Origin: an uncultured Methanosarcinales archaeon
GTDB lineage: Archaea; Halobacteriota; Methanosarcinia; Methanotrichales; Methanotrichaceae
Length of the DNA stretch: 64,000 nt
Assembly: GCA_903871465.1 (NCBI GenBank)
Contig: CAIQHB010000037.1
Location: 62,001-126,000 of the forward strand
Direction of reading: 5' to 3'
In this document: piece after piece, positions 1 to 64,000 of the stretch
Position numbering within the stretch: the first letter of the stretch is position 1
Layout of the letters: each line of letters begins with the position of its first letter
Position numbers and translations under genes: made by a program
The notes under the pieces: model-generated
What the model saw: the letters and a program-made list of their open reading frames with translations, nothing else
What the model was told of the DNA's origin: nothing
Databases searched by the model: none

Positions 1-643
1 TGGCGACCTTTGCGATGCTCGTCGTCTTCCCTGTGCCGTTCACGCCCACAAAAAGGATCTTGACAGGTTTATCTTTGGTCTTGATGTACTCGTCGAAGTC
101 CAGATGGTTCCTGGACAGAAGGCTAATGAGAGCCTTTCTCAGGGAGTCCTCGGCCAGCTTGCCGGTGTTTGCCCCGATCTTCTTCCTCTTTCCCACCAGA
201 TCGGACTTGACCTCTTTGACGATCTCTTCTGCCACGGGAAGGGCCACGTCGCTCTCCATGAGGGCCATTTCCAGTTGCCACATGGGCTCGTCCAGATCCT
301 TCTCTTCCAGGATTATCTCCTGCTCAAAGACCAGGCTCTTGGCCTTTTCCAGGAAAGAGAATCTGCTTTTAGGTTTGTTGGCCTCGCCTTTCTCTATGGG
401 CAAGGCTTGGGTCGTACGGGATTCAGAACGAATGAACTCGGTCTTCTGCTTAGACTTTTTATCGGCGGATTTGACGGGAGATTTATCGGGAGATGGTTCC
501 GCGGCCCTGACTTCGCAGGCCTTCGATTCATCTTCCCCGGATTTTGGCTCCGCCTTTAAGCCGGATGCGGAGACTTTCTCCGCAATCTTGGAGGATAATG
601 CCTCTTTGAATCCCGAGAGCTTCTCCTTAAACCGGTTAAACAA
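1..643 (-). CDS. ftsY: FtsY, signal recognition particle receptor GTPase (partial)
   Basis: SRP receptor GTPase that docks SRP54-ribosome complexes at the membrane. Only about 214 N-terminal codons are present; the frame runs off the left edge. The first ~100 residues are a Lys/Glu/Ser-rich charged linker, followed by the helical N domain (LVFEQEIILEEKDLDEPM and on) and the G1 P-loop GVNGTGKTT near residue 200, where the window ends. I place the start at a TTG at 641-643, with GGAG eight bases upstream, overlapping the end of the prefoldin gene by 8 nt. That overlap and the shared strand indicate translational coupling. The family call is secure; the start codon is inferred. Confidence 0.93.
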   Translation of the reverse strand, partial: MFNRFKEKLSGFKEALSSKIAEKVSASGLKAEPKSGEDESKACEVRAAEPSPDKSPVKSADKKSKQKTEFIRSESRTTQALPIEKGEANKPKSRFSFLEKAKSLVFEQEIILEEKDLDEPMWQLEMALMESDVALPVAEEIVKEVKSDLVGKRKKIGANTGKLAEDSLRKALISLLSRNHLDFDEYIKTKDKPVKILFVGVNGTGKTTSIAKVA

Positions 644-1091
644 CCCCTTCGCTCCCTTGACCCTGCGCTGCTGCGTCTTCGTACTGCTGCATTATGGACT
701 GGATCTTCTGCATCTCTTGATCGATCTTTGCAAGCACTTCATTGAGCTTTTTAGATCCTTCCAGAACTTCAGCTTTGCGAACTTTCAGAATCTCACGAGT
801 CTCGGCAGGAGTTTTCTCTACGCTCACGCCTGCGCCTACATTCAAAACTACTTTCTCCTTAGAGGCAAGTTTGCCGTGGATGAACGACCCGGACCCAATT
901 GGAACAAGGATCTCTTGTCCGACTTCTGCCGCATCCAGAGCTTCGACGGCTCCTTGAGCCCTCTCCAGACCATCGGCCGTCATCTGCGTAATGCTCAGCT
1001 GGTGCATGATGTTCTCAGCCTGGGCCTGATACTGCTGGTATGCGGCCAGGAGTCTTCTGACTTCCTCCTCGCCTCCAGGAGAGCTACTCAA
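636..1091 (-). CDS. pfdA: Prefoldin alpha subunit
   Basis: Prefoldin alpha (GimC alpha), 151 aa, the usual length. Two alpha and four beta subunits form the jellyfish-shaped chaperone that passes unfolded proteins to the thermosome. An N-terminal amphipathic helix (from about residue 8, EEEVRRLLAAYQQYQAQ) and a C-terminal helix (about 105-140, KKLNEVLAKIDQEMQKIQ) flank a beta region containing ILVPIGSGSFIHGKL, the conserved alpha-prefoldin core. It overlaps LX by 8 nt upstream and ftsY by 8 nt downstream, a common archaeal order. Confidence 0.95.
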   Translation of the reverse strand: MSSSPGGEEEVRRLLAAYQQYQAQAENIMHQLSITQMTADGLERAQGAVEALDAAEVGQEILVPIGSGSFIHGKLASKEKVVLNVGAGVSVEKTPAETREILKVRKAEVLEGSKKLNEVLAKIDQEMQKIQSIMQQYEDAAAQGQGSEGVV

Positions 1092-1272
1092 CTGCCTTCA
1101 CCTCGTCTATCCGGATGAGGCCCCTCTTCAGGCCATGTTCGCTTCCCATGAGGGAATAGACTTTGTTGGTGGCATTCTTCTCGTTCTGGCTCTCCACAAC
1201 CTTGCGGAAGGGCAGCCAGGTCTTGCCGACAATGCCTCCCTTGTACCTTCCTTTAATCTCGAAATTGATCAC
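1084..1272 (-). CDS. rpl18a: 50S ribosomal protein LX (L18a/L20a type)
   Basis: A 62-aa protein with the archaeal LX signature: FEIKGRYKGG at the N-terminus, then TWLPFRKVVESQNEKNA and YSLMGSEHGLKR. LX is a small archaeal large-subunit protein homologous to half of eukaryotic L18a. The length is typical. It lies 80 nt downstream of aIF6 and overlaps pfdA by 8 nt, so it is cotranscribed in the leftward ribosomal cluster. Confidence 0.95.
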   Translation of the reverse strand: MINFEIKGRYKGGIVGKTWLPFRKVVESQNEKNATNKVYSLMGSEHGLKRGLIRIDEVKAVE

Positions 1273-1352
1273 AATTCCACCCCAACTCTACTATATTCAT
1301 CAATTTTAGGATTGAAACCGGAATAACCCCTGGGAGACTCGCCCCTCGGAAA

Positions 1353-2018
1353 TTATTCCAGGAAACCCAATGCATCAACAATGCGACCCAACTCCGGGCC
1401 GCTTGTATCTTCCCCAGCGAAGTATCCGTGGCTGTTTGCCAGCACCGCTGAGCCTACCAGAGGCGATCCGAGGTTCACTGTGCCTATGTCCACAGGCAGC
1501 CCGAAGAGCTCCTCTATGACTGCGACCTCCTCCTCAGTGACCCGTGGGTGCACGAGAAGACCTTTATTGGTTGCGACGCCAGCCATTCCTACTGTTTTTA
1601 GACCGCCGATGGTGCCTTTCTCCACCTTGACGCCCAGCGTCTCAGCTATGGCCTCGCATGCCCTGATGGATAGTCCCGGATGGACCAGGGCAGCACTGTC
1701 GTTGGCCAGAATCACATTGCCCGCGGCATTGATCTTGGCAGGCAGCCTGGTTACCTTTCCATGCTTGCGAAGAATTTTTAGTTCCTCCTCACCGGCATGA
1801 TGGGTAACAACGAATCCATTGCTGTTGGCAGAGACGAGGGACCCCAAGACTGAGCCTACCCCGGCCGTCACTCGCACAGCCTCGACCTCGAGGCCTGTCT
1901 GCAGAGTCTCTATATCTGCCGGCCCGACTTCAAGTGGAACGAGGACGACCAACTCTGTGCACCTGGCGAAGACTCCCAAGAGGGAACTGCCCGCGATCTT
2001 CAACCTTTTATCGGTCAC
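1353..2018 (-). CDS. eif6: Translation initiation factor 6 (aIF6)
   Basis: Ribosome anti-association factor that binds the 50S subunit and blocks joining with 30S. The ~221 residues form the pentameric-repeat pentein fold; visible family segments are LLGVFARCTE, NSNGFVVTHHAGEEEL, ANDSAALVHPGLS, NKGLLVHPRVTEEE and NSHGYFAGEDTSGPEL. I prefer the GTG at 2016-2018, which has GGAG eight bases upstream and overlaps the L31e stop. A TTG two codons earlier is also possible, and family alignments begin close to LKIAGSS. Confidence 0.94.
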   Translation of the reverse strand: MTDKRLKIAGSSLLGVFARCTELVVLVPLEVGPADIETLQTGLEVEAVRVTAGVGSVLGSLVSANSNGFVVTHHAGEEELKILRKHGKVTRLPAKINAAGNVILANDSAALVHPGLSIRACEAIAETLGVKVEKGTIGGLKTVGMAGVATNKGLLVHPRVTEEEVAVIEELFGLPVDIGTVNLGSPLVGSAVLANSHGYFAGEDTSGPELGRIVDALGFLE

Positions 2019-2274
2019 CTGCAAACTCCGCTTCGACCCCGCCGTCTTCGAACTTGACCGCGCGCACCCTTACGCGCAAGGGGGGCTTCATATCGCCTCT
2101 GGCCCAGATGACCTCATTCAGGCCTGGGTCGATCTTTATATTCTCTACAGGGGTCTTCATGTGCCGGGCAAGGTATTTTCGAACCTCAGTCATGGCCCGG
2201 TTGGACCTTCTATAAATTGGAACGCTCTTCACAATACCCAAGGGTATGGTGTAAACTCTCTCTGTGTCAGCCAT
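2008..2274 (-). CDS. rpl31e: 50S ribosomal protein L31e
   Basis: An 88-aa large-subunit protein that sits near the exit tunnel. Diagnostic segments are ERVYTIPLGIVKSVPIYRRS and AMTEVRKYLARHMKT, followed by the WARGDMKPP region. The C-terminus overlaps the aIF6 start by about 11 nt, and the start lies 3 nt after the L39e stop. This L39e-L31e-aIF6-LX order is widely conserved in Euryarchaeota. Confidence 0.95.
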   Translation of the reverse strand: MADTERVYTIPLGIVKSVPIYRRSNRAMTEVRKYLARHMKTPVENIKIDPGLNEVIWARGDMKPPLRVRVRAVKFEDGGVEAEFAGDR

Positions 2275-2277
2275 TGT

Positions 2278-2430
2278 CTATCTCTCTAAGCTGCTTCTTC
2301 TCCAATGTCGTCTCTTGGGGTGAGTAACTACCTTCCGCAAGGTCTTGACAATGACCCAGGAGGGAACCCTACGATTCTGATTGAATGCCTTGGCAAGCCT
2401 GATCTTCTTGCCTTTCATTTTTTTGGACAA
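2278..2430 (-). CDS. rpl39e: 50S ribosomal protein L39e
   Basis: A 50-aa, strongly basic exit-tunnel protein recognised by [22 protein letters not shown] and [10 protein letters not shown]. The start is a TTG at 2428-2430 with a strong GGAGGA Shine-Dalgarno about 7 nt upstream and the right family length. An upstream start would add a non-homologous N-terminus. The first 62 nt overlap, in another frame, the end of the preceding PP-loop gene, an unusually long overlap for this cluster. Confidence 0.93.
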
Positions 2431-3025
2431 ATCTCTTCCTCCGAATAACTCTAGTGTGCATATGATTTGAGGGGAAGATCCGATCGATCTCCCTCTGGCC
2501 GTGCCTCTTTGCAAGCTCATATCTCAGGCCTACCTCGAAGTCCGAGGCGGGATACCTCTCGGAGAACGTCTCCTCGAAGTCCAAATAGCGCGAGGCCATG
2601 GCTCTGATGGCTTTTCCACCCAGCCCTGCCAGAGGTCTCAAGTATTGCACGTGCAACCGGTCTTCCAGGCTTCGGATCGCACTAGAGCCCATCTTGGGTG
2701 CGCGATCATCCCGCCTCGTCCCGTCCGCCACAAATTCACACTCTTTCGCCATTGTTTCTACTGCAATAGGATGAACATAATCGAGAGCATCATTGGGATA
2801 GCCCGAGGATCGCAATATCTCCAGGGCTTTTTCCAGGACATCTGTCTCAAAGACCATCCTCTTGAAGGGATGGCCCAGTTCTTCTGCCGCATCCGCCGCT
2901 CTTGTCCAGGCATCGTCATGGCCGAAGCTAAATGTGACAAGCTCTATCTCATCGAAGTAAGGTTCGAGCAGAAGAGCCGCTAAGCTGCTATCTTTTCCGC
3001 CGGAGAACAAGACTGCAACCTTCAT
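2369..3025 (-). CDS. PP-loop ATP pyrophosphatase family protein
   Basis: A 218-aa N-type ATP pyrophosphatase. The N-terminal PP-loop [17 protein letters not shown] (residues ~4-20) binds ATP and adenylates a substrate. [16 protein letters not shown] and a conserved central region recall thiouridine or diphthamide synthesis enzymes. In archaea this family is regularly encoded next to L39e, which suggests an RNA- or translation-linked modification, but the substrate is not evident. The last ~20 codons overlap L39e in another frame and are very polar, so the true C-terminus is probably functionally unimportant. Confidence 0.8.
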
Positions 3026-3048
3026 GAATAGCCTGAAATCAGCCGGAC

Positions 3049-3390
3049 TTATCTCCTGGTAATGGTAATGTCTCTCTTCTTGGGCTGGGCCTGCTTGAGA
3101 ATCGTCTTGAGCTGTTCATCGGTGATCGCGCCCCGCAGCCTGCCGCTTTGAGCAAGCATGATGAGCTGAGCCTCAATCTGAGAGACGAACTCGGGCCTGG
3201 TCATGCGTATTGCATTGAGCCGTTCCCGGGCTTCGGGTGTGAGGATAGATCTCATGAGGGCTGCTTTCTTCGACTCCAGCTCCTGCTGGGCCTGCTCTTG
3301 CTGAGCTGCCGCCATCTGCGAATCTCCCTGCTGTCTTTGGATCTGCTCCAGCCGTTTTCGTCTTAAATCTGCAAGCTCATCATCAGCCAT
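3049..3390 (-). CDS. PDCD5-family DNA-binding protein
   Basis: A 113-aa archaeal homologue of programmed cell death protein 5. It begins [17 protein letters not shown], then a Gln-rich helical stretch, then the conserved core [19 protein letters not shown] and [14 protein letters not shown]. The fold is a small three-helix bundle with a charged N-terminal helix; archaeal members bind DNA in vitro, but their cellular role is unsettled. It lies 15 nt downstream of S19e in the same operon. Confidence 0.93.
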
Positions 3391-3405
3391 TTGCCAGACT
3401 CCACC

Positions 3406-3882
3406 TTATGTCGCCGATTCTGCGCCCGGTTCAGCCACGGGTGCGGCCGAGGCCTGGGCTTTGCTTCTGACCTTATGTGCCATTTCATCAAGGAATGCCT
3501 GGCCCGCAGGGGTCATCTGGCGTCCCTTCTTTAGCTTCCTCACGTAGCCGGCTTTCTCCAGTTGCTGCAGGGATTCCCTTACCACTGAGCCGCTGCCTTT
3601 GGCAAAAGCTCCTGTAGCTACCCCTTTGCGCTTCTTTCCGCCGTAAAAGGTTCTGAGGCGGGAAACGCCCACCGGCCCGTCGATATATATTCTGCGCAGG
3701 ATAGACGCCGAACGCACAAACCACCAATCTGGATTGGTGGGCGGCATCTCCCTATTTACCCCAGTCTTAGCAAATTCAGCCCAAACAGGAGGCTGAACTT
3801 TGCCTGCCGCCTTCAGCTCCTGTGCCGTGGCAGCTATCAAGTCGTGGGGAGGTACGTCGTAAACAGTTGTCAAATTCTTCAA
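3406..3882 (-). CDS. rps19e: 30S ribosomal protein S19e
   Basis: A 158-aa small-subunit protein needed for 30S maturation. Family segments: TVYDVPPHDLIAATAQEL, PDWWFVRSASILRRIYIDGPVG, LRTFYGGKKRKG and LQQLEKAGYV. An Ala/Glu-rich tail of ~20 residues extends past the usual end. This is the first gene of the leftward cluster and has a good archaeal promoter about 50 bp upstream. Confidence 0.95.
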   Translation of the reverse strand: MKNLTTVYDVPPHDLIAATAQELKAAGKVQPPVWAEFAKTGVNREMPPTNPDWWFVRSASILRRIYIDGPVGVSRLRTFYGGKKRKGVATGAFAKGSGSVVRESLQQLEKAGYVRKLKKGRQMTPAGQAFLDEMAHKVRSKAQASAAPVAEPGAESAT

Positions 3883-3928
3883 TCCTCCAAGATGATAAGG
3901 AACAAACCAGAACCCTTACGCCAAAACA

Positions 3929-3947
3929 AGTATAAATGCTTTTTCGA
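3929..3947 (-). promoter_or_regulatory. BRE/TATA promoter of the S19e-FtsY operon
   Basis: Read leftward the sequence is CGAAAAAGCATTTATACTTG: a purine-rich BRE followed by a TATA box. Its centre lies about 53 bp from the S19e ATG, predicting a start site near 3908 and a short leader. Confidence 0.65.
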
Positions 3948-4363
3948 GCTTTTTCCCGGCCCGAATATTTTAGCGCAATTGTCCACCTAACGAGATTTAT
4001 AAAGCTTCTGCCAGAGAACTCACTATCAAGAAACCGTTTCTTGAGTTGTTTGGCCAATGGGAGAGAGAAACTCGTACCCCACTGTTACTAAGTCCTGAGG
4101 ATTTAGCTTTATGCATCTTCTCTTTCGATTTTGTCTTTTCATTTGCGCGTCATATTTTGCCGAATATGTCGCACAAACTGATTTGTGCGTCATGGATGAC
4201 GCGCAAATTCACGCCAGCAGCGATCTGGTCGAGCTTCCCTTTACAAGAGAGCTGTTGTTCTCTGAAACCGCCTCATTCAAGACCGCCGGAAACTCATGAA
4301 ACGAATGATTTTTGTATCGCATGTATGAGATGAAGATGTCTTTGTTTTGCACAGACGAACCAT
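3948..4363. other. Intergenic stretch with repeated 12-bp motif
   Basis: I see no convincing gene here. The short open frames lack a family signature. A palindromic TATA-like element TTTATAAA lies at 3996-4003. At 4142-4206 the motif TTTGCGCGTCAT occurs once directly, once with one change (4182-4193), and once inverted (4195-4206); a GCACAAA/TTTGTGC hairpin sits at 4171-4188. This could be an operator, but no downstream gene obviously uses it. Confidence 0.4.
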
Positions 4364-4862
4364 CTACGAGACAAAAATCAAATACTTGTTAAATGCCGCT
4401 CCACTTGATCTCCTCTGAATTCTCAAGCACCGGATTCTCCTCGAAGCTTGTGAAATCATATCGATCTTGCCGCGAAAATCCTTGAGCAGAGAAGCCATGA
4501 CCAGCTTATTGTCGCCCCAGATGAGCCTGTTCCGGAAATCATTCATGCATGGTGGTCCGCAGTTCGCCAAGAGTCGTCTGACCGGATGCCAGAGCCTCGC
4601 TTCTAGGCATGTCCACTGTCTCGATCTCTTGCATGGGCATGGCAGCTCCGGCCACATCCACGCTGCGGCGGCGGCCGTACTCGTCGTACTTGCCGTCCCA
4701 GACCAATTCAGTCCTCATTTGAGAGAGAGGATGAGGGTTATCGGGGCCCCAGCGGACGGGATCAGGCATGGGACGGGCCTCCGGGTCGGGGCTGATGAGG
4801 GCGATGGAAACCGCGAAGATGTACTTCAGAATGAGGTTTTGGAACTTGAGGCTCAGGGTCAA
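4364..4862 (-). pseudogene. Relic of an adenine-specific DNA methyltransferase N-terminus
   Basis: Frame one (4862 to about 4545) gives PDPEARPMPDPVRWGPDN, LVWDGKYDEYGRRR and ALASGQTT, then stops. Another frame continues with NRLIWGDNKLVMASLLKDF and RGKIDMIS, where intact beta-type adenine methyltransferases read WGDN(K/L)LVMxSLLxxFxGKIDLIYIDPPF. The frame is then lost before the catalytic DPPF. This is therefore a frameshifted, 3'-truncated remnant with no catalytic or target-recognition regions. A second, more decayed copy of the same N-terminal stretch lies at about 6050-6250. Confidence 0.7.
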
Positions 4863-5016
4863 TTACTATTATCCTCCCGATGGCTCCTTTGAGAGCGGCA
4901 AACGGGAAAAACCTTTTGCATGAAGTAAAGGGTTTCAAGTTCGTGGGGCATTTTCAAGGAGCTTGCGTGGGGAGAATATTTAGCTATGTGAGTCCTTTAG
5001 ACAAAATGCCAGGAAT

Positions 5017-5208
5017 ATGAATACATCTAAGACTATAAATTGCGTTTAAGAAGGTGGTGTCTTTATTCCTCTTGAAGAGGTTGGCTTTAGAGAAAGAGAT
5101 AGACTGAAACTCGCGGTAAAAAGATTCGACATCTCTAAGTTCTGCGGAGCATTCGGTAAAGGTTCTATGGAAGAGCTTGAAATGCTTGAGGAAGAGGCTC
5201 AGATGTGA
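5017..5208 (+). pseudogene. Inactivated DUF104 (AF2212-like) antitoxin gene
   Basis: A 63-codon frame collinear with the live antitoxin at 5343. It starts MNTSKTINCV, then TAA where the live copy has TAT (Tyr), then EGGVFIPLEEV and ends EELEMLEEEAQM. All landmarks of the intact 64-aa protein can be aligned (SKTIxCVxEGGVF at the start, LEEEAQ at the end). No toxin gene follows this copy; it is a decayed duplicate or the orphan of an older toxin-antitoxin pair. TAA makes recoding very unlikely. Confidence 0.8.
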
Positions 5209-5298
5209 TTCAAAAAGCCACGCTTCAGGGAGGCCTCACAACGCCTCGATCTTCTGCACATAGCAAGAAGCCAGAGTCAAAATAATATAATGCAGGAA

Positions 5299-5313
5299 GA
5301 TTATTTAAGTATA
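5299..5313 (+). promoter_or_regulatory. Probable TATA box of the toxin-antitoxin operon
   Basis: GATTATTTAAGTATA is a TATA-like element about 35 bp before the antitoxin ATG, giving a predicted start near 5331. A second AT-rich tract, CCTATTTAAAAAAAGG, lies closer to the gene. Confidence 0.4.
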
Positions 5314-5342
5314 CAAAGCCTATTTAAAAAAAGGCGAAAACT

Positions 5343-5537
5343 ATGAGTGCATCTAAGACGATTGAATGCGTTTATGAAGGTGGTGTATTCAAGCCACTTG
5401 AAAAGGTCGACCTAAAAGATGGGACTAGATTGAAAATCAAGATGGGAGGCAGATGTGACCTTTCGAAATATTACGGCATACTTGGTAAGGCATCGGCAGA
5501 GAGATTGGCAGAGCTAGAAGAAGAGGCCCAGCTTTGA
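5343..5537 (+). CDS. DUF104/AF2212-type antitoxin
   Basis: A 64-aa antitoxin. It opens with the family hallmark KTIECVYEGGVFKPLEKVDLK, a small beta-rich region expected to bind DNA, and has an acidic C-terminal segment (ASAERLAELEEEAQ) expected to wrap the toxin. The stop overlaps the toxin start by 4 nt, so the two are translationally coupled. It probably represses its own operon, as is usual for such pairs. A dead twin lies 134 bp upstream. Confidence 0.88.
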   Translation: MSASKTIECVYEGGVFKPLEKVDLKDGTRLKIKMGGRCDLSKYYGILGKASAERLAELEEEAQL

Positions 5538-5989
5538 TATTTTTGGATACTAACGTAATTTATAATTTGCTGTTTGAAACCAAATTCTCTGCCGCTGCCA
5601 GAAGATTCATAGAAAACAATAACGAGCTTGCGACTTCATCCAACGTCATAAACGAATTGATTTCAATCTCGATTCGCAACCTTTGCGAGGAGAGATACAA
5701 CACCAGGAACTATTCCTCATTTAGGAGATTCGTAGCGCAGAATGGCTACGACCCGTTCGAAAAAGATCTGGATGCGATATTTCAGTTCTTAGAAAATAGC
5801 GATTTATGTCTACTGCCCATTGATGAAGATGCAAACCATTGGAGGGAAATTATGCAAAGATATAGGCTTCTTCCATGCGACTCGCTTATAGTATCCACCT
5901 GCATTTCCAATGGCGTAAAACAGATCGCTACCTTTGACCGAGACTTTCTCAGAGTAGATCAATTAGAGGTAATTGATTTAAATAAATAA
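5534..5989 (+). CDS. PIN-domain (VapC-like) toxin ribonuclease
   Basis: A 151-aa PIN-domain endoribonuclease. The four acidic metal-binding residues are visible: D5 in FLDTN, E41 in INEL, D116 in PCDSL and D135/D137 in TFDRDF. VapC-type toxins cleave RNA (often initiator tRNA or 23S rRNA) when free of antitoxin; the target here is unknown. The start is a TTG inside the TTGA overlap with the antitoxin. The gene appears intact, so this is probably the only live system in the 4360-7500 islet. Confidence 0.9.
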   Translation: MIFLDTNVIYNLLFETKFSAAARRFIENNNELATSSNVINELISISIRNLCEERYNTRNYSSFRRFVAQNGYDPFEKDLDAIFQFLENSDLCLLPIDEDANHWREIMQRYRLLPCDSLIVSTCISNGVKQIATFDRDFLRVDQLEVIDLNK

Positions 5990-6049
5990 AATAATAATAA
6001 GATAACGCGCGTCTTAGATCAAACTAGATTTTTCGTTCAAATCCCTTGC

Positions 6050-6250
6050 ACATTGCAGGCAGCACCGGACACATCCACGCTGCTGCGGCGTCCGAACTCA
6101 TTGTACCTGCAATCCCAGACCAGCTCTATCCTCATCTGGGAGAGAGATGAGGATTATCGGGCCCCGGCGGACGGGTTCAGGCATGGGACGGGCCTCCTGG
6201 CCGGGCTGATAGGAGGCGATGGAAACCGCAAAGCAGGACTACGGAATGAT
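6050..6250 (-). pseudogene. Second, more decayed methyltransferase N-terminal relic
   Basis: Read leftward, one frame gives GQEARPMPEPVRRGP and, after a frame change, SQMRIELVWDCRYNEFGRR followed by SSVDVSGAA. These match, in order, the relic at 4539-4862 (PEARPMPDPVRWGP, SQMRTELVWDGKYDEYGRR, SVDVAGAA). Nucleotide similarity extends over the upstream part as well (GCGGTTTCCATCGCC is shared). The Fic pseudogene frame reads into this relic, giving it an unrelated tail of about 45 residues. Confidence 0.65.
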
Positions 6251-7395
6251 ATTTTAATCAACGCTCGTTCTTCTCTCCCCTGGGCAATTGCCGATGAGCT
6301 GCCGATGTATTGCCGATATTTTGCCGATAAACTATAGGCTCTGGCGCGGCGGGATGGATTCGTTACCACCAGCCATCCGTCTTCCACCCAGCCCGTGAGA
6401 AGGTTTCTCGCCATCCTTTCGGAAAGCCCCAGCTCTTTCGCCACATTCCGAGCTGTGATGGTCTCTTTTCCGGCAAAGAGGCCCAGTACCACCCTTGCTC
6501 TGTGATCCAGACGGCGCAGGGCTTCAGGCACCTCCTGCATTCCATTCTCAGCGCACTTCTGAGCCCTGACCCTGACGGCCTCAAAGACCTCCGCAAGAGT
6601 ACCGATAAAGTATTCAAGCCAGGGCGTAAGGTCTGCCTCACTTCTGCCGAAGTAGTAGTTGTGGTGAGGATGGACTGTCAGGGCCCGGTAATAACCCTGT
6701 AGGTCTCGGGCATAGTGCTCCTCCAGAGAGAAGAAGCCGCCGAGACCATAGCCGCTTTTATGCAGGATGAAAGTCGCCAGCAGACGGGCTGTCCTGCCGT
6801 TACCGTCATAATAAGGGTGGATGGTCACGAACTGGTAATGGACCAAAGCCGCGATGAGGGGAATGGGAAGCCCGGATCTCTCCGCCTCGGCGGCCCACTC
6901 CACCATTGCGACCATCAGATTCGGCACATCTTTTGCCTCTGGCGGCAGGTAGATCAGAGAGCCCGTCACTGAGTTTTTGATGGCGTTCTGGCCTTCCCGA
7001 TAGGGCGTAGACCCAAGCCGGGGGCTACCCTCAACCAAGGCATGCAGCCTACGGATAAGCTCCTCGGTGAGCGGCTTGTTCTTCCTGGCTCACTCTTCCA
7101 CGCGCAGTAGGGCATTCCAGTAGCTTCTAACCTCGGAGACGTCCCTCTCCCGGCCAGAAACCTCGGCCCGTTCATCGGCAATGACACGTCTGGCTTCCTC
7201 CAGTTTGAGGCGATTTCCTTCGATGAATGTGGAGAAGTGAGCCGCAAGCACGCGGGAGCGCCCCCGAAGCTCGGCATCTGCGGCGGGCGAGAGTGGCGTG
7301 TGATCTACCAACGCTCTTGCCGCCACTATCTGCATCAGGCCTCGGGCGATAGCGGGGATGAGAGTGTATTTGGGAGTCCAGGTAAGGGTGGTCAT
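6154..7395 (-). pseudogene. Fic-family AMP-transferase gene interrupted by one TGA
   Basis: Fic enzymes transfer AMP or other nucleotide moieties to target proteins. The 101-codon N-terminal part carries the inhibitory-helix motif (S/T)xxxE(G/N) as STFIEGN (S55, E59, G60). The main part has the Fic core HPYYDGNGRTARLL, followed by a winged-helix-like C-terminus (ITARNVAKELGLSERMARNLL). The two parts are in the same frame, separated only by TGA at 7090-7092: the sequence reads ALLRVEE-stop-ARKNKPLTEELIRRL, and relatives have Arg at this position, so CGA to TGA is the likely change. A TTG restart at 7036-7038 would make a Fic core without the inhibitory helix. After the domain the frame runs into a methyltransferase relic. 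Confidence 0.82.
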
Positions 7396-7561
7396 TTATT
7401 TCTTTCCAAATGTGTTATTTATTTTATCCTCCTGATAACGACTTTGCGACGGCAAACGGGAAAAACTTTTGCGTGACTGCCTTCCAAGGAGCTAACGCTA
7501 TATAAAAGAGGACTACGAATGAATTTGATGCAGAGGCTGACCGCTTGCACGGTGCGTTCTG

Positions 7562-8773
7562 TTAAAGCATCTTTTCCTCTGCCAGGCCCAGGACATTGAG
7601 CAGCCCCAGCAGGTTCTCCCGGGACAGAGATCCATCCGATACCTTCTTCAGGACCTCTTTTGCATTGAAGGCCACACCAAGGCCTGCATTCTTGATCATA
7701 AGACAGTCGTTGGCCCCATCGCCTACGGCAACGATATTGTCCGGGCTGATCTTCTCCAGCTCTGCAAGGCTGAAGATAATGCGCCCTTTGGCTTCAGCAT
7801 CGATTATATCCCCTTTGATCTCGCCCGTGAGAACTCCGTCCTTCATCTCCAGCTCATTGGCAAAAGTGTAGTCGAAGCCGAGGCGCTCTTTGAGCACATC
7901 TGTGAAGTAGGTAAAGCCGCCGCTGATTAGGGCGATCTTATAGCCCACATGCTTGAGGTGGTGAAGCAGTTCCTCAGACCCAGGGGTGAGCCGCAGGTCG
8001 GCAGCGATCTCCTGCAGGGTGGCGAGCGGCATGCCCTTTAGGAGACGCACCCTCTGGCGGAGAGATTCTTTAAAGTCCATTTCTCCGTTCATAGCCATCT
8101 CTGTTATCGCCTTCACCTGCTCATCAACTCCTCCGAAGCTAGCGAGCCTGTTGATGATCTCGAAATCCACGATAGTCATATCCATGTCAAAAACGATAAG
8201 CCGCTTCTCTTTGAGGGAACTACATAGATCCTGGATCACTACATCCAGACCCAGCCGCTCACAATCGCGTTTGATCAGTGTCCTGCAGTCATCGGCATTG
8301 CAGCCGGCAAAATCCATGAGAAATTCAATGGAGATGAGGTCCCCGCGAGCAGTTACCGATGACCTCTCCACATTGACATTATTCCTGGCGGCCACATCCG
8401 CCACATCACGAATGATGCCCACCCTGTCTTTAGCGAGAATGGTGACTACATGTAAATTCTTCTTGGAAGAATGCAGACCCTTGCGCTGCCCCAAAGAGAA
8501 GAATGTAACCTCGACGGCCAAGCTTCCGGCATTCTCTCGAAACCAGTCCTCCAACACATTTGCAGTAACTCTTGAGGACCCGAAATCCGCAACCACAGAC
8601 ATGACGAATATGCCTTGCATCACTCGTTGATCCATGTCCACGATGTTCACATTCTGGAGAGCAGGCTCTTTCAGGATATCGCGAATGAGGCCCGGCCTGT
8701 CCCTGCCCGTGAAGGAGATGACCCAATATTCGTCGGTCGGAGTGCCGTTGCCCACTCGTTCTGGCAGTTGCAT
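7562..8773 (-). CDS. serB: Phosphoserine phosphatase with two ACT domains (SerB)
   Basis: Last step of serine synthesis: hydrolysis of O-phosphoserine. About 403 aa: ACT domain 1 (~15-95, FTGRDRPGLIRDIL), ACT domain 2 (~108-185, ILAKDRVGIIRDVADV), then a HAD phosphatase with motif I DMDMT (nucleophile D199, acid D201 in the longer numbering), motif II ALISGGF and motif IV VGDGANDCLMI. The tandem ACT domains suggest amino-acid feedback. I use the ATG at 8771-8773 because a BRE/TATA element puts the transcript start at about 8779; a TTG three codons upstream is less likely. Confidence 0.94.
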   Translation of the reverse strand: MQLPERVGNGTPTDEYWVISFTGRDRPGLIRDILKEPALQNVNIVDMDQRVMQGIFVMSVVADFGSSRVTANVLEDWFRENAGSLAVEVTFFSLGQRKGLHSSKKNLHVVTILAKDRVGIIRDVADVAARNNVNVERSSVTARGDLISIEFLMDFAGCNADDCRTLIKRDCERLGLDVVIQDLCSSLKEKRLIVFDMDMTIVDFEIINRLASFGGVDEQVKAITEMAMNGEMDFKESLRQRVRLLKGMPLATLQEIAADLRLTPGSEELLHHLKHVGYKIALISGGFTYFTDVLKERLGFDYTFANELEMKDGVLTGEIKGDIIDAEAKGRIIFSLAELEKISPDNIVAVGDGANDCLMIKNAGLGVAFNAKEVLKKVSDGSLSRENLLGLLNVLGLAEEKML

Positions 8774-8798
8774 TGAGCCCAATGCTAACCATACAAGC

Positions 8799-8813
8799 CT
8801 AAATACTTTTTCG
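8799..8813 (-). promoter_or_regulatory. BRE/TATA promoter of serB
   Basis: Leftward CGAAAAAGTATTTAGG, a BRE plus TATA-like box, centred about 31 bp from the serB ATG. This predicts a nearly leaderless mRNA. It lies in the 65-bp gap to the divergent aldehyde dehydrogenase gene. Confidence 0.6.
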
Positions 8814-8838
8814 ACCCGGTTAGGATCAAGAGGTCGTT

Positions 8839-10272
8839 ATGTACAAATCCCAGATGCTCATCAACGCCAGGCCTGTTGCCTCCTTATCCGGCAAAGTTGA
8901 TATCATTTATAACCCGGCAAACCGGGAGCCGGTGGCCGAGGTCTCGGTAGGCTCACGCCAGGATGCCCGAATGGCTCTGGAGGCGGCAAAGAAGGCCTTC
9001 CCTGCCTGGTCCAGAACTTCCTGCCAAAAGAGAGCGGAGCTTCTGCACGCTGCCGCCGACATTGTTCGAGAGCGATCGGAAATGATCGCCCGGCTGCTAA
9101 CGCTGGAGCAGGGCAAGCCGCTCAAGAATGCAAGAGCGGAGATCTTCTCATCTGCGGATGTCCTGGACTACTACGCTGAAGAAGGGACGAGAAACATTGG
9201 GGAGTGGATAACCTCACCTCACAGCCGCAGCATCGTGCTGAGGCAACCCATAGGCGTCGCCGCGCTCATCACGCCCTGGAACTTCCCCGTGGATCTTTTG
9301 GCCTGGAAGGTCGGACCTGCTCTCGCAGCCGGCTGCACATTCGTGGCCAAACCGCCTAGCCAGACTCCTCTCGCGGCCACGGAGTTTGTGCGGGCCGTAA
9401 GCGACGCGGGCCTGCCCGCGGGCGCAGCCAACGTTGTGCACGGGCCGGGAAGCGAGGTCGGAGCGGAGCTGGTGGAAAACCCCATCTCCCGCAAGATCGC
9501 GTTCACCGGAGAGACAAAGACCGGACGCTGGATAATGGCTCATGCAGCTATGCATATCAAGCGGGTCTCTCTGGAGCTGGGCGGCCAGTCGCCCTTCATC
9601 GTCTGCCAGGATGCAGATCTGGAAGCTGCCGCAGCAGCCTGCAGCCAACGCGCCTTCTCCAATATGGGCCAGATCTGCATCAGTGTCAATCGAATCTATG
9701 TGGCAGAGGAGGTGGCGGAAGAGTTCACGGCCAAGCTTGTGAAACGAGCTGAAGGGCTGAAGATCGGAAACGGCCTTGAGTCAGACGTAGACCTGGGCCC
9801 CATGTTCAGCGAAGGGCAACGTGAGAAGACCCGAGAGCACGTAAAGGATGCAATTGAAAAAGGAGCGGAACTGATCTCCGGAGGCCTGGAGCCGGAGGGT
9901 GACGCTTATGAGAAGGGCTACTTCTTCCGGCCCACCGTGCTGGGCCGGGCCGACCACAGCATGCGGGTTATGCGTGAGGAGACCTTCGGACCGGTAGCTC
10001 CCGTTATGAAGTTCAAAACCGTGGATGAAGCGATCAATCTTGCCAATGATACGGAATACGGTCTTGCCGCTTACATCTTTACCAATGATCTCAAGACGGC
10101 CTTATGTGCTGCAGAAGGACTGGAGGCGGGCGGCATTGGGGTTAATGTAAACAATGTGGTGGAACTGCAGGCGCCCTTTGGCGGATGGAAACAGAGCGGC
10201 CTGGGCAGAGAGCTGGGGCACTATGGCCTCGAGGCATATTTGGAGACAAAGCACATAAGGCTCGGACTCTAG
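8839..10272 (+). CDS. NAD(P)-dependent aldehyde dehydrogenase, succinate-semialdehyde type
   Basis: A 477-aa class of aldehyde dehydrogenase close to succinate-semialdehyde/lactaldehyde dehydrogenases. Seen: the Rossmann entry TPWNFPV, the general base Glu in SLELGGQSPF (~246), the catalytic Cys in NMGQICIS (~279), EETFGPVAPV, and the C-terminal FGGWKQSGLGRELG. Full length, with start ATG at 8839. It is divergent from serB, and the small acylphosphatase gene follows. The physiological aldehyde is not evident from context. Confidence 0.88.
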   Translation: MYKSQMLINARPVASLSGKVDIIYNPANREPVAEVSVGSRQDARMALEAAKKAFPAWSRTSCQKRAELLHAAADIVRERSEMIARLLTLEQGKPLKNARAEIFSSADVLDYYAEEGTRNIGEWITSPHSRSIVLRQPIGVAALITPWNFPVDLLAWKVGPALAAGCTFVAKPPSQTPLAATEFVRAVSDAGLPAGAANVVHGPGSEVGAELVENPISRKIAFTGETKTGRWIMAHAAMHIKRVSLELGGQSPFIVCQDADLEAAAAACSQRAFSNMGQICISVNRIYVAEEVAEEFTAKLVKRAEGLKIGNGLESDVDLGPMFSEGQREKTREHVKDAIEKGAELISGGLEPEGDAYEKGYFFRPTVLGRADHSMRVMREETFGPVAPVMKFKTVDEAINLANDTEYGLAAYIFTNDLKTALCAAEGLEAGGIGVNVNNVVELQAPFGGWKQSGLGRELGHYGLEAYLETKHIRLGL

Positions 10273-10320
10273 TGTTTAGCTTCCAAATTACTAATATGGG
10301 CAGAGAAATCTTCGATAGTA

Positions 10321-10333
10321 ATCTATTTAACGG
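10321..10333 (+). promoter_or_regulatory. Probable TATA box of the acylphosphatase gene
   Basis: ATCTATTTAACGG lies about 30 bp before the ATG pair at 10356/10359, predicting a transcript that starts almost at the initiation codon. Confidence 0.4.
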
Positions 10334-10355
10334 CAGCAGCCAAACGCTATTTGAC

Positions 10356-10961
10356 ATGATGCGATTGACGGCCTACCTTTCCGGCAGAGTTCAGAGGGTA
10401 GGTTACCGGGCTAAATTAGTCACTCTGGCCCGTAACCTTGGTCTGGTGGGGTTCGTCCAGAACCGTCCTGATGGTCGGGTATTGGTGATCGCGGAGGGCG
10501 ACAAAGATATCGTAGAGAAGTTCGCTTCAGCCATCCGGATAGAAAATGCCCTGATCAATGTGGAAATGGCCGATGCCAACTATTCGAATGCATCAGGAGA
10601 GTTTTCTCTCTTCCAGAAAGTCACTGGCCCTGACGAGGTCGGCGAGCGATTAGATGAAGGAATTGAGATTTTAAAGAGTATGCTGACAGGCATCAACAGT
10701 CTCACTAAAATCACTCAATCAGGCTTTGAGGGCTTAAACTGCAAGATGGCCAAGATGCTTGACAAGCAGGATGAAACCGTAGGCGAGATTAAGGGATTGA
10801 ACTGCAAGATGGACACGATGCTCGACAAGCAGGATGAAACCGTAGGCGAGATTAAGGGATTGAGGCGGGACTTGAAGGACCACATGGACCAGAGGTTTGA
10901 GTCCATCGAGGGCGAGCTGGCAGAGATCAAATCCGCGCTGCGAGTTAGGGGCATAATTTGA
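10356..10961 (+). CDS. Acylphosphatase with repeated coiled-coil tail
   Basis: About 201 aa. Residues 1-90 are an acylphosphatase domain (SGRVQRVGYR, then FVQNRPDGRVLVIAEG); the catalytic Arg (R18) and Asn (N36) are present, although the usual GRVQGVG loop reads GRVQRVG. The C-terminal half is a predicted coiled coil containing two near-identical 21-residue units (GLNCKMxxMLDKQDETVGEIK) followed by a degenerate third (GLRRDLKDHMDQRFESIEGE). Most acylphosphatases are ~90 aa, so the tail is extra and probably mediates oligomerisation or anchoring. I chose the ATG pair just before the domain over a longer frame that overlaps the upstream gene. Confidence 0.82.
   Translation: MMRLTAYLSGRVQRVGYRAKLVTLARNLGLVGFVQNRPDGRVLVIAEGDKDIVEKFASAIRIENALINVEMADANYSNASGEFSLFQKVTGPDEVGERLDEGIEILKSMLTGINSLTKITQSGFEGLNCKMAKMLDKQDETVGEIKGLNCKMDTMLDKQDETVGEIKGLRRDLKDHMDQRFESIEGELAEIKSALRVRGII
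10731..10856 (+). repeat. Two 63-bp tandem units inside the acylphosphatase gene
   Basis: Units 10731-10793 and 10794-10856 are nearly identical at DNA level (a 35-base block around GACAAGCAGGATGAAACCG is exact), so the duplication is recent or kept alike by recombination. The length is a multiple of three, so copy number can change without a frameshift. Confidence 0.9.
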
Positions 10962-11187
10962 AAAGGGGCATATCGTAGAATCGCTATCTTACACTCGCTC
11001 AAGGGCAACTCCTTAAGCCAATGACCTTCTTTTCCTAATGCAATAGATAGCCCAGAATGGATAACAGCCCAAAGACGGCCGCCGTCCATCCAACTTCTGG
11101 TCGAAACTCTCGCAGACCCACACCCAAGGTCACCGATATTCGTCCTTTGCAATCCTACAAGTTAAATGGAAAGAGAAGCAATAATGA

Positions 11188-11442
11188 TCACTTACCAGGA
11201 CACGGCCCGTCAATCCATGCGCCATAGACGGTTTCCGGGATGTTCTCGGAAGGATCATCGCAACGGGTGACATAGCCGTACCAGCGGTGCACCTTCTTTT
11301 CCGTCCCGGCGACGATCTGCTGCTCACACCATAGCTTCAGACCGCATCCTTCCGCCAGACTGAGCTGCTTTATCAATTCCTCCTGACTAACTCCTTGACC
11401 TAGCAGCTCCTTCAACCTTTTCTGCGTATCTTCCATAGACAT
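11188..11442 (-). CDS. Small hypothetical protein
   Basis: An 84-aa protein, unrecognised. The N-terminal half is helical (MEDTQKRLKELLGQGVSQEELIKQL); the rest is richer in Trp, Cys and Gly (three Cys, KLWCEQQ, HRWYGYV). It has an ATG start with a second ATG two codons in, no signal peptide and no membrane span. It is alone on the leftward strand. The 10962-11187 stretch before it shows nothing recognisable. Confidence 0.5.
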   Translation of the reverse strand: MSMEDTQKRLKELLGQGVSQEELIKQLSLAEGCGLKLWCEQQIVAGTEKKVHRWYGYVTRCDDPSENIPETVYGAWIDGPCPGK

Positions 11443-11541
11443 AGTTAATGCTTATACTTCGCATTTATTTAAGGCATTGCAATAACCCATAGCGAGGCGT
11501 TTCTATCTGCAAAAAGGGATACTGCATTGGCTTTGCCCGGC

Positions 11542-12705
11542 CTATGCCATAACCTCGGTCTTCTTCATCCCAAGAAGCGCCAGTGACGCCAGCGCTGCCG
11601 CAGAGGCCCCAAAGAGGAATGTCGCTTGCGGGCCGAATATCGACCAGAGCCCTCCTGCCACAAGGCTGGCGAGGATGGCAGCCATTCCCGTGGCCGCGTA
11701 ATATAGCCCGAGAGATGTGCTGCGCAGGTTGGCATGGCTGAGATCGGAGACAAAGGCACTCTGCGAGGCATCAATTATGGCGTAGACCAGCCCGTAAAGA
11801 GCGAAGAGAATTATGAGCCCCGTCAAAGAGGAGACAAAGGCAAACCCCAGAGCCGTCAGGACAAAGATGGCGTACCCAAGGGCCAGGACATTCTTTCTCC
11901 CGATTCTATCCGACCAGATCCCCATGGGCAGGGATAGACCGGCATAGACAAAATTGAAAAGGACATATAAAAGCAGAGGCGCAGCCACAGCCTCGGCCCC
12001 GCTGAAGAAGGTTTGGGCGCGAAGGATGAAGAACATGTAGCTGAAGTTGCCCAAAGAGAAAAGGGAGGCGACGACTAAGAATTTTCTCAGGTCCGGCGAA
12101 AGATCGGAAAACTTTGGCCTGACCTGGCAATTAGGGGACCTTTTCTGCTCCTGGACCAGTTTGAAGGGAATAAGGGCAGCAATGGCCAGAACCGCTGCCA
12201 CGATGAAGATGGAGCTGAAAGCAAGGCCTCTCTGCCAGAGAAGATAAGCCATAATCGAACCAACGACAGCGCCCAGGGAATCCATGGCTCTATGCAGTCC
12301 AAAGCCCCTTCCTCGGAGGCTTTTATCTGTGGATTCGCTGATCAGGGCGTCTCTTGGAGCGGTTCGCACTCCTTTGCCGGTTCGTTCCAGTATCTTAAGC
12401 ACAAAGACCTGCTGCCATGTTGCGGAAATCGGCAAGAAGAGCTTTCCAAAAGCAGAAAGAGCGTAGCCAGCTATCACCAACGGCTTTCTTTTGCCCAGGG
12501 AATCGGACCAGTACCCAGCAAAGACCTGCAAAATGCTGGGCAGACCATCACTTACGCCACCGATGAGGCCCAATGCCAGGGAGCCGCCACCGAGACTGGT
12601 GATAAATATAGGTAGAATAGGCTGAATGATCTCGCTGCTTATATCGTTCAGCAGGCTGACGAATCCTAGCAGCATTATGTTCTTACGGGTTTTGGGATCG
12701 GACAT
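11542..12705 (-). CDS. Major facilitator superfamily transporter
   Basis: A 387-aa carrier with about 12 hydrophobic segments. It opens with MLLGFVSLLNDISSEIIQPI, a signature of an MFS branch of drug or small-molecule permeases found in archaea. The cytoplasmic loop motif (GYWSDSLGKRKP) after TM2 and its counterpart WSDRIGRKNVL after TM8 show the two-fold repeat. The substrate is not evident. It lies 64 nt downstream of ksgA on the same strand and may be read from the ksgA operon. Confidence 0.88.
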   Translation of the reverse strand: MSDPKTRKNIMLLGFVSLLNDISSEIIQPILPIFITSLGGGSLALGLIGGVSDGLPSILQVFAGYWSDSLGKRKPLVIAGYALSAFGKLFLPISATWQQVFVLKILERTGKGVRTAPRDALISESTDKSLRGRGFGLHRAMDSLGAVVGSIMAYLLWQRGLAFSSIFIVAAVLAIAALIPFKLVQEQKRSPNCQVRPKFSDLSPDLRKFLVVASLFSLGNFSYMFFILRAQTFFSGAEAVAAPLLLYVLFNFVYAGLSLPMGIWSDRIGRKNVLALGYAIFVLTALGFAFVSSLTGLIILFALYGLVYAIIDASQSAFVSDLSHANLRSTSLGLYYAATGMAAILASLVAGGLWSIFGPQATFLFGASAAALASLALLGMKKTEVMA

Positions 12706-12769
12706 TGAACTTTCTTGGCCCCTGATCTATTGATTCAGGCTTTCAAGACGAAAAGACGGAAGACGGGGA

Positions 12770-13516
12770 TTACACGCCATCTTTCTTGCGATTGCTGATG
12801 ACTCTCGCGATACCTGCCACCTCATCCGGCGCCAGATCCTCCGGCCTTCTGTCCAGCTGAGCGGCATCCAGCTCCGCCATGGTCTCCCGGTCTACTCCAA
12901 AGGCCGCCAGACCTTTCTTCACCTTTTTGCGTCGATTTCGAAAGAGCGTATCGACCAGCCTCATAAAGACTCCGGGATCGACTTCGGGTCGTTCTGCCCT
13001 GGGACGCAGCCGAACTATCAATGAGTCGACCTCGGGCACCGGTCGGAAGGCAGTTCTTGGAACGCCCTCCAGTATCTCGATTTGGCAGAAAAAGCCCGCG
13101 ATCATCGCCAGCCGGCCATAATCTTTGCTGCCGGGGAGCGCCATCATGCGCTCGGCAAACTCCTTTTGGAACATCATTATCGCCAACTCAAAAGGCCGGG
13201 GAAGCAAGCGATAAGATATCTTGGAAGATATCTGATAAGGAAGGTTGGAGACGATCTTATTGTAGTCAGGAAGGATAACTGTCAGGGCGTCGGCATTTAT
13301 CACCTGAACATTGGAGGCTCGACCGAGAAGCTGCGCCGCCAGATCGGGATCGATCTCTACTGCATAGACACGCCCTGCGCGCGCTGCCAAAGCTTTGGTG
13401 AGAATGCCTGTGCCAGGTCCTATCTCCAGTACCCGGTCTTCCCTTTTAATCTCCGCAAAGCTCACTATGCGTTCTATTACCGAGCGATCATTTAGAAAAT
13501 GCTGCCCAAGTCTCAT
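12770..13516 (-). CDS. ksgA: 16S rRNA adenine dimethyltransferase KsgA/Dim1
   Basis: A 248-aa SAM-dependent enzyme that makes the two adjacent m6,2A residues near the 3' end of 16S rRNA. It has the SAM motif VLEIGPGTGILTKAL (~29-43), the acidic EIDPDL, the catalytic NLPYQIS (motif IV, ~115), and the C-terminal NRRKKVKKGL RNA-binding region. It starts GQHFLND as in the family. It overlaps the DUF655 gene by 4 nt (ATGA). Confidence 0.95.
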   Translation of the reverse strand: MRLGQHFLNDRSVIERIVSFAEIKREDRVLEIGPGTGILTKALAARAGRVYAVEIDPDLAAQLLGRASNVQVINADALTVILPDYNKIVSNLPYQISSKISYRLLPRPFELAIMMFQKEFAERMMALPGSKDYGRLAMIAGFFCQIEILEGVPRTAFRPVPEVDSLIVRLRPRAERPEVDPGVFMRLVDTLFRNRRKKVKKGLAAFGVDRETMAELDAAQLDRRPEDLAPDEVAGIARVISNRKKDGV

Positions 13517-14094
13517 CTTACGCGGGGAATAGTGGTAAAGACCCGATACTTGATCCGATCATCCATCAGCTCGTCCTCGACGCGCTTGGTGATGAGTTTC
13601 TCGGGGTTATGCAGCCCTTTCACCCTCTCCATCAGTTCTACAAAGCTTTTGAAGGGCCCCTTCTTGCGCTCAGTGAGCACCGCCCACATCAGCTTCTTGC
13701 CAATGCCCGGCAGCAGCTCCAGAGCGTGCATGCGCGTGGTGATGGGCCCGGCTTCATTGAAGTAACGAATGAACCTGGGCTCATCTTCCAGGACTATGAT
13801 TTGGATTTCAAAGGGCAGCTCCAGCTTGGCGCTATTGGAGAGTTCAACATACTCAATCCTGCGGTTGACGTGATCTATTACATCCCGGCTGCCGCTTCCA
13901 ATGTAGACCCTGGTTCCTGCTACTGGAACTACTCCCTCTTTGGGTGTCATCTCCATGAGCACGAAATTCGTCTCGCCCACGGCCTGCACAAGAGGTTGCT
14001 TCTGGTAGCTTCTGGTGTCAGGAGTACGTCCATAGGGGAGGTAATCGAGAACCCTAGCTACCTCTTCTCTCTTCGGCGGTCTCCCCTCAGGCAT
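13513..14094 (-). CDS. DUF655 family putative RNA/DNA-binding protein
   Basis: A 193-aa archaeal DUF655 protein. The N-terminal region RVLDYLPYGRTPDTRS and VYIGSGSRDVIDHVNRRI form an OB-like part; the C-terminal half has a helix-hairpin-helix (MHALELLPGIGKKLMWAVL). The fixed position between Rpb4 and KsgA in archaea points to RNA metabolism; the biochemical function is unknown. The start lies 5 nt after the rpoF stop, and the stop overlaps ksgA. Confidence 0.9.
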   Translation of the reverse strand: MPEGRPPKREEVARVLDYLPYGRTPDTRSYQKQPLVQAVGETNFVLMEMTPKEGVVPVAGTRVYIGSGSRDVIDHVNRRIEYVELSNSAKLELPFEIQIIVLEDEPRFIRYFNEAGPITTRMHALELLPGIGKKLMWAVLTERKKGPFKSFVELMERVKGLHNPEKLITKRVEDELMDDRIKYRVFTTIPRVR

Positions 14095-14099
14095 ATGCC

Positions 14100-14444
14100 T
14101 TACCCCCTGAATACGATCTCTAGAATGCTGTTGAGCTCTTCTTCGCTTAAAGTGAACCTTTCCTTAGCATAAATCGCCCTCAGCTCATCCTTTGAGGCAG
14201 GCCGAACGTCGGCGATCTTAACGGCAATTTGCTTGTTCATCTTTTCAAGCTTCATGAGCTCAGCTACCATTGCCTGACTCTCTTCAGCAGTACCCTTCGC
14301 GAAGAGGTCCGCGTGCCTTATGGCCCGGCGCAACTCGTACCCGAGTTCTTCTTCATCGACCCTCTTCAGCCGGATCTGGTCAAGGAGCTCCTTAACCTCT
14401 GCCAGGGTCAGGAGATCCTCCTGCAACACGCTTTTGACAATCAT
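14100..14444 (-). CDS. rpoF: RNA polymerase subunit F (Rpb4)
   Basis: A 114-aa Rpb4-like subunit which, with subunit E (Rpb7), forms the RNA polymerase stalk. It begins with the typical LQEDLLTLAEVKELL and ends with the HRDC-like helical part DELRAIYAKERFTLSEEELNSILEIV. The stop-to-start junction with L21e is immediate (L21e stop at 14445), so the two are likely coupled. Confidence 0.94.
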   Translation of the reverse strand: MIVKSVLQEDLLTLAEVKELLDQIRLKRVDEEELGYELRRAIRHADLFAKGTAEESQAMVAELMKLEKMNKQIAVKIADVRPASKDELRAIYAKERFTLSEEELNSILEIVFRG

Positions 14445-14735
14445 CTACTTTTGCGCCATAAGATGTTCAGGTAACGTGATCAAGGTCTTGGTAGCGTCGC
14501 CATCGGTGACCTTTAGGACGAAGGCTCTGCCCCTCTTTCCTATAACCTCAGCCGTCTTTCCGTGGAACCTGGGATGAGGCATGCCCTTGTGTATGCTGGG
14601 ATCGATGAGCACGTGAACCTTTGACCCGGTCTCGAACTCTTGAATCGCCCTGACTACGGGGGATATTCCTCTACCCCTGACAGTCTTGCTCAGCTTGTCT
14701 CTTGACTTCTTCCGCATTCCGTGATGATGTGCCAT
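14445..14735 (-). CDS. rpl21e: 50S ribosomal protein L21e
   Basis: A 96-aa large-subunit protein: HGMRKKSRDKLSKTVRGRG at the N-terminus, FETGSKVHVLIDPSIHKGMPH and FHGKTAEVIGKRGRAFVLKV in the SH3-like barrel. I use the ATG at 14733-14735, which has GGTGGAG six bases upstream; a GTG four codons earlier is the alternative. The start region overlaps the end of pus10 by about 65 nt. Confidence 0.94.
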   Translation of the reverse strand: MAHHHGMRKKSRDKLSKTVRGRGISPVVRAIQEFETGSKVHVLIDPSIHKGMPHPRFHGKTAEVIGKRGRAFVLKVTDGDATKTLITLPEHLMAQK

Positions 14736-16056
14736 CTGATTCTCCACCTACATCTATTACATCTAGCTCTTCGACGATCGCGTCGACTCTAAGGGCATCC
14801 GCGAGGTTAGGGCGGGTTCTGCCTCCGTCGCCGGAGATCAGCTCCTTGATATAGAGACCGCTGTCGCCTCTGATATTTATGCGGGCCAAATTGCCCGTGA
14901 CCTCAATTAGATCCGCGCTGTGAACTTTCCTCACCCTGAGCTTATCTGCCCTTCGGTGAGACACGCGAGTTGGCGTACGCTGATCGATCGGTCCTATCAA
15001 TCCAGTTAGGACTGATTTAAGCTTTTCTTCTGAAACCTCCGCTCCGAGCTTCACCAGAGCAGAGTAGGTCTTCTGGAAAGTTGCTTCTTTGAGCCGCTCC
15101 ACCATAGCGGATTTCGCCCCGCATAGACCCAGTACTTCCACCTTTCCCAAAGCGCTGCGATTGATCTCCTCTTGCAGCTTATCGAGGTCGATTGTCCTGA
15201 CACGCGGCCGTACTGCTTCAACAATGAAAGGCCGGCCTGTTCCGATCATGCGGGCATCGATATCCTCGCGGCCCGCACCGTGGAAGACTGTATCCTCTGC
15301 CTGTGCCGCATCCATCACGGCAGGCCGGATCAGCTCGTCAACGGACTCCAGGTACATGCGGCCGGTGCCGCTGCAACGCGGGCAGCCGCTGCCGTGACAT
15401 TCGCGGCAGGGCCATCTGGTCTGAGGAATGCCGCGCACAAGCTTCCTGTAGCGGCCGCGCAGGTATAGCGATGCGACCTGCAGCTCCACCTCGCCCTTCT
15501 CCAGAACCAGGTGAACGACCACATCCGGGCTCTTCAAATCGACCTGCTTTCCCGTCTTCTGCGAGAGCCTTTTTCCCACTTCGCGATTGAGCTCGGACTT
15601 GAAGGGCTCGGCATGTGTGGAGCCACCGTCCGCGAGGAGGAGCTCCTCGTTCTCGGCCAGAAGGCCGGACACTTTTGTGCCTACGACCAGGGTTTCAATC
15701 TCCCAGCCCGAAAGAGCCTCGGCCGCCTTCCCCGCCCAGGCGTCGAGCTTCAGGGGAGACATCTCGCCCAGGCAGACGGTGCAGCGGGCGTCCTCCTCAT
15801 TCTTGCGACCCAACTTGAGCCGGGCCGACCGGAAAGAAGGCGCCAGCTCTTCCTGCAAGGCCTTATCCTCCACGGCAGAGGCCTGCATGGCCAGCACGGT
15901 CTTGATGGACCGCCCTCTCTCTGCATTGGTGAGACCTGTGGAGAGCATGGCGAACTGGCGGCCCAGACAGTTGTCGCAGATGGGACCCAGGCGGACGATA
16001 TTCCGGGCCGTCTCCAGGATGTCGTCTTTGGGATTCTCAAAATTCTCTTCACTCAT
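14671..16056 (-). CDS. pus10: tRNA pseudouridine synthase Pus10
   Basis: A 461-aa enzyme forming pseudouridine 54 (and 55 in some archaea) in tRNA. N-terminal zinc cysteines in ICDNCLGRQF and CTVCLG, a THUMP-like middle, a second Cys cluster CRECHGSGCPRCSGTG (~218-233), then the catalytic Asp in GREDIDARMIGTGRPF. The C-terminal segment ELISGDGGRTRPNL is the usual synthase end. TrmY, which N1-methylates pseudouridine 54, lies 1 kb away. The gene heads the leftward L21e-Rpb4-DUF655-KsgA run. Confidence 0.94.
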   Translation of the reverse strand: MSEENFENPKDDILETARNIVRLGPICDNCLGRQFAMLSTGLTNAERGRSIKTVLAMQASAVEDKALQEELAPSFRSARLKLGRKNEEDARCTVCLGEMSPLKLDAWAGKAAEALSGWEIETLVVGTKVSGLLAENEELLLADGGSTHAEPFKSELNREVGKRLSQKTGKQVDLKSPDVVVHLVLEKGEVELQVASLYLRGRYRKLVRGIPQTRWPCRECHGSGCPRCSGTGRMYLESVDELIRPAVMDAAQAEDTVFHGAGREDIDARMIGTGRPFIVEAVRPRVRTIDLDKLQEEINRSALGKVEVLGLCGAKSAMVERLKEATFQKTYSALVKLGAEVSEEKLKSVLTGLIGPIDQRTPTRVSHRRADKLRVRKVHSADLIEVTGNLARINIRGDSGLYIKELISGDGGRTRPNLADALRVDAIVEELDVIDVGGESDGTSSRNAEEVKRQAEQDCQG

Positions 16057-16210
16057 AATGACTCTTCTTTTTCTATGCGATCAAGCTCATTGTTTATTAG
16101 AGCTCGCATGATGGCTGCGTGAAGAGCAAAGAATTGCAGAGATAAACGGCATTCCTACCTTGCTTCAGCCCAGAACCGATATCCGCCTTATGCTGGTGTG
16201 GCAGTCGAAG

Positions 16211-16510
16211 TCACAAGCCATCCCCAGCAAAGGCCGGATGGTATCCTGCGAAGGCTTGTGCTCCTTCCTGCAACTCTCTGCAGAAAGCCACTCCATCTTT
16301 TGTAAGCTCGAAGGTCATCTCATTTCGAGTTGGGTGCTTTCTGACCAATCCCTCTCGGATCAAATCCCGTAAAGCCTTCCTCACCTTATCGCCCCTGCCG
16401 GGAAACCTCCTTGCAAAGGCTTGCTCGGGAACATGGGCTGAGTTGCTCATCTTTGCAGCTTTGCACATGCTGATCATCACAGCGGCTTCAAAGCCGTCCC
16501 TCTTAATCAT
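16211..16510 (-). CDS. Small winged-helix DNA-binding protein
   Basis: A 99-aa protein, one winged-helix unit: helices around GFEAAVMISMCKAAKM, the recognition part DKVRKALRDLIREGLVRKHP and the wing RNEMTFELTKDGVAF. No ligand domain is visible. The ATG is at 16508-16510, about 27 bp from a palindromic TATA-like GATTTAAATC (16533-16542), predicting a leaderless transcript. It is divergent from another winged-helix gene across a symmetric operator-like region. Confidence 0.7.
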   Translation of the reverse strand: MIKRDGFEAAVMISMCKAAKMSNSAHVPEQAFARRFPGRGDKVRKALRDLIREGLVRKHPTRNEMTFELTKDGVAFCRELQEGAQAFAGYHPAFAGDGL

Positions 16511-16624
16511 TAAAAATAGGATATCTTTTAACGATTTAAATCTATTTATTATCGAATAGAGACATCCTATTCTCTTAAAAGATATCCCGTAATGTTTAAA
16601 TAAATTAATAGCACATCCTTACAC
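16511..16624. promoter_or_regulatory. Divergent promoter with nested inverted repeats
   Basis: A perfect 13-bp inverted repeat, GGATATCTTTTAA (16519-16531) and TTAAAAGATATCC (16575-16587), spans 69 bp. Inside it lies a second inverted repeat, GAATAG (16554-16559)/CTATTC (16567-16572). TATA-like boxes lie at 16533-16542 (leftward) and about 16592-16603 (rightward). Left arm: between box and start of the leftward gene; right arm: just upstream of the rightward box. This is a plausible operator for one or both of the flanking winged-helix proteins. Confidence 0.65.
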
Positions 16625-16975
16625 ATGCCATTGAAGACGGCTCAAGCCATCCACAGGAGGCACGGCATAGCAGAAGATACCGACTGGGAGCTATATGAAT
16701 GGATCGAGGAGCATCCGAACCTGAGCATATATGAGCTGGCAAAGTCCATCAACTGGTCACATGGAAAGGTTTACTCTTCCGTGAAACGCCTCACAAACGA
16801 CGGATTGGTGAATGTGGAGAACGCCATTAGAAATGGGCGGTCCGTCTCGATTGTGACATACAAGAAATGGCAGGAATTCTTCACCTCAGAGGAATTGGAT
16901 GAGATGCGCCAGCCGGGATATTTTGATGAGATTGAGGAGATCATCGAGAGATCGAAACGGATGCATAACTCCTGA
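16625..16975 (+). CDS. Winged-helix transcriptional regulator
   Basis: A 116-aa protein. Residues ~20-75 form a winged helix with DTDWELYEWIEEHPNLSIYE, ELAKSINWSHGKVYSSVKRL as the recognition helix, and the wing NVENAIRNGRSVSIVTY. The C-terminal ~35 residues are acidic and helical (FDEIEEIIERSKRM), perhaps a dimerisation arm. The ATG lies where the TATA box predicts the transcript start. A strong hairpin follows 31 bp downstream. Confidence 0.8.
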   Translation: MPLKTAQAIHRRHGIAEDTDWELYEWIEEHPNLSIYELAKSINWSHGKVYSSVKRLTNDGLVNVENAIRNGRSVSIVTYKKWQEFFTSEELDEMRQPGYFDEIEEIIERSKRMHNS

Positions 16976-17005
16976 TTGCGTTCTAACTCAGCAAAGTGAA
17001 TAATC

Positions 17006-17049
17006 AAAAAACCATCATGATCCTCAGGCAGGGATCATGATGGTTTTTT
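17006..17049. terminator. Bidirectional terminator hairpin
   Basis: AAAAAACCATCATGATCC (17006-17023) pairs perfectly with GGATCATGATGGTTTTTT (17032-17049) around an 8-base loop. A-tract and T-tract flank the stem, so it can end both the winged-helix gene (rightward) and trmY (leftward). Confidence 0.85.
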
Positions 17050-17054
17050 GTCTA

Positions 17055-17645
17055 TTATGCATGAATATCCAAGAACCAGTTCATGACCACTATGCAGTGA
17101 TCGGCGTGCAGGCTGGTCGGCCCCAGTGAAACGACCTCCGCCCCGGCCCCGGATATCATCGTCTCCTCCTCTGGAGTCATGCCTGTGTGGTCTCCCAGTA
17201 TGAAGGCCGCATCTTCGGCGAGAGCGCCGGGGACCAGTTCGCGAATGTCTGCACCATCTTCCCGAAGGTAGATCAATCTCGCCGCCTTCAAATCGTCAAG
17301 CACCTGTGCGAGCCCACCCGTGCGCACGAAGATTCCCGAGGTGGACATAGCCCACTCCAACGTCGCCGGAACGGCCAGGGCCTTCTTGAGCAGGGCAGCG
17401 GTGGTTCGTTCGTCCGGGTTCAGATGCCGCAAAGTCTCGCCCTGAAGCCGGATCGTCTTTGTAACATCGCCACCAAGCAGAACCAGATAGACGCACACGT
17501 CCTTTCGGATGCCGTGGGAGATGACGAAGGCGGCAGTAACGCTGCGGCAGAGGATGTCCAGGCGGCCGGAGGTGCCGGGGATGTCTTCTAAGGAGAAATT
17601 GGGTTCAGTGGTAGCCTTGTGACCGACTATGACGAAGTTGCGCAT
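17055..17645 (-). CDS. trmY: tRNA (pseudouridine54-N1)-methyltransferase TrmY
   Basis: A 196-aa SPOUT-class enzyme of the former DUF358 family: it turns pseudouridine 54 into N1-methylpseudouridine, replacing ribothymidine in archaeal tRNA. Visible are RNFVIVGHKA at the start, SGRLDILCRSVTAAFVISHG, ETLRHLNPDERTTAALL and the C-terminal knot region ILGDHTGMTPEE with LGPTSLHADHCIVVMNW. Length is normal. Its substrate is produced by Pus10, encoded nearby. Confidence 0.94.
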   Translation of the reverse strand: MRNFVIVGHKATTEPNFSLEDIPGTSGRLDILCRSVTAAFVISHGIRKDVCVYLVLLGGDVTKTIRLQGETLRHLNPDERTTAALLKKALAVPATLEWAMSTSGIFVRTGGLAQVLDDLKAARLIYLREDGADIRELVPGALAEDAAFILGDHTGMTPEEETMISGAGAEVVSLGPTSLHADHCIVVMNWFLDIHA

Positions 17646-17724
17646 GTTGCCTTAACGGCCAGAGGGGTACAAGCTTCTTTCGTTCTGCAAAAGAGATTAG
17701 TAATGGTATGTTATGGTGTAGCAT

Positions 17725-18846
17725 ATGAAAGAGAAGTGGCTCATAGCCAGCGGTTCATGGGAGGAGATCAAACCCAGGATCACTACCGCTCTCGAGTCGG
17801 GCTTCGACTGCGTCCTTGTGGATAATGAGAACATCGATCGCGTGCGGGAGCTCGGGAAAATTAAGGTGGCATGCTTTGGAGCAGATAGAGGAAAAGAGGA
17901 CATTCTGGTCGTCGGCAAGGGCGGAGAAGGAGACGGAACGGTCCCTCTTCCTAAAGACCAGAGCAGCTCTATTGACAGTGCCCTGTCAAAGACCACCACC
18001 GGAGTAAAGGCTGCTTACGTGGTTATTGCCAACAAGAGATATGAAGAGTTCGCGGTAGAGATGGGTAAGCACGTCGACTATCTTCTGGTGATCGGCACTG
18101 ACTGGAAGGTCATTCCTTTAGAGAACATGATTGCAGGGCTGCAGGGCGTACGAGTCAAGATCATCAGCGGCGTAAAGACCGCCGAAGAGGCAAAGCTGGC
18201 CCTGGCCACACTGGAGAAAGGCGCTGATGGCGTGCTGCTGGATAGCCTCGACCTTTCTGAGATCAAGAGGGTTATGAACGCGGTCGAACAGTCCGAAAAA
18301 GGCCGTTTGGAGCTTATTTCGGCCTCTGTGACATCTGTCAAACCCGTGGGAATGGGCGACCGGGTCTGCGTGGATACAGCCAGTATGATGACTCCCGGAG
18401 AAGGAATGCTCATCGGCTCACAAGCGAAGGGCTTCTTCCTTGTTCATAGCGAATCGGAGGACAGTCCCTATGTAGCGGCGCGGCCCTTCCGGGTAAACGC
18501 CGGTGCGGTACACGCCTACATCCGTGTGGGGGAGAAGACCCGATACCTCTCGGAGCTGAAATCAGGAGATGAAGTCACCATAGTGAGCAAGGACGGCCTG
18601 TCCAGGAGCGCTATCGTAGGACGGTCCAAGATCGAGAAAAGGCCAATGATACTCATCGAGGCCGAGGCCAAAGGTGAGAGGATAAGCACACTCCTGCAAA
18701 ACGCCGAGACCATAAAGCTGGTTGGCGCGGATGGAATTCCGCGGCCTGTGACAGAACTCAAGGCTGGGGACGAGGTTCTCGTACATCTGGAAGAGACTGC
18801 CCGCCACTTCGGCATGAAGATCGAAGAGAGCATTGTAGAGAAATGA
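17725..18846 (+). CDS. 3-Dehydroquinate synthase II (AroB')
   Basis: A 373-aa archaeal enzyme that converts 2-amino-3,7-dideoxy-D-threo-hept-6-ulosonate to 3-dehydroquinate, the route used by archaea lacking DAHP synthase. Diagnostic segments: KEKWLIASGSWEEIKPRIT, DYLLVIGTDWKVIPLENMIA, ASMMTPGEGMLIGSQAKGFF and AARPFRVNAGAVHAYI. Full length. The stop overlaps the dehydroquinase start (ATGA at 18843-18846), so the two consecutive steps are coupled. Confidence 0.95.
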   Translation: MKEKWLIASGSWEEIKPRITTALESGFDCVLVDNENIDRVRELGKIKVACFGADRGKEDILVVGKGGEGDGTVPLPKDQSSSIDSALSKTTTGVKAAYVVIANKRYEEFAVEMGKHVDYLLVIGTDWKVIPLENMIAGLQGVRVKIISGVKTAEEAKLALATLEKGADGVLLDSLDLSEIKRVMNAVEQSEKGRLELISASVTSVKPVGMGDRVCVDTASMMTPGEGMLIGSQAKGFFLVHSESEDSPYVAARPFRVNAGAVHAYIRVGEKTRYLSELKSGDEVTIVSKDGLSRSAIVGRSKIEKRPMILIEAEAKGERISTLLQNAETIKLVGADGIPRPVTELKAGDEVLVHLEETARHFGMKIEESIVEK

Positions 18847-19574
18847 ACGGTAGCATGATCAGGCAGTCACGTATTGTTGCCGTCCTGGGAATGGAAGGCG
18901 CAGAGGGCGTAAAAGCTGCAAGTGAGGCTGACATGATCGAGTTGCGGCTGGATCTGGTAAATGAGCCCATTAAGGCCATGAAAGCCGTTCGCCTGGCCAC
19001 AACAAAACCCATCATCGCCACCAATCGCCTCAAGACAGAAGGCGGAATGTTCCAGGGCAGCGAAAGGGAAAGGATCGAACTCCTCCTCCAGGCAGCGCCT
19101 TTTGCCGACTTCGTGGACATCGAGCTATTGGCGGATCTGAGAGATGAGTTCATGGCAAGAGTGAATAAACCCGTCATAGTATCCTATCACGACTTCCTGG
19201 GTATGCCAAACGAGGATGAGATGGCGATTATCCTTGAGAATATGAAGAAGACGGGAGCAATTTATGCCAAGATTGCCGTAACACCCAAGAACCTCAGGGA
19301 CAATTTGAGGATTCTAGGACTCTTGCTGGATGCGGACCTGCCTTTGTGCATGATCGCCATGGGAAACATAGGCCGTCATCTACGGGCAGTAGCTCCTCTC
19401 TATGGTTCCGTCCTGACCTACGGCTTTGTCGCGAAGAGCACGGCTCCAGGGCAGATGAGCCTGGCAGAGTTAAGACTGGCAAAAAAGCTGTTCGATGTAT
19501 GCTCCGACAAACCTGGGCAGGAGTCTGATCTTGATGATGCACCGCCCCACCATCTTGGGCAGATAAAATCGTGA
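18843..19574 (+). CDS. aroD: 3-Dehydroquinate dehydratase, type I
   Basis: A 243-aa type I dehydroquinase (Schiff-base aldolase fold). Seen: substrate-binding EADMIELRLDL, the catalytic His in VSYHDFLGMPN, the Schiff-base Lys in AIYAKIAVTPKN, and FVAKSTAPGQMSLAEL at the C-terminus. It makes 3-dehydroshikimate from the product of the preceding enzyme. Translation is coupled to the synthase by the ATGA overlap. The ~25 C-terminal residues are a non-conserved polar extension. Confidence 0.94.
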   Translation: MNGSMIRQSRIVAVLGMEGAEGVKAASEADMIELRLDLVNEPIKAMKAVRLATTKPIIATNRLKTEGGMFQGSERERIELLLQAAPFADFVDIELLADLRDEFMARVNKPVIVSYHDFLGMPNEDEMAIILENMKKTGAIYAKIAVTPKNLRDNLRILGLLLDADLPLCMIAMGNIGRHLRAVAPLYGSVLTYGFVAKSTAPGQMSLAELRLAKKLFDVCSDKPGQESDLDDAPPHHLGQIKS

Positions 19575-19658
19575 TCGAACAAGGGGTTTTCTCTCCCTCA
19601 GAAAGTTATTACATTATTTTACATAAGATTTAATTACTCTAACAGTACATCAGTAACT

Positions 19659-21002
19659 ATGCACGTGACTGTGGATGTTGGAGGGAGACCGGGGCTGGAT
19701 TGCGGTGGTTTTTGCAGTTTCTGCTATTTCAGTGGCGTGAAGAGAATAGAGACTCTGGGATGCAGGCGATGTAAACCCTATAAAAAAGGCTGTGATTACT
19801 GCACGAGGGCGGTATTAGAAATTGAGCCGGGTTTCAAGCCCCTGGATCAATTGATATTCGAAGCGGCTCAACAGAGCGTCTCTCTGGTGCCGGATACTAT
19901 CACAATAAAAGGAAACGGCGATGTAAGCTTCTACCCAGATCTTCTTAAATTAGTTAGAGCCTTAAGCAACGGAAAAGTGCCCATCTTCCTGGATTACACC
20001 AGTGGAAAAGGTTTTACAAAAGGCGATGAAGCGGGGCCATTAATCGATGCAGGCGTGCGAAGGATTAGCTTCTCGATTTTCTCTACCAATCCAAAGCTTC
20101 GCCAAAAGTACGTTAACGATAAGCATCCAGAGGCAGTACTATCGAATCTCCGGACCTTCTCGGAGATGTGCGACCTTTACGCTATGATCGTCCTCATACC
20201 GGGTGTAAACGATGGCCTTGAGCTGGAGAAGACCTGTCAGGACTTAACGGATATGGGTGCCAAGGGCCTCATGCTGATGTCTTTCGCAAATAACCGTGAG
20301 CAGGGGCTCATCTTCGGCAATGAGCCAATTATGCCGAATATGAGACCCTTTTCTGCGGAGGAGATATGCAAAATTGCGACCTCAATAAATGAACGGTATG
20401 ATATGAGGGTCATTGGCACCCCGCTCTGGGACCCTCACACGGGAGCGCCTTTTGCACTCGCCCATCACAAGGAAGAGCTGAAGAGGCTTCCGGCTATTGA
20501 GAAGAGCGCCACCATCGTCACCAGCTCCATAGCCTATCCCTTACTGTCATCGATATTCAAAGAACTTGGAGACGAAGTGAATGTCGTAGCGGTAAAAAAG
20601 GAGATTGGCAATCTGATCACTATTGAGGATTTTGAGAACCTTGCACTTGATAACGTTAAAGAGAGAGTCATTATTCCGGGAATGGTACTTGCCCATGACA
20701 GAGATATCCATAGAGCATTCGTTCGTGACGGCAAGAGCAGGCTGGTCTTCAGAGGCCCTGACGACCTCACAGTTGAATCGGAACGAAGCATTTACATGAC
20801 TCAGGCTCAGGTTCTGGATAGGGAAGTCGAAGCCTTCACTGGCTTAATAGAAGAGATCAACGATCTGGGGACCAGCACACCTGAAATCTCGCTTGCCCAG
20901 GTGAGCACTAAAGTAGGCAATATCACTTACATCTGCGAGACCGCTAACCTGGAGAGATTGGTCCAGGCAAGCGAAAAGGAGAAGATCGGGCTAACGGTTT
21001 AG
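19659..21002 (+). CDS. mmp10: Mmp10, McrA arginine C-methyltransferase (radical SAM)
   Basis: Methanogenesis marker 10, the radical-SAM/cobalamin enzyme that installs 5-C-methylarginine in the alpha subunit of methyl-coenzyme M reductase. A 447-aa protein opening with VDVGGRPGLDCGGFCSFCYF; C15, C19 and C22 form the C-x3-C-x2-C cluster site. A second Cys group (C35, C38, C45, C48) follows in GCRRCKPYKKGCDYC. Found only in methanogens and relatives, it is the strongest physiological marker in the window. A 130-bp gap separates it from the next small gene on the same strand. Confidence 0.95.
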   Translation: MHVTVDVGGRPGLDCGGFCSFCYFSGVKRIETLGCRRCKPYKKGCDYCTRAVLEIEPGFKPLDQLIFEAAQQSVSLVPDTITIKGNGDVSFYPDLLKLVRALSNGKVPIFLDYTSGKGFTKGDEAGPLIDAGVRRISFSIFSTNPKLRQKYVNDKHPEAVLSNLRTFSEMCDLYAMIVLIPGVNDGLELEKTCQDLTDMGAKGLMLMSFANNREQGLIFGNEPIMPNMRPFSAEEICKIATSINERYDMRVIGTPLWDPHTGAPFALAHHKEELKRLPAIEKSATIVTSSIAYPLLSSIFKELGDEVNVVAVKKEIGNLITIEDFENLALDNVKERVIIPGMVLAHDRDIHRAFVRDGKSRLVFRGPDDLTVESERSIYMTQAQVLDREVEAFTGLIEEINDLGTSTPEISLAQVSTKVGNITYICETANLERLVQASEKEKIGLTV

Positions 21003-21132
21003 GCTCAAATCGGGCAAGGGAAGGCGCGATTTTCAGAGAGATAATAACAAATCTGCCTGTTACTTATCTCCTAAATCATCCGACGATTACTTTTATCTCA
21101 TCCCCCTGCCAGTCCATCGAAGGTGATTTTAT

Positions 21133-21468
21133 TTGAGCGAGATATGTGAGATGGTGATAAATAAGGAAGAATACCTGGAGTTCCTGGCGCAGCGTCTGCG
21201 ACTGAGGGGCTCCTGCCAGCGAGAGATCGAAAGCGTCAGCTTTCCGTTTCTCTTTGCCTCGGGAAGCGAGATGCTACGCACTTACATCCTGGGTGCCTGT
21301 GAGTTCACCAGTACTCTGCCGGACAGATACAGACTTCCCGACCGGGGTTTCATCTGGTACCTTTTCTCCCAATCGGTGAAAGAGATTCAAGTCATGCCAG
21401 ATCAGATGATAATCAAATACGAACTGCAGGACGAATACCGCAAGCCTTTCAAGCAGTTCTATCTCTAG
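21133..21468 (+). CDS. Small conserved-looking protein downstream of mmp10
   Basis: A 111-aa protein, no family recognised. It is soluble, mixed charge, with WYLFSQSVKEIQVMPDQMI near the C-terminus and one Cys pair far apart. The start is probably the TTG at 21133 with AGGTGA upstream; the GTG/ATG at about 21151 is an alternative. It follows mmp10 on the same strand and converges, with a 4-nt overlap of ends, on the B12/radical-SAM gene. Function unknown. Confidence 0.6.
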   Translation: MSEICEMVINKEEYLEFLAQRLRLRGSCQREIESVSFPFLFASGSEMLRTYILGACEFTSTLPDRYRLPDRGFIWYLFSQSVKEIQVMPDQMIIKYELQDEYRKPFKQFYL

Positions 21469-22607
21469 CTCCTATTCTCTCGACCCCAGGTGCCTGTCAG
21501 ACGCCCTTTCAGGGCCAGGCGGCCCAGGATAGCCTCTGCCACTTCAGACAGTGGAGCGGGACGCGTTCCCGCCAGGGGCGTTCCGGGCAGGGGCGTGAAG
21601 CGATGCGCCCTCACTTTTCCGCCTTTTCCCTCGATCCATCTGACCAGGTCCAGAGTCATTTGCTGATCCTCTGCGGTCTCCATGGGCAGGCCGAAGATCA
21701 GATCCACCTGCGGAGTAAGACCGTGCTCCAGGGCCAGCTCGCATGCCTCCTCGACCTCACACCGACTATGGCCCCGGCCGATGCTGCAAAGAACCGTCGG
21801 GCTGCCTGACTGGCCTCCGAGGCTGATGCTTTTGTTGGCGCAGTATTTGGTTATGAGCGCTAAGGCCTTTCTGGAGACGAACTCGGGCCTGACCTCGGAG
21901 GGAAAAGTGCCGAAGTAGATGGGCTTCTTCTGCTCAGCGAGAGCTTTCAGCAGCGCCTCAACCTTTTCCAGACGGGGTGTGCGGCCGTCTGAGCCATAGG
22001 CCAGGGAATTGGGGGATGTGAAGCGAATATCCTTGTGGCGGCGGGCAAATTGTGCGATGATCGGGATCGATCGGTGGCGCATGCAAGAACCGAAAAGGCG
22101 CGGCGTCTGGCAGTAAGCGCACCCCCAGGGGCAGCCGCGAGAGATCTCAATGGGCGCCAGGATCTTGGCGAAGGGAGGATATTTGTCCAGATCTACCGGA
22201 GACCTCTTTTCCGTGAACCGAACAATGCCGCTGCGTTTGTAGGCGAGGCCTCTAACATGGCCTTGGTCCCGGCCGTCTTCTATCGCCTCTATCAATTCCG
22301 GCAGCGTCTCCTCGCCCTCGCCTATCACCACGAAGTCGAAGTGCTCTAAGACCTCCTCCGGCATAGCAGAGGGATGCGGGCCGCCGGCTATGTAAATCGC
22401 CTCCACCTTCGCCGCCCTGGCTAGTGAAACTTCAATGTAGATCTCCTTTGCCTGGGCGGTGGCAAAGCTGTAGAGCATGATTCCAGGCATAGGCTTGTGG
22501 GCGAGAGTTGCATTTATGAGAGGCAGGAGAGCGGCAATGCTGTAGGAGTTCTTATTGTTCCAGCGAAACCATATTTTGAACCGGTTCAAATATTCGTCAT
22601 CCTGCAA
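21465..22607 (-). CDS. B12-binding/radical SAM protein, MJ_1487 family
   Basis: A 380-aa protein. The N-terminal ~130 residues look like a cobalamin-binding Rossmann domain (IAGGPHPSAMPEEVLEHFDFVVIGEGEETLPEL is typical of this class); the radical-SAM core follows with C159, C163 and C166 in SRGCPWGCAYCQTPRLFG. The C-terminal TPLPGTPLAGTRP is also characteristic. The reaction is unknown; relatives occur mainly in methanogens. It lies opposite mmp10, another radical-SAM/cobalamin enzyme. Confidence 0.87.
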   Translation of the reverse strand: MQDDEYLNRFKIWFRWNNKNSYSIAALLPLINATLAHKPMPGIMLYSFATAQAKEIYIEVSLARAAKVEAIYIAGGPHPSAMPEEVLEHFDFVVIGEGEETLPELIEAIEDGRDQGHVRGLAYKRSGIVRFTEKRSPVDLDKYPPFAKILAPIEISRGCPWGCAYCQTPRLFGSCMRHRSIPIIAQFARRHKDIRFTSPNSLAYGSDGRTPRLEKVEALLKALAEQKKPIYFGTFPSEVRPEFVSRKALALITKYCANKSISLGGQSGSPTVLCSIGRGHSRCEVEEACELALEHGLTPQVDLIFGLPMETAEDQQMTLDLVRWIEGKGGKVRAHRFTPLPGTPLAGTRPAPLSEVAEAILGRLALKGRLTGTWGRENRS

Positions 22608-22647
22608 ACTTGAGCGTTAGGAGAACGGAAACCAAGAAGAAAAGGAT

Positions 22648-22833
22648 TTGGATATGGCGCGAGGGGAAAACAGGCGGGAATCCGATCGAGCGGTGATCGC
22701 GGCCAGGGAGACCGGACTCAACCGGGCCCTGGCCGGACACCACTGGGGCCTGGCCTTAGACAGCTATCTTCTGTCTCAGCTATCACCATTGTCGCGAGGC
22801 TCCGGGCCGACTTCGCAAGAGAGCGAATTCTAA
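22648..22833 (+). CDS. Doubtful small open frame
   Basis: 61 codons, with possible start ATGGCGCGAGG at 22654. Arg/Ser-rich and GC-rich with no family features, signal or domain. It is the only candidate in the 22608-22900 gap. I list it as doubtful rather than real. Confidence 0.2.
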   Translation: MDMARGENRRESDRAVIAARETGLNRALAGHHWGLALDSYLLSQLSPLSRGSGPTSQESEF

Positions 22834-22900
22834 TGGGTGGATGAATCCCAGCTGCATGTCTTATCAGAAAATAAGCATATTCGTCAGGAGTGCATTTACC

Positions 22901-23272
22901 CTACGGCCTATGCCCATTCCAATCCCCACCCCCGACCCCTTGTTCGTCTGAAGTCCAGGTGCCTTCAAAGGAGCTGCAATCTGCATTCATGCGAAACTCG
23001 AAACCGCCAGTGTGCAGGCCACCCGATTGAATCCAGGTGCCGCTCAACACATTGCCGTTCACCATCGCGTCAACAATTTGTCCCTCATCATGCTCGTAAG
23101 TTCCTGCAAAATTGTTGGGCGAAACCTCGTGAAGATCCATTTTCACATCACTCGGAGCACTTTGACCGGTCCAGCCGGTGATCCAGGTGCCACTCCAGTC
23201 GCAACCCTGGGCCAATACTGCCGGGGTACAGGCGATCATGGAGAGAATTAGAAGCAAAGCAATCTGTCTCAT
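22901..23272 (-). CDS. Secreted protein with CDWSGTW domain
   Basis: A 123-aa protein with a clear signal peptide (MRQIALLLILSMIACTPAVLAQ) followed by one beta-rich domain that begins CDWSGTW, contains FAGTYEHDEGQI, GNVLSGTWIQSGG and FEFRMNADCSSFEGTW, and ends DWNGHR. The same order of motifs forms the C-terminal domain of the large beta-helix protein at 37313 (CDWSGTW, GSFEFKISNGCNSFSGNYW, GWNGNR). The fold looks like a small lipocalin-like or beta-sandwich unit with a disulphide; function unknown. Confidence 0.8.
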   Translation of the reverse strand: MRQIALLLILSMIACTPAVLAQGCDWSGTWITGWTGQSAPSDVKMDLHEVSPNNFAGTYEHDEGQIVDAMVNGNVLSGTWIQSGGLHTGGFEFRMNADCSSFEGTWTSDEQGVGGGDWNGHRP

Positions 23273-23438
23273 AGACTTACATTAGCTCTTTAAAGATAAA
23301 TAATCTTGTGATGTTGGGGCGATCAGGAGGAGCTCCGGTCCAGGGCCGAGATCCGGAAATTAGCCAAACATTCTGAACTGATAGCTTCAATGCATAGAGC
23401 ATGCATAATAAAATTGAGAAAAAAATGAAAATATATGT

Positions 23439-23867
23439 TCATACAACACTAAATGCACCCACTTGGTCGACTTGATCCAGCTGGTCTGACAGCTCCCCTG
23501 TTCGGCTATTATAATACCCATATAGATAAAAGTCCGCCTGATAGCTGCCAAGCTGCGCGTCGTCAGGAATATGCCAACGAGGGCTAACAAAATACGTGTC
23601 GCTGCCAGGTTCCGCATATACCGACTCTGGGAGTGCAGTATACCACTTGCCTCTTCTATCCATCACTTCATAGGAGACCCAAAACGTATGGCCTATGTCG
23701 CCCGTGTTCTTTATCCAAACATTGGCGCCTCCCTGATCCGACCCTCGGTACCAGTCTCCAGATGGAAAATCGAATGAGTCAATCTGGGCCGAGATTGAGC
23801 CTGCACTTGCAGAATCCACACTTACACATAGCAGTAATAGAAGAATACCGATCAAGACTCTTTTCAT
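23439..23867 (-). CDS. Secreted hypothetical protein
   Basis: About 142 aa with a signal peptide (KRVLIGILLLLLCVSVDSASA) and a mature part rich in aromatic residues: FPSGDWYRGSDQGGANVWIKNTG and FWVSYEVMDRRGKWY resemble an Ig-like/CARDB beta-sandwich that could contact surface polymers. The start is the ATG at 23865-23867, with GGAGGT seven bases upstream; a longer frame is not needed. Alone on the strand; function unknown. Confidence 0.72.
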   Translation of the reverse strand: MKRVLIGILLLLLCVSVDSASAGSISAQIDSFDFPSGDWYRGSDQGGANVWIKNTGDIGHTFWVSYEVMDRRGKWYTALPESVYAEPGSDTYFVSPRWHIPDDAQLGSYQADFYLYGYYNSRTGELSDQLDQVDQVGAFSVV

Positions 23868-24102
23868 GCCTACAACCTCCAAATAAATTTTTGCAATTTC
23901 TCCCACAAAGTTACTATTACTATTTAAAGATTTTCAATATATATGTGCTATCAGGAAGACCCCTAAGACGTTGCTCCGCGATATTCTGTTTCGCCAATAT
24001 ATTTATAAATATTTATTTTCAGATAGAATTATTTGCCGAGAAGGAGCAATTGAATGGACATGAAGGATTTCATATTCATAGAGAATGGTGGTGAACATTT
24101 TT

Positions 24103-25836
24103 TCAGGATCTCTCCAAGAATAACGGAACGAACCGGAAAGCATTCACGTCGACCAGCCCCATATCGGTAAGCTTCAGCTCCGGAATGACCGGCAGGCAGA
24201 GAAAAGAGAGTGTCATAAAAGGATCTTTGAGGGTGCATCCTTGCGCATGAACGGCGTCAATGCAGTCGTCAATGCCCGCCGCCACGTACTGCATACGCCT
24301 CTCCGAGAGCAGCCCTGCCACAGGCAGAGGCAGGCTCGCCAGTATTTTGCCTTCGGCCACTGCCACAAGCCCGCCGCCCATCTGCTCCACCGCCAGGACC
24401 GCGGCCAGCATATCATCATCTACGGTGCCGACAACAACGATATTGTGCGAGTCATGAGCCACTGAGGAAGCCAGAGCGCCTCGGGCGAGGCCAAAGCCCT
24501 GCACCAGGCCCAGGCCCACGTTGCCCGTGGCCTTATGTCTCTCCACCACTGCCATTTTCAGGATGTCACAATAGGTATCGGATACAACTTTCCCTTCCAC
24601 AACCCTGGGCGAGAGCAACAATGTCTTTGTGATGATCTGATCGGGAATGATGCCGATAACCCGGGCCGGGCCCGTCGCCTCCGCCTTTATTTCAAAGGAC
24701 GGTAGATCGATCTTGCCGGTGTGCATCGACTTCTGCTTTGCGGCAGGTGCGAACTTTTGTTGGGCGATAAATTCGCCATTTTCCGCCACCAGCTTTCCAT
24801 CTTTAAAGACCTTGACAACGTTGAGGCCATCCAGGCAGCCGAGCACGGCAATGTCAGCCCGGTAGCCGGGGGCGATGGCACCCAGATCCCGCAAACCGAA
24901 GTACTGGGCTGCATTTAGGCTGGCGATCTGCAGAGCTGTGATGGGGTCAAGGCCCTGCTCGATCACCAATCTAACCATAAAATCAATGTGACCCTCGCCT
25001 AAAATGTCCGCCGGATGACGGTCGTCCGAGACGAAGAGAAATTGGCGCGAATTTTGGGGCGTGACCAGCGGCAGCAGATCCAACAAATTTTTGGCGGCAC
25101 TGCCCTCCCGCAGCATGATGTGCATGCCCTGGCAGAGCTTCTCCACAGCCTCGGCCAGCGTTGTGCACTCATGGTCTGAGCTGATGCCGGCATTGATGTA
25201 GGCGGAGAGGTCCTGGCCTTTCAAGCCTGGCGCGTGGCCGTCTATGCGACGCCCGTCGGCCAGCCTGATCTTCTTCATAACTTCCGGATCGCGGTGGATG
25301 ACCCCAGGATAGTTCATGACCTCGGCCAGTCCCAGGACTCCATCTTCCTGCATCAGCCCGGCCAGAGCGTCGGCATCTAGAACAGCCCCCGAGGTCTCCA
25401 GATTCGTGGCCGGAACGCATGTGGGGAGCATCACAAAGACATTCAATGGAACGCCTCTTGAGGACTCCAGAATATAGCGGACGCCAGCCTCACCCCAGAC
25501 GTTGGCAATCTCATGAGGGTCGGCGATGACAGTCGTGGTGCCCCTGGGCACGACCGCTCGCGCGTACTCGGGAACGGTGACCATGGAACTCTCGATATGA
25601 ACATGGCCGTCGATGAACCCAGGAGCCAGGATCAGGCCCTCCAGGTCAATGGTATTACGAGCGCTACAGCAATCGAAGCCTGCGATCCGGCCTTTATGAA
25701 TGGCCACGTCAGCTCTATGCACCTCTCCTGAGAGAAGGTTGGCAATGTTTCCTCCTGTGAGGAAGAGATCGACCTCCACTTCACCCCGGGCGGCAGCGAT
25801 CATCTCTTCGAGATAATCCATGCAAAACGGTTGCAA
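24103..25836 (-). CDS. ade: Adenine deaminase
   Basis: A 577-aa amidohydrolase converting adenine to hypoxanthine. Metal-binding HVHIESS follows LAPGFIDG (~70-82), then IADPHEIANVWGE, GHAPGLKG, SSDHECTT and FVSDDRHPADIL, all landmarks of the Ade family; the C-terminal domain carries SVAHDSHNIVVVGT. Full length. Purine salvage; it stands alone between secreted-protein genes and the Cdc48 gene. Confidence 0.95.
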   Translation of the reverse strand: MQPFCMDYLEEMIAAARGEVEVDLFLTGGNIANLLSGEVHRADVAIHKGRIAGFDCCSARNTIDLEGLILAPGFIDGHVHIESSMVTVPEYARAVVPRGTTTVIADPHEIANVWGEAGVRYILESSRGVPLNVFVMLPTCVPATNLETSGAVLDADALAGLMQEDGVLGLAEVMNYPGVIHRDPEVMKKIRLADGRRIDGHAPGLKGQDLSAYINAGISSDHECTTLAEAVEKLCQGMHIMLREGSAAKNLLDLLPLVTPQNSRQFLFVSDDRHPADILGEGHIDFMVRLVIEQGLDPITALQIASLNAAQYFGLRDLGAIAPGYRADIAVLGCLDGLNVVKVFKDGKLVAENGEFIAQQKFAPAAKQKSMHTGKIDLPSFEIKAEATGPARVIGIIPDQIITKTLLLSPRVVEGKVVSDTYCDILKMAVVERHKATGNVGLGLVQGFGLARGALASSVAHDSHNIVVVGTVDDDMLAAVLAVEQMGGGLVAVAEGKILASLPLPVAGLLSERRMQYVAAGIDDCIDAVHAQGCTLKDPFMTLSFLCLPVIPELKLTDMGLVDVNAFRFVPLFLERS

Positions 25837-26104
25837 TTGGTCGTATTTAAATGGATCAGAAATGCCGGAGTTGGCCTCCGATCTGCAACGGATTTTTTTC
25901 TTCTGGTCTTATACAGATAATACGTTCAGGCATGATGAGTCCGGATAAGCAGCGTTCTCTCTATTTTTAAATTATTCAATCGACGAAGCAAAAAAAGTCA
26001 CTTGAATATTATGTTTTCATGCCAAAAATATTAAATAGGTTGCTATCGTCTCCCTATTTAAGAAATCTCAACAGCACCAGATAAATTTAAATCGGAAAGC
26101 ATAG

Positions 26105-28333
<2,229 letters not shown>

Positions 28334-28523
28334 TAGAATGATCTTAAAAAAAGGATCGCAAAGAATGGAGGAATGGCCTCCGAACTCAGATTCCAGCAAT
28401 CCCGGCCAAGAGCGCTGACGAGAAAGAGCTGACACAACAATTAAAGTACAACCATGAACAATCAGTCGATCGGTAATTAGACAGAAAATCTATGGAAGGA
28501 AATTGAAGGGAGAGAGTGAGGGT

Positions 28524-28778
28524 ATGGGAAAGGTGTTCTCGGGAAGCATTGTGGGCAAGGAGATCGTTAACATCGACGGCGCTGTGCTCGGCGAGCTGGA
28601 GAATGTGATCTTTGAAGTTCAGACCGGGAAGCTGGCGGACCTGGTGGTAAAGCCAGATTCAGGGCTCAACCGCACGAAGTACCGGGAGGATGGAAAGTTC
28701 GTGCTCATACCCTTCAGCTCTGTCGTCGCCGTCAAGGACTATATCGTTGTGGACGAGAGCCGGGCCATGAAGGCATAA
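28524..28778 (+). CDS. PRC-barrel domain protein
   Basis: An 84-aa single PRC-barrel: GKVFSGSIVGKEIVNIDGAV, LGELENVIFEVQTGKLADLVVKP and LIPFSSVVAVKDYIVVDE. In archaea these barrels occur in proteins that bind RNA-processing or division partners (CdpB family); the role here is not established. The ATG at 28524 matches family N-termini, with a TTG at 28503 as alternative. Confidence 0.85.
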   Translation: MGKVFSGSIVGKEIVNIDGAVLGELENVIFEVQTGKLADLVVKPDSGLNRTKYREDGKFVLIPFSSVVAVKDYIVVDESRAMKA

Positions 28779-28804
28779 AGCTTATTTCTTCTCAGCACGA
28801 GCAA

Positions 28805-29350
28805 TTGTCGATGATGCAATTAAGGTCATATTTAGCTATCAGCATTCTGATACTGGCCACGGCCGCAGCAGGCTCCGTCAGTGCAGCGGACAGCGGAACG
28901 AAGGTTCTTCTGGAGACAAGCCAGGGCAATATCACAATACAGCTCTACAGCGACATGCCCATCACTACTGGCAACTTCCAGAGTCTGGTGGAGAAAAAAT
29001 TCTATGACGGTTTAATCTTCCACAGAGTCATCGACGGATTCATGATTCAGGGCGGAGACCCGGAGGGAACAGGAATGGGCGGCCCCGGTTATGAGATCAA
29101 GGATGAGTTCACCGACCACAACAGGAACGATCGCGGCACCATAGCCATGGCCAATTCCGGGCCGAATACAGGCGGCAGCCAGTTCTTCATCAATCTGGTG
29201 AACAACAACTTCCTGGACAGCAAGCATCCGGCATTCGGCAAAGTCATCGAGGGATTGGATGTGGTGGATGCCATCGGCAAGGTTAAGACCGACTCCAGCG
29301 ACCGGCCGCTTACAGAAGTAAAGATAATCAAGGCCACGATTATCTCTTGA
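28805..29350 (+). CDS. Exported cyclophilin-type peptidyl-prolyl isomerase
   Basis: A 181-aa protein: signal peptide (~1-28, ISILILATAAAGSVSAA), then a complete short cyclophilin domain: FHRVIDGFMIQGGDPEGTG with the catalytic Arg, MANSGPNTGGSQFFINL and HPAFGKVIEGLDVVD. It should catalyse proline isomerisation outside the cytoplasm. The stop overlaps the longer frame of the next gene, a cytosolic paralogue, so these are a tandem duplication with different destinations. Confidence 0.93.
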   Translation: MSMMQLRSYLAISILILATAAAGSVSAADSGTKVLLETSQGNITIQLYSDMPITTGNFQSLVEKKFYDGLIFHRVIDGFMIQGGDPEGTGMGGPGYEIKDEFTDHNRNDRGTIAMANSGPNTGGSQFFINLVNNNFLDSKHPAFGKVIEGLDVVDAIGKVKTDSSDRPLTEVKIIKATIIS

Positions 29351-29373
29351 AGTGGAAAGGAGATGACTTGACA

Positions 29374-29853
29374 ATGGCAGAAGGCACAACCGAGACAGGT
29401 AAGAAAGTATTGCTCAAGACCAGCATGGGCGACATCATCCTACAGCTTTGCGAGGACATGCCCATAACCGCCGGCAACTTCCAGAAGCTCGTGGAGAAGG
29501 GCTTTTACGACGGCACAGTCTTTCACCGCATCATCGCGGACTTCATGATTCAGGGCGGAGACCCGACGGGAACGGGCTGTGGGGGCCCTGGCTACGCCAT
29601 CAAGGACGAGTTCACCCGCAAGAACAGGAACGACCGCGGCACCATCAGCATGGCCAACGCCGGGCCGAACACAGGAGGCAGCCAGTTCTTCATCAATCTG
29701 GTGAACAACAACTTCCTGGACAGCAAGCATCCGGTCTTTGGCAAAGTGGTCGAAGGCCTGGATGTGGTGGACGCCCTGGGAAAGGTGAAGACCGGAGCCA
29801 ATGACAAGCCAGTGAAAGAGGTCAAGATAGAGAGCGCGAAAGTTATGGCTTGA
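29374..29853 (+). CDS. Cytosolic cyclophilin-type peptidyl-prolyl isomerase
   Basis: About 159 aa, no signal peptide. Active-site elements FHRIIADFMIQGGDPTGTG, MANAGPNTGGSQFFINL and HPVFGKVVEGLDVVD are complete. The ATG at 29374 has a GGAGATGA element seven bases upstream; a TTG at 29347 overlaps the upstream stop and is less likely. Very similar to the exported copy just upstream over the whole domain. Confidence 0.93.
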   Translation: MAEGTTETGKKVLLKTSMGDIILQLCEDMPITAGNFQKLVEKGFYDGTVFHRIIADFMIQGGDPTGTGCGGPGYAIKDEFTRKNRNDRGTISMANAGPNTGGSQFFINLVNNNFLDSKHPVFGKVVEGLDVVDALGKVKTGANDKPVKEVKIESAKVMA

Positions 29854-29902
29854 TCAATTAACATTTTTTAGAGGAAATCCACCAAATCCCATCGGACTTG
29901 GT

Positions 29903-29941
29903 GCCTCCCAATCGGTTTATTCAGGCAAATTTGGGGGAGGC
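29903..29941. terminator. Possible terminator hairpin between convergent genes
   Basis: GCCTCCC (29903-29909) pairs with GGGAGGC (29935-29941) across a 25-base loop, between the cyclophilin gene and the orphan gene on the other strand. There is no long T-run, so termination is only suggested. Confidence 0.35.
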
Positions 29942-30591
29942 TATGTTGCCACCCCCGTCTTGAATCCCAAAATGGTAGCCAACAGCTCAGGGCTGATTTC
30001 AAATCGTCGTTCTTTGGAATTGTACGGTGCCGCATGATACTGGAATAGTGCCGAGGCAGGTAAGCTTGCGCCTCTGTTGTAGAAGTTCATAACGTCAGGC
30101 TGGGGTATCCATCGACAAAGCATACAGCCGTCTAAAGACGTTGCCCGGGTTGCTATTGCAAGCCATGACTGACCTTCAACTCTGTCAGCAAATCGCGCAA
30201 GTCCGAGTACTTTATCTAACCGTTGTTGCGGATATGCCCTCCAGCCATTTAGCTCCCTGCTCCAAAAAATCGCATTGCTGCGCTTTGGTGTGTTGGTCCA
30301 ATGAAGGCAGTTTATAGGCGTTTTTCTGATTAGCGCGCCTGGAAGGGGCCATATAACGAAGTCGTGCGGTGCTCTTTTTGAGCCAGTGACTGCAACGATC
30401 GCAGGCACTTTGTAGCGCTCTATCGCCACGTTTAGCCCCTTTACGATACTATTCATCGTCGCCTTGCTGTTGTAGTTGTTCATTCTGCCTATTTCGGACA
30501 TTGGCCGGTTTAGGCTGCATTCTCGCAGAACATTTCCGCTTTGTACTTTTTTTCCCAAAAAGTTTATATCATTCAGTGTATTTGTACTCAT
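29941..30591 (-). CDS. Orphan hypothetical protein
   Basis: A 216-aa protein, not recognised. It is basic, with no signal peptide or membrane span; it contains AIVAVTGSKRAPHDFVIWPLPG and SWLAIATRATSLDGCMLCRWIP. Codon use and base composition are more AT-rich than the neighbouring cyclophilin genes. It lies between the cyclophilins and a 1-kb non-coding stretch holding an iteron-like array, so it may be foreign. Several internal ATGs make the start uncertain. Confidence 0.55.
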   Translation of the reverse strand: MSTNTLNDINFLGKKVQSGNVLRECSLNRPMSEIGRMNNYNSKATMNSIVKGLNVAIERYKVPAIVAVTGSKRAPHDFVIWPLPGALIRKTPINCLHWTNTPKRSNAIFWSRELNGWRAYPQQRLDKVLGLARFADRVEGQSWLAIATRATSLDGCMLCRWIPQPDVMNFYNRGASLPASALFQYHAAPYNSKERRFEISPELLATILGFKTGVAT

Positions 30592-30912
30592 TGTAGATCA
30601 CATTCTTTTCTAAACTAGAGTCGTGGTCTGCCGTGTTCTGCTGGGGGAGTCGTGACCCCCAACATTGCTTTTTTATAGCAGTTGCTTTATTCCTCAAAGC
30701 CGCTTGGCTAAGACAACTTGACCCTAACGGGCCTGCCGTGTTCATTTTTTCTTAGCTTCCTATCCCTTACTTAGGCCTTCGTGAAGGGCCATGGGATCTT
30801 ACATTATGAGGATTACCTCAGCAGATATAAGCTTTTCCCCTAAACTTAGCACAACAAGTCAGATCCCAGTCCATTAACTCGTCTACTGGTTTTTTTTAAA
30901 CCTAGTTTCTAA

Positions 30913-31066
30913 CATGTTTTAGATGATTTCATGCATGTTTTAGATGATTTCATACATGTTTTAGATGATTTCATGCAGGTTTTAGATGATTTCATGCAGG
31001 TTTTAGATGATTTCATGCAGGTTTTAGATGATTTCATGCATGTTTTAGATGATTTCATGCATGTTA
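30913..31066. repeat. Seven-copy 21-bp tandem (iteron-like) array
   Basis: Seven back-to-back 21-bp units start at 30913, 30934, 30955, 30976, 30997, 31018 and 31039, with a partial eighth (CATGTTA) after. Each contains GTTTTAGATGATTTCATG; the first bases vary between CAT and CAG, and unit 2 ends ATA. There are no spacers, so it is not CRISPR. A stop codon directly precedes it in the only frame without stops, so it is not a coding repeat. Such arrays are typical of replication-initiator or partition-protein binding sites. Confidence 0.9.
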
Positions 31067-31488
31067 GCTAGCTTCTTGCGCTGACACAACAAAGCATTTA
31101 ATATTTAATATAGTTGATGCTTTGCCTATGCTGCCTACAAATAAAGACAAATGTTTGATATCTGTTCAGTGCTTATACGTTTTTCGAGCAGGCAGCGAAA
31201 GTGATGTACATTTTTGTACATTATATACGATAAAAGAAGTAATTAAAAGAAGATTTTAGCTTGATACCACCACTACAATGCAATTTCTTCAGCTTTATTC
31301 TGCTTCCTTTTCCCAGTAGACACACGCATGAGAAATTGCATACAATGCCTGGCGCCACTCTGTAGTTTATTTCCTTTTCGCCTTGCTCTCACTTCGACGG
31401 CTTCCATTTAATAGCATGGTCTTATTCAACTTTTTTTGAAATATACCGTTATCGATAATCTGAATCAGATACCATAGGACGCATCGAT

Positions 31489-31504
31489 AATATGGATCCA
31501 TATT
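31489..31504. repeat. Perfect 16-bp palindrome upstream of thrS
   Basis: AATATGGATCCATATT reads the same on both strands. It is preceded at 31484-31490 by ATCGATAA, also found at 31451-31458. It lies ~145 bp before the thrS start and could be a dimeric regulator site. Confidence 0.6.
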
Positions 31505-31649
31505 GGCTCATCAACGAAGTATTCCAGCCGATGCCATTAACGGTAATGAAAAAGACTTGATCCACCTAGCATCCTAGTATCTGCATGGTCCTTATGGAAA
31601 CATTGAATTACATCCACTTTTATCTCTTTTGTCGGTCAGGTGACCTCAA

Positions 31650-33515
31650 TTGCAATTGCTCCTAATCCACTCTGATTTTATTGAATTCGAGGCCAAGCGG
31701 CCCACGAAGATGGCGGAAGAAGTCGAAGAATCGGCCAAGAAAGGCCGCCTGGAAGAGGCGCTCTGCGCTTTCATTGCCGTGGAGAAGTTCGACGAGGACG
31801 ATCCCGATGCGGTTATAGCCGAGGGCGCAAAGCAGGTAGCGGATGTGGCCGGGCAGGTCAAGGCCCACCGCATCATGATCTATCCTTATGCCCACTTAAG
31901 CCCCAATCTATCCTCGCCTGCGACTGCCATCAAAATCCTCACAGGCATGGCAGAGACGCTCTCCGGGGACTATGAGGTCATGCGGGCTCCCTTCGGCTGG
32001 TACAAGTCCTTCACCATAAGCTGCAAGGGCCATCCGCTCTCCGAGCTCTCCCGATCCATAAAGCTCGGGGAAGGGGAAGTCGTCTCCCAGGCGCTCAAGT
32101 CCGAAGCAAAAGCTGTCTCCTACTGGAAGGTTCTGGATCTGGACGGCAGCCTCGTCGACATAGACAAGTTCGACTTCCAGGGACACGATAACCTGCAGAA
32201 GTTCGCCAACTACGAGATCACCAAGGCCAGAGCCGTGGACAGGGTTCCGCCCCACGTAGAGCTCATGAGGCGCTTGGAGCTGGTCGACTACGAACCTGGT
32301 TCCGATTCGGGCAACATGCGCTACTACCCCAAGGGCAGGCTCGTCAAGTCCTTGCTAGAGAACCTTGTCCTGGAGAAGGCCACGGACATGGGTGCCATGG
32401 AAGTGGAGACGCCCATCATGTACGACATGGAGCACCCCACACTGAAGAAGTACCTGGACCGCTTCCCGGCCCGGCAGTACCAGATCGAGTCGGACAAGAG
32501 GAAGCTGTTCCTGCGCTTCGCGGCCTGCTTCGGCCAGTTCCTCATGGGCCACGACATGTCCATCTCCTACAAGTCCATGCCCCTGAAGATGTTCGAGATC
32601 ACCAGATACAGCTTCCGGCGCGAGCAGCGCGGCGAGCTGGTGGGCATTCGCCGTCTGCGGGCCTTCACCATGCCAGACATGCACACCCTGACCCGCGATA
32701 TGGCATCCGCCACAGAGGAGTTCAGGAAGCAGTACCTGGCCAGCATCTCCATCTTGAAGGACGTGGGTCTGGACCTGGAGGACTACGAAGTGGCCATCAG
32801 GTTCACCAAGGAGTTCTACGGCGAGAACCGCGAGTTCATCGAGGGTCTGGTGGACATCGTCAAGAAACCTGTGCTCATCGAGATGTGGGATGAGAGGTTC
32901 TTCTATTTCGTGCTCAAGTTCGAGTTCAACTTTGTAGATACCATGGACAAGGCCAGCGCTCTCTCAACTGTGCAAATCGATGTCGAGAACGCGGAGCGCT
33001 ACGACATCACCTACATCGATGAAGCCGGAGAGAAGCAGCGGCCCATACTGCTCCATTGCTCGCCTTCCGGTGCCATCGAGCGCGTCATGTTCGCCCTCCT
33101 GGAGAAGGCGGCCCGACTGTCGGAAGAGGGCAAGCTACCCATGCTGCAGACCTGGCTCTCGCCCACCCAGATCAGGGTTATACCCGTGGCAGAGCGCCAC
33201 CAGGCCAGAGCTTTCGAGATTGCAGGAGAGCTGGGATTCCGAACGGACGTTGATGACCGGGATGAGACAGTAGGCAAGAAGATCCGTGATGCAGGCCGCG
33301 AGTGGATACCCTATGTGGCAGTGATAGGAGATGAGGAACTCAGTTCGGGGCAAATGACGGTCACCATCCGGGCCGATTCCACGCCCAAGAATGCGGCCAA
33401 GTCAAAGATGACGGTCGAATACTTGAGGAAGAGGGTCTCGGCAGAGACCGCCGGGAAGCCCTGGCGCAGATTGGCTATGTCCATGAAAGTCTCGGAGCGA
33501 CCCAAGTTTATCTGA
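31650..33515 (+). CDS. thrS: Threonyl-tRNA synthetase (archaeal type)
   Basis: A 621-aa synthetase. Residues 1-~140 are the archaeal editing domain related to D-aminoacyl-tRNA deacylase ([25 protein letters not shown]), which removes mis-charged serine. The class II core carries [14 protein letters not shown], with Zn-binding Cys, and motif 2 [19 protein letters not shown]; the C-terminal anticodon domain follows ([15 protein letters not shown]). The start is a TTG with GGTGA upstream, matching the family N-terminus. Confidence 0.95.
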
Positions 33516-33518
33516 TTG

Positions 33519-33575
33519 CCGGTGCCGGCTCGGCCGAATACCGGCGGCCCTTCTTTTCTATTTTAATTTTTATTC
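33519..33575 (+). terminator. Terminator after thrS
   Basis: GCCGGT (33519-33524) pairs with ACCGGC (33541-33546), with inner complementarity, and is followed by a T-rich run (CTTTTCTATTTTAATTTTTA). It begins just after the thrS stop and also serves the convergent NosD-like gene. Confidence 0.65.
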
Positions 33576-33611
33576 TTTTGACAACCTTGGTAGAACCAGA
33601 TTCATCGCACT

Positions 33612-34760
33612 TCAGGCTCCCGGGCCCTCTGCCGACGGATGTCTGTCCACGCTAGGCCCTCCCGGAACGTAAAAGATCCGGCCTAGATCGCTATAGTAAT
33701 TGCCAACGCTGCCGTTGTCCCAGCGGTTGTTCTGGCCTACATCGTAGGCGTTGCAGCCATTATTGATGAGATGGTTGCCGTAGACTAGATCCCACCCTGA
33801 GGAGAAGGAGAGATAAATGCCGTATCCGTTCTCCATAGCCATGTTACCTGCAAGAGTGTTATTGCTGCTGTGATTTGCCAAATTCAATCCCTTTTCGTTA
33901 TATGAAACGTTATTTCCTTCCAGAGTGTTGTCATTGCTGTCGTAGGAGAGGTAGACACCTCTGACGTTATGCCCGGCCGTATTGCCACGGATGAGATTTT
34001 GCCGGGAGCTATCCAGGTATATGCCGGCATTTGTATTATAGCTGGCATTGTTATCGGCAATCAGGTTCCTGTTGCTGGACTCCGTTAAGGAGATCCCGTA
34101 CCAATCGTTCTTTGTGACATTGTTGCCGATTATGGCATTGTAGCTGCTGGAGCGCAGGGAGACGGAACAGTCGCCGTTATCCATCAGATCGTTCTTCCTG
34201 ATGATATTATTCGATGAATAAACCAGAAAAATTCCGCAGTCGCTCTCCTCATTTATATTGTTATCTCGGATATTATTATTCTCGATGGTATTTCCTTCTG
34301 ATGCGTAGAGTGTTATGCCGTTAGTGTTGTTGTTTATATCATTGTGGGAGATGTTGTTCGAGTTGGAACGATCCAGGCTAACGCCATCCAGGCAACCGCT
34401 TATAGTATTGTTTTCTACAATATTGTTCCGGGAAAGGATATGTATCCCGGTCTGCCGCACGGTTCTGATATCGAATCCAGACACCCGGGCTCCATCAGCT
34501 CGTAGGGTTATTGCGCAGCCGATTGAGCTTCCGTCCAGAAGAGGATGCCCTATGCCCTCCAGGATGATGGAACGGGTTATGTTCAGACTCTCGCGATAAA
34601 CCCCGCCATGAACAACGATCGTGTCGCCAGTGTTAGCCATATTTATGGCAGCCTGGACACCCTGTCCGGGACCGACATCGATTGTTGCCGCTTCGACAAC
34701 TGTAGTCAGAAAGATGATAGCGACTGCCAGCATGGCTAGATATCTTCGTCTGTCTTTCAT
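33612..34760 (-). CDS. Secreted NosD-like parallel beta-helix protein
   Basis: A 382-aa exported protein: signal peptide (~1-24, ending VVEAA), then continuous beta-helix repeats (about 22 residues per turn) with the NosD signature: NNIVENNTISGCLDGVSL, SNNIIRKNDLMDNGDCSV and NTLEGNNVSYNEKGLNL. Many Asn-x-Ser/Thr sites allow N-glycosylation. It ends with NRWDNGSVGNYYSDLGR, a short cap also present in the 37313 protein. Probably a surface adhesin or carbohydrate-binding protein; not a copper chaperone here, because no N2O genes are nearby. Confidence 0.85.
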   Translation of the reverse strand: MKDRRRYLAMLAVAIIFLTTVVEAATIDVGPGQGVQAAINMANTGDTIVVHGGVYRESLNITRSIILEGIGHPLLDGSSIGCAITLRADGARVSGFDIRTVRQTGIHILSRNNIVENNTISGCLDGVSLDRSNSNNISHNDINNNTNGITLYASEGNTIENNNIRDNNINEESDCGIFLVYSSNNIIRKNDLMDNGDCSVSLRSSSYNAIIGNNVTKNDWYGISLTESSNRNLIADNNASYNTNAGIYLDSSRQNLIRGNTAGHNVRGVYLSYDSNDNTLEGNNVSYNEKGLNLANHSSNNTLAGNMAMENGYGIYLSFSSGWDLVYGNHLINNGCNAYDVGQNNRWDNGSVGNYYSDLGRIFYVPGGPSVDRHPSAEGPGA

Positions 34761-34777
34761 TGCGCTCCCTCCTACTA

Positions 34778-35137
34778 CTATGATCTTTCTGATTTTAAAT
34801 TTTTCGATTCTTCGATCTTTCGACCTTCGGGCCTCTCCGTCTCCACGAAGATCTGGCGGTCCTTGATTTCTGTCCTGTACACTCGCAAGGGTTTCCTGGC
34901 CGGGCCCCTCAGGACCGATCCATCCTTAATCTTGAACTGAGAATAGTGCCAGGGACAGGTAAGGACCTCTTCTTCCAGCGAGCCCTCATACAGGGGAGCG
35001 CCGGCGTGTGAGCACCTCGCCTCCAGGCAATAGAACTGGCCTGACAGGTTGACGACCAGTATTTCCTCCTCTATTAGATCAAACTGCTTCATCTCCCCAG
35101 GGGAGATATCCTTTGTAGCGCAGAGCTTCATGAACAT
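34778..35137 (-). CDS. Rieske [2Fe-2S] ferredoxin-like protein
   Basis: A 119-aa Rieske domain. Cluster ligands are C42-x-H44 in RCSHAGAPLYEG and C61-x2-H64 in LTCPWHYSQF, the soluble Rieske-ferredoxin pattern with a normal spacing. It has no membrane anchor or oxygenase partner nearby. The last ~20 residues are a polar tail. It lies between the glucoamylase and NosD genes, all leftward; the gap to the glucoamylase gene is 12 nt, so they are likely cotranscribed. Confidence 0.93.
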   Translation of the reverse strand: MFMKLCATKDISPGEMKQFDLIEEEILVVNLSGQFYCLEARCSHAGAPLYEGSLEEEVLTCPWHYSQFKIKDGSVLRGPARKPLRVYRTEIKDRQIFVETERPEGRKIEESKNLKSERS

Positions 35138-35149
35138 CTTTTATCACCC

Positions 35150-37108
35150 TCAGCCCACAGCCTGAACTAAAAGGCTATTGGAGATCTCCTGTTGCTTTTC
35201 CAGGTACTCGCAGACTGCGATTACGAATTCGGCGTGGCTCCAGACCAGGGGGGAAACAGAAACCGGAACTCCGGTGAAGGGGTGAATCTGTTCCGCCATC
35301 ACTCCCGACGGCAGGGCGGAGTTTGCCGCCCATATCAAGAGCTCCATACCCTCATTCAGCTCCAGCATCGATCTCGCTCGCGCGATGTGCCATCTTGCCA
35401 GCCAGAGCGTGGATATTAACCAGGGATTTCCAGTCGCGTCTTTGGATGCTCTCTGGTATTCATCATTCTCATATCTGGCCAGGCCGCCAACGCCCTTCCC
35501 GATCCAGAGCCGGTCGAAGATTGAGTTCATAGTCTCCTCTACCACCTTATCCGAAGCTTGGAAGCCTCCGTAAAGAAAGATTGCGGATGTGCTGCTGTCG
35601 ACGTTCATATCGCGTGATCCATCCGGAAATATGGCGTTTATGAACCTGCGACTCTTGGAATCGTAGAGGTGCTTGAAGAATGCGTCCTTTAGATTTCTGG
35701 ACGCCAGACAGAGGGCATCATGCCGTTCGCGGTTATAGAAGACCCGGGAAAATTTGGCGGCCGCCCACAATCCCGCATAAACCGTTGCTGCCGTCCAGGT
35801 GAATACTCCATATTTCTCCTCCCAGAGATCGAAGGAGGGCCTGGGAAGGCCTGTCTTGGGATCGATATACTTCAGCAAAAAGTCGGTTGTCTTCAGGACC
35901 AGATTGGGATAAACGTCCTCTATGAACTCTATGTCGTGAAATTTCTGGAAGTGCCTCCAAAGGGCGTACAGGACCAGAGCCGTCTCGTCCTCCTCGATGG
36001 CAAGGCCTTCAGACCCGGAAGCTGCCAGCCAGCTGCTTCCCACAGATCCGTCCGGTGAATACTTGTGGTGAAAGAAGCCATCCTCTGTTATCACTTCATT
36101 ACAGAACCGGAAGAAGCGTCTGGTTACCTCTGGAAAACCTGCCAGGTCGAATGCCGTGCTCGCGATACTGCCGTCTCTCATCCAGACATAGGAGTAGGTA
36201 TCCCGGTTGAACTGCAGAATGTTCGAATCCGTGGAAGCAATTATCCCGCCCTGGCTGTCGGCATGGGCGCGCATAATAAGAAGCGAGTTCTTGTAGGCAC
36301 GGAGGATGTTCCTGGGAAGACTTGCCAGATTGAGGTTCTTCTTGTTCAGCCAGGCAGCCCAATAGTTTTCCGTCTCCATGAGGAGCTGCTCGGCTCCAAT
36401 CTTTTTGACTTTAAGGGTTAGATCCAGGACCTGTTGCAGGCTCCGGGCGCAGACGATCCAATAATGAACCGCCCCGGTGGAGCCCGGCAACAAATCCAAT
36501 TCAAAGGAGACGGCCGAGTCCACAGAGCCCTGGGCTATGGTATTTCCTTCCAGAAGTCCGTCTTCGGCGTCTTTCCAGGTTCCTTCCCTGCCCGGCTGCT
36601 CTTTGTAGCCTGTGGCGAACTGGTGCAATCCCTTCTTCTGGGCGGACCCGCCGATGAGAAAGTAGCGATTGCGTTTGTAGTGGATAATGGAGTCGAGGGT
36701 AGGCTCGTACATCACCGTATCGCCAACGGAGTCTCCATAGATGTGAAAGTCGTGGGTGAAGAAGAGCCTGACCTTCCTTGGCGACTCTGAAAGGTTGCGG
36801 ATGGTCACCTTTCTCAGGAGAACGTCCAGGGAGGGATGCACGCCGTCATTGGTCTCCAGCTGAAGGCCCAGCTCTGCATTCTTTGCCCGGCTTCTGCCGA
36901 CCAGCGTCTCCGGCAAGTAGCCCGTTTTTACATCCCAGCCGTCATCCGACCAGCGAAAGAGGCCATCCACCCAGAGGCCCATCCTCATAAAGTGTCCCAG
37001 CAGATGATTTTCCAGACCCACCTTGGGATAGAAGAAATCTCTGATGTTCATCTTTTTGTCAAAGGCGATGGCGATACGGCCGTTGCCTAAAACCGTCTCT
37101 CTGGGCAT
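35150..37108 (-). CDS. Glycoside hydrolase family 15 (glucoamylase-like)
   Basis: A 652-aa GH15 enzyme hydrolysing terminal alpha-glucosidic bonds (glucoamylase or trehalase type). N-terminal beta-sandwich (ETVLGNGRIAIAFDKKMNIRDFFYP, ~1-270), then the (alpha/alpha)6 barrel with YVWMRDGSIAST, DLWEEKYGVFTW (acid Glu near residue 426) and GVMAEQIHPFTGVPVSVSPL (base Glu near 606). No signal peptide, so probably cytoplasmic, acting on glycogen or trehalose-like storage. It starts an operon with the Rieske gene. Confidence 0.93.
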   Translation of the reverse strand: MPRETVLGNGRIAIAFDKKMNIRDFFYPKVGLENHLLGHFMRMGLWVDGLFRWSDDGWDVKTGYLPETLVGRSRAKNAELGLQLETNDGVHPSLDVLLRKVTIRNLSESPRKVRLFFTHDFHIYGDSVGDTVMYEPTLDSIIHYKRNRYFLIGGSAQKKGLHQFATGYKEQPGREGTWKDAEDGLLEGNTIAQGSVDSAVSFELDLLPGSTGAVHYWIVCARSLQQVLDLTLKVKKIGAEQLLMETENYWAAWLNKKNLNLASLPRNILRAYKNSLLIMRAHADSQGGIIASTDSNILQFNRDTYSYVWMRDGSIASTAFDLAGFPEVTRRFFRFCNEVITEDGFFHHKYSPDGSVGSSWLAASGSEGLAIEEDETALVLYALWRHFQKFHDIEFIEDVYPNLVLKTTDFLLKYIDPKTGLPRPSFDLWEEKYGVFTWTAATVYAGLWAAAKFSRVFYNRERHDALCLASRNLKDAFFKHLYDSKSRRFINAIFPDGSRDMNVDSSTSAIFLYGGFQASDKVVEETMNSIFDRLWIGKGVGGLARYENDEYQRASKDATGNPWLISTLWLARWHIARARSMLELNEGMELLIWAANSALPSGVMAEQIHPFTGVPVSVSPLVWSHAEFVIAVCEYLEKQQEISNSLLVQAVG

Positions 37109-37312
37109 TCATCGACTCCTGAAATAGATCTCATAATCATAGGTTACATTGGTATAAAACAAAAGCGATCGATATTTTGAAAATGAATCCTCTGAGGCAA
37201 CGTTTCTGATATGGCATTTCTTGATATAGCGATCCTGACATCGCAATTTCTGGCATCATCCATCGGAAAAGGCCGAAATTGATTTAATTCTGGAAGACAC
37301 AATTAATTAATT

Positions 37313-39331
37313 ATGATCAATTTCAAACATATCAGGGTGATTTTGTCATTGTTATTGTTATTGCTTATGGTCTGTGGATCTCAAGCCAAAGACATAACCG
37401 TGCAGCCCGGAAAGAGCATTCAAGCGTCTATAAATGCGTCTAATCCTGGAGATATCATAGAAGTCCAAAGAGGCACCTATTATGAGAACTTGAATGTTTC
37501 CAAGCAGCTGACGCTGCGTGGCGTGGGTTACCCTGTAATTGATGCCGGCCATAACGGTAGCGCGATAGTTCTAATTGCGGATGGCATAGTTCTGGAAGGC
37601 TTTAGAGTAACAAATGCCAGTTGGCTGGGGAACTTTATAGGAGTCGACGTAAAAGGAAGCAGATGCACTCTAATATCCAACAAGGCTCTTAACAACAACT
37701 ATGGCATAGCGCTCGAGGGTTCCAATAACAGCACTCTGGAAAATAACACTGCTATTGGAAACATAATAGGCATCCTCGTTGCTAAAGCGAACGATAACCA
37801 AATTAGCGGCAACAACATAACCAACAGCGATGGCTCTCTTGATCTGCTCAGCGGCGGCATTGTTCTACTTTATTCCAAGAACAACTCCATTGCCAGCAAC
37901 ATGGCCGAAGACCCTTACAACGGCATCTATCTGCGATATTCTGACGGCAACCGCCTTGATCGCAATCTCGCCGCAAGCATGAACGGAAATTGTATATCCG
38001 TTTTAGATTCCAGCAATAACCAGATAGAAGGGAATAATGCATCGGACGGTTACTTGAACGGCATATATCTGGATAACTCCAGCAATAGCACCCTTGAGCG
38101 GAATATGGCTCAAGAGAATTACAATTATGGTTTGATGCTCAAATCGTCTCGCAGCAACATCATCAGGAACAATTCCGCCATCAACAACAAATGGGACGGC
38201 ATAGATCTCACCGATTCCGGATCGAACACGCTGGATGAGAATAACGCTGGCGAGAATTCCGGATACGGCATCTCCCTATTTAACTCCAGCAACAACACCC
38301 TGGCAAGAAATGATGCCAGCGAAAACACGCTTGACGGCATCTATGTCTATTATTCTACGAACAATTTGATCGAAGGAAATTTTGCACATGGCAATCGAAA
38401 GGACGGCATTGAAATCGTTAATTTTTCCTTCGGACTAGGAAACAACACCATATTTCAAAACTATTTTGTCGACAACAATCGGCCTGTTTATGATGACGGC
38501 ATAAATACATGGGACAACGGCAGTCTCGGCAACTACTACAGCGATTTTGCCTGCCACGATCGCGGAGATGGCATATGCGATTCTTCTTATGCCATTTTGG
38601 GCGGTAGAAATAGCGTGGACAGATACCCCCTGGCTAAGGCTGAAAAGACCTGGTTAGAAGGTAAACTCCCACAGACAGGAAGCCCTGCTGCAACCATGCA
38701 GAGCGGACAGAAAACAATGGACGATTCTGTTGAAGCAGCCGGTGGAACGCAATCAGGATCCACGGCGAATGGCGCACTAACGTCTATTCCTGCTCAAAAT
38801 TGTGATTGGAGCGGCACATGGAATACGGATTTCGGGACGATGGTGCTTCAACAGTCCGGCGAAACCGTAACCGAGACGGCCGGAACGCATCTTGTTCAAG
38901 GAGGACAAATCCAGGGAAATGTATCGGATAATAAGCTGATCGGCATTTGGAATCAAACCGGTTCGGCGGGAGGCTATTTTGCGGGATCATTCGAGTTCAA
39001 AATATCCAATGGCTGCAATTCATTCAGCGGGAACTATTGGAATGGATTTGATACTTCCGTCACTCCTTCTGGAGGATGGAACGGAAACAGGTTAGGCGGT
39101 CCACTAGACTCTGCCGGTGGAATGCAATCAAATGCTGCTACAGATACGCAATCCGGATCGGTTGTGGCCGGTGCCGGTGTACAAAATGATTGTGAAGGTT
39201 TCTGCGTACAACGGATTGGCTCAATTTGGGATGGGAACAGCACTCCACCCAACTGCGTGTGTGACTGTTATTTCCCGTATCATTCTGATGGACGGGGCGG
39301 ATGCGTGGCTACAGGTCCAACTGGGACATAG
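37313..39331 (+). CDS. Secreted beta-helix protein with CDWSGTW and Cys-rich domains
   Basis: A 672-aa exported protein: signal peptide (~1-25), NosD-type parallel beta-helix (~30-430) with Asn ladder repeats such as NSTLENNTAIGNIIGILV, cap TWDNGSLGNYYSDFAC, a Ser/Thr-rich linker, then a CDWSGTW domain (~497-585; NCDWSGTWNTDFGTM to GWNGNRL) and a Cys-rich end (CEGFCVQRIG, CVCDCYFPYHSDGRGGC). The CDWSGTW domain matches the small secreted protein at 22901. It is divergent from the glucoamylase gene across 204 bp. Likely a cell-surface protein; function unknown. Confidence 0.85.
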   Translation: MINFKHIRVILSLLLLLLMVCGSQAKDITVQPGKSIQASINASNPGDIIEVQRGTYYENLNVSKQLTLRGVGYPVIDAGHNGSAIVLIADGIVLEGFRVTNASWLGNFIGVDVKGSRCTLISNKALNNNYGIALEGSNNSTLENNTAIGNIIGILVAKANDNQISGNNITNSDGSLDLLSGGIVLLYSKNNSIASNMAEDPYNGIYLRYSDGNRLDRNLAASMNGNCISVLDSSNNQIEGNNASDGYLNGIYLDNSSNSTLERNMAQENYNYGLMLKSSRSNIIRNNSAINNKWDGIDLTDSGSNTLDENNAGENSGYGISLFNSSNNTLARNDASENTLDGIYVYYSTNNLIEGNFAHGNRKDGIEIVNFSFGLGNNTIFQNYFVDNNRPVYDDGINTWDNGSLGNYYSDFACHDRGDGICDSSYAILGGRNSVDRYPLAKAEKTWLEGKLPQTGSPAATMQSGQKTMDDSVEAAGGTQSGSTANGALTSIPAQNCDWSGTWNTDFGTMVLQQSGETVTETAGTHLVQGGQIQGNVSDNKLIGIWNQTGSAGGYFAGSFEFKISNGCNSFSGNYWNGFDTSVTPSGGWNGNRLGGPLDSAGGMQSNAATDTQSGSVVAGAGVQNDCEGFCVQRIGSIWDGNSTPPNCVCDCYFPYHSDGRGGCVATGPTGT

Positions 39332-39460
39332 AAAAGAGTTTGGCGGCGGTTCGGGAAGTGAAAATTGAGGGTCGCCCAGCGCAGGACAGGGCAAGGACGG
39401 GGCAGGGAAAGCGTTATCATTAATTGAGGCGGAGATTCATATCCATAAGGAGGAAGATTA

Positions 39461-39793
39461 ATGACCCGCAATATTTTAACCGAGAAAGATCTGGATGTGC
39501 AGGAGAGAAAGGTCTTTGGCCGAATCATCGACATGTGGAGCATGGGAAGCGAGGAAGATCCCTATTCCCAGAGTACCAGGTCTGAAGTGATCAAATACTC
39601 CAAGAAGGACGAACTTACTGAGGAACAGATCTTGAAGGTCCTGGAGAACCTGGAGGAAAAAAAACTGATCCATACAGACGAGTCGGATGGCACCGCGTAT
39701 ATCAAATACAATGTCGAAGCCGTTCAGATAGTCAAAGAGCTTCAGAAAACCGCATATGTACATAGCAGAACTGAGTTCGTACCACATCATTGA
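39461..39793 (+). CDS. Small winged-helix-like hypothetical protein
   Basis: A 110-aa protein; residues ~15-95 look like a winged helix (QERKVFGRIIDMWSM, LTEEQILKVLENLEEKKLIH, GTAYIKYNVEAVQIV). GGAGGAAGATT upstream gives a good ribosome-binding site before ATG 39461. It heads a chain of four still smaller genes: its TGA overlaps the TTG of the next by 4 nt. Function unknown. Confidence 0.75.
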   Translation: MTRNILTEKDLDVQERKVFGRIIDMWSMGSEEDPYSQSTRSEVIKYSKKDELTEEQILKVLENLEEKKLIHTDESDGTAYIKYNVEAVQIVKELQKTAYVHSRTEFVPHH

Positions 39794-39879
39794 GAAAAGG
39801 TGTTCGAGAACTCTTGTTCCGGCAGCTTAATAAGCATATCAAGGAGCTGGAGGACGAGATAGACCGCCTCGAAGAATAA
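39790..39879 (+). CDS. 29-aa coiled-coil micro-protein
   Basis: A 29-codon frame starting TTG inside the stop of the previous gene (TTGA). It reads MRKGVRELLFRQL then NKHIKELEDEIDRLEE, with heptad-like spacing of hydrophobic residues, so a small helix or coiled coil. Translational coupling is the main evidence. Confidence 0.45.
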   Translation: MRKGVRELLFRQLNKHIKELEDEIDRLEE

Positions 39880-39978
39880 GATCCACCGTTAAGAAACTTG
39901 CTACCCATCATCACCTCCCTTTTGACATCCGCGCGAGATAGAACTGCCAGCGAGAAAATACATATACTAGGAGGAGAT

Positions 39979-40059
39979 ATGGAAAAGAAGGTATCAAGCG
40001 GCATATATCGAGCAGCCAGTACCATGAACAACCTTAAGACCTTGGCCCGCGGCATGTGA
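39979..40059 (+). CDS. 26-aa micro-protein
   Basis: ATG 39979 to TGA 40057. The strong Shine-Dalgarno AGGAGG lies four bases upstream. It reads MEKKVSSGIYRAASTM then NNLKTLARGM. The excellent ribosome site is hard to explain if nothing is translated here. Confidence 0.5.
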   Translation: MEKKVSSGIYRAASTMNNLKTLARGM

Positions 40060-40063
40060 TGAT

Positions 40064-40153
40064 ATGGCTGAAAAAAACCGGGTCCAAGGCAAAAGCAAAA
40101 AAGCATTGACCAAAAAGGCAAAGCAAAAAAAGAAGAACGATGTGAAGTTATGA
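40064..40153 (+). CDS. 29-aa Lys-rich micro-protein
   Basis: ATG 40064 to TGA 40151, starting 4 nt after the previous stop. MAEKNRVQGKSKKALTKKAK then QKKKNDVKL: about 40% Lys, no Cys. A 16-codon frame starting at ATG 40059 competes. It overlaps the next gene by ATGA. Confidence 0.45.
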   Translation: MAEKNRVQGKSKKALTKKAKQKKKNDVKL

Positions 40154-40260
40154 GTGAAGCCAGAGATAAAAAGATGAAACGCAAGCGCAAACTCGAAGAG
40201 TTGAAGGCCGTTAAAGTCATGAGAGCCTGCAAGTTCAGGCGGTATGACGAGAATAGGTGA
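40150..40260 (+). CDS. 36-aa Arg/Lys-rich micro-protein
   Basis: ATG 40150 overlaps the previous TGA (ATGA) and ends at TGA 40258. MSEARDKKMKRKRKLEEL then KAVKVMRACKFRRYDENR. Strongly basic with one Cys; size and charge resemble small nucleic-acid-binding or ribosome-associated peptides, but no family is recognised. Confidence 0.5.
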   Translation: MSEARDKKMKRKRKLEELKAVKVMRACKFRRYDENR

Positions 40261-40467
40261 GTCCTTCTTTTTTGTTGCGCCAAATTGATCTAATTCATTC
40301 CTATTTTTAGCTCAGATCAAATGCGGATACAATCAAGAAGAAGATGCTTTCCCATCATATGCAGCTCTGAGAGGCCAGTACACCCCTTGAGCAGATGCTC
40401 TCAAGCACCGGATCGAAGCCACCAACCACCAGGCGCCCTGGTCTACGAGGTTTAAGAGTTCTTCCGA

Positions 40468-41343
40468 TCAGACCTCTCCTGGGATTAGCATCAGCTCCTC
40501 TTCGATATAAGTTAAGTACATATTAGGATTCGCGGGAGGTATTTTCATCGACGAGAAATCGAAATAGGTCTTTCTCGTTTCCAGGATATTTTTATCATCC
40601 TCTGATAAGATAGGTGATAGAAGGTAGGTACCCAATTTACTCAGCACAAGATTGTTTAGGTGCGACTCGTAAGCCTTTTGGACCTCGTTTACGTAAAGAT
40701 CCACAGGTTCCATCAACTCAACAACACCTGGCGTATTTGGCGTATTAACAGTAGCTCCCCTTTGTGTTATTATTTTTTTTATCCCTGGCAGTAGTACATC
40801 ATTAAACATAGTGGATTCATTATTTGTCATATAGGCCAATATCTCATTAAAAAACATCCCAACGAGTGGGTCGTAATCGTAGATATCAGTGTATTTTATG
40901 CCTTTATCTTCCTCTAATCTCTTTTTGCAAGTCGCTTTCTTCATATTTCTGAGATTCTCCAGCAAAAGGTTCGCAAATTCGTTTGTGTCTAAGACCTCTT
41001 TGGATCCTTTTATGGATTGAATAAATATATCATCGATATCTTGGAAAATAGATAAAGTAAGTTCTCGCCATCGTATCAAATTTGCAATTGTCTTCGCAGC
41101 AGCATTCCTTACCTTATCCGCCTTCTCTTTTTGTTTAATATCTCTGTCTTTCTGTAATGCGGCTTTGATGGAGTACACAGAGACGAGAATAACAACGATA
41201 GTGAGGAGATCACCTACTTTAACCCCTGGCTCGAGTACTATTCTACCAAAGAGCGTTATATTCTCAGGCTCTTGTGCCGAAAATACCGGGGCAACAAATA
41301 CAAACATTAAGACTAATACTTGAAAAGCAACTATGAAGCGCAT
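40468..41343 (-). CDS. Membrane-anchored hypothetical protein
   Basis: A 291-aa protein: hydrophobic N-terminus (signal or anchor, ~1-23), a second membrane span (~43-62, VGDLLTIVVILVSVYSIKAA) and then a Lys/Glu-rich cytoplasmic helical region. No family motif recognised. Composition is AT-rich compared with the core genes, as for its neighbour at 41370, 27 nt upstream on the same strand; the two may be a foreign pair. Confidence 0.68.
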   Translation of the reverse strand: MRFIVAFQVLVLMFVFVAPVFSAQEPENITLFGRIVLEPGVKVGDLLTIVVILVSVYSIKAALQKDRDIKQKEKADKVRNAAAKTIANLIRWRELTLSIFQDIDDIFIQSIKGSKEVLDTNEFANLLLENLRNMKKATCKKRLEEDKGIKYTDIYDYDPLVGMFFNEILAYMTNNESTMFNDVLLPGIKKIITQRGATVNTPNTPGVVELMEPVDLYVNEVQKAYESHLNNLVLSKLGTYLLSPILSEDDKNILETRKTYFDFSSMKIPPANPNMYLTYIEEELMLIPGEV

Positions 41344-41369
41344 AGGTGTCTCCTGTTAAATTTCAATTA

Positions 41370-41762
41370 TCACGCTTTTAGTTTATTTTCCATGTATTTT
41401 TTCCACCATACTTTAGGGTCTCTTCCATATATCTTTATGAAGTCAATCCTAGATAGCGACTTGCCGTTTAAATCCACCCAAAGCACATCTTCGCTCGTTC
41501 CTGGAAGAGGGATCGCACCAACAGGTATGTTCTTTCTTTCCGAACCTTGAAAAGGAATGCATTCAAGCCAACTTGCTTCTGTACCAGGTTTCTGAGAAGA
41601 TACTCTTTGATAATCGTTAACCAATCCGCAGTTACCACAAATCAAAACGGCTCTTTTTTTCTGTTTCATAGCCTCATCTATAGCGGCTTTTGAAACTAAA
41701 TTCATCGTTTTACACTCACAGCATTGCCAGGAAATTTTATCTCCGTTCATTTCCGCTGTCAT
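41370..41762 (-). CDS. Zinc-ribbon hypothetical protein
   Basis: A 130-aa protein. Two Cys pairs form a zinc ribbon: WQCCECKTMN (residues ~13-22) and LICGNCGLVND (~41-51). The C-terminal half is soluble (SEDVLWVDLNGKSLSRIDFI, WWKKYMENKLKA). No function can be assigned. AT-rich; it starts the leftward pair with 40468. Confidence 0.65.
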   Translation of the reverse strand: MTAEMNGDKISWQCCECKTMNLVSKAAIDEAMKQKKRAVLICGNCGLVNDYQRVSSQKPGTEASWLECIPFQGSERKNIPVGAIPLPGTSEDVLWVDLNGKSLSRIDFIKIYGRDPKVWWKKYMENKLKA

Positions 41763-42234
41763 CGTAATAAATCTATCGAGTCATTGAATATAATTGTTTC
41801 TATCAGCCAACTATTCGATATCAAAGCAACGAGATATCATCGTGTTTGAATGAGTTTTGTATCGGGGAAGGAAGAGATTATCTGGAACTTAGAACCCCGA
41901 TAACTAATGGTCAATCTCTACTTCGTCCAATTGCTCGGGGCGGAGTTGAAGCCTCCGCTTAATCCCTAAGTCATTTCTTCGTTGTGCAAACAAATTATAG
42001 TGATTGTGAGCTTAAATCACTCAGAAACAGGCATTATCTGCAATCGAAACGCCCATGCGCCCAGATAGGGGCTCACACGTGATGGATGGAAAACAATATC
42101 GATCGACACTAAAAATCAGTTTTCCATGGGAAACATATACCCAAACCCGGAATCAAACCATTCTTTGATCTACTGAGAAATATCGGCAAGTAAATATAGA
42201 TAGAAAAATCTTGGACTGCTAGAGATGTAGCCAC
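41763..42234. other. Left flank of the restriction island
   Basis: No gene seen. A hairpin GCGGAG/CTCCGC lies near 41940-41960. At 42135-42160 is a degenerate tRNA 3' end (separate entry). A TATA-like run (AAATATAGATAG, ~42193-42204) precedes the hsdR start. Confidence 0.5.
42135..42160 (-). repeat. Degenerate tRNA-Phe 3' end, probable att remnant
   Basis: 22 of 26 bases match 49535-49560, the 3' end of the intact tRNA-Phe gene, in the same orientation, with an exact 12-base core CCCAAACCCGGA (42140-42151). On the minus strand it reads as a T-arm plus acceptor strand (GGTTTGATTCCGGGTTTGGG) without the rest of a tRNA. This is the expected second copy of an attachment site for an element inserted into the tRNA gene. 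Confidence 0.55.
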
Positions 42235-44985
42235 ATGACACCCGAGGAGGAAGCCCGCCAGGAGATTGACCGTCTTTTGCAGGCAGCAGGCTGGCAGGTT
42301 CAAGATTATAGGAACCTTAACCTGGGGGCGGCGTCTGGCGTCGCTGTTCGTGAGTTTCCTCTAGAATCTGGTCGGGCCGATTATCTCCTTTTCGTTGATC
42401 GAATAGCGGTTGGAGCTATCGAGGCAAAGCCTGAAGGTACTATTTTAACCGATGTGGAAGGGCAGACTGAAAGATATCTGAGAGGAATTCCGGAGAACAT
42501 CCCGCATTTTCAAGATCCCTTGCCTTTCGAGTTCGAGAGCACAGGCGCGGAAATATATTTTGCAGACCTTAGAGATTCATACTGGCGCTCCAGGAGAGTT
42601 TTTGCTTTCTTCAGGCCCGAGACCCTGCACGATTGGATCAAGGAAAAGGATACCCTGAGAGATCGGCTGAGGAAGATGCCCAATCTCGCCAAAGCCTGCC
42701 TGAGGGACTGCCAGTTCGAAGCCATTACTAACCTTGAGCAGTCTTTCGGAGAGGGTAGGCCAAGAGCCCTCATCCAGATGGCCACAGGCAGCGGCAAGAC
42801 CTACGCCGCTGTGAACTCCGTATACAGGCTTATCAAACACGCCAAAGCTCGAAGAATCCTGTTTCTGGTGGACAGGAAGACCCTGGGTGAACAGGCCTTA
42901 AACGAGTTCAGGCAGTTCGCCACGCCGGATGATGGCCGCAAGTTCACTGAGCTATACAATGTCCAGCACATGACCTCCAACACCCTGGATAAGTCCTGTA
43001 TGGTCTGCATCAGCACCATCCAGAGAATGTTCTCCATGCTCAAGGGCCAGGAACTCGATGAGGAGCTGGATGACCAATCGAGTTTTGAATACGAGCCGGT
43101 GGAAGCTGAGCCAGTGGAGATCGAGTACAATCCTGATATTCCCATTGAATACTTCGACTTCATTATCATCGACGAGTGCCACAGGTCCATCTACAAACTC
43201 TGGAGGCAGGTTCTGGAGTACTTCGACGCCTTCCTGATAGGCATGACTGCCACTCCCTTGAAGCAGACCCTGGGATTCTTCAACCAGAATCTGGTGATGG
43301 AATACACTCACGAAAGGGCGGTAGCGGACGGGGTTAATGTAGACGGCGACATCTACAGGATCAGGACCCAGATAACAGATAACGGAAGCGTTATAGATGC
43401 GGGTTTCCCTGTCGAGAAGAGAGACCGCATGACCCGCAAAAGGCGTTGGGAGAGGCTGGACGAGCCAATCCAGTATACGAAGACGCAGCTCGATCGCTAT
43501 GTGGTGGCTCCGGACCAGATAAGGACCATCATCAAAGCCTTCAGAGACAGGCTCTTCCAGGAGATCTTCCCAGGCAGGACCGAGGTTCCCAAGACGCTCA
43601 TTTTCGCCAAGACGGATTCCCATGCCGAGGATATAGTGAACATAATCAGGGAGGAGTTCAACCGGGGCAACGAGTTCTGCAGGAAGATCACCTACAGGAC
43701 GACGGATGAGAGGCCGGACAGGATTCTGGCCAGTTTTCGCAACTCCTACTATCCCAGGATTGCGGTCACAGTGGACATGATCTCCACAGGGACGGATGTG
43801 AAGCCCCTGGAATGCCTGTTGTTCATGAGGGATGTGAAGAGTCTGGGCTATTTCGAACAGATGAAAGGCAGAGGAACGAGAGTGATCTCCTCCACGGACT
43901 TCCAGCAGGTGACGCCCGGAGTGAACCACAAGACTCATTTCGTTCTGGTTGATGCGGTAGGAGTTACGGAGAGCTGTAAGGGCGACGGGCCACCTTTGGA
44001 GTGCAAGAGGTCTGTATCTTTTGAATCCATTCTCATGTCCGTGGCCAAGGGCGTGAGGGACGAGGATACCCTTTCCACGCTGGCGGGCAGGCTGGCGAAG
44101 CTGGATCGGAAGATTGAGGAGAAGGATAGGGACGATCTGAAGGCGACGGCCGGAGGCAAGCCGCTCAGAGAGGTCATAAACGACCTCATAGATGCCATAG
44201 ATCCGGATAAGCAGGAAGAGAGAGCCAAAGAGCAATTCAGGGTCGAGAGCCCATCCGAGGAGCAGGTAAAGGAGGCGGCAAAAGAGATCGCCAAGAAGGC
44301 ATGCTTGCCCTTCGACGAGCCCACGTTCAGGAATGCACTGATCGATATCAAGAGAAAGAGCGATCAGATAATCGATAACGACTCGAAGGACCAGATTATT
44401 TACGCGGGCTACGACCCGCAGGCATTGGAGAGGGCAAAGGGAACTGTGGAGAGCTTCAAGAAGTTCATCGAGGAGAACAGGGACGAGGTCACTGCCCTGC
44501 AGATAATCTACAGCAAGCCCTACGGCCAGAGGCATTTGACCTACGAGCAGATCAAGCAGCTGGCAGAGGCAATCGAGCGCCCGCCGTACGGCCTCAATCA
44601 GAATCTGGTGTGGCAGGCTTATGAGCAATTGGATCGATCCAGAGTTGAAGGGGCTGGGCCGCAGAAGCTGCTGACCAATATTGTCTCCCTGGTGAGGTTT
44701 GCCATGGGCGAGAGCCCGATCCTGAGCCCATTCCCGGATACCGTGAACGAGAGGTTCGATGCCTGGGTCTCCCGAGCGGAGGCAAAAGGGAGGAAGTTCA
44801 CACCGGAGCAGATCGAGTGGTTTAAGATGATCAAGGAGCACATCTCAACAAGTCTGGGGATTGGGATGAATGACTTCGACTATGCGCCATTTCATGACCG
44901 AGGCGGTGTGATGAGGGCCTACAAGCTGTTCGGGCAGGACCTGGGCGGGATTCTGGATGAGTTAAACGGCGTGCTAGTAGGATAA
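42235..44985 (+). CDS. hsdR: Type I restriction enzyme R subunit
   Basis: A 916-aa HsdR: DNA translocase and nuclease. Nuclease motif: D49 in ESGRADYLLF and E63-x-K65 in GAIEAKPEG. Helicase: motif I MATGSGKT (~181-188), DEAD-box variant DECH (~313-316), MTATP (~337), and motif VI QMKGRGTR (~542). The C-terminal ~250 residues are helical and probably contact HsdM. It appears intact, so cleavage would depend on the S and M genes downstream. An antisense membrane-protein gene separates it from hsdS. Confidence 0.94.
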   Translation: MTPEEEARQEIDRLLQAAGWQVQDYRNLNLGAASGVAVREFPLESGRADYLLFVDRIAVGAIEAKPEGTILTDVEGQTERYLRGIPENIPHFQDPLPFEFESTGAEIYFADLRDSYWRSRRVFAFFRPETLHDWIKEKDTLRDRLRKMPNLAKACLRDCQFEAITNLEQSFGEGRPRALIQMATGSGKTYAAVNSVYRLIKHAKARRILFLVDRKTLGEQALNEFRQFATPDDGRKFTELYNVQHMTSNTLDKSCMVCISTIQRMFSMLKGQELDEELDDQSSFEYEPVEAEPVEIEYNPDIPIEYFDFIIIDECHRSIYKLWRQVLEYFDAFLIGMTATPLKQTLGFFNQNLVMEYTHERAVADGVNVDGDIYRIRTQITDNGSVIDAGFPVEKRDRMTRKRRWERLDEPIQYTKTQLDRYVVAPDQIRTIIKAFRDRLFQEIFPGRTEVPKTLIFAKTDSHAEDIVNIIREEFNRGNEFCRKITYRTTDERPDRILASFRNSYYPRIAVTVDMISTGTDVKPLECLLFMRDVKSLGYFEQMKGRGTRVISSTDFQQVTPGVNHKTHFVLVDAVGVTESCKGDGPPLECKRSVSFESILMSVAKGVRDEDTLSTLAGRLAKLDRKIEEKDRDDLKATAGGKPLREVINDLIDAIDPDKQEERAKEQFRVESPSEEQVKEAAKEIAKKACLPFDEPTFRNALIDIKRKSDQIIDNDSKDQIIYAGYDPQALERAKGTVESFKKFIEENRDEVTALQIIYSKPYGQRHLTYEQIKQLAEAIERPPYGLNQNLVWQAYEQLDRSRVEGAGPQKLLTNIVSLVRFAMGESPILSPFPDTVNERFDAWVSRAEAKGRKFTPEQIEWFKMIKEHISTSLGIGMNDFDYAPFHDRGGVMRAYKLFGQDLGGILDELNGVLVG

Positions 44986-45010
44986 AAAAATTGAATTCGT
45001 TGATAAATCT

Positions 45011-45550
45011 TTAAGCATTATGCAGACTTCTTATTTTCCAAACCAATTTAAGAGTAATTAATATGCTAACCAAATCTATGAAGAGCAACAAAATGAAAGG
45101 AACTGTTAAATTATAATTGAAGCTCCAATTGTTTATCCCAGTATCGTATATAAGAACTCCTATAAAGACTGCCATTAATTGTGAAAATAGAAAGATACCA
45201 CTCAGAGGCCGAACGTGAAATCTGGAATTCATTCGTAAATCTTTAAAATTTTCCCAGCTGAGCTCCAATTCGGGAATCTTTTTTTCTAGTTTTCTAAGAT
45301 ATTTTATTGTTTGCATTTGACGTTTTTCAAGATAAAACCATTCGATCTCTATTAGAGCGGCAATTGGCGGAAAAACCAAAGCCACGGATGGTGGAACATT
45401 TTTGGTCAAAGCAGCACCTAAGAATGCAGCCGCAATAGTCAAAGTCAATTGAATTATCTTTTGCCGCATTTCAAACCTCTTAATTATTTGCTCACTTAAG
45501 AATGAATACTCCATCTTTAGACCCGTTAGCTTAAGATTTTCTTGATCCAT
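45011..45550 (-). CDS. Integral membrane protein inside the RM locus
   Basis: A 179-aa AT-rich protein with about four membrane spans: two near residues 32-70 (LTLTIAAAFLGAAL, VALVFPPIAALIEIEWF) and two near 118-170 (GIFLFSQLMAVFIGVLIYD, VPFILLLFIDLVSILITLKL), with a charged cytoplasmic helix between. It runs against hsdR and hsdS. No family is recognised. It could be an accessory defence protein or a passenger gene. Confidence 0.65.
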   Translation of the reverse strand: MDQENLKLTGLKMEYSFLSEQIIKRFEMRQKIIQLTLTIAAAFLGAALTKNVPPSVALVFPPIAALIEIEWFYLEKRQMQTIKYLRKLEKKIPELELSWENFKDLRMNSRFHVRPLSGIFLFSQLMAVFIGVLIYDTGINNWSFNYNLTVPFILLLFIDLVSILITLKLVWKIRSLHNA

Positions 45551-45687
45551 GTCCGTAATTCCCTCCCGGGTCTCATCAATTGATTCCTTGGCTTAAAGCT
45601 TCCGGAGTTGATTTCATGCGTGGATCGGAATGATCGATAGATTTTTAACGATAACTTATTACTTGGATAAGCTGAAGATGACGAAGG

Positions 45688-47166
45688 ATGATGGAAGCCA
45701 ATAATTATTCACTACGGCTCCCAGAAAGATGGACATGGATAAAAGTTGGAGATATCAATAACAAATTACAGTATGGAAGCTCAGAGAAGGCAAATGGTGA
45801 TTACTCCGGCATTCCTGTCATTCGAATGGGAAATATTAAGGATAGTAAAATAATTTATGATAATCTAAAATATTTCTCATTAGACTCGCCGGATTTGGAC
45901 GAAATCTTGCTCGAAGATGGAGATGTTCTATTTAACAGAACTAATAGTCCAGAATTAGTTGGAAAAGCAGCAGTCTATAGAAATAGAAGCAATTACCCTA
46001 AAGCCGTGTTCGCTTCCTATTTAATTAGGATAAAAGTAAAAAAAAGTTTCTACGATCCTGAACTGCTATCTCTTTTTATAAACTCCTTTTATGGCCGCGA
46101 ATTCATTAAATCAGTCGTATCGCAAATGGTAGGGCAGGCTAACGTAAATGGCACAAAATTAGCTGCAATGCCTATCCCCCTCGCACCTCTAGCTGAGCAG
46201 CACCGCATCGTCGCCCGCATCGAGGAGCTATTCAGCCGCCTGGATGTCGGGGTCGAGGCGCTGCAGAAAGCCAAGGCACAGCTCCAGCGCTACCGTCAGG
46301 CAGTGCTCAAGGCAGCTGTGGAGGGCAGGCTCACTGAGGAGTGGCGGAAAACGCATCAGAATGTTGAGCTTGCGGAGACGCTGTTAGAGAGCATTTCCAT
46401 CAAGGAGGCAGAGCTGCCAGATGAAAAAAACCGACCCCAATTGCCGTATGGGTGGGCATGGGCAAGTTTAGAGCAGCTATCTGAACAGATTGTAGATTGT
46501 TTACATTCCACGCCAGAATTCGCATCTAATGGCAAATACTGTATTGATACAACGTGCATTGAGCCAGGAAGAATTCTTTTCGATAAAGCTCGTTTTGTTT
46601 CAGAAGAAATTTATAGAGAGCGGATCCGAAGATTAAAACCTGAAGCAGGTGATATCTTATTTTCTAGAGAAGGCACAATAGGTACTGCAATTACCGTTCT
46701 CAATAATGTGGAATTCTGTCTGGGGCAAAGGATGATGATGTTCAGACCATCAGATAGTATTATTCCCGCATATTTCATGTGGGCTATGCTTTCAGACACA
46801 TTCAAAAAACAATGGGAACCTAAAGTTACAGGAACAACTGCGCCTCATGTAAATATTCGAGACTTAAGAGTAATGGTTTTGCCGCTTACTTCCGTAGCCG
46901 AGCAGGTTGAAATTATTGACGAAATCGAAAGCAAACTTTCATTAACGGATGAAATTGAGCGAATCATAGGACAAAACCTCATACGAGCAGTGCGCTTCCG
47001 CCAATCCATCTTAAAATTGGCCTTCGAGGGCAGGCTCGTTCCCCAGGACCCCAGCGACGAGCCCGTCTCCGTGCTCCTGGAGCGAATTAAGACAGAAAAG
47101 GCAAAAGAATCTCCAAGAAGAGCCAGAAGAAACAACAGCATTCAGCAGATGAGGCTGATCCAATGA
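45688..47166 (+). CDS. hsdS: Type I restriction enzyme S (specificity) subunit
   Basis: A 492-aa subunit giving sequence recognition. TRD1 (~1-165, ending LAAMPIPLAPLAEQHRIV) and TRD2 (~250-410) are each followed by a conserved helical spacer (EELFSRLDVGVEALQKAKAQ and RFRQSILKLAFEGRLVPQDP). The target domains are AT-rich while the spacers are GC-rich, the expected footprint of TRD exchange. The stop overlaps the hsdM start (ATGA). Confidence 0.92.
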   Translation: MMEANNYSLRLPERWTWIKVGDINNKLQYGSSEKANGDYSGIPVIRMGNIKDSKIIYDNLKYFSLDSPDLDEILLEDGDVLFNRTNSPELVGKAAVYRNRSNYPKAVFASYLIRIKVKKSFYDPELLSLFINSFYGREFIKSVVSQMVGQANVNGTKLAAMPIPLAPLAEQHRIVARIEELFSRLDVGVEALQKAKAQLQRYRQAVLKAAVEGRLTEEWRKTHQNVELAETLLESISIKEAELPDEKNRPQLPYGWAWASLEQLSEQIVDCLHSTPEFASNGKYCIDTTCIEPGRILFDKARFVSEEIYRERIRRLKPEAGDILFSREGTIGTAITVLNNVEFCLGQRMMMFRPSDSIIPAYFMWAMLSDTFKKQWEPKVTGTTAPHVNIRDLRVMVLPLTSVAEQVEIIDEIESKLSLTDEIERIIGQNLIRAVRFRQSILKLAFEGRLVPQDPSDEPVSVLLERIKTEKAKESPRRARRNNSIQQMRLIQ

Positions 47167-48642
47167 CCGAAGAATCCTCCATAGTCCAGCGGGTCTGGAA
47201 CTACTGCAACGTCCTCAGGGACGATGGCGTGAGCTACGGCGACTACCTGGAGCAGCTCACTTACCTCCTCTTCCTGAAGATGGCAGATGAGCAGACCAAG
47301 CCACCGATCAACAAGCCATCCACCATACCAAAAGGCCTGGACTGGCAGAGCCTCCAGCCGGAAAAGGGAGCAGAACTTGAGGAGCAGTACCGCCACATCC
47401 TCGAATCGCTTGGCAAAGGGCCGGGAATGCTGGGGGTGATCTTCCGCAAGTCCCAGAACCGCATCCAGGACCCCGCGAAGCTGAAACAGCTCATAGACCT
47501 CATCAACGGCGAGACCTGGATAGGGTTGGACATCGACATCAAGGGCGCGATCTACGAGGGCCTGCTGGAGAAGAATGCAGAGGACGTGAAAGGCGGCGCG
47601 GGGCAGTATTTCACACCCAGGCCATTGATAAAGGCCATTGTGGAGGTCATCAGGCCCAAGCCCGGAGAGACCGTCTTTGATCCGGCCTGCGGTACAGGCG
47701 GGTTCCTCCTGGCGGCCTATGATTACGTCGAGAAGAAATACCCTATCGATAAGGAGCAGAAGAAGGCGCTGAGGTTCGAAACCCTGGGAGGCAAGGACGT
47801 GGTCGATGGAGTGGTCAGGCTCTGTGCCATGAACCTCTTTCTGCACGGCATTGGAGGCGAGGAGAGCCCCATCGAGGTCGGAGACTCCCTGCTATCGGAC
47901 CCGGGAAAACGCTACAAACTGATTCTCACCAATCCGCCTTTTGGAAAGAAGAGCAGCATCACCATAACGAACGGCGAAGGGAAGGCCGATAAAGAATCGC
48001 TGACCTATAACCGCCAGGACTTCTCAGCCACAACCCTCGAACAAGCAGCTCAACTTCCTCCAGCACGTGAAGACCCTGCTTGAGATAAATGGCCGCGCGG
48101 CAGTAGTTGTGCCTGATAATGTTCTATTCGAAGGCGGAGCGGGCGAGACTGTGCGCCGCAAGTTCCTCCTGGAGTGTGATGTTCATACTCTGCTGCGCCT
48201 GCCTACAGGCGTCTTCTACGCCCAGGGGGTGAAGGCCAATGTGCTCTTCTTTGATAAGAAGCCAGCCAGCGATCGGCCGTGGACTGAGAAGCTCTGGATC
48301 TACGACCTGAGGACTAACAAGCACTTCACCCTCAAAACCAATCCGCTCAAGCTCGATGACCTGCAGGACTTCATCCAATGTTACAACCCTGAGAACAGGC
48401 ATCAGAGGGAGGAGAGCGAGAGGTTCAAGGCCTTCAGCTACGAAGAGCTGGTGAAGCGCGATAAAGCCAGCCTGGACATTTTCTGGCTGAAGGACGAAAG
48501 CCTGGAGGACTCGGATAATTTGCCTGCGCCGGAGGTGCTGGCGGCGGAGATTGTGGAGAGCCTGGAGACGGCGCTGGGTGAGTTCAGGGCGATATATGAA
48601 GAGCTGGGGAGCAGGGCAGGACAGGCCGAAGGCGGAAAATAG
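47163..48642 (+). pseudogene. hsdM: Type I modification subunit gene (hsdM) with frameshift
   Basis: An N6-adenine methyltransferase subunit split by a +1 shift. The first frame (47163-48083) has SYGDYLEQLTYLLFLKMADE, the SAM motif DPACGTGGFLLAAYDY (~174-189) and catalytic NPPFGKK (~257-263). It then misreads after YNRQDF; the correct continuation (LQHVKTLLEINGRAAVVVPD and on) lies one base away and is open to 48642. An extra C in the CCC run at 48034-48036 explains it: removing one C restores SNKQLNF. If real, the modification activity is lost while hsdR is intact. It could also be a sequencing error or a phase-variable site, though the run is short. Confidence 0.85.
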
Positions 48643-48968
48643 AGTAAACTTAAGCCTTAGCTATTGTGGAATCGGAGATCGGAATTGTGAATGGAAGATC
48701 CAATTTTGGAAGAGAATGAGAGATAAATGGTAGTGCGGTTACAGATTTTATATTATGAATCAAGGAGTGTTAGGTCGTTCATGCGAAATGAATGACAGCC
48801 ACAAATGGTAATTATTATCTAGTGGAGAGTAATATAGAATGCAGACGAAACCAGGAAAACACAATAATATAAGAATGCAAGAATATAATTATATGGATTG
48901 CGCAAATTTTGTTATCGAACAATAGAGGGATGATGTTGCGAGAGAATACTGAATATAGGAATCTTTTG
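48643..48968. other. AT-rich gap after hsdM
   Basis: No recognisable gene or repeat; AT-rich DNA within the island before the Cys-rich secreted protein. Confidence 0.5.
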
Positions 48969-49421
48969 ATGCTTAGGATAATACGATCTGCTTCAATCGT
49001 GATTAGTCTCATTGTGCTTTTCAGTTCTGAAGCGGCAATGGGAGAGGAGAATATATCAAGCGCGATGTCTACAAGAATTAATACATCAAATATTGCACAA
49101 GTTAGTTTTTTGGATAATATAACCGGAAATCTTACTAGCTCGGATCTATTGACTCATTCAAATGAGTCGCTGAATGTGTCTGCATATTCTACAGAAAAAG
49201 ACAGATCATCATGTCTTAATAAAATTAAAATCTGTAACAGCCCATTCAATTCAAAAGGACCTTGTGCTGACTACATAAGATGCATGAGAGGATGCGCATG
49301 CGATTATCTTTCCGCAAATTGCTTCTGCGAAGAAGAGCATCCCAATGATAAAGCTGCATATGATATGTGTGTTGAAGAAAACACTGGAAAATGCGATTGC
49401 GAACAACCAGCAGGTTGCTAG
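48969..49421 (+). CDS. Secreted Cys-rich small protein
   Basis: About 150 aa with a signal peptide (LRIIRSASIVISLIVLFSSEAAM), an Asn/Ser/Thr-rich middle and a C-terminal domain with about a dozen Cys in pairs (KICNSPF, RCMRGCACDYLSANCFCEEE, CDCEQPAGC). This is a disulphide-rich extracellular domain. Starts at 48909, 48930 or 48969 are possible; the last gives the best signal peptide. It is the last gene inside the tRNA-bounded island. Confidence 0.68.
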   Translation: MLRIIRSASIVISLIVLFSSEAAMGEENISSAMSTRINTSNIAQVSFLDNITGNLTSSDLLTHSNESLNVSAYSTEKDRSSCLNKIKICNSPFNSKGPCADYIRCMRGCACDYLSANCFCEEEHPNDKAAYDMCVEENTGKCDCEQPAGC

Positions 49422-49537
49422 GCAATAAAAAGGCATTGTCAAAGAACGATTATCTGTGCATATACCAATTTCGAAGAGAAATGAAAAGCCCTCACGGGAG
49501 GAGTTCGTGAACTGGCCAAAATTACTTGGTAATAATA

Positions 49538-49610
<73 letters not shown>

Positions 49611-49615
49611 GAAAG

Positions 49616-49689
49616 TGGGCCCGACGCGATTCGAACGCATGACCTCCGCCATGTCAAGGCGACGTCATAACCAGCTAGACCACGGGCCC
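49616..49689 (-). tRNA. tRNA-Val (GAC)
   Basis: A 74-nt cloverleaf: acceptor GGGCCCG/CGGGCCC, D-arm GTCTAGCTGGTTATGAC, anticodon loop TTGACAT with GAC, T-loop GTTCGAATC, discriminator A, no encoded CCA. It lies 5 nt upstream of tRNA-Phe in the same transcript. Confidence 0.93.
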
Positions 49690-50055
49690 GCAAGCAGGTC
49701 TCCTATCTTCTCCTCGCAGATAAAGGCTTCGGTCCTCGGAGAAACCTGGCAGGAGATGCCCGGAGGCTTGCCAAGATGAGCAGGAAGTCCAAATTCTCAA
49801 GAACGTCCAAGGATAAAGGGCAGAGCTTCATAGATTGTCCCCCGCGGACGCGGGGTTAGGGGGGCCGCCACGGCCGGGAGTGGGCCCCCGTGTGCATTGC
49901 GCGGGAGGCCCGCAGGCCGACTCGCGGCACCCAAAAAGAGGAGATAAGCTGTTCTAGCCTATATCGGACAAGTCCCGTCTGCAGTTGAATGATTTCTGCA
50001 TATTCAGGGCTTCTGGTCCAGGCACAGGCATGATTCAGGCATACCAAACCCAGAT
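49690..50055. other. Gap before carB with GC-rich structured segment
   Basis: No protein gene seen. The first ~150 bp and the last ~110 bp are ordinary; the middle (49838-49932) is extremely GC-rich and described separately. Confidence 0.5.
49838..49932. ncRNA. GC-rich structured segment, candidate non-coding RNA
   Basis: Several hairpins follow one another: CCCCGC-GGAC-GCGGGG (49841-49854), GGGGGCC pairing with GGCCCCC (~49860-49889) around GGCCG-CCA-CGGCC, and GCGGG-AGG-CCCGC (49901-49913). Composition far exceeds flanking DNA, typical of stable archaeal RNAs. I could not match it to SRP RNA, RNase P RNA or 5S rRNA; strand and ends are unknown. Confidence 0.4.
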
Positions 50056-53000
50056 TCAATTATAATAAACCTCTTTATGGTACTCATCCAGCGCCTTGAT
50101 GGTGATCTGATCCTTCTTGGCCATGACAATGGCATCCGCCGCCGCCTGAGCCGCCTGGATGGTGGTGATGTAGGGGACATGGTAGTCCACAGCGTTGCGC
50201 CTGATCTGGAAGCCGTCCTTGACTGACTGCTTCGTGGTGGGCGTATTAATTATCAGCTTCACCTCGCCACGTTTTATGTAGTCCAGGACATGGGGGCTGC
50301 CGTTGAAGATCTTGTTCACCCGCTCCACTGATATGCCTGATTTCTTAAGATACTCGGCAGTGTTGTCTGTGGCGATTATCTTCAGTCCTGCATCAACCAG
50401 CTTCCTCGCCGCCACCGCCACCGTCGCTTTATCGTCATCCTTCACGGATATGAAGACCAATCCCTCCAGTGGTAGGGGATTGTCTGCAGATAGCTCCGCT
50501 TTGAAGAAGGCCAGACCCAGCTTGTAGTCTATGCCCATAACCTCTCCCGTGGACCTCATCTCCGGCCCCAGCAGAACGTCCGCACCGGGAAGTTTGTCAA
50601 AGGGCAGCAATACCTCCTTGACTGAGACGTAGGGCGTCTTAGGCTCCTGGAGATAGCCCTGCTCGCGCAGGGATTTATCGATCATGACGTTGGCTGCAAT
50701 CTTGGCCAGGGGCAATCCAACCGCCTTGGAGACGAAGGGAATGGTCCGGCTGGATCTTGGGTTGGCCTCCAGAACATAAACCGTGCCGTCTTTGTAGGCC
50801 ATCTGCAGGTTCACTATTCCCACGACCTTCAGGCCCAGCGCAATCTTTCGCACATAATCCCGCACTACCTCTAAAACCACACCAGGCAAAGTCTGGGGCG
50901 GAATCATGCAGGCGCTGTCACCCGAATGAATCCCTGCCTCTTCAATGTGCTCCATGATGGCACCGATGAGGACATCAGTCCCGTCGCAGACGGCATCCAC
51001 ATCGATCTCCACCGCGTTTTGCAGGAAGTCGTCGATGAGAACAGGATGCTCGCGAGAGACCCGCACTGCCTCACGCATATACACTTCCAGACCTGACTCG
51101 TCGTAGACGATCTCCATAGCCCGTCCGCCTAAGACGTAACTGGGCCTGACGAGAACCGGATAGCCAATCCTCGCTGCAACCACCTTGGCCTCAACAGGAG
51201 AGTAGGCGATGCCAGCATTGGGCTGAGGGATATTCAACTGGTTCATGAGGGCATTGAACCTCTCCCGGTCCTCAGCCAGATCGATGCTGTCCGGAGTGGT
51301 GCCCAGGATCTTGGTCTTCAGGCCGCGGCGAGCTATCTCCTTTTCCAAAGGCATGGCCAGGTTTATGGCGGTCTGCCCACCGAACTGCAACATCAGACCG
51401 TAAGGCAACTCCTTCTCGATGATATTCATGACGTCTTCCAAGGTCACAGGCTCGAAGAAGAGCTTATCCGAGGTATCGTAATCAGTGGAAACCGTCTCTG
51501 GATTGTTATTGATGATGTGGGCCTCTATGCCCTGTTCACGTAGAGCCATCACGGCATGAACTGTGCAGTAGTCAAACTCAATTCCCTGGCCGATCCTGAT
51601 GGGGCCGGATCCCAGGATTAACACCTTCATTCGGTCCGAGGGCACAAGCTCGCACTCGGTATCATAGGACGAGTAGTAGTAAGGCGTCTTGGCCTCAAAC
51701 TCGGCAGCGCAGGTATCGACCATCTTGTAGGTGGGAATAATACCGAGAGCTAGGCGCATATCCGTTATCTCTTCCCGGCTTTTGCCGACGAATGCCGCTA
51801 TCTGCCCATCTGTGAATCCGGTGCGCTTGGCCTTGCGGAGGGTCTCTGGATTCAGATCCTTTCTTATCTCCGCTTCCATTGAAACAATGTTCTGAATCCG
51901 GTAGAGGAAGTAAGGCTCAATTCCCGTCATTGCTGAGATATCCTCTGGGGAGACGCCCCTCTTCAGGGCCTGGTAGATGGCAAAGAGCCGCTCGTCAGTG
52001 GGATTCAGAAGGAGGTTCTTGATCTCTTCATCCGTCCAGACGGTGTACTTTCCTGAGTATCCAAAGTCCTTATCGATGTCCAGGGAACGCACAGCCTTCA
52101 TGAGGGACTCTTCGTAGCTTCGGCCGATGGCCATTACCTCGCCCGTAGATTTCATGGCTGTGGTGAGTGTATTGTCGGCCTTGACGAACTTATCGAAAGG
52201 CCAGCGGGGGATCTTCGTCACCACATAATCCACAGTGGGCTCAAAGGATGCGGGCGTCTCTTTGGTCACATCGTTCCTGATCTCGTCCAGAGTCATTCCG
52301 ATGGCGATCTTGGCGGTGACACGGGCAATGGGATATCCGGTGGCTTTGGACGCCAGAGCTGATGACCGGGAGACACGCGGGTTGACCTCTATGACCCGGT
52401 ACTCGCCGTTCTTGACAGCGAACTGGATGTTGCAGCCGCCCTCGATTTCCAGGGCTCGAATGATATTGATGGCGGCGCTGCGCAGCATCTGGATCTCCTT
52501 GTCGGACAGGGTCTGGATGGGCGTGACGACAATGGACTCACCGGTATGAATGCCCATGGGGTCCATGTTCTCCATGTTGCAGATGGTGATGCAGGTGTTA
52601 TTCGAGTCCCTCATCACCTCGTATTCCAGCTCAATCCAGCCACCCAGGCTCTCTTCCAGCAGTACCTGGCCGATCCGGGACCTCTTCAGTCCCATTTCGC
52701 AGATGCGGAGCAGATCCTCGCGTGTCTTGGCTATGCCTCCCCCTGAGCCGCCCAACGTATAAGCAGGCCTTACCACCAGAGGCAGTCCCAGCTCAACCAT
52801 AACCTGCAGAGCCTCATCCAGGGTATTGACCGCTTTGCTTTTCGGCACCGGCTCTCCGACCCGCTGCATTGCCTTCTTGAAGAGATCGCGATCCTCTGCC
52901 TCCCGGATGGATTTGACGGACGTTCCCAAAACCTCGACGTTATACTTCTCGAGAATTCCCATCTCCGCCAGCTCGGACGTGATGTTCAAGCCGGTCTGGC

Positions 53001-53274
53001 CTCCGATGCCGGCGATGATTCCATCAGGCCTTTCCTTCTCAATGATCTTGGCCACGATCTCGGGCACCAGCGGCTCGATGTAAACCTTATCCGCTGTGTC
53101 CGGATCAGTCATGATGGTGGCCGGATTGGAGTTGACGAGAACTACCTCAATACCCTCTTCTCGCAGCGATTTGCAGGCCTGAGATCCGGAAAAATCGAAC
53201 TCTGCTGCCTGGCCGATCTGGATTGGACCCGAGCCTATGAGCAGAACCTTATGGATATCGTTTCGCTTGGGCAT
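50056..53274 (-). CDS. carB: Carbamoyl-phosphate synthase large subunit
   Basis: A 1072-aa enzyme: two homologous ATP-grasp halves (N half [20 protein letters not shown] at ~12; C half [17 protein letters not shown] at ~565) form carboxyphosphate and carbamoyl phosphate. The last ~140 residues are the MGS-like regulatory domain ([19 protein letters not shown]). Supplies arginine and pyrimidine synthesis. Full length; carA is 3 nt upstream on the same strand. Confidence 0.96.
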
Positions 53275-53276
53275 CT

Positions 53277-54383
53277 CTATCGCCTCCCTGGATTGGGGTT
53301 TTTGCCTTCCATTACCCGCTCGACAGAGCCAAAGAAGGGGTCCAGCGTACAGAGCGGTCCGGGATGGGCTTCAGGGTGATACTGTACGGCTAAGATGTTG
53401 AGCCGATCGCTCATAATGCCTTCAACTGTACCGTCGTTGGCATTGATCTGGGTGATCTTCAGGTCTGTGTCTTCGACAGACCCCGGAACCACAGCAAAGT
53501 TGTGGTTCTGAGAGGTGATGTAGACGATCTTCTTCTCGAGATCTTTGACTGGCTGGTTGCCTCCATGGTGGCCGAACTTGAGCTTGAAGGTTTGAGCTCC
53601 CAGCGCCAGGGAGATGACCTGGTGCCCCAGGCATATTCCGAATATGGGGACCTCGCCCGCGAAGTGCTTGACGGCACTTATGGCTTTATCTGCCCTCTCT
53701 GGATCGCCCGGACCATTGGAGAGGAATAGAGCATCCGGCTTTGCTGCCTCAATCTCGGAGATGCTGGAATGGGCGGGAAAGACATCAATATCAAATCCGC
53801 GAGCAGATAGACTCTTCAGGATATGCCTCTTGATGCCCAGGTCGATCATTGCAATCCTCTTGCCCCGCCCATCGATGTGGTAGTGGTTTTTGCAGGTAAC
53901 ATCCCCCAGGAGATCCTGCGCCGAGATATCCGGCTGAGATCGTGCCATTTCAACCACATCCAACCCGGATATTTCATCTCTCGCGCCCACAGCGATTGTT
54001 GCCCTCATTACCCCCTCGGTCCTCACCTTTAGAGTGAGCATGCGTGTATCCACTCCACATAACCCGGGTTTGCCTTCCTCTTTCAGGAACTGATTCAGCG
54101 TTTTAACCGATCGATGATGTGTGGGCAGCTCCCAGTACTCCCTGCAGACCATGGCCTTAGGCCATATCCGGTCTGATTGAAAATCGTCTCCGCTTACACC
54201 GTAGTTCCCCTGCAGAGGATAGGTAAACATGAGCATCTGTCCGTTATAAGAGGGATCCGTCAGCGCCTCCTCATAACCGGACATAATGGTAGTAAAGACC
54301 AGTTCACCCGAGACCACACCGGGCGCGCCAAAACCGGTACCTTCCACCCTTGTACCGTCTTCTAACCCTAAGACCCCAATCAT
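53277..54383 (-). CDS. carA: Carbamoyl-phosphate synthase small subunit
   Basis: A 368-aa glutaminase subunit: N-terminal domain starting [19 protein letters not shown] and [13 protein letters not shown], then the class I amidotransferase with nucleophile Cys in [15 protein letters not shown] and the His/Glu pair in [12 protein letters not shown] place the start at ATG 54381-54383, where family N-termini begin and about 30 bp from a BRE/TATA element; the open frame upstream has no homology. Coupled with carB. Confidence 0.95.
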
Positions 54384-54412
54384 AGTATCGGCAACACAAG
54401 AAGCTAACACAC

Positions 54413-54427
54413 CTAAATACATTTCGA
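54413..54427 (-). promoter_or_regulatory. BRE/TATA promoter of carAB
   Basis: Leftward GAAATGTATTTAGG, the same form as the serB promoter (GAAAAAGTATTTAGG), centred ~34 bp before the carA ATG. Confidence 0.6.
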
Positions 54428-54510
54428 TGCCTGGAAAATAGACGCGGGCCAACAGTAGCCGCCCGGAGGAATCACCATCTTTTTTAAGCTTGAGACCATC
54501 TCCTTCTGAC

Positions 54511-54855
54511 ATGGAAGTATCCGTGGAGATTTTGCGCAGTCCCGATTTCAAGCAGGTTTATGCCATCGGCGCGATAGGTGGCCACAGCCCCTACGACTTT
54601 AGGATCGCTTTTTACAACGACTCGCCTAAATCCCTGGTGGAGGGCGGCAAGAGCGTGACGGTCATGGAGCGAAAGATCGATACAGAGATCATTCTCTCGC
54701 CTCTGGCTGCCAAGGAGCTGGCTAATTGGCTTGGCGACCATATAAAAGATTACGAGAAGGTATTCGGCGAGATCAAGAGGCCTGGTTCTGGCCCAGGTGG
54801 CTCAGGCAATCCCGGGAAATCCTGCGAATCTGCGCCCATCCAGGGCTACATGTGA
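54511..54855 (+). CDS. DUF3467 family protein
   Basis: A 114-aa protein matching DUF3467: DFKQVYAIGAIGGHSPYDFR, ILSPLAAKELANWLGDHI and YEKVFGEIK. The family is a small alpha/beta protein of unknown function, common in archaea and bacteria. The ATG at 54511 fits the family start and a predicted leaderless transcript. The Gly/Ser-rich tail is not conserved. Divergent from carA; a TPR gene follows 6 nt downstream. Confidence 0.85.
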   Translation: MEVSVEILRSPDFKQVYAIGAIGGHSPYDFRIAFYNDSPKSLVEGGKSVTVMERKIDTEIILSPLAAKELANWLGDHIKDYEKVFGEIKRPGSGPGGSGNPGKSCESAPIQGYM

Positions 54856-54861
54856 GGCCCC

Positions 54862-55356
54862 ATGAACTCTAAAGAGAAAGTGTTGATTCACAGAGGAATG
54901 GATAAGGTCAAGCAGAAGGATTTTCCTGTGGCTCTGGAGATCTTCGAGCGCGTCCTGGCCGCGAATCCGGATATTCCGGAAGCCTGGAACAATAAAGGCG
55001 TAGCGCTCTACGGTCTCGGTCGTATCGAAGAAGCCAATGAGAGTTATGATCGATGCCTGGCTCTCGATCCTGAGAACCTGGACGCCATGAGAAACAAAGG
55101 CTTCTTGCTGCGAAACCAGAGGAAGCTGGAGGAAGCTCTGCAGGTTTATGATTCAGTTCTTCAGAAAGGCGGCGACGCCTATGACATGGAATCAACGGCC
55201 GCAGTGCTCACGGCTCTTGGACGGCTGGAAGAGGCCTTGAATTGCCTCTACTTGGCCAGGGAGGCAATGCCTTTGGACCGCTTGGAAGATGAGATCGGGA
55301 TGATTCAGGAGATGATTTCAAATAGAGAGGTGCCTGACTCTGAGAAGAAAGAGTGA
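54862..55356 (+). CDS. TPR-repeat protein
   Basis: A 164-aa protein of about four tetratricopeptide repeats (FPVALEIFERVLAANPDIPE, AWNNKGVALYGLGRIEEANE, AMRNKGFLLRNQRKLEEALQ), a helical scaffold for protein contacts. No other domain. It is in an operon with the DUF3467 gene. Confidence 0.88.
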   Translation: MNSKEKVLIHRGMDKVKQKDFPVALEIFERVLAANPDIPEAWNNKGVALYGLGRIEEANESYDRCLALDPENLDAMRNKGFLLRNQRKLEEALQVYDSVLQKGGDAYDMESTAAVLTALGRLEEALNCLYLAREAMPLDRLEDEIGMIQEMISNREVPDSEKKE

Positions 55357-55447
55357 TATTGCATAAGTTAATAATTTGAGGATTCTTGTGTCGGAACGCG
55401 GTATCGATGCAGAACAATTTTTTCGGGATTACCGGGGAGGTGGTTAT

Positions 55448-55681
55448 GTGAAAGGTTTCATTATGATAAACGTCGAGCCTGGAACGGAAAAGGCGGTTCA
55501 CGATTGCCTGCAGGGGATCAAGGGGATTCGTGAAGTTGTGCCGGTCTACGGGGAGAAAGACTTCATCGCAATAATGGATGTGGAGAGCATAGCGGATCTC
55601 AACCGTGCAGTGTTGAATGTTAGGGACATCTCAGGAGTAACCTACACTCAGACGATCCTGGGCATGGAACTGGCGTTTTAG
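55448..55681 (+). CDS. Stand-alone Lrp/AsnC ligand-binding (RAM) domain protein
   Basis: A 77-aa effector domain without a helix-turn-helix: GFIMINVEPGTEKAVHDCLQ, IKGIREVVPVYGEKDFIAIM and GVTYTQTILGMELAF. The GTG at 55448 has GGAGGT six bases upstream; a longer frame upstream lacks homology. Such SraM-like proteins bind amino acids and modulate full-length Lrp regulators. It lies 6 nt before an MFS gene, perhaps its target or partner. Confidence 0.87.
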   Translation: MKGFIMINVEPGTEKAVHDCLQGIKGIREVVPVYGEKDFIAIMDVESIADLNRAVLNVRDISGVTYTQTILGMELAF

Positions 55682-55687
55682 AGCAGG

Positions 55688-56893
55688 ATGCATTCGTTCA
55701 AAGATCTTCGCTCGCTTGCGCCTCTTTATTTAGCGGTCTTTGTCGCCGTCCTGGGATTCTCTCTGGTCGCACCGTTCTTCCCAGGCTACGCCATGAATCT
55801 GGGCGCAAATTTCACGATGCTCGGGTTTATCGTCTCCATCTATGGAGCGGTGCAGCTCATCACCCAGATACCCATAGGCCGCCTCTCTGACTCCTGGGGG
55901 AGAAAGAAGTTACTGCTGCTGGGACTGGCCACCTTCACCTTCCTGCCTCCACTTTATGTCTATGCTGACAGCGCCTACAAACTCCTGCTAATCAGGGCTC
56001 TGGGCGGAGTGGGGGCATCTCTCGTCTGGCCCACAGCCATGGCATTGATCATTGATCAGGCCCGCCCCGAGAGCAGAGGTGCGGCCATGGGCTTCTACAA
56101 CGCCGCCTTCTTCTCTGCCTTGGCCCTGGGACCGTTTATTGGTGGAGTGCTCTATGACCAGATGGGATTGAAAGCACCTTTTTACTTCTGGGCACTTCTG
56201 GGAACAGTATCGGTTGTCATCGTCTATCGACAGGTCTCCGAGCCCAATAAGGTGAAGGCAGAGATCGGACTATTGCCCGAAAATGGAGAAAAGGGAAAGG
56301 AGACGCTCATCGCACCAGGGTATCGCAACACATTTCTGGCCTGCTGCTCTGTTGTTCTCTGGGCAGGTGTTGTAGGCGGCTTCAACTACACCATGCTCCC
56401 GGCTTATGCCGCAAAGCTCGGCCTCTCCACTACGGACGTGGGACTGATTTACCTGGTTTATGGAGGCAGCACGGCCATCTCGAATATCTATTTTGGCACC
56501 CAAGCCGACCGGGGCAGAAGAAGACTGCTTATCTTCACCGGCTGTCTGGCCGGATTGGTATCTTTTGCCCTTCTGCTGAGGGCTGAGACCATGATTCAGG
56601 TCGTCATCCTTTTCGCGGGCCTTGGCGCGGGCCTGGGCATGGGCAGCCCGGCAGCGGCGGCAATCATAGCTGATACTACCTGCACGGCACGTAGAGGCGA
56701 GATCTATGGCGTGTTCAATACCGCCCGAATGTCCGGTGTGGTTGTGGGACCTCTAATCGCCGGCAGTACGGCAGATCTGCAGGGAGTTGATGGCGCGATC
56801 ATTGCCTTCACAATATTAGCGGCGGCTATAGTCCTGGGGACTCTGACCATCCGGGATTCGCGGGATCGGGTCGATATGCAGAGCAGGAGATAG
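55688..56893 (+). CDS. Major facilitator superfamily transporter
   Basis: A 401-aa carrier with about 12 spans. The conserved loop GRLSDSWGRKKLLLLG follows TM2; FGTQADRGRRRLL is its counterpart in the second half, with a charged central loop near residue 190. Drug or small-molecule antiporter type; substrate unknown. Probably cotranscribed with the RAM-domain gene. Confidence 0.88.
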   Translation: MHSFKDLRSLAPLYLAVFVAVLGFSLVAPFFPGYAMNLGANFTMLGFIVSIYGAVQLITQIPIGRLSDSWGRKKLLLLGLATFTFLPPLYVYADSAYKLLLIRALGGVGASLVWPTAMALIIDQARPESRGAAMGFYNAAFFSALALGPFIGGVLYDQMGLKAPFYFWALLGTVSVVIVYRQVSEPNKVKAEIGLLPENGEKGKETLIAPGYRNTFLACCSVVLWAGVVGGFNYTMLPAYAAKLGLSTTDVGLIYLVYGGSTAISNIYFGTQADRGRRRLLIFTGCLAGLVSFALLLRAETMIQVVILFAGLGAGLGMGSPAAAAIIADTTCTARRGEIYGVFNTARMSGVVVGPLIAGSTADLQGVDGAIIAFTILAAAIVLGTLTIRDSRDRVDMQSRR

Positions 56894-56972
56894 AGATAAT
56901 CCAGATCATTCCCACTTAATCCGGCCGATCTTTTCCCAACGATCCAATTGAGGCTTTTGGAAACATGTCGGT

Positions 56973-57584
56973 CTACCAGTAATTCAGGAGCGCCTTTTGA
57001 ACCAAACAGCGTCTCTCCTCGACATCCGGATCCATGAGCGCCACTGGAAGGACCCGGATCATCTGATCAAGGTACCAGGCCTTTCGCTCCATCAGCTCCA
57101 GGGCAGAGTTGGAAGGGAGATTTTCGATCATCTGCATAGCCAGATCGAGGGAGACTTGAATAGAAGAGCTGAGCTCTTTTCTGGCATCATCCGGATGACA
57201 TTTCAATTTGCCTGTATCCTGATAAATGGCCTTTCCAAGCGTATGAAAGGCCTCGATAAAGAGGCTGAATGAGGAGTCATCCGCATCGCAGCGGCCATGC
57301 GTCCCGGCATAGCCGCAACCCACGCAGCTCTGGCTTCTTCCGTACTGGATGCAAAAGGGGCATGTTCCAGGCCGGGTGGGCAGATTGCCGAGTATGGTGA
57401 GAGCAAGGGCCCTTCCAAACTTGTGCAGCTCCTCCGGCCACACACTCGCCAGTCTCCGGGAGAATAGGTCTGCCAGGCGAAGATATTCCTGGCAGCTCAT
57501 GATGACCGCAGCATTAGCTGCATCCAGTGACTCGAGGGAGATCAAAGACGCAGCTGCTTCAAGTTCGCTTGCTCTGTCCGCCAT
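56973..57584 (-). CDS. Cysteine-cluster hypothetical protein
   Basis: About 203 aa, largely helical. A central Cys group CPFCIQYGRSQSCVGCGYAGTHGRC (two CxxC pairs plus one) looks like a zinc or iron-sulphur site. The ATG at 57582-57584 fits a TATA-like element (GCACTTTTATTTTTG read leftward, ~57615-57629). It follows the deacetylase gene on the same strand with an 80-nt gap. Function unknown. Confidence 0.7.
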   Translation of the reverse strand: MADRASELEAAASLISLESLDAANAAVIMSCQEYLRLADLFSRRLASVWPEELHKFGRALALTILGNLPTRPGTCPFCIQYGRSQSCVGCGYAGTHGRCDADDSSFSLFIEAFHTLGKAIYQDTGKLKCHPDDARKELSSSIQVSLDLAMQMIENLPSNSALELMERKAWYLDQMIRVLPVALMDPDVEERRCLVQKALLNYW

Positions 57585-57664
57585 ATCAGTAGTAATAATG
57601 GTTGATGAAGGCTGCAAAAATAAAAGTGCTTCTGGTGGCCAGATCACCACTCGGAAGCTCAGCT

Positions 57665-59026
57665 CTAATACCCTCTCTGGGTGTGTGTCATGTTGTTGCA
57701 GAACTTGAACTTGTCCCGATCCTTGTCCTGCATATAGACATACCCGATTCGCCTATCATCAACATGCTCCTCATACTCCTCTTTGGCATCCTCCCGGCAA
57801 GAGGAGCAGGCGCCACGCGGCAGCGATACACAGAAGGCCGTGTTTAAAATGCCATATCCGCGCTGGGCAGAGGAGGAGATGGTTATGAAGCCGGCACAGT
57901 TCGGACAGAGCCGAACCACTTCCTCCTGGTTCTCATTGATCATGTCCGTATCGTAGAAGACGCGCTTTTTCCTGCGGTAAAAGTCGCCCAAACCCTGCAG
58001 CGCATCTTTGACCAGTTCATCTCGATCATCCCAGATCTTCTGGACCTGTCCTACCGTTTTCTTGATCTCGCGCCACATCTCATCCGTCTGCACAAACCTT
58101 CCCGGCACATAATCCGGCTCTTTGACATGAGAGTAATCAAGGCCTGCCATGGCCTGGATGATGCCAGTGTTAACATAGGGCAGGGCGGTCTCCACCGCAT
58201 AGCCGCCTTCCAGGACGCAGATGTCCGGGGCGAGCTTTTCATTGAGCCTGGCGTAGCCGTTGGCAGAGAACCGCATATTGGCCAGAGGATCGGTGTAGTG
58301 ATTGTCCTGGCCGGCCGAGTTGAGGACGAGATCCGGCTTGAATTCCGCCAGGATGGGCAGAATGAGGTTATCCAGAACGTAGTGGATCCCTTCGTCGGTG
58401 GTGCCCGGAGGCAAGGGGATGTTGAGAGTGCGGCCAAGTGCCTGCGGCCCTCCCATCTCATTGACGAAACCGGAGCCCGGGTAGAGGGTGTGCCCGTCCT
58501 GGTGGAAGGATATACAGAGCACGTCCGGATCATGCCAGAAGATCTCCTGAGTTCCATCGCCATGATGCACATCAGTATCGACGACTGCGATCCTCTTATG
58601 GCCGTACTTCGTCCTTAGGTACTCGACAAGAATGGCCATATTATTGATATTGCAGAATCCCCGGTTGCCGTGCACCACGCGCATGCTGTGGTGACCAGGT
58701 GGGCGAACCAGTGCAAAACCGTTTTTTATCTCGCCCTTCTCCAATGCATCGGCCAGGGTGAGGGTGCTGCCTGCCGCAATGAGGTGGGCCACTGTGACCT
58801 GTGATTCTACATCAGGAACGCAGAAATGGGTCCGTGCAATGTCCTTCATCTCAGCCAGGCGGGGTTTGTACTCCTCGATTTCAGGAAGGTCCATCAGCCC
58901 CTCCTCGAAGATCTGGTCCCGGGTGTAAAGCAGCCGCTCTTCTCGTTCCGGGTGGGTAGGTGAGATGGCCCAGTCGAAGGCCGGGAAGAATATCAGGCCC
59001 GTCCTGGCTCTCCTTAAGGACGACAT
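57665..59026 (-). CDS. Histone deacetylase superfamily protein with zinc ribbon
   Basis: About 453 aa. The arginase/deacetylase fold is complete: VRPPGHHSMRVVHGNRGFCN, VVDTDVHHGDGTQEIF, SFHQDGHTLYPGSG and VLNSAGQDNHYTDPL hold the zinc and general-base residues. A C-terminal ~90-aa extension carries CPNCAG and ACSSCRE, a zinc ribbon. In archaea such enzymes may act on acetyl-lysine of chromatin proteins or on acetylpolyamines. Start ATG 59026 shares its A with the stop of the upstream gene (TGATG). Confidence 0.9.
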   Translation of the reverse strand: MSSLRRARTGLIFFPAFDWAISPTHPEREERLLYTRDQIFEEGLMDLPEIEEYKPRLAEMKDIARTHFCVPDVESQVTVAHLIAAGSTLTLADALEKGEIKNGFALVRPPGHHSMRVVHGNRGFCNINNMAILVEYLRTKYGHKRIAVVDTDVHHGDGTQEIFWHDPDVLCISFHQDGHTLYPGSGFVNEMGGPQALGRTLNIPLPPGTTDEGIHYVLDNLILPILAEFKPDLVLNSAGQDNHYTDPLANMRFSANGYARLNEKLAPDICVLEGGYAVETALPYVNTGIIQAMAGLDYSHVKEPDYVPGRFVQTDEMWREIKKTVGQVQKIWDDRDELVKDALQGLGDFYRRKKRVFYDTDMINENQEEVVRLCPNCAGFITISSSAQRGYGILNTAFCVSLPRGACSSCREDAKEEYEEHVDDRRIGYVYMQDKDRDKFKFCNNMTHTQRGY

Positions 59027-60696
59027 CAACAACACCTCCAGGATGGCAGAAGGCCCGCAGGAATTTCCATCCGGATGTCCAGGAGCCTTCCTACTGTTGT
59101 CCAGCCACGGATCATATTGAAGACCTCGCTGTAGGTAACCTCGGCCTCGCCCGCGTATTCTCCTATGCCCAGGCGCTCCGCACGCTCGGCTAGAAGTCTT
59201 TTCGCGAGCCTTTCGGCATATTCTGTCGTCATCTTTTTGTCTGTCACTTTGCCGATGAGGCCCTCTTCGGCCACGATGTACTCATTGCGTTCGGTGTCGA
59301 TATGTAAGTTCAAGGTGAGAGTGGGCCGGGCCACGGCTGCGCCTATGGCATTGGCCACAGGTGCATACTCGGGCACAATGGCTGTTACGCCAAGACGCGC
59401 GGCAACCAGTGGCACGAGCGCAGGAGCGCCTCCACCCACGCCGATGACGCTCTGAGCCAGAAGCCTCTCTTTTTTAACTATCTCCCAGATGCGATAGGCG
59501 GGTTCCTGTTCCCATTCTTGGAACATCTCATTGACCTCAAACACGATTCTGTCCACAACGGCATCGACAACACTCTGGGCTGCTTCCAAGGAAGAGCAGC
59601 CCAGCTTGTCCGCCACATCCTGCATCGCCTTTTCGGCTTTAGCTCCGTCACCGATGCTCGAGAGTCCCAGGACACGCAAGGCATCGGTAGGCGTTGGTCC
59701 AGTGCCCCCCATACAAAGCGGGGGTCCATTTCTGTGCGGTCCGACTGCCAGGCAGCCTCCGGCGACGTGTACGACGCTATCTCCCCCAATAGCCACAGAT
59801 TTGACGGCGAAGGCCCTTACCTGAGTGAGAAGCGACCCCACCTTGGCCCCTTTGGACGAGAGCAGTGGCTTGCCTGAGAGGATGAGTGCCAGGTCTGTGG
59901 TCGTACCGCCGATGTCGACGACGACAGAGGTCTGGCCCGGCGGCGTCAGCGCCAGAACGCCCATTATGCTGGCAGCGGGTCCCGAGAATATGGTCTCTAC
60001 CGGCATTTGCACCGATTTATCAAGGGGCAGAGTTCCGCCGTCTGCCTTGAGGATGTAAACCGGCGAGGAGATTTTTCGATGTTTCAGCGCCCTGGCCACA
60101 GCCTCGGCGAACTCCCTGTATTTGTCCTTGGTAGCCACGGTGAGCATGGTCGTAGCCGCTCTCCTGGGAAAGTTAAGCTGGCCTGAGACCCTGTGCCCCA
60201 GCTCAATCTCCGCCACTGGCATAGCTTTGGCCATGATCTCTCCGACCTTCAGCTCATGGGCATGATTTCGCTGGCAGAACTTGCCCACAACAGCCACGCG
60301 GGAGAAGCCCTGGCCCGAGATCTTAGAGGCGGCGTCCTTGATCTGGGATTCATTGAGCCGTTCGATCTCCTTACCCCGGAAGTCGATAGCACCATCCAGG
60401 ATTATGGCCTCGCCCAGGGAGTAGTCCTTGGGATTTGTTCCGGGCCCGGGGATGAGCACCAGGGCCACGGCGTCGGTCTTGCCCTCGGCGATCATATTTG
60501 TGATGAGAGTGGTGCTCAAGACCACCCTCTCGATCTTGCTGGTATCGACTCCTTTGACCAGCTCATCCAGAGCGCCAAGCAAGCACTTCAACAGATCATC
60601 GTGATCTGTCGGCACGTAAGCGGTTTTGGTCACACTACCACCATCCACCAGGACGGCATCTGTGGTGGTCCCGCCGACATCAATTCCAATAAGCAT
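59026..60696 (-). CDS. Hydantoinase/oxoprolinase family ATPase
   Basis: A 556-aa ASKHA-fold protein: phosphate-binding loops LIGIDVGGTTTDAVLVDGG at the N-terminus and VVVDIGGTTTDLALI (~290). It contains the HyuA-type segments VLSTTLITNMIAEGK and TIFSGPAASIMGV. The family includes 5-oxoprolinase, hydantoinase and acetone carboxylase subunits; the partner subunit (HyuB) is absent nearby, so the reaction is open. I use ATG 60694-60696. The stop is coupled to the deacetylase gene. Confidence 0.87.
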   Translation of the reverse strand: MLIGIDVGGTTTDAVLVDGGSVTKTAYVPTDHDDLLKCLLGALDELVKGVDTSKIERVVLSTTLITNMIAEGKTDAVALVLIPGPGTNPKDYSLGEAIILDGAIDFRGKEIERLNESQIKDAASKISGQGFSRVAVVGKFCQRNHAHELKVGEIMAKAMPVAEIELGHRVSGQLNFPRRAATTMLTVATKDKYREFAEAVARALKHRKISSPVYILKADGGTLPLDKSVQMPVETIFSGPAASIMGVLALTPPGQTSVVVDIGGTTTDLALILSGKPLLSSKGAKVGSLLTQVRAFAVKSVAIGGDSVVHVAGGCLAVGPHRNGPPLCMGGTGPTPTDALRVLGLSSIGDGAKAEKAMQDVADKLGCSSLEAAQSVVDAVVDRIVFEVNEMFQEWEQEPAYRIWEIVKKERLLAQSVIGVGGGAPALVPLVAARLGVTAIVPEYAPVANAIGAAVARPTLTLNLHIDTERNEYIVAEEGLIGKVTDKKMTTEYAERLAKRLLAERAERLGIGEYAGEAEVTYSEVFNMIRGWTTVGRLLDIRMEIPAGLLPSWRCC

Positions 60697-60891
60697 TTTC
60701 CATTCGCCTTTCCATAGGCGCACAGATCTGGATGTATATCGGCTTTGTGGTCTTTTTGATATTGGTTCCGGGCAATAGAAATTTTTTTGAGCAGCGAAGA
60801 AGACGAAAACTCCGGCCGTCAAGCCTTATCCATGCAAGGCACATAGGCGCAAATGCCTCTCCCCGAAAGGTAAGTATGGAGGGCGTCTCCC

Positions 60892-61509
60892 TCAAGAGCT
60901 GATGTCGGGGAACTGGAACTGATCCGGCAGGAAGTTGGAGGCACCGGCTTCATAGAGGTCCAGCTCAAATATGGAGTACTCGATCTTATTGCCTGTGTCA
61001 TCGGTCACAAATAGCAATGGCGTATTGTAGCGATAGTAGCCGTAAACGTTTGAAAATCGTCCCGCCTTCCCATCCCACTGGTCTCCTATGGTAAAGTAAA
61101 GGCCGTAGTCTCCATCTTTGATGCCGGTGATATCGATGGATTCCTTGGTGCGGAGGTATACGACCAACAGGGGCTTAACATTCTGGTCAGTCAGCACGGC
61201 CACGGTATCCATGGTCCAGTTGTTATGGATAGTGAGGAGACCATAGCCGTCCCGCTGCGTGTCCCGGATATAGGTCCCGGTCTCGGGACGGTCGGTTGGT
61301 ACCGATACTGACAAGACGCATAGGATAAAAATTGCCAATGTTATGGTTAGCACGAGACGCCTAAAGGCAACAGTTTCCTGCAATAGGTGGCTCCAAGATG
61401 AAGAGAATCGCAATGGCTGGGAATTGGTCCAAGAAGGCATGTAAAATCGCCCTACAACCTGCTTTGAGAAGATACCGCCGTTTCCTTGAAGATCGCATAT
61501 TAGCTGCAT
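60892..61509 (-). CDS. Membrane-anchored secreted hypothetical protein
   Basis: A 205-aa protein with one strong span (~52-70, LVLTITLAIFILCVLSVSV) and a soluble outer domain (~75-205) of mostly beta character: YGLLTIHNNWTMDTVAVLTD, KDGDYGLYFTIGDQWDG. The start is uncertain; ATG at ~61440 would give a shorter inner part. Unknown function. Confidence 0.6.
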   Translation of the reverse strand: MQLICDLQGNGGIFSKQVVGRFYMPSWTNSQPLRFSSSWSHLLQETVAFRRLVLTITLAIFILCVLSVSVPTDRPETGTYIRDTQRDGYGLLTIHNNWTMDTVAVLTDQNVKPLLVVYLRTKESIDITGIKDGDYGLYFTIGDQWDGKAGRFSNVYGYYRYNTPLLFVTDDTGNKIEYSIFELDLYEAGASNFLPDQFQFPDISS

Positions 61510-61853
61510 CTACTATTTGATTGCTACTTAAATTGAGTTAAACTTTTCCTTGATTGGGCAGAAACAGACACGCCTTCAACCAGCCAGTTTGAAAGCTATC
61601 AAGAAATATTGCGAAAAAAGAATAACCTGATATTGCAATCTGTGGAAAGCAACCTCTTTCGCGACCGATTTACGGCAACCCCGCATCCGCCGCATATACT
61701 CAGGGGAGGCTCCATTGCGAGCCATCACGCCCCGGCTCTTCATCGTGCCCGTATCCAAGCTTCATTTTGCTCAATATAGCATTTCATGCGATACTTGGGC
61801 GGAGACAGTTAAGTTGATAATCCCCCTGCGCTATCGGTAAATTTGAGGATTGA
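61510..61853. other. Gap between secreted-protein genes
   Basis: No supported gene. A 60-codon leftward frame (61576-61758) contains RNGASPEYMRRMRGCRKS and could be a gene relic, but it matches nothing I recognise. Confidence 0.4.
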
Positions 61854-62261
61854 ATGAGCAATCTATTTGAGTATTCAATAAGTCTGCTGGTCGTTTTAAT
61901 GACTGTATCTTTCATGATAGGCAGCGCCCAAGAAGACAATAATACAGCGTATAATAATACTTTGAAGAATATTAGCACAAATCTTTCTGCTATGAATAAA
62001 ACCGTCCTTAATATAGCAAACATCGAGAAAATTGACCCTGTGAAGAAGATCATAGTCATTAACAGCACGAATGTGGCCGATCGAGCGAATAGTATTGGAT
62101 TTGATAACTCTGATAATGCTTCAAAAGTGACTCCCTTCATCATTTGCGGTTACACTAGACCGACAAGAGACGCAATTTATAAAAACCAGTCCTCGCTTAA
62201 TGCAGCTATTCTCAGCCGTATCGTCGAAGGGACGCCACATGGATACGCGACATATTATTAG
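61854..62261 (+). CDS. Secreted Asn-rich hypothetical protein
   Basis: A 135-aa protein: signal peptide (~1-24, ISLLVVLMTVSFMIGSA), then an Asn-rich mature part (NTAYNNTLKNISTNLSAMNK) with several N-glycosylation sequons. No family recognised. It points toward the kinase gene on the opposite strand. Confidence 0.6.
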   Translation: MSNLFEYSISLLVVLMTVSFMIGSAQEDNNTAYNNTLKNISTNLSAMNKTVLNIANIEKIDPVKKIIVINSTNVADRANSIGFDNSDNASKVTPFIICGYTRPTRDAIYKNQSSLNAAILSRIVEGTPHGYATYY

Positions 62262-62339
62262 TTTTCCCAAGCGGTTTTTGTGTTTTGATAATCCGACCGA
62301 GCCCGAGTGCTTGAGTCCCTCTATCAAACAACCTAAGAC

Positions 62340-64000
62340 CTATTCCGATTGCAGGTTGCCATTCGTCGCTATTGCCAACCACCTGGCGAGCATTTCTGCC
62401 AGTTCTCTTCTCTGGACGGGCTTGGCAATGAAATCGCTCATCCCAGCCTGAATACACTTCTCCCGATCACATTGCATGGCGAGAGCAGTCATGGCAATGA
62501 TGGGAATGCCTGGATTGAGCGCCTTCGATCCTTCCAGGCGGATGCAGCGAGTGGCTTCGAAACCGTCCATCTCGGGCATTTGGCAGTCCATCAATACCAG
62601 GTCGTAAGGAATCATCTGGAGCGCATTGACAGCCTCCTGACCATCGGCCACCACATCAGCCCGGAGTCCCACCTTTCTCAGCATGGCCTGTGCCACTTTC
62701 TGGTTCACAGGGTTGTCCTCCACCACCAGGATGCGTATCTTGCGCTTGTCGTTTTCAGAAATAGTAGGCTCAGCTGCGGAGCGCCCTATAGCTCCCTCGC
62801 CCTCAATTTTGGCAGACTTCTCATCTACCGCACCAGATACGGCCGGCAGCGTCTCAAACACCACTGTGAACCAGAAGGTGGAGCCTTTGCCAACTTCGCT
62901 TTCCACGCCGATCCTGCCACCCATCAATTCCGCCAGCTGTTTGGAGATAGCCAGCCCCAGACCGGTTCCGCCGTATTTGCGTGTTGTCGAGCCGTCCACC
63001 TGAGTGAACGGTGAGAAGAGACTATCCTGCCGGTTTGACGGGATGCCAATGCCTGTATCGCTAACTTCGAAGCGAATTGTGGCATTTCGTTTATCTTCGC
63101 TCTCAAGGCGGACGCGGATAGCTATCTCGCCCTTCTCAGTAAACTTCACGGCATTGCCACCCAGGTTGACTAGAATCTGGCGCAGCCTTCCCGGGTCTCC
63201 GCGCAGGAGCGACGGAACTGCGGGCTCCACCAGACAGACCAGCTCCAGCCCTTTCTCATGGGCACCGAGGGCCAGGAGATCGGCAGCATCTTTTAGCGCG
63301 GAGCGCAGATCGAAGTCCAATGGTTCCAGTTCCAGTTTGCGGGCCTCAATCTTGGAGAGATCCAGGATGCCGTTGATGAGAGACAGAAGCGCCTCACCGC
63401 TCTTATGGGCAATTTGTGCATATTCATGCTGCTCGGCATTCAAATCCATATCCAGAAGCAGTCCAACCATGCCGATGACGCCGTTCAAGGGAGTGCGTAT
63501 CTCGTGGCTCATGTTGGCCAGGAATTCGCTCTTAGCGCGGGCGGCACCTTCTGCGGCATCCCTGGTCCGTTTAAGTTCTTCTTCTGCATGTTTGCGATCT
63601 GTAATATCTCGAGCGATCCCGCACAGCCCTGTGATCTCTCCATCGCGTTCACGCATGGGTGACTTGATGACATGGAAGGTATAGGAAACGCCATTTACTG
63701 GCTTTGTGTCCTCCTCTTCAATGATCTCGCCCGCTAGAACCCTGAGATCCATCTCCTGGACATGCGTCCCTGCTTCTTTGCCGAATAAATCATTATCTGT
63801 TTTGCCGATTATCTCTGACGAAGGAAGTCCAAAAAGCCTTTCCATAGCGGCATTGGCTTGAATATACCGTAAGTTGACGTCCTTTATGAAAATGGAATCT
63901 ATGGCGGTTTCAAAGACGGCTCTGAATCTCTTTTCGCTCTCCAGTCGCGCCTCCTCCACAAGCTTGCGCTCGGTGATATCCATATATGTTCCGAGAACGC
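62340..64000 (-). CDS. Hybrid sensor histidine kinase/response regulator (partial)
   Basis: The open frame runs off the right edge; at least ~550 residues are present. In order: the end of one PAS domain (VLGTYMDITERK), a PAS (AVFETAIDSIFIKDVNLRYI), H-box FLANMSHEIRTPLNGVIGM with the phosphorylated His, ATPase N/G boxes (NLGGNAVKFTEKG, DTGIGIP, GGTGLGLAIS), and a C-terminal receiver with phospho-Asp in VLMDCQMPEMDG. A multi-PAS hybrid kinase; signal and output unknown, and such proteins are numerous in methanogens. Confidence 0.93.
   Translation of the reverse strand, partial: VLGTYMDITERKLVEEARLESEKRFRAVFETAIDSIFIKDVNLRYIQANAAMERLFGLPSSEIIGKTDNDLFGKEAGTHVQEMDLRVLAGEIIEEEDTKPVNGVSYTFHVIKSPMRERDGEITGLCGIARDITDRKHAEEELKRTRDAAEGAARAKSEFLANMSHEIRTPLNGVIGMVGLLLDMDLNAEQHEYAQIAHKSGEALLSLINGILDLSKIEARKLELEPLDFDLRSALKDAADLLALGAHEKGLELVCLVEPAVPSLLRGDPGRLRQILVNLGGNAVKFTEKGEIAIRVRLESEDKRNATIRFEVSDTGIGIPSNRQDSLFSPFTQVDGSTTRKYGGTGLGLAISKQLAELMGGRIGVESEVGKGSTFWFTVVFETLPAVSGAVDEKSAKIEGEGAIGRSAAEPTISENDKRKIRILVVEDNPVNQKVAQAMLRKVGLRADVVADGQEAVNALQMIPYDLVLMDCQMPEMDGFEATRCIRLEGSKALNPGIPIIAMTALAMQCDREKCIQAGMSDFIAKPVQRRELAEMLARWLAIATNGNLQSE

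Follow-up and report, generated by a model that had tools for sequence, protein, structure and literature searches.

Do seven 21-bp units, repeated head to tail on the chromosome of a methanogenic Methanothrix archaeon, mark the origin or centromere of an integrated plasmid, as the original prediction proposed, or did they arise in another way? The array is flanked by a cyclophilin gene (29347-29853) on one side and by thrS (31650-33515) on the other; positions are those of the window, i.e., the whole stretch of 64,000 nucleotides that was analysed (Table 1). In our reading, to which we give a probability of roughly 55%, the units form a minisatellite of recent making (a short, non-coding 'satellite'), and they probably serve neither replication nor partition.

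Table 1 Features of the interval between the cyclophilin gene and thrS, in window coordinates
Feature	Position	Strand	Basis or remark
Accessory segment	29847-31585	.	In G013, the spacer flanked by these genes shows no similarity
Orphan gene, 216 aa	29941-30591	-	Single relative found, next to dnd genes on another contig of Methanothrix
49-aa ORF (MKSSKTC)x7, putatively coding	30909-31058	-	Fills the array exactly
Tandem array, seven 21-bp units plus 7-bp stub	30913-31066	.	TRF and direct reading
27-bp stretch identical to the TFS/PCNA junction (presumed PCNA promoter region)	31096-31122	-	Identity to G000:C56:126944-126970
ParE/RelE-like toxin gene relic	~31350-31584	-	DNA similarity; broken by a stop and frameshifts

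The description of the array as seven spacerless head-to-tail units with few substitutions was borne out. TRF reported a period of 21 at 30913-31065 (7.3 copies, 96% match, 0 indels, score 278) with the consensus CATGTTTTAGATGATTTCATG, and by direct reading full units start at 30913, 30934, 30955, 30976, 30997, 31018 and 31039, with no spacers between them; the number of units is that of the assembly. A stub, CATGTTA (31060-31066), follows right after unit 7. Two unit positions vary, namely position 3 (T/G), where G is found in the contiguous block of units 4-6, and position 21 (G/A), where A is found in unit 2. The best TRF score in 2000 Markov-simulated stretches of 1.6 kb, modelled on the local composition with the array itself left out, was 60, and the array is therefore not a product of chance; head-to-tail, near-identical short units beyond chance expectation make it a minisatellite by form. 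The surroundings are AT-rich, as predicted, with a GC content of 30% in the array and 38% at 30592-31649, compared with 52% in the window.

The unit is confined to this place. In a search of the 3.13-Mb genome at ≤3 mismatches, which the original prediction had suggested as a check, it was found at seven places, all inside the array. Its 18-bp core at ≤2 mismatches occurs in two of the 26 genomes of the genus, this genome and, as an isolated match, G019; as an array it is present in one Methanothrix genome and absent in the 25 others. A two-unit pattern had no exact match in viral_contigs or in genome_contigs, although these may lack records closely related to the genome of the window, and a literature search yielded no account of this array. 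The original prediction had counted the same array in many species as a point against itself, and we find it in one genome only.

Non-ORF arrays of this strength are rare in the part of the genome that was scanned. TRF listed 27 rows in 464 kb (21 stretches, including the window), of which five lie outside ORFs of ≥60 aa: this array and four rows scoring 50-52. One of the other repeats in the window, a 63-bp unit in 2.1 copies (10729-10863), lies within a 258-aa ORF. That no other non-ORF array exceeds a score of 52 indicates that slippage arrays are rare here, which counts against a minisatellite. Non-ORF arrays are, on the other hand, found within the genus, since 9 of the 29 TRF rows in 400 kb of G001 lie outside ORFs. 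Two of the G001 arrays (L134 1620-2106 and 4045-4535) have a 156-bp unit in 3.1 copies each and probably belong to the 156-nt satellite family of M. soehngenii that is described, next to many short-unit satellites in Methanosarcina, in the excerpted text of PMC6749651.

The interval that holds the array differs among the genomes compared. In G013, the distance between the cyclophilin gene and thrS is ~0.4 kb, and similarity to the window ends at 29846 and restarts at 31586; in G016, two different ORFs occupy the gap; and in the loci of G001, G002 and G003 no cyclophilin gene was found within ~4 kb upstream of thrS. Most other thrS loci compared were too short to show the presence or absence of the cyclophilin gene. 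Because of these differences, the gap is a variable site, at which the window carries ~1.7 kb of accessory DNA. The segment as DNA had no match in plasmids or phages. A 33-bp stretch in it (30812-30844) shares 88% identity with sequence ahead of gyrB (G000:C46:55388-55420). Both may represent one type of promoter, and the stretch is oriented towards the orphan gene as its counterpart is towards gyrB. Pfam named chromosomal genes and type I restriction subunits among the 24 window ORFs scanned, next to unnamed ORFs; the gene of the type I methylase (HsdM) is seemingly split into two overlapping ORFs (47163-48083 and 48067-48642), perhaps by a frameshift.

The neighbors of the array within the segment are a decayed gene and an orphan. 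The 1-kb gene desert of the original prediction holds for intact genes, but the broken toxin gene lies inside it. This relic matched intact loci in G008 and G017 at the DNA level (E 1.1e-7 and 7.2e-6; 2e-9 and 1e-6 in a second search), whereas at the protein level alone the match was weak (E 0.006), and the intact relative itself barely reaches the Pfam ParE_toxin cut-off. For the small ORF that adjoins the intact relative, no supported counterpart was found in the window (E 1.3 or worse). The adjoining orphan gene is present as predicted and occurs in two of the 237 genomes of the class, this one and G007 (41% identity). Its product matched nothing in Pfam, NCBIfam, PADLOC or PHROGs and had no relatives in viral_contigs or plasmids; genome_contigs contained one, apparently this same relative, on RPOO01000074.1 of Methanothrix sp. 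bin.308. The structure prediction, from an alignment of two sequences, reached a mean pLDDT of 41. On the G007 contig (C88), DndC and DndD scored above the curated cut-offs and DndE just below; downstream of the orphan relative come first a small ORF, Cas2-like by weak PADLOC matches, and then dndCDE (L091 3681-4834).

A minisatellite would have started from a 21-bp stretch in this decaying accessory DNA between the cyclophilin gene and thrS. Replication slippage or unequal recombination may have multiplied the stretch, and two kinds of substitution would have followed so far, one of them spread across three adjacent units. The near-perfect copies, the abrupt ends, the clustering of one variant in neighboring units and the presence in a single genome fit recent slippage, and a variable locus with a toxin relic suits such a history as well. 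What we observe is the array, its confinement to this genome, the variability of the site and the decay next to it; that the array arose by slippage, is recent and lacks a function we infer. What slippage does not explain is a neighbor of the array.

This neighbor, 29 bp from the array, is an exact 27-bp copy of a stretch between the end of the transcription factor S (TFS) gene and the start of the PCNA gene, both named by Pfam. Its downstream side, as judged from PCNA, faces left, into the array, and the copy comprises the promoter part alone, without TFS codons. We infer the promoter role from the place of the stretch at PCNA and from its conservation. At ≤3 mismatches, its 23-bp core was found at 23 places in 21 of the 26 genomes of the genus, i.e., at 20 TFS/PCNA junctions, on two plasmid-like contigs and at this locus; a 25-bp version searched for class-wide occurred in 21 of 236 genomes, all of this genus. 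Across 19 distinct PCNA sites, which were picked by their match to the core, the core is better conserved than its flanks, which diverge, and a different spacer separates TFS and PCNA on the G002 chromosome and in G004, G007, G019 and G023. The motif was absent from viral_contigs. In L036, L042 and L046, the element lies at ~2045-2071, ~2035-2059 and ~2007-2031, respectively. A sigma-70 scan is not meaningful for archaea. This side finding could matter in its own right: a copy of an element kept over ~24 bp at PCNA in most genomes of the genus lies beside the array, and further copies, which include the TFS 3' end, lie on two plasmid-like contigs. Should the element control replication or the cell cycle, it would give access to the way in which archaeal plasmids couple themselves to replication of the host.

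The two contigs, G002:C84 and G003:C78, have 4.2 kb in common at 75% identity and both encode an AEP-TOTE primase, G003:C78 additionally ParA; we call them plasmid-like from this gene content, and neither shows a terminal overlap as a sign of circularity. On both, the last TFS codons accompany the motif, and the primase operon begins 80-83 nt downstream of it with a small gene. The arrangement resembles an attachment site, or else a promoter that was captured; for attachment sites in archaea, the excerpted text of PMC8371274 gives lengths of 8 to >100 bp. At our locus, the motif was considered as the attachment site of an integrated element and rejected, as there is no second copy at the borders of the accessory segment, the contig (C37) carries a single copy at ≤3 mismatches, and no integrase was found among the 24 ORFs scanned. 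A third contig of the genus, G013:C65, has the primase without the motif. The 8000 bases compared of the second G001 contig are identical to plasmid NC_015430.1 of Methanothrix soehngenii GP6, which identifies the genus as Methanothrix. The plasmid primase had partial matches alone in PLSDB, at <60% identity, and no relative in viral_contigs.

These contigs bear on the main rival of a minisatellite, in which the array is what remains of the binding sites of a former plasmid. These would have been iterons, the operators of a replication operon or a centromere on an element that integrated here and has since decayed, with Rep, Par or a regulator once bound to each unit two helical turns apart. 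The 27-bp stretch common to the array's surroundings and the upstream region of the plasmid-like primase operons speaks for such a relic, as do the toxin relic and the orphan gene in the segment. We nevertheless regard it as unlikely: no such array is present on G002:C84, G003:C78 or the GP6 plasmid, the plasmid primase is without a relative in this genome, and neither an initiator gene (Rep or Cdc6) beside the array nor ParA/ParB-like genes alongside it, nor an integrase, was found by Pfam among the 24 window ORFs scanned. An operator with an internal palindrome was also rejected, since 39% of shuffled units had an arm as long. Contigs C39 and C56 carry the two Cdc6-like genes of the genome, and a chromosomal origin at this locus was rejected on these grounds. 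The proposed origin or centromere has thus found no backing here, and the head-to-tail 21-bp form, which had suggested initiator or partition sites, is one that a minisatellite is expected to show equally. The other half of the integrated-plasmid proposal fared better, because the variable locus, the toxin relic, the orphan gene and the 27-bp piece common to two plasmid-like contigs support accessory, possibly once mobile DNA.

The promoter copy gives some room to readings in which the array is expressed, and the first of these, a translated repeat peptide, appears improbable to us. Leftward transcription from the PCNA-type promoter copy would yield the minus-strand (MKSSKTC)x7, whose ATG lies 37 nt downstream of the end of the copy, compared with 25 nt at PCNA. 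Both variable unit positions are synonymous in this frame, which counts against a minisatellite, and Borgs, according to the excerpted text of PMC9879509, have small proteins that consist largely of tandem repeats. However, with two variable positions alone, selection cannot be demonstrated, so the synonymous pattern is weak evidence; a frame on the plus strand is open as well, and there the substitutions replace amino acids. The AGGAGG-like stretch that precedes PCNA is absent before the ORF, and the peptide has no homologue.

A regulatory RNA containing the repeats, transcribed leftward from the same promoter copy and acting as a leader or sponge, would draw on the copy and its orientation too, and we consider it slightly less probable still. 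The minus-strand RNA folds somewhat better than shuffled sequences (z -2.2), but tandem repeats may outfold shuffles trivially, and the same holds for the plus-strand DNA (z -2.6). Rfam named no family in the window save two tRNAs, and no homologues were found. Just as doubtful is a scenario in which a Borg-like tandem-repeat process on the Methanothrix chromosome made a new 49-residue (MKSSKTC)7 peptide under the captured PCNA promoter copy, in a genus whose plasmids would also borrow that promoter to tie genes to host replication.

Three known systems come close to the array. Plasmid iterons and partition-site arrays are direct repeats of ~20 bp in several copies, AT-rich and intergenic, and the array resembles them in all of these points; unlike them, it has no initiator or partition gene found nearby, and the three plasmid or plasmid-like contigs of the genus are free of such arrays. 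The tandem repeats of Borgs, the elements of Methanoperedens, are similar too. The excerpted text of PMC9879509 describes these repeats as recently formed, A-enriched and often accompanied by flanking partial repeats; its examples have units of 18-21 nt and six to eight copies, and some are intergenic. Our array matches in unit length and copy number, in its intergenic position, in the 7-bp stub as a partial repeat, in the A-richness of one strand of the unit (a count by eye gave 10 A in 21 for the minus strand) and in a unit length divisible by three with an open frame. It departs from the Borg repeats, as that excerpt defines them by perfect units without SNPs, in that four units deviate from the consensus at two variable positions; moreover, housekeeping genes of a chromosome surround it, neither a Borg nor Methanoperedens is involved, and it is a single array and not a pervasive feature. 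The closest counterparts are the prokaryotic satellites of Methanosarcina and Methanothrix soehngenii which, in the excerpted text of PMC6749651, have a short unit, head-to-tail arrangement, short total length, non-coding or repeat-coding character and species-specific sequence. All of this holds for the present array, which is ordinary as such and differs from those satellites in nothing essential; what distinguishes it is its one unexplained neighbor, the promoter copy that adjoins it.

Follow-up and report, generated by a model that had tools for sequence, protein, structure and literature searches.

A very small basic protein gene, ORF5, appears to be the selected product of a short unit found in Methanotrichaceae. 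On our preferred reading, which we hold with a probability of about 0.6, ORF3 to ORF5 would form a small transcription and translation unit that is specific to this family and independent of ORF1. ORF5, a cationic single-helix protein of 36-48 aa, would be its main product and ORF4 a second, less constrained one. The ORF4-ORF5 pair would have landed within the gene of a 50-aa basic protein of Methanotrichaceae, here named S50, which is carried behind the tyrosine integrases of Methanothrix proviruses or integrative elements, and the truncated S50 start left behind would be ORF3. Ribosomes would load at a conserved AGGAGG leader, translate ORF3 or whichever short frame remains, and pass by termination-reinitiation over a 4-nt gap and then an ATGA overlap into ORF4 and ORF5, where the predicted basic helix of the latter may bind RNA, DNA or the ribosome.

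The window (the whole 64,000-nt stretch analyzed) comes from a Methanothrix-type methanogen (Methanotrichaceae). Its features relevant here are as follows.

ORF1, 39461-39793, + strand: 110 aa; by its distribution in relatives a separate conserved Methanothrix gene, outside the ORF3-5 unit
ORF2, 39790-39879, + strand: 29 aa, TTG start; spurious; lies in the ORF1 3' region
Leader with Shine-Dalgarno (SD) site, GATAGAACTGCCAGCGAGAAAATACATATACTAGGAGGAGAT region, 39939-39978, + strand: conserved and common to relatives with differing ORFs behind it
ORF3, 39979-40059, + strand: 26 aa; stump corresponding to the N-terminal half of S50, a family of 50-aa proteins
ORF4, 40064-40153, + strand: 29 aa; Lys-rich small protein, probably real, dispensable
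ORF5, 40150-40260, + strand: 36 aa; basic small protein with a conserved core
3' flank of ORF5, 40261-40290, + strand: T-rich, terminator-like

A first-pass annotation had described the five frames as a single chain of translationally coupled genes. The frames of 110, 29, 26, 29 and 36 aa are all present, and so are the junctions: a TTGA overlap between ORF1 and ORF2, an AGGAGG 4 nt 5' of ORF3, a 4-nt gap (+4) between ORF3 and ORF4, and an ATGA overlap (-4) between ORF4 and ORF5. The last two products were correctly called extremely basic (pI 10.6 and net charge +10 for ORF4; pI 10.5 and +9 for ORF5). However, ORF2 and ORF3 are 99 nt apart, which interrupts the chain and leaves two groups of frames. 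No SD was found for ORF2, and no strong SD of their own for ORF4 and ORF5. The geometry alone is weak evidence, because shuffling this stretch under a first-order Markov model gave chains of three ORFs of at least 25 aa in 4% of cases and chains of two in 30%. The ATGA overlap is automatic since ORF5 always starts ATG-AGY, and so is the TTGA overlap, since ORF1 ends CAT-TGA (a conserved His-stop end common to most relatives); as gene evidence on their own, both were discarded. Real and spurious frames are told apart here by conservation in relatives, not by geometry.

By protein search, ORF5 is intact in 18 of the 26 genomes of the genus, always in single copy. A profile search added intact copies in two further genera of the family (G216 and G235), a shortened copy in another genus and a fragment in yet another. 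Across 238 genomes of the class, the same search gave nothing convincing outside the family, where matches were short, scattered and at E≥0.006. Eight genus genomes, some of them incomplete, have no ORF5 or only a broken remnant (frameshifted in G017), so that ORF5 is, judging by these absences, not essential to the genus. The conserved core reads MSEARDrKmKRxRx..xxKAxkVlRACrxRR. The window copy matches every invariant position of the alignment: the MSEARD N-terminus, K8, K10, R11, R13, K19-A20, V23, R25-A26-C27 and R30-R31.

Codon substitutions across relatives revealed purifying selection on this core. Over 21 distinct 31-codon cores, pN/pS in the sense frame was 0.17, against 0.81 ± 0.21 in a null of column-shuffled alignments (P≤0.001); the other sense frames gave 0.75 and 1.66 and the antisense frames 0.42 to 2.7. 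By its codon pattern, ORF5 is a gene that codes for protein in the sense direction and that natural selection has kept in Methanotrichaceae. The same data bear on the idea that conservation here reflects a non-coding RNA, or an antisense gene, rather than ORF4 and ORF5. A long antisense frame does exist (39732-40283, - strand, 183 aa, covering ORF2 to ORF5), but in the ORF5 sense frame the substitutions cluster at synonymous sites, the way codons vary among relatives rejects the antisense frame, and no Rfam family reached its gathering score. We regard this explanation as very improbable.

AlphaFold2 predicted one helix for ORF5, spanning residues 3-35 with a mean pLDDT of 84, which suggests a single cationic helix. 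Judged by composition only, ORF5 would most likely bind nucleic acid (RNA or DNA) or the ribosome. Searches of Pfam and NCBIfam with ORF4 and ORF5 returned no family at E≤10 and no ribosomal model, eL41 included. Nothing was found for ORF3-5 in Pfam, NCBIfam, Rfam or PDB sequence searches, the ORF4 and ORF5 representatives matched no PHROGs profile, and a plasmid DNA search gave no match. ORF5 is a new, unannotated small-protein family without a known family match. Small proteins of this kind are now recognized as common in methanogens (PMC11456600). In Methanosarcina mazei, unannotated sORFs have been found by Ribo-seq and shown to be translated (PMC11456600). ORF5 resembles these in being about 30 aa long and missed by annotation, and some of them are likewise conserved within one methanogen lineage. 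It differs in that its translation is deduced from codon selection, and in having no convincing homolog outside Methanotrichaceae among the 238 class genomes. With ORF5, Methanothrix, one of the major methanogens that use acetate, gains a small protein that is conserved and specific to its lineage. A fuller proposal can be put forward tentatively, as a possibility we do not favor: that ORF5 is the founder of a new family of tiny, basic, helical proteins. This family would be restricted to Methanotrichaceae and would have been captured from integrative elements or be carried by them; its translation would depend mainly on ribosomes handed on from upstream frames that are short and replaceable, and its target would be nucleic acid or the ribosome.

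ORF4 is less constrained. It was matched in 13 of 50 family genomes, is broken in at least two of the 13 (G001 and G015), and has decayed in several lineages. Ten copies gave a pN/pS of 0.32 (P=0.004) in the codon-substitution test, and stand-alone copies with a different C-terminus lie away from ORF5 in L080 and L081. We take ORF4 to be a probable gene, albeit a dispensable one. We considered whether ORF3 and ORF4 are simply translated leaders (uORFs) whose peptides are irrelevant, with ORF5 as the sole gene. Their frameshifts, stops and deletions in relatives that keep ORF5 intact would fit, but the purifying selection on ORF4 and its occurrence alone, away from ORF5, make this unlikely.

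Of the 26 genomes of the genus, 11 carry ORF1 or a homolog, its own genome counted; in a search of 41 genomes, these 11 matched, all of the same genus and with E values of 1e-32 or better. Its pN/pS is 0.31, and the C-terminal His residues just before the stop are conserved. All Pfam and NCBIfam matches were under the cut-off, winged-helix and RecX-like ones among them, and ORF1 can at best be called winged-helix-like. In the ten relatives compared, ORF2-5 are absent 3' of ORF1, and by this comparison ORF1 is a separate gene outside the ORF3-5 unit. A short piece resembling ORF1 residues 30-68 occurs elsewhere in the same genome (L012, G000:C73:26561-26677).

ORF2 was rejected as a gene. In the ten relatives the equivalent frame ends after 2, 2, 7, 8, 15, 17, 19, 28, 33 or 49 codons, the peptides are unrelated, the start codon is missing in some, and the SD is absent as noted above. 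Stops and frameshifts in relatives, which the first-pass annotation had named as evidence that would count against its genes, thus turned up in ORF2 and also in ORF3, while ORF5 stayed intact in its 18 genomes. A single coupled operon of five small nucleic-acid-binding peptides can point to the existing frames and junctions and to the basic ORF4 and ORF5. Against it stand the unconserved, interrupted ORF2, the 99 nt between ORF2 and ORF3, the location of ORF1 apart from ORF3-5 in the ten relatives compared (none of which has ORF2-5 behind it), and the nature of ORF3, a stump that is broken elsewhere. We give this operon hardly any credence. The claim of selection on translation holds strongly for ORF5 and moderately for ORF4, but fails for ORF2 and for ORF3 as a full gene. 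Within one stretch lie a gene under strong selection, another under moderate selection, a stump and a non-gene, which illustrates how real tiny frames can be separated from spurious ones.

ORF3 matches residues 1-25 of S50 at 52-61% identity and carries the S50 N-terminal pattern xKKxSSGxYRAA.... Unlike S50, it stops after residue 26, before the C-terminal half, and for that reason we read it as a truncated S50 relic and not as a full member. It is stopped or frameshifted in L062, L067 and L075. S50 itself was found in Methanotrichaceae and on one IMG/VR contig (L142), many copies being decayed. It directly follows a tyrosine integrase (Phage_integrase, E 3e-26) in L121, L124, L125, L137 and L142. 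No known family matched S50, the best PHROGs hit being only E 0.07. On the viral contig, which also encodes a D5-like helicase, S50 lies at L142:1585-1734. The integrase there (L142:662-1583) is split over two frames (662-1213 and 1200-1583), either by a frameshift mutation or by a sequencing error; relatives such as L121 have it in one frame.

ORF4 and ORF5 have no sequence relation to S50. Their surroundings suggest that they were inserted into an S50 gene: the L119 locus has the remains of an S50 N-terminus in front of ORF4 and, behind ORF5, a C-terminus like that of S50 (LLGKLKIWS*). Since this C-terminal match covers just 8 residues (E 1.7), the proposed insertion route depends on the position of the match no less than on its score. 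In local alignments, the 3' flank at 40261-40290 also resembles the 3' flanks of a decayed S50 (L140) and of a stand-alone ORF4 (L081), a likeness that is suggestive only, since the flank is T-rich.

These links raise the possibility that ORF4 and ORF5 are accessory genes of a still-moving integrative element and serve the element (for example in integration or replication control) and not the host. The S50 stump and the integrase-linked S50 copies point that way, as do neighbors that differ between clades and the L080 locus, where ORF4 stands alone close to remnants of integrases. In a tree of ORF5 (93 bases), sequences from other genera fall among those of the genus (support values 0.88 to 0.98), which hints at transfer, although the alignment is short. 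But ORF5 was absent from IMG/VR in a DNA pattern search and from the S50-bearing viral contig (possibly a fragment), it is single copy per genome, no intact ORF5 locus has an integrase of the S50-linked type beside it, and synteny is stable within clades. A gene serving a mobile element is therefore a doubtful reading, if one to be taken seriously. No neighbor gene of the ORF5 loci is conserved across clades, and no consistent tRNA marks an integration site near them.

The architecture of the preferred unit, independent of ORF1, is modular. The leader GATATACTAGGAGGAG precedes ORF3-4-5 in the window, L059 and L060, and lies directly before ORF4-5 in L064 and L065. In L070-L072 and L074, GATATTCTAG(G/T)AGGAG and variants precede a frame of three to six codons that runs into ORF5; in L073, the short frame between leader and ORF5 starts at TTG. 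Behind a common leader there are thus three arrangements (leader-ORF3-4-5, leader-ORF4-5 and leader-ORF5). Because relatives drop ORF3, or ORF3 and ORF4 together, and keep the leader and ORF5, the SD leader is retained as the intervening frames come and go. ORF4 is open up to the ORF5 overlap in L059, L060, L061, L063, L064, L065 and L119. In the clade of L061 and L063, a GGCCA...TGGCC inverted repeat (GGCCAATCCTTTTTAGTAAGGTGGCC) takes the place of the usual leader 5' of ORF4.

Coupling at -4 overlaps by termination-reinitiation has been established experimentally in archaea (PMC6728339, PMC10666635), and a spacing of about 20 nt nearly abolishes it (PMC10666635). By distance, ORF4/ORF5 (-4) and ORF3/ORF4 (+4) fall among such pairs, even though the ATGA itself is automatic. 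They resemble the known archaeal pairs in the -4 ATGA and the very short ORF3/ORF4 gap, but the frames that precede are replaceable and only a few dozen codons long at most, and the coupling between them is a prediction. Of the earlier argument from overlaps and SD, the good SD for ORF3-5 and a plausible coupling from ORF3 to ORF4 to ORF5 remain, without the overlaps as independent support. Most likely, SD-loaded ribosomes reach ORF5 through the short upstream frames, presumably by reinitiation. The leader is absent before ORF5 in L068, L078 and L118, and several ORF5 copies come with their own weak AAGGA; coupling would therefore not be required everywhere. With the natural series of leader-ORF3-4-5, leader-ORF4-5 and leader-ORF5, one can test directly what short upstream frames contribute to delivering ribosomes.

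Further 3' of the locus, the window contains type I restriction genes (42235-47166). The R subunit gene spans 42235-44985 and the specificity subunit gene 45688-47166; between the two, the opposite strand has a 179-aa frame.
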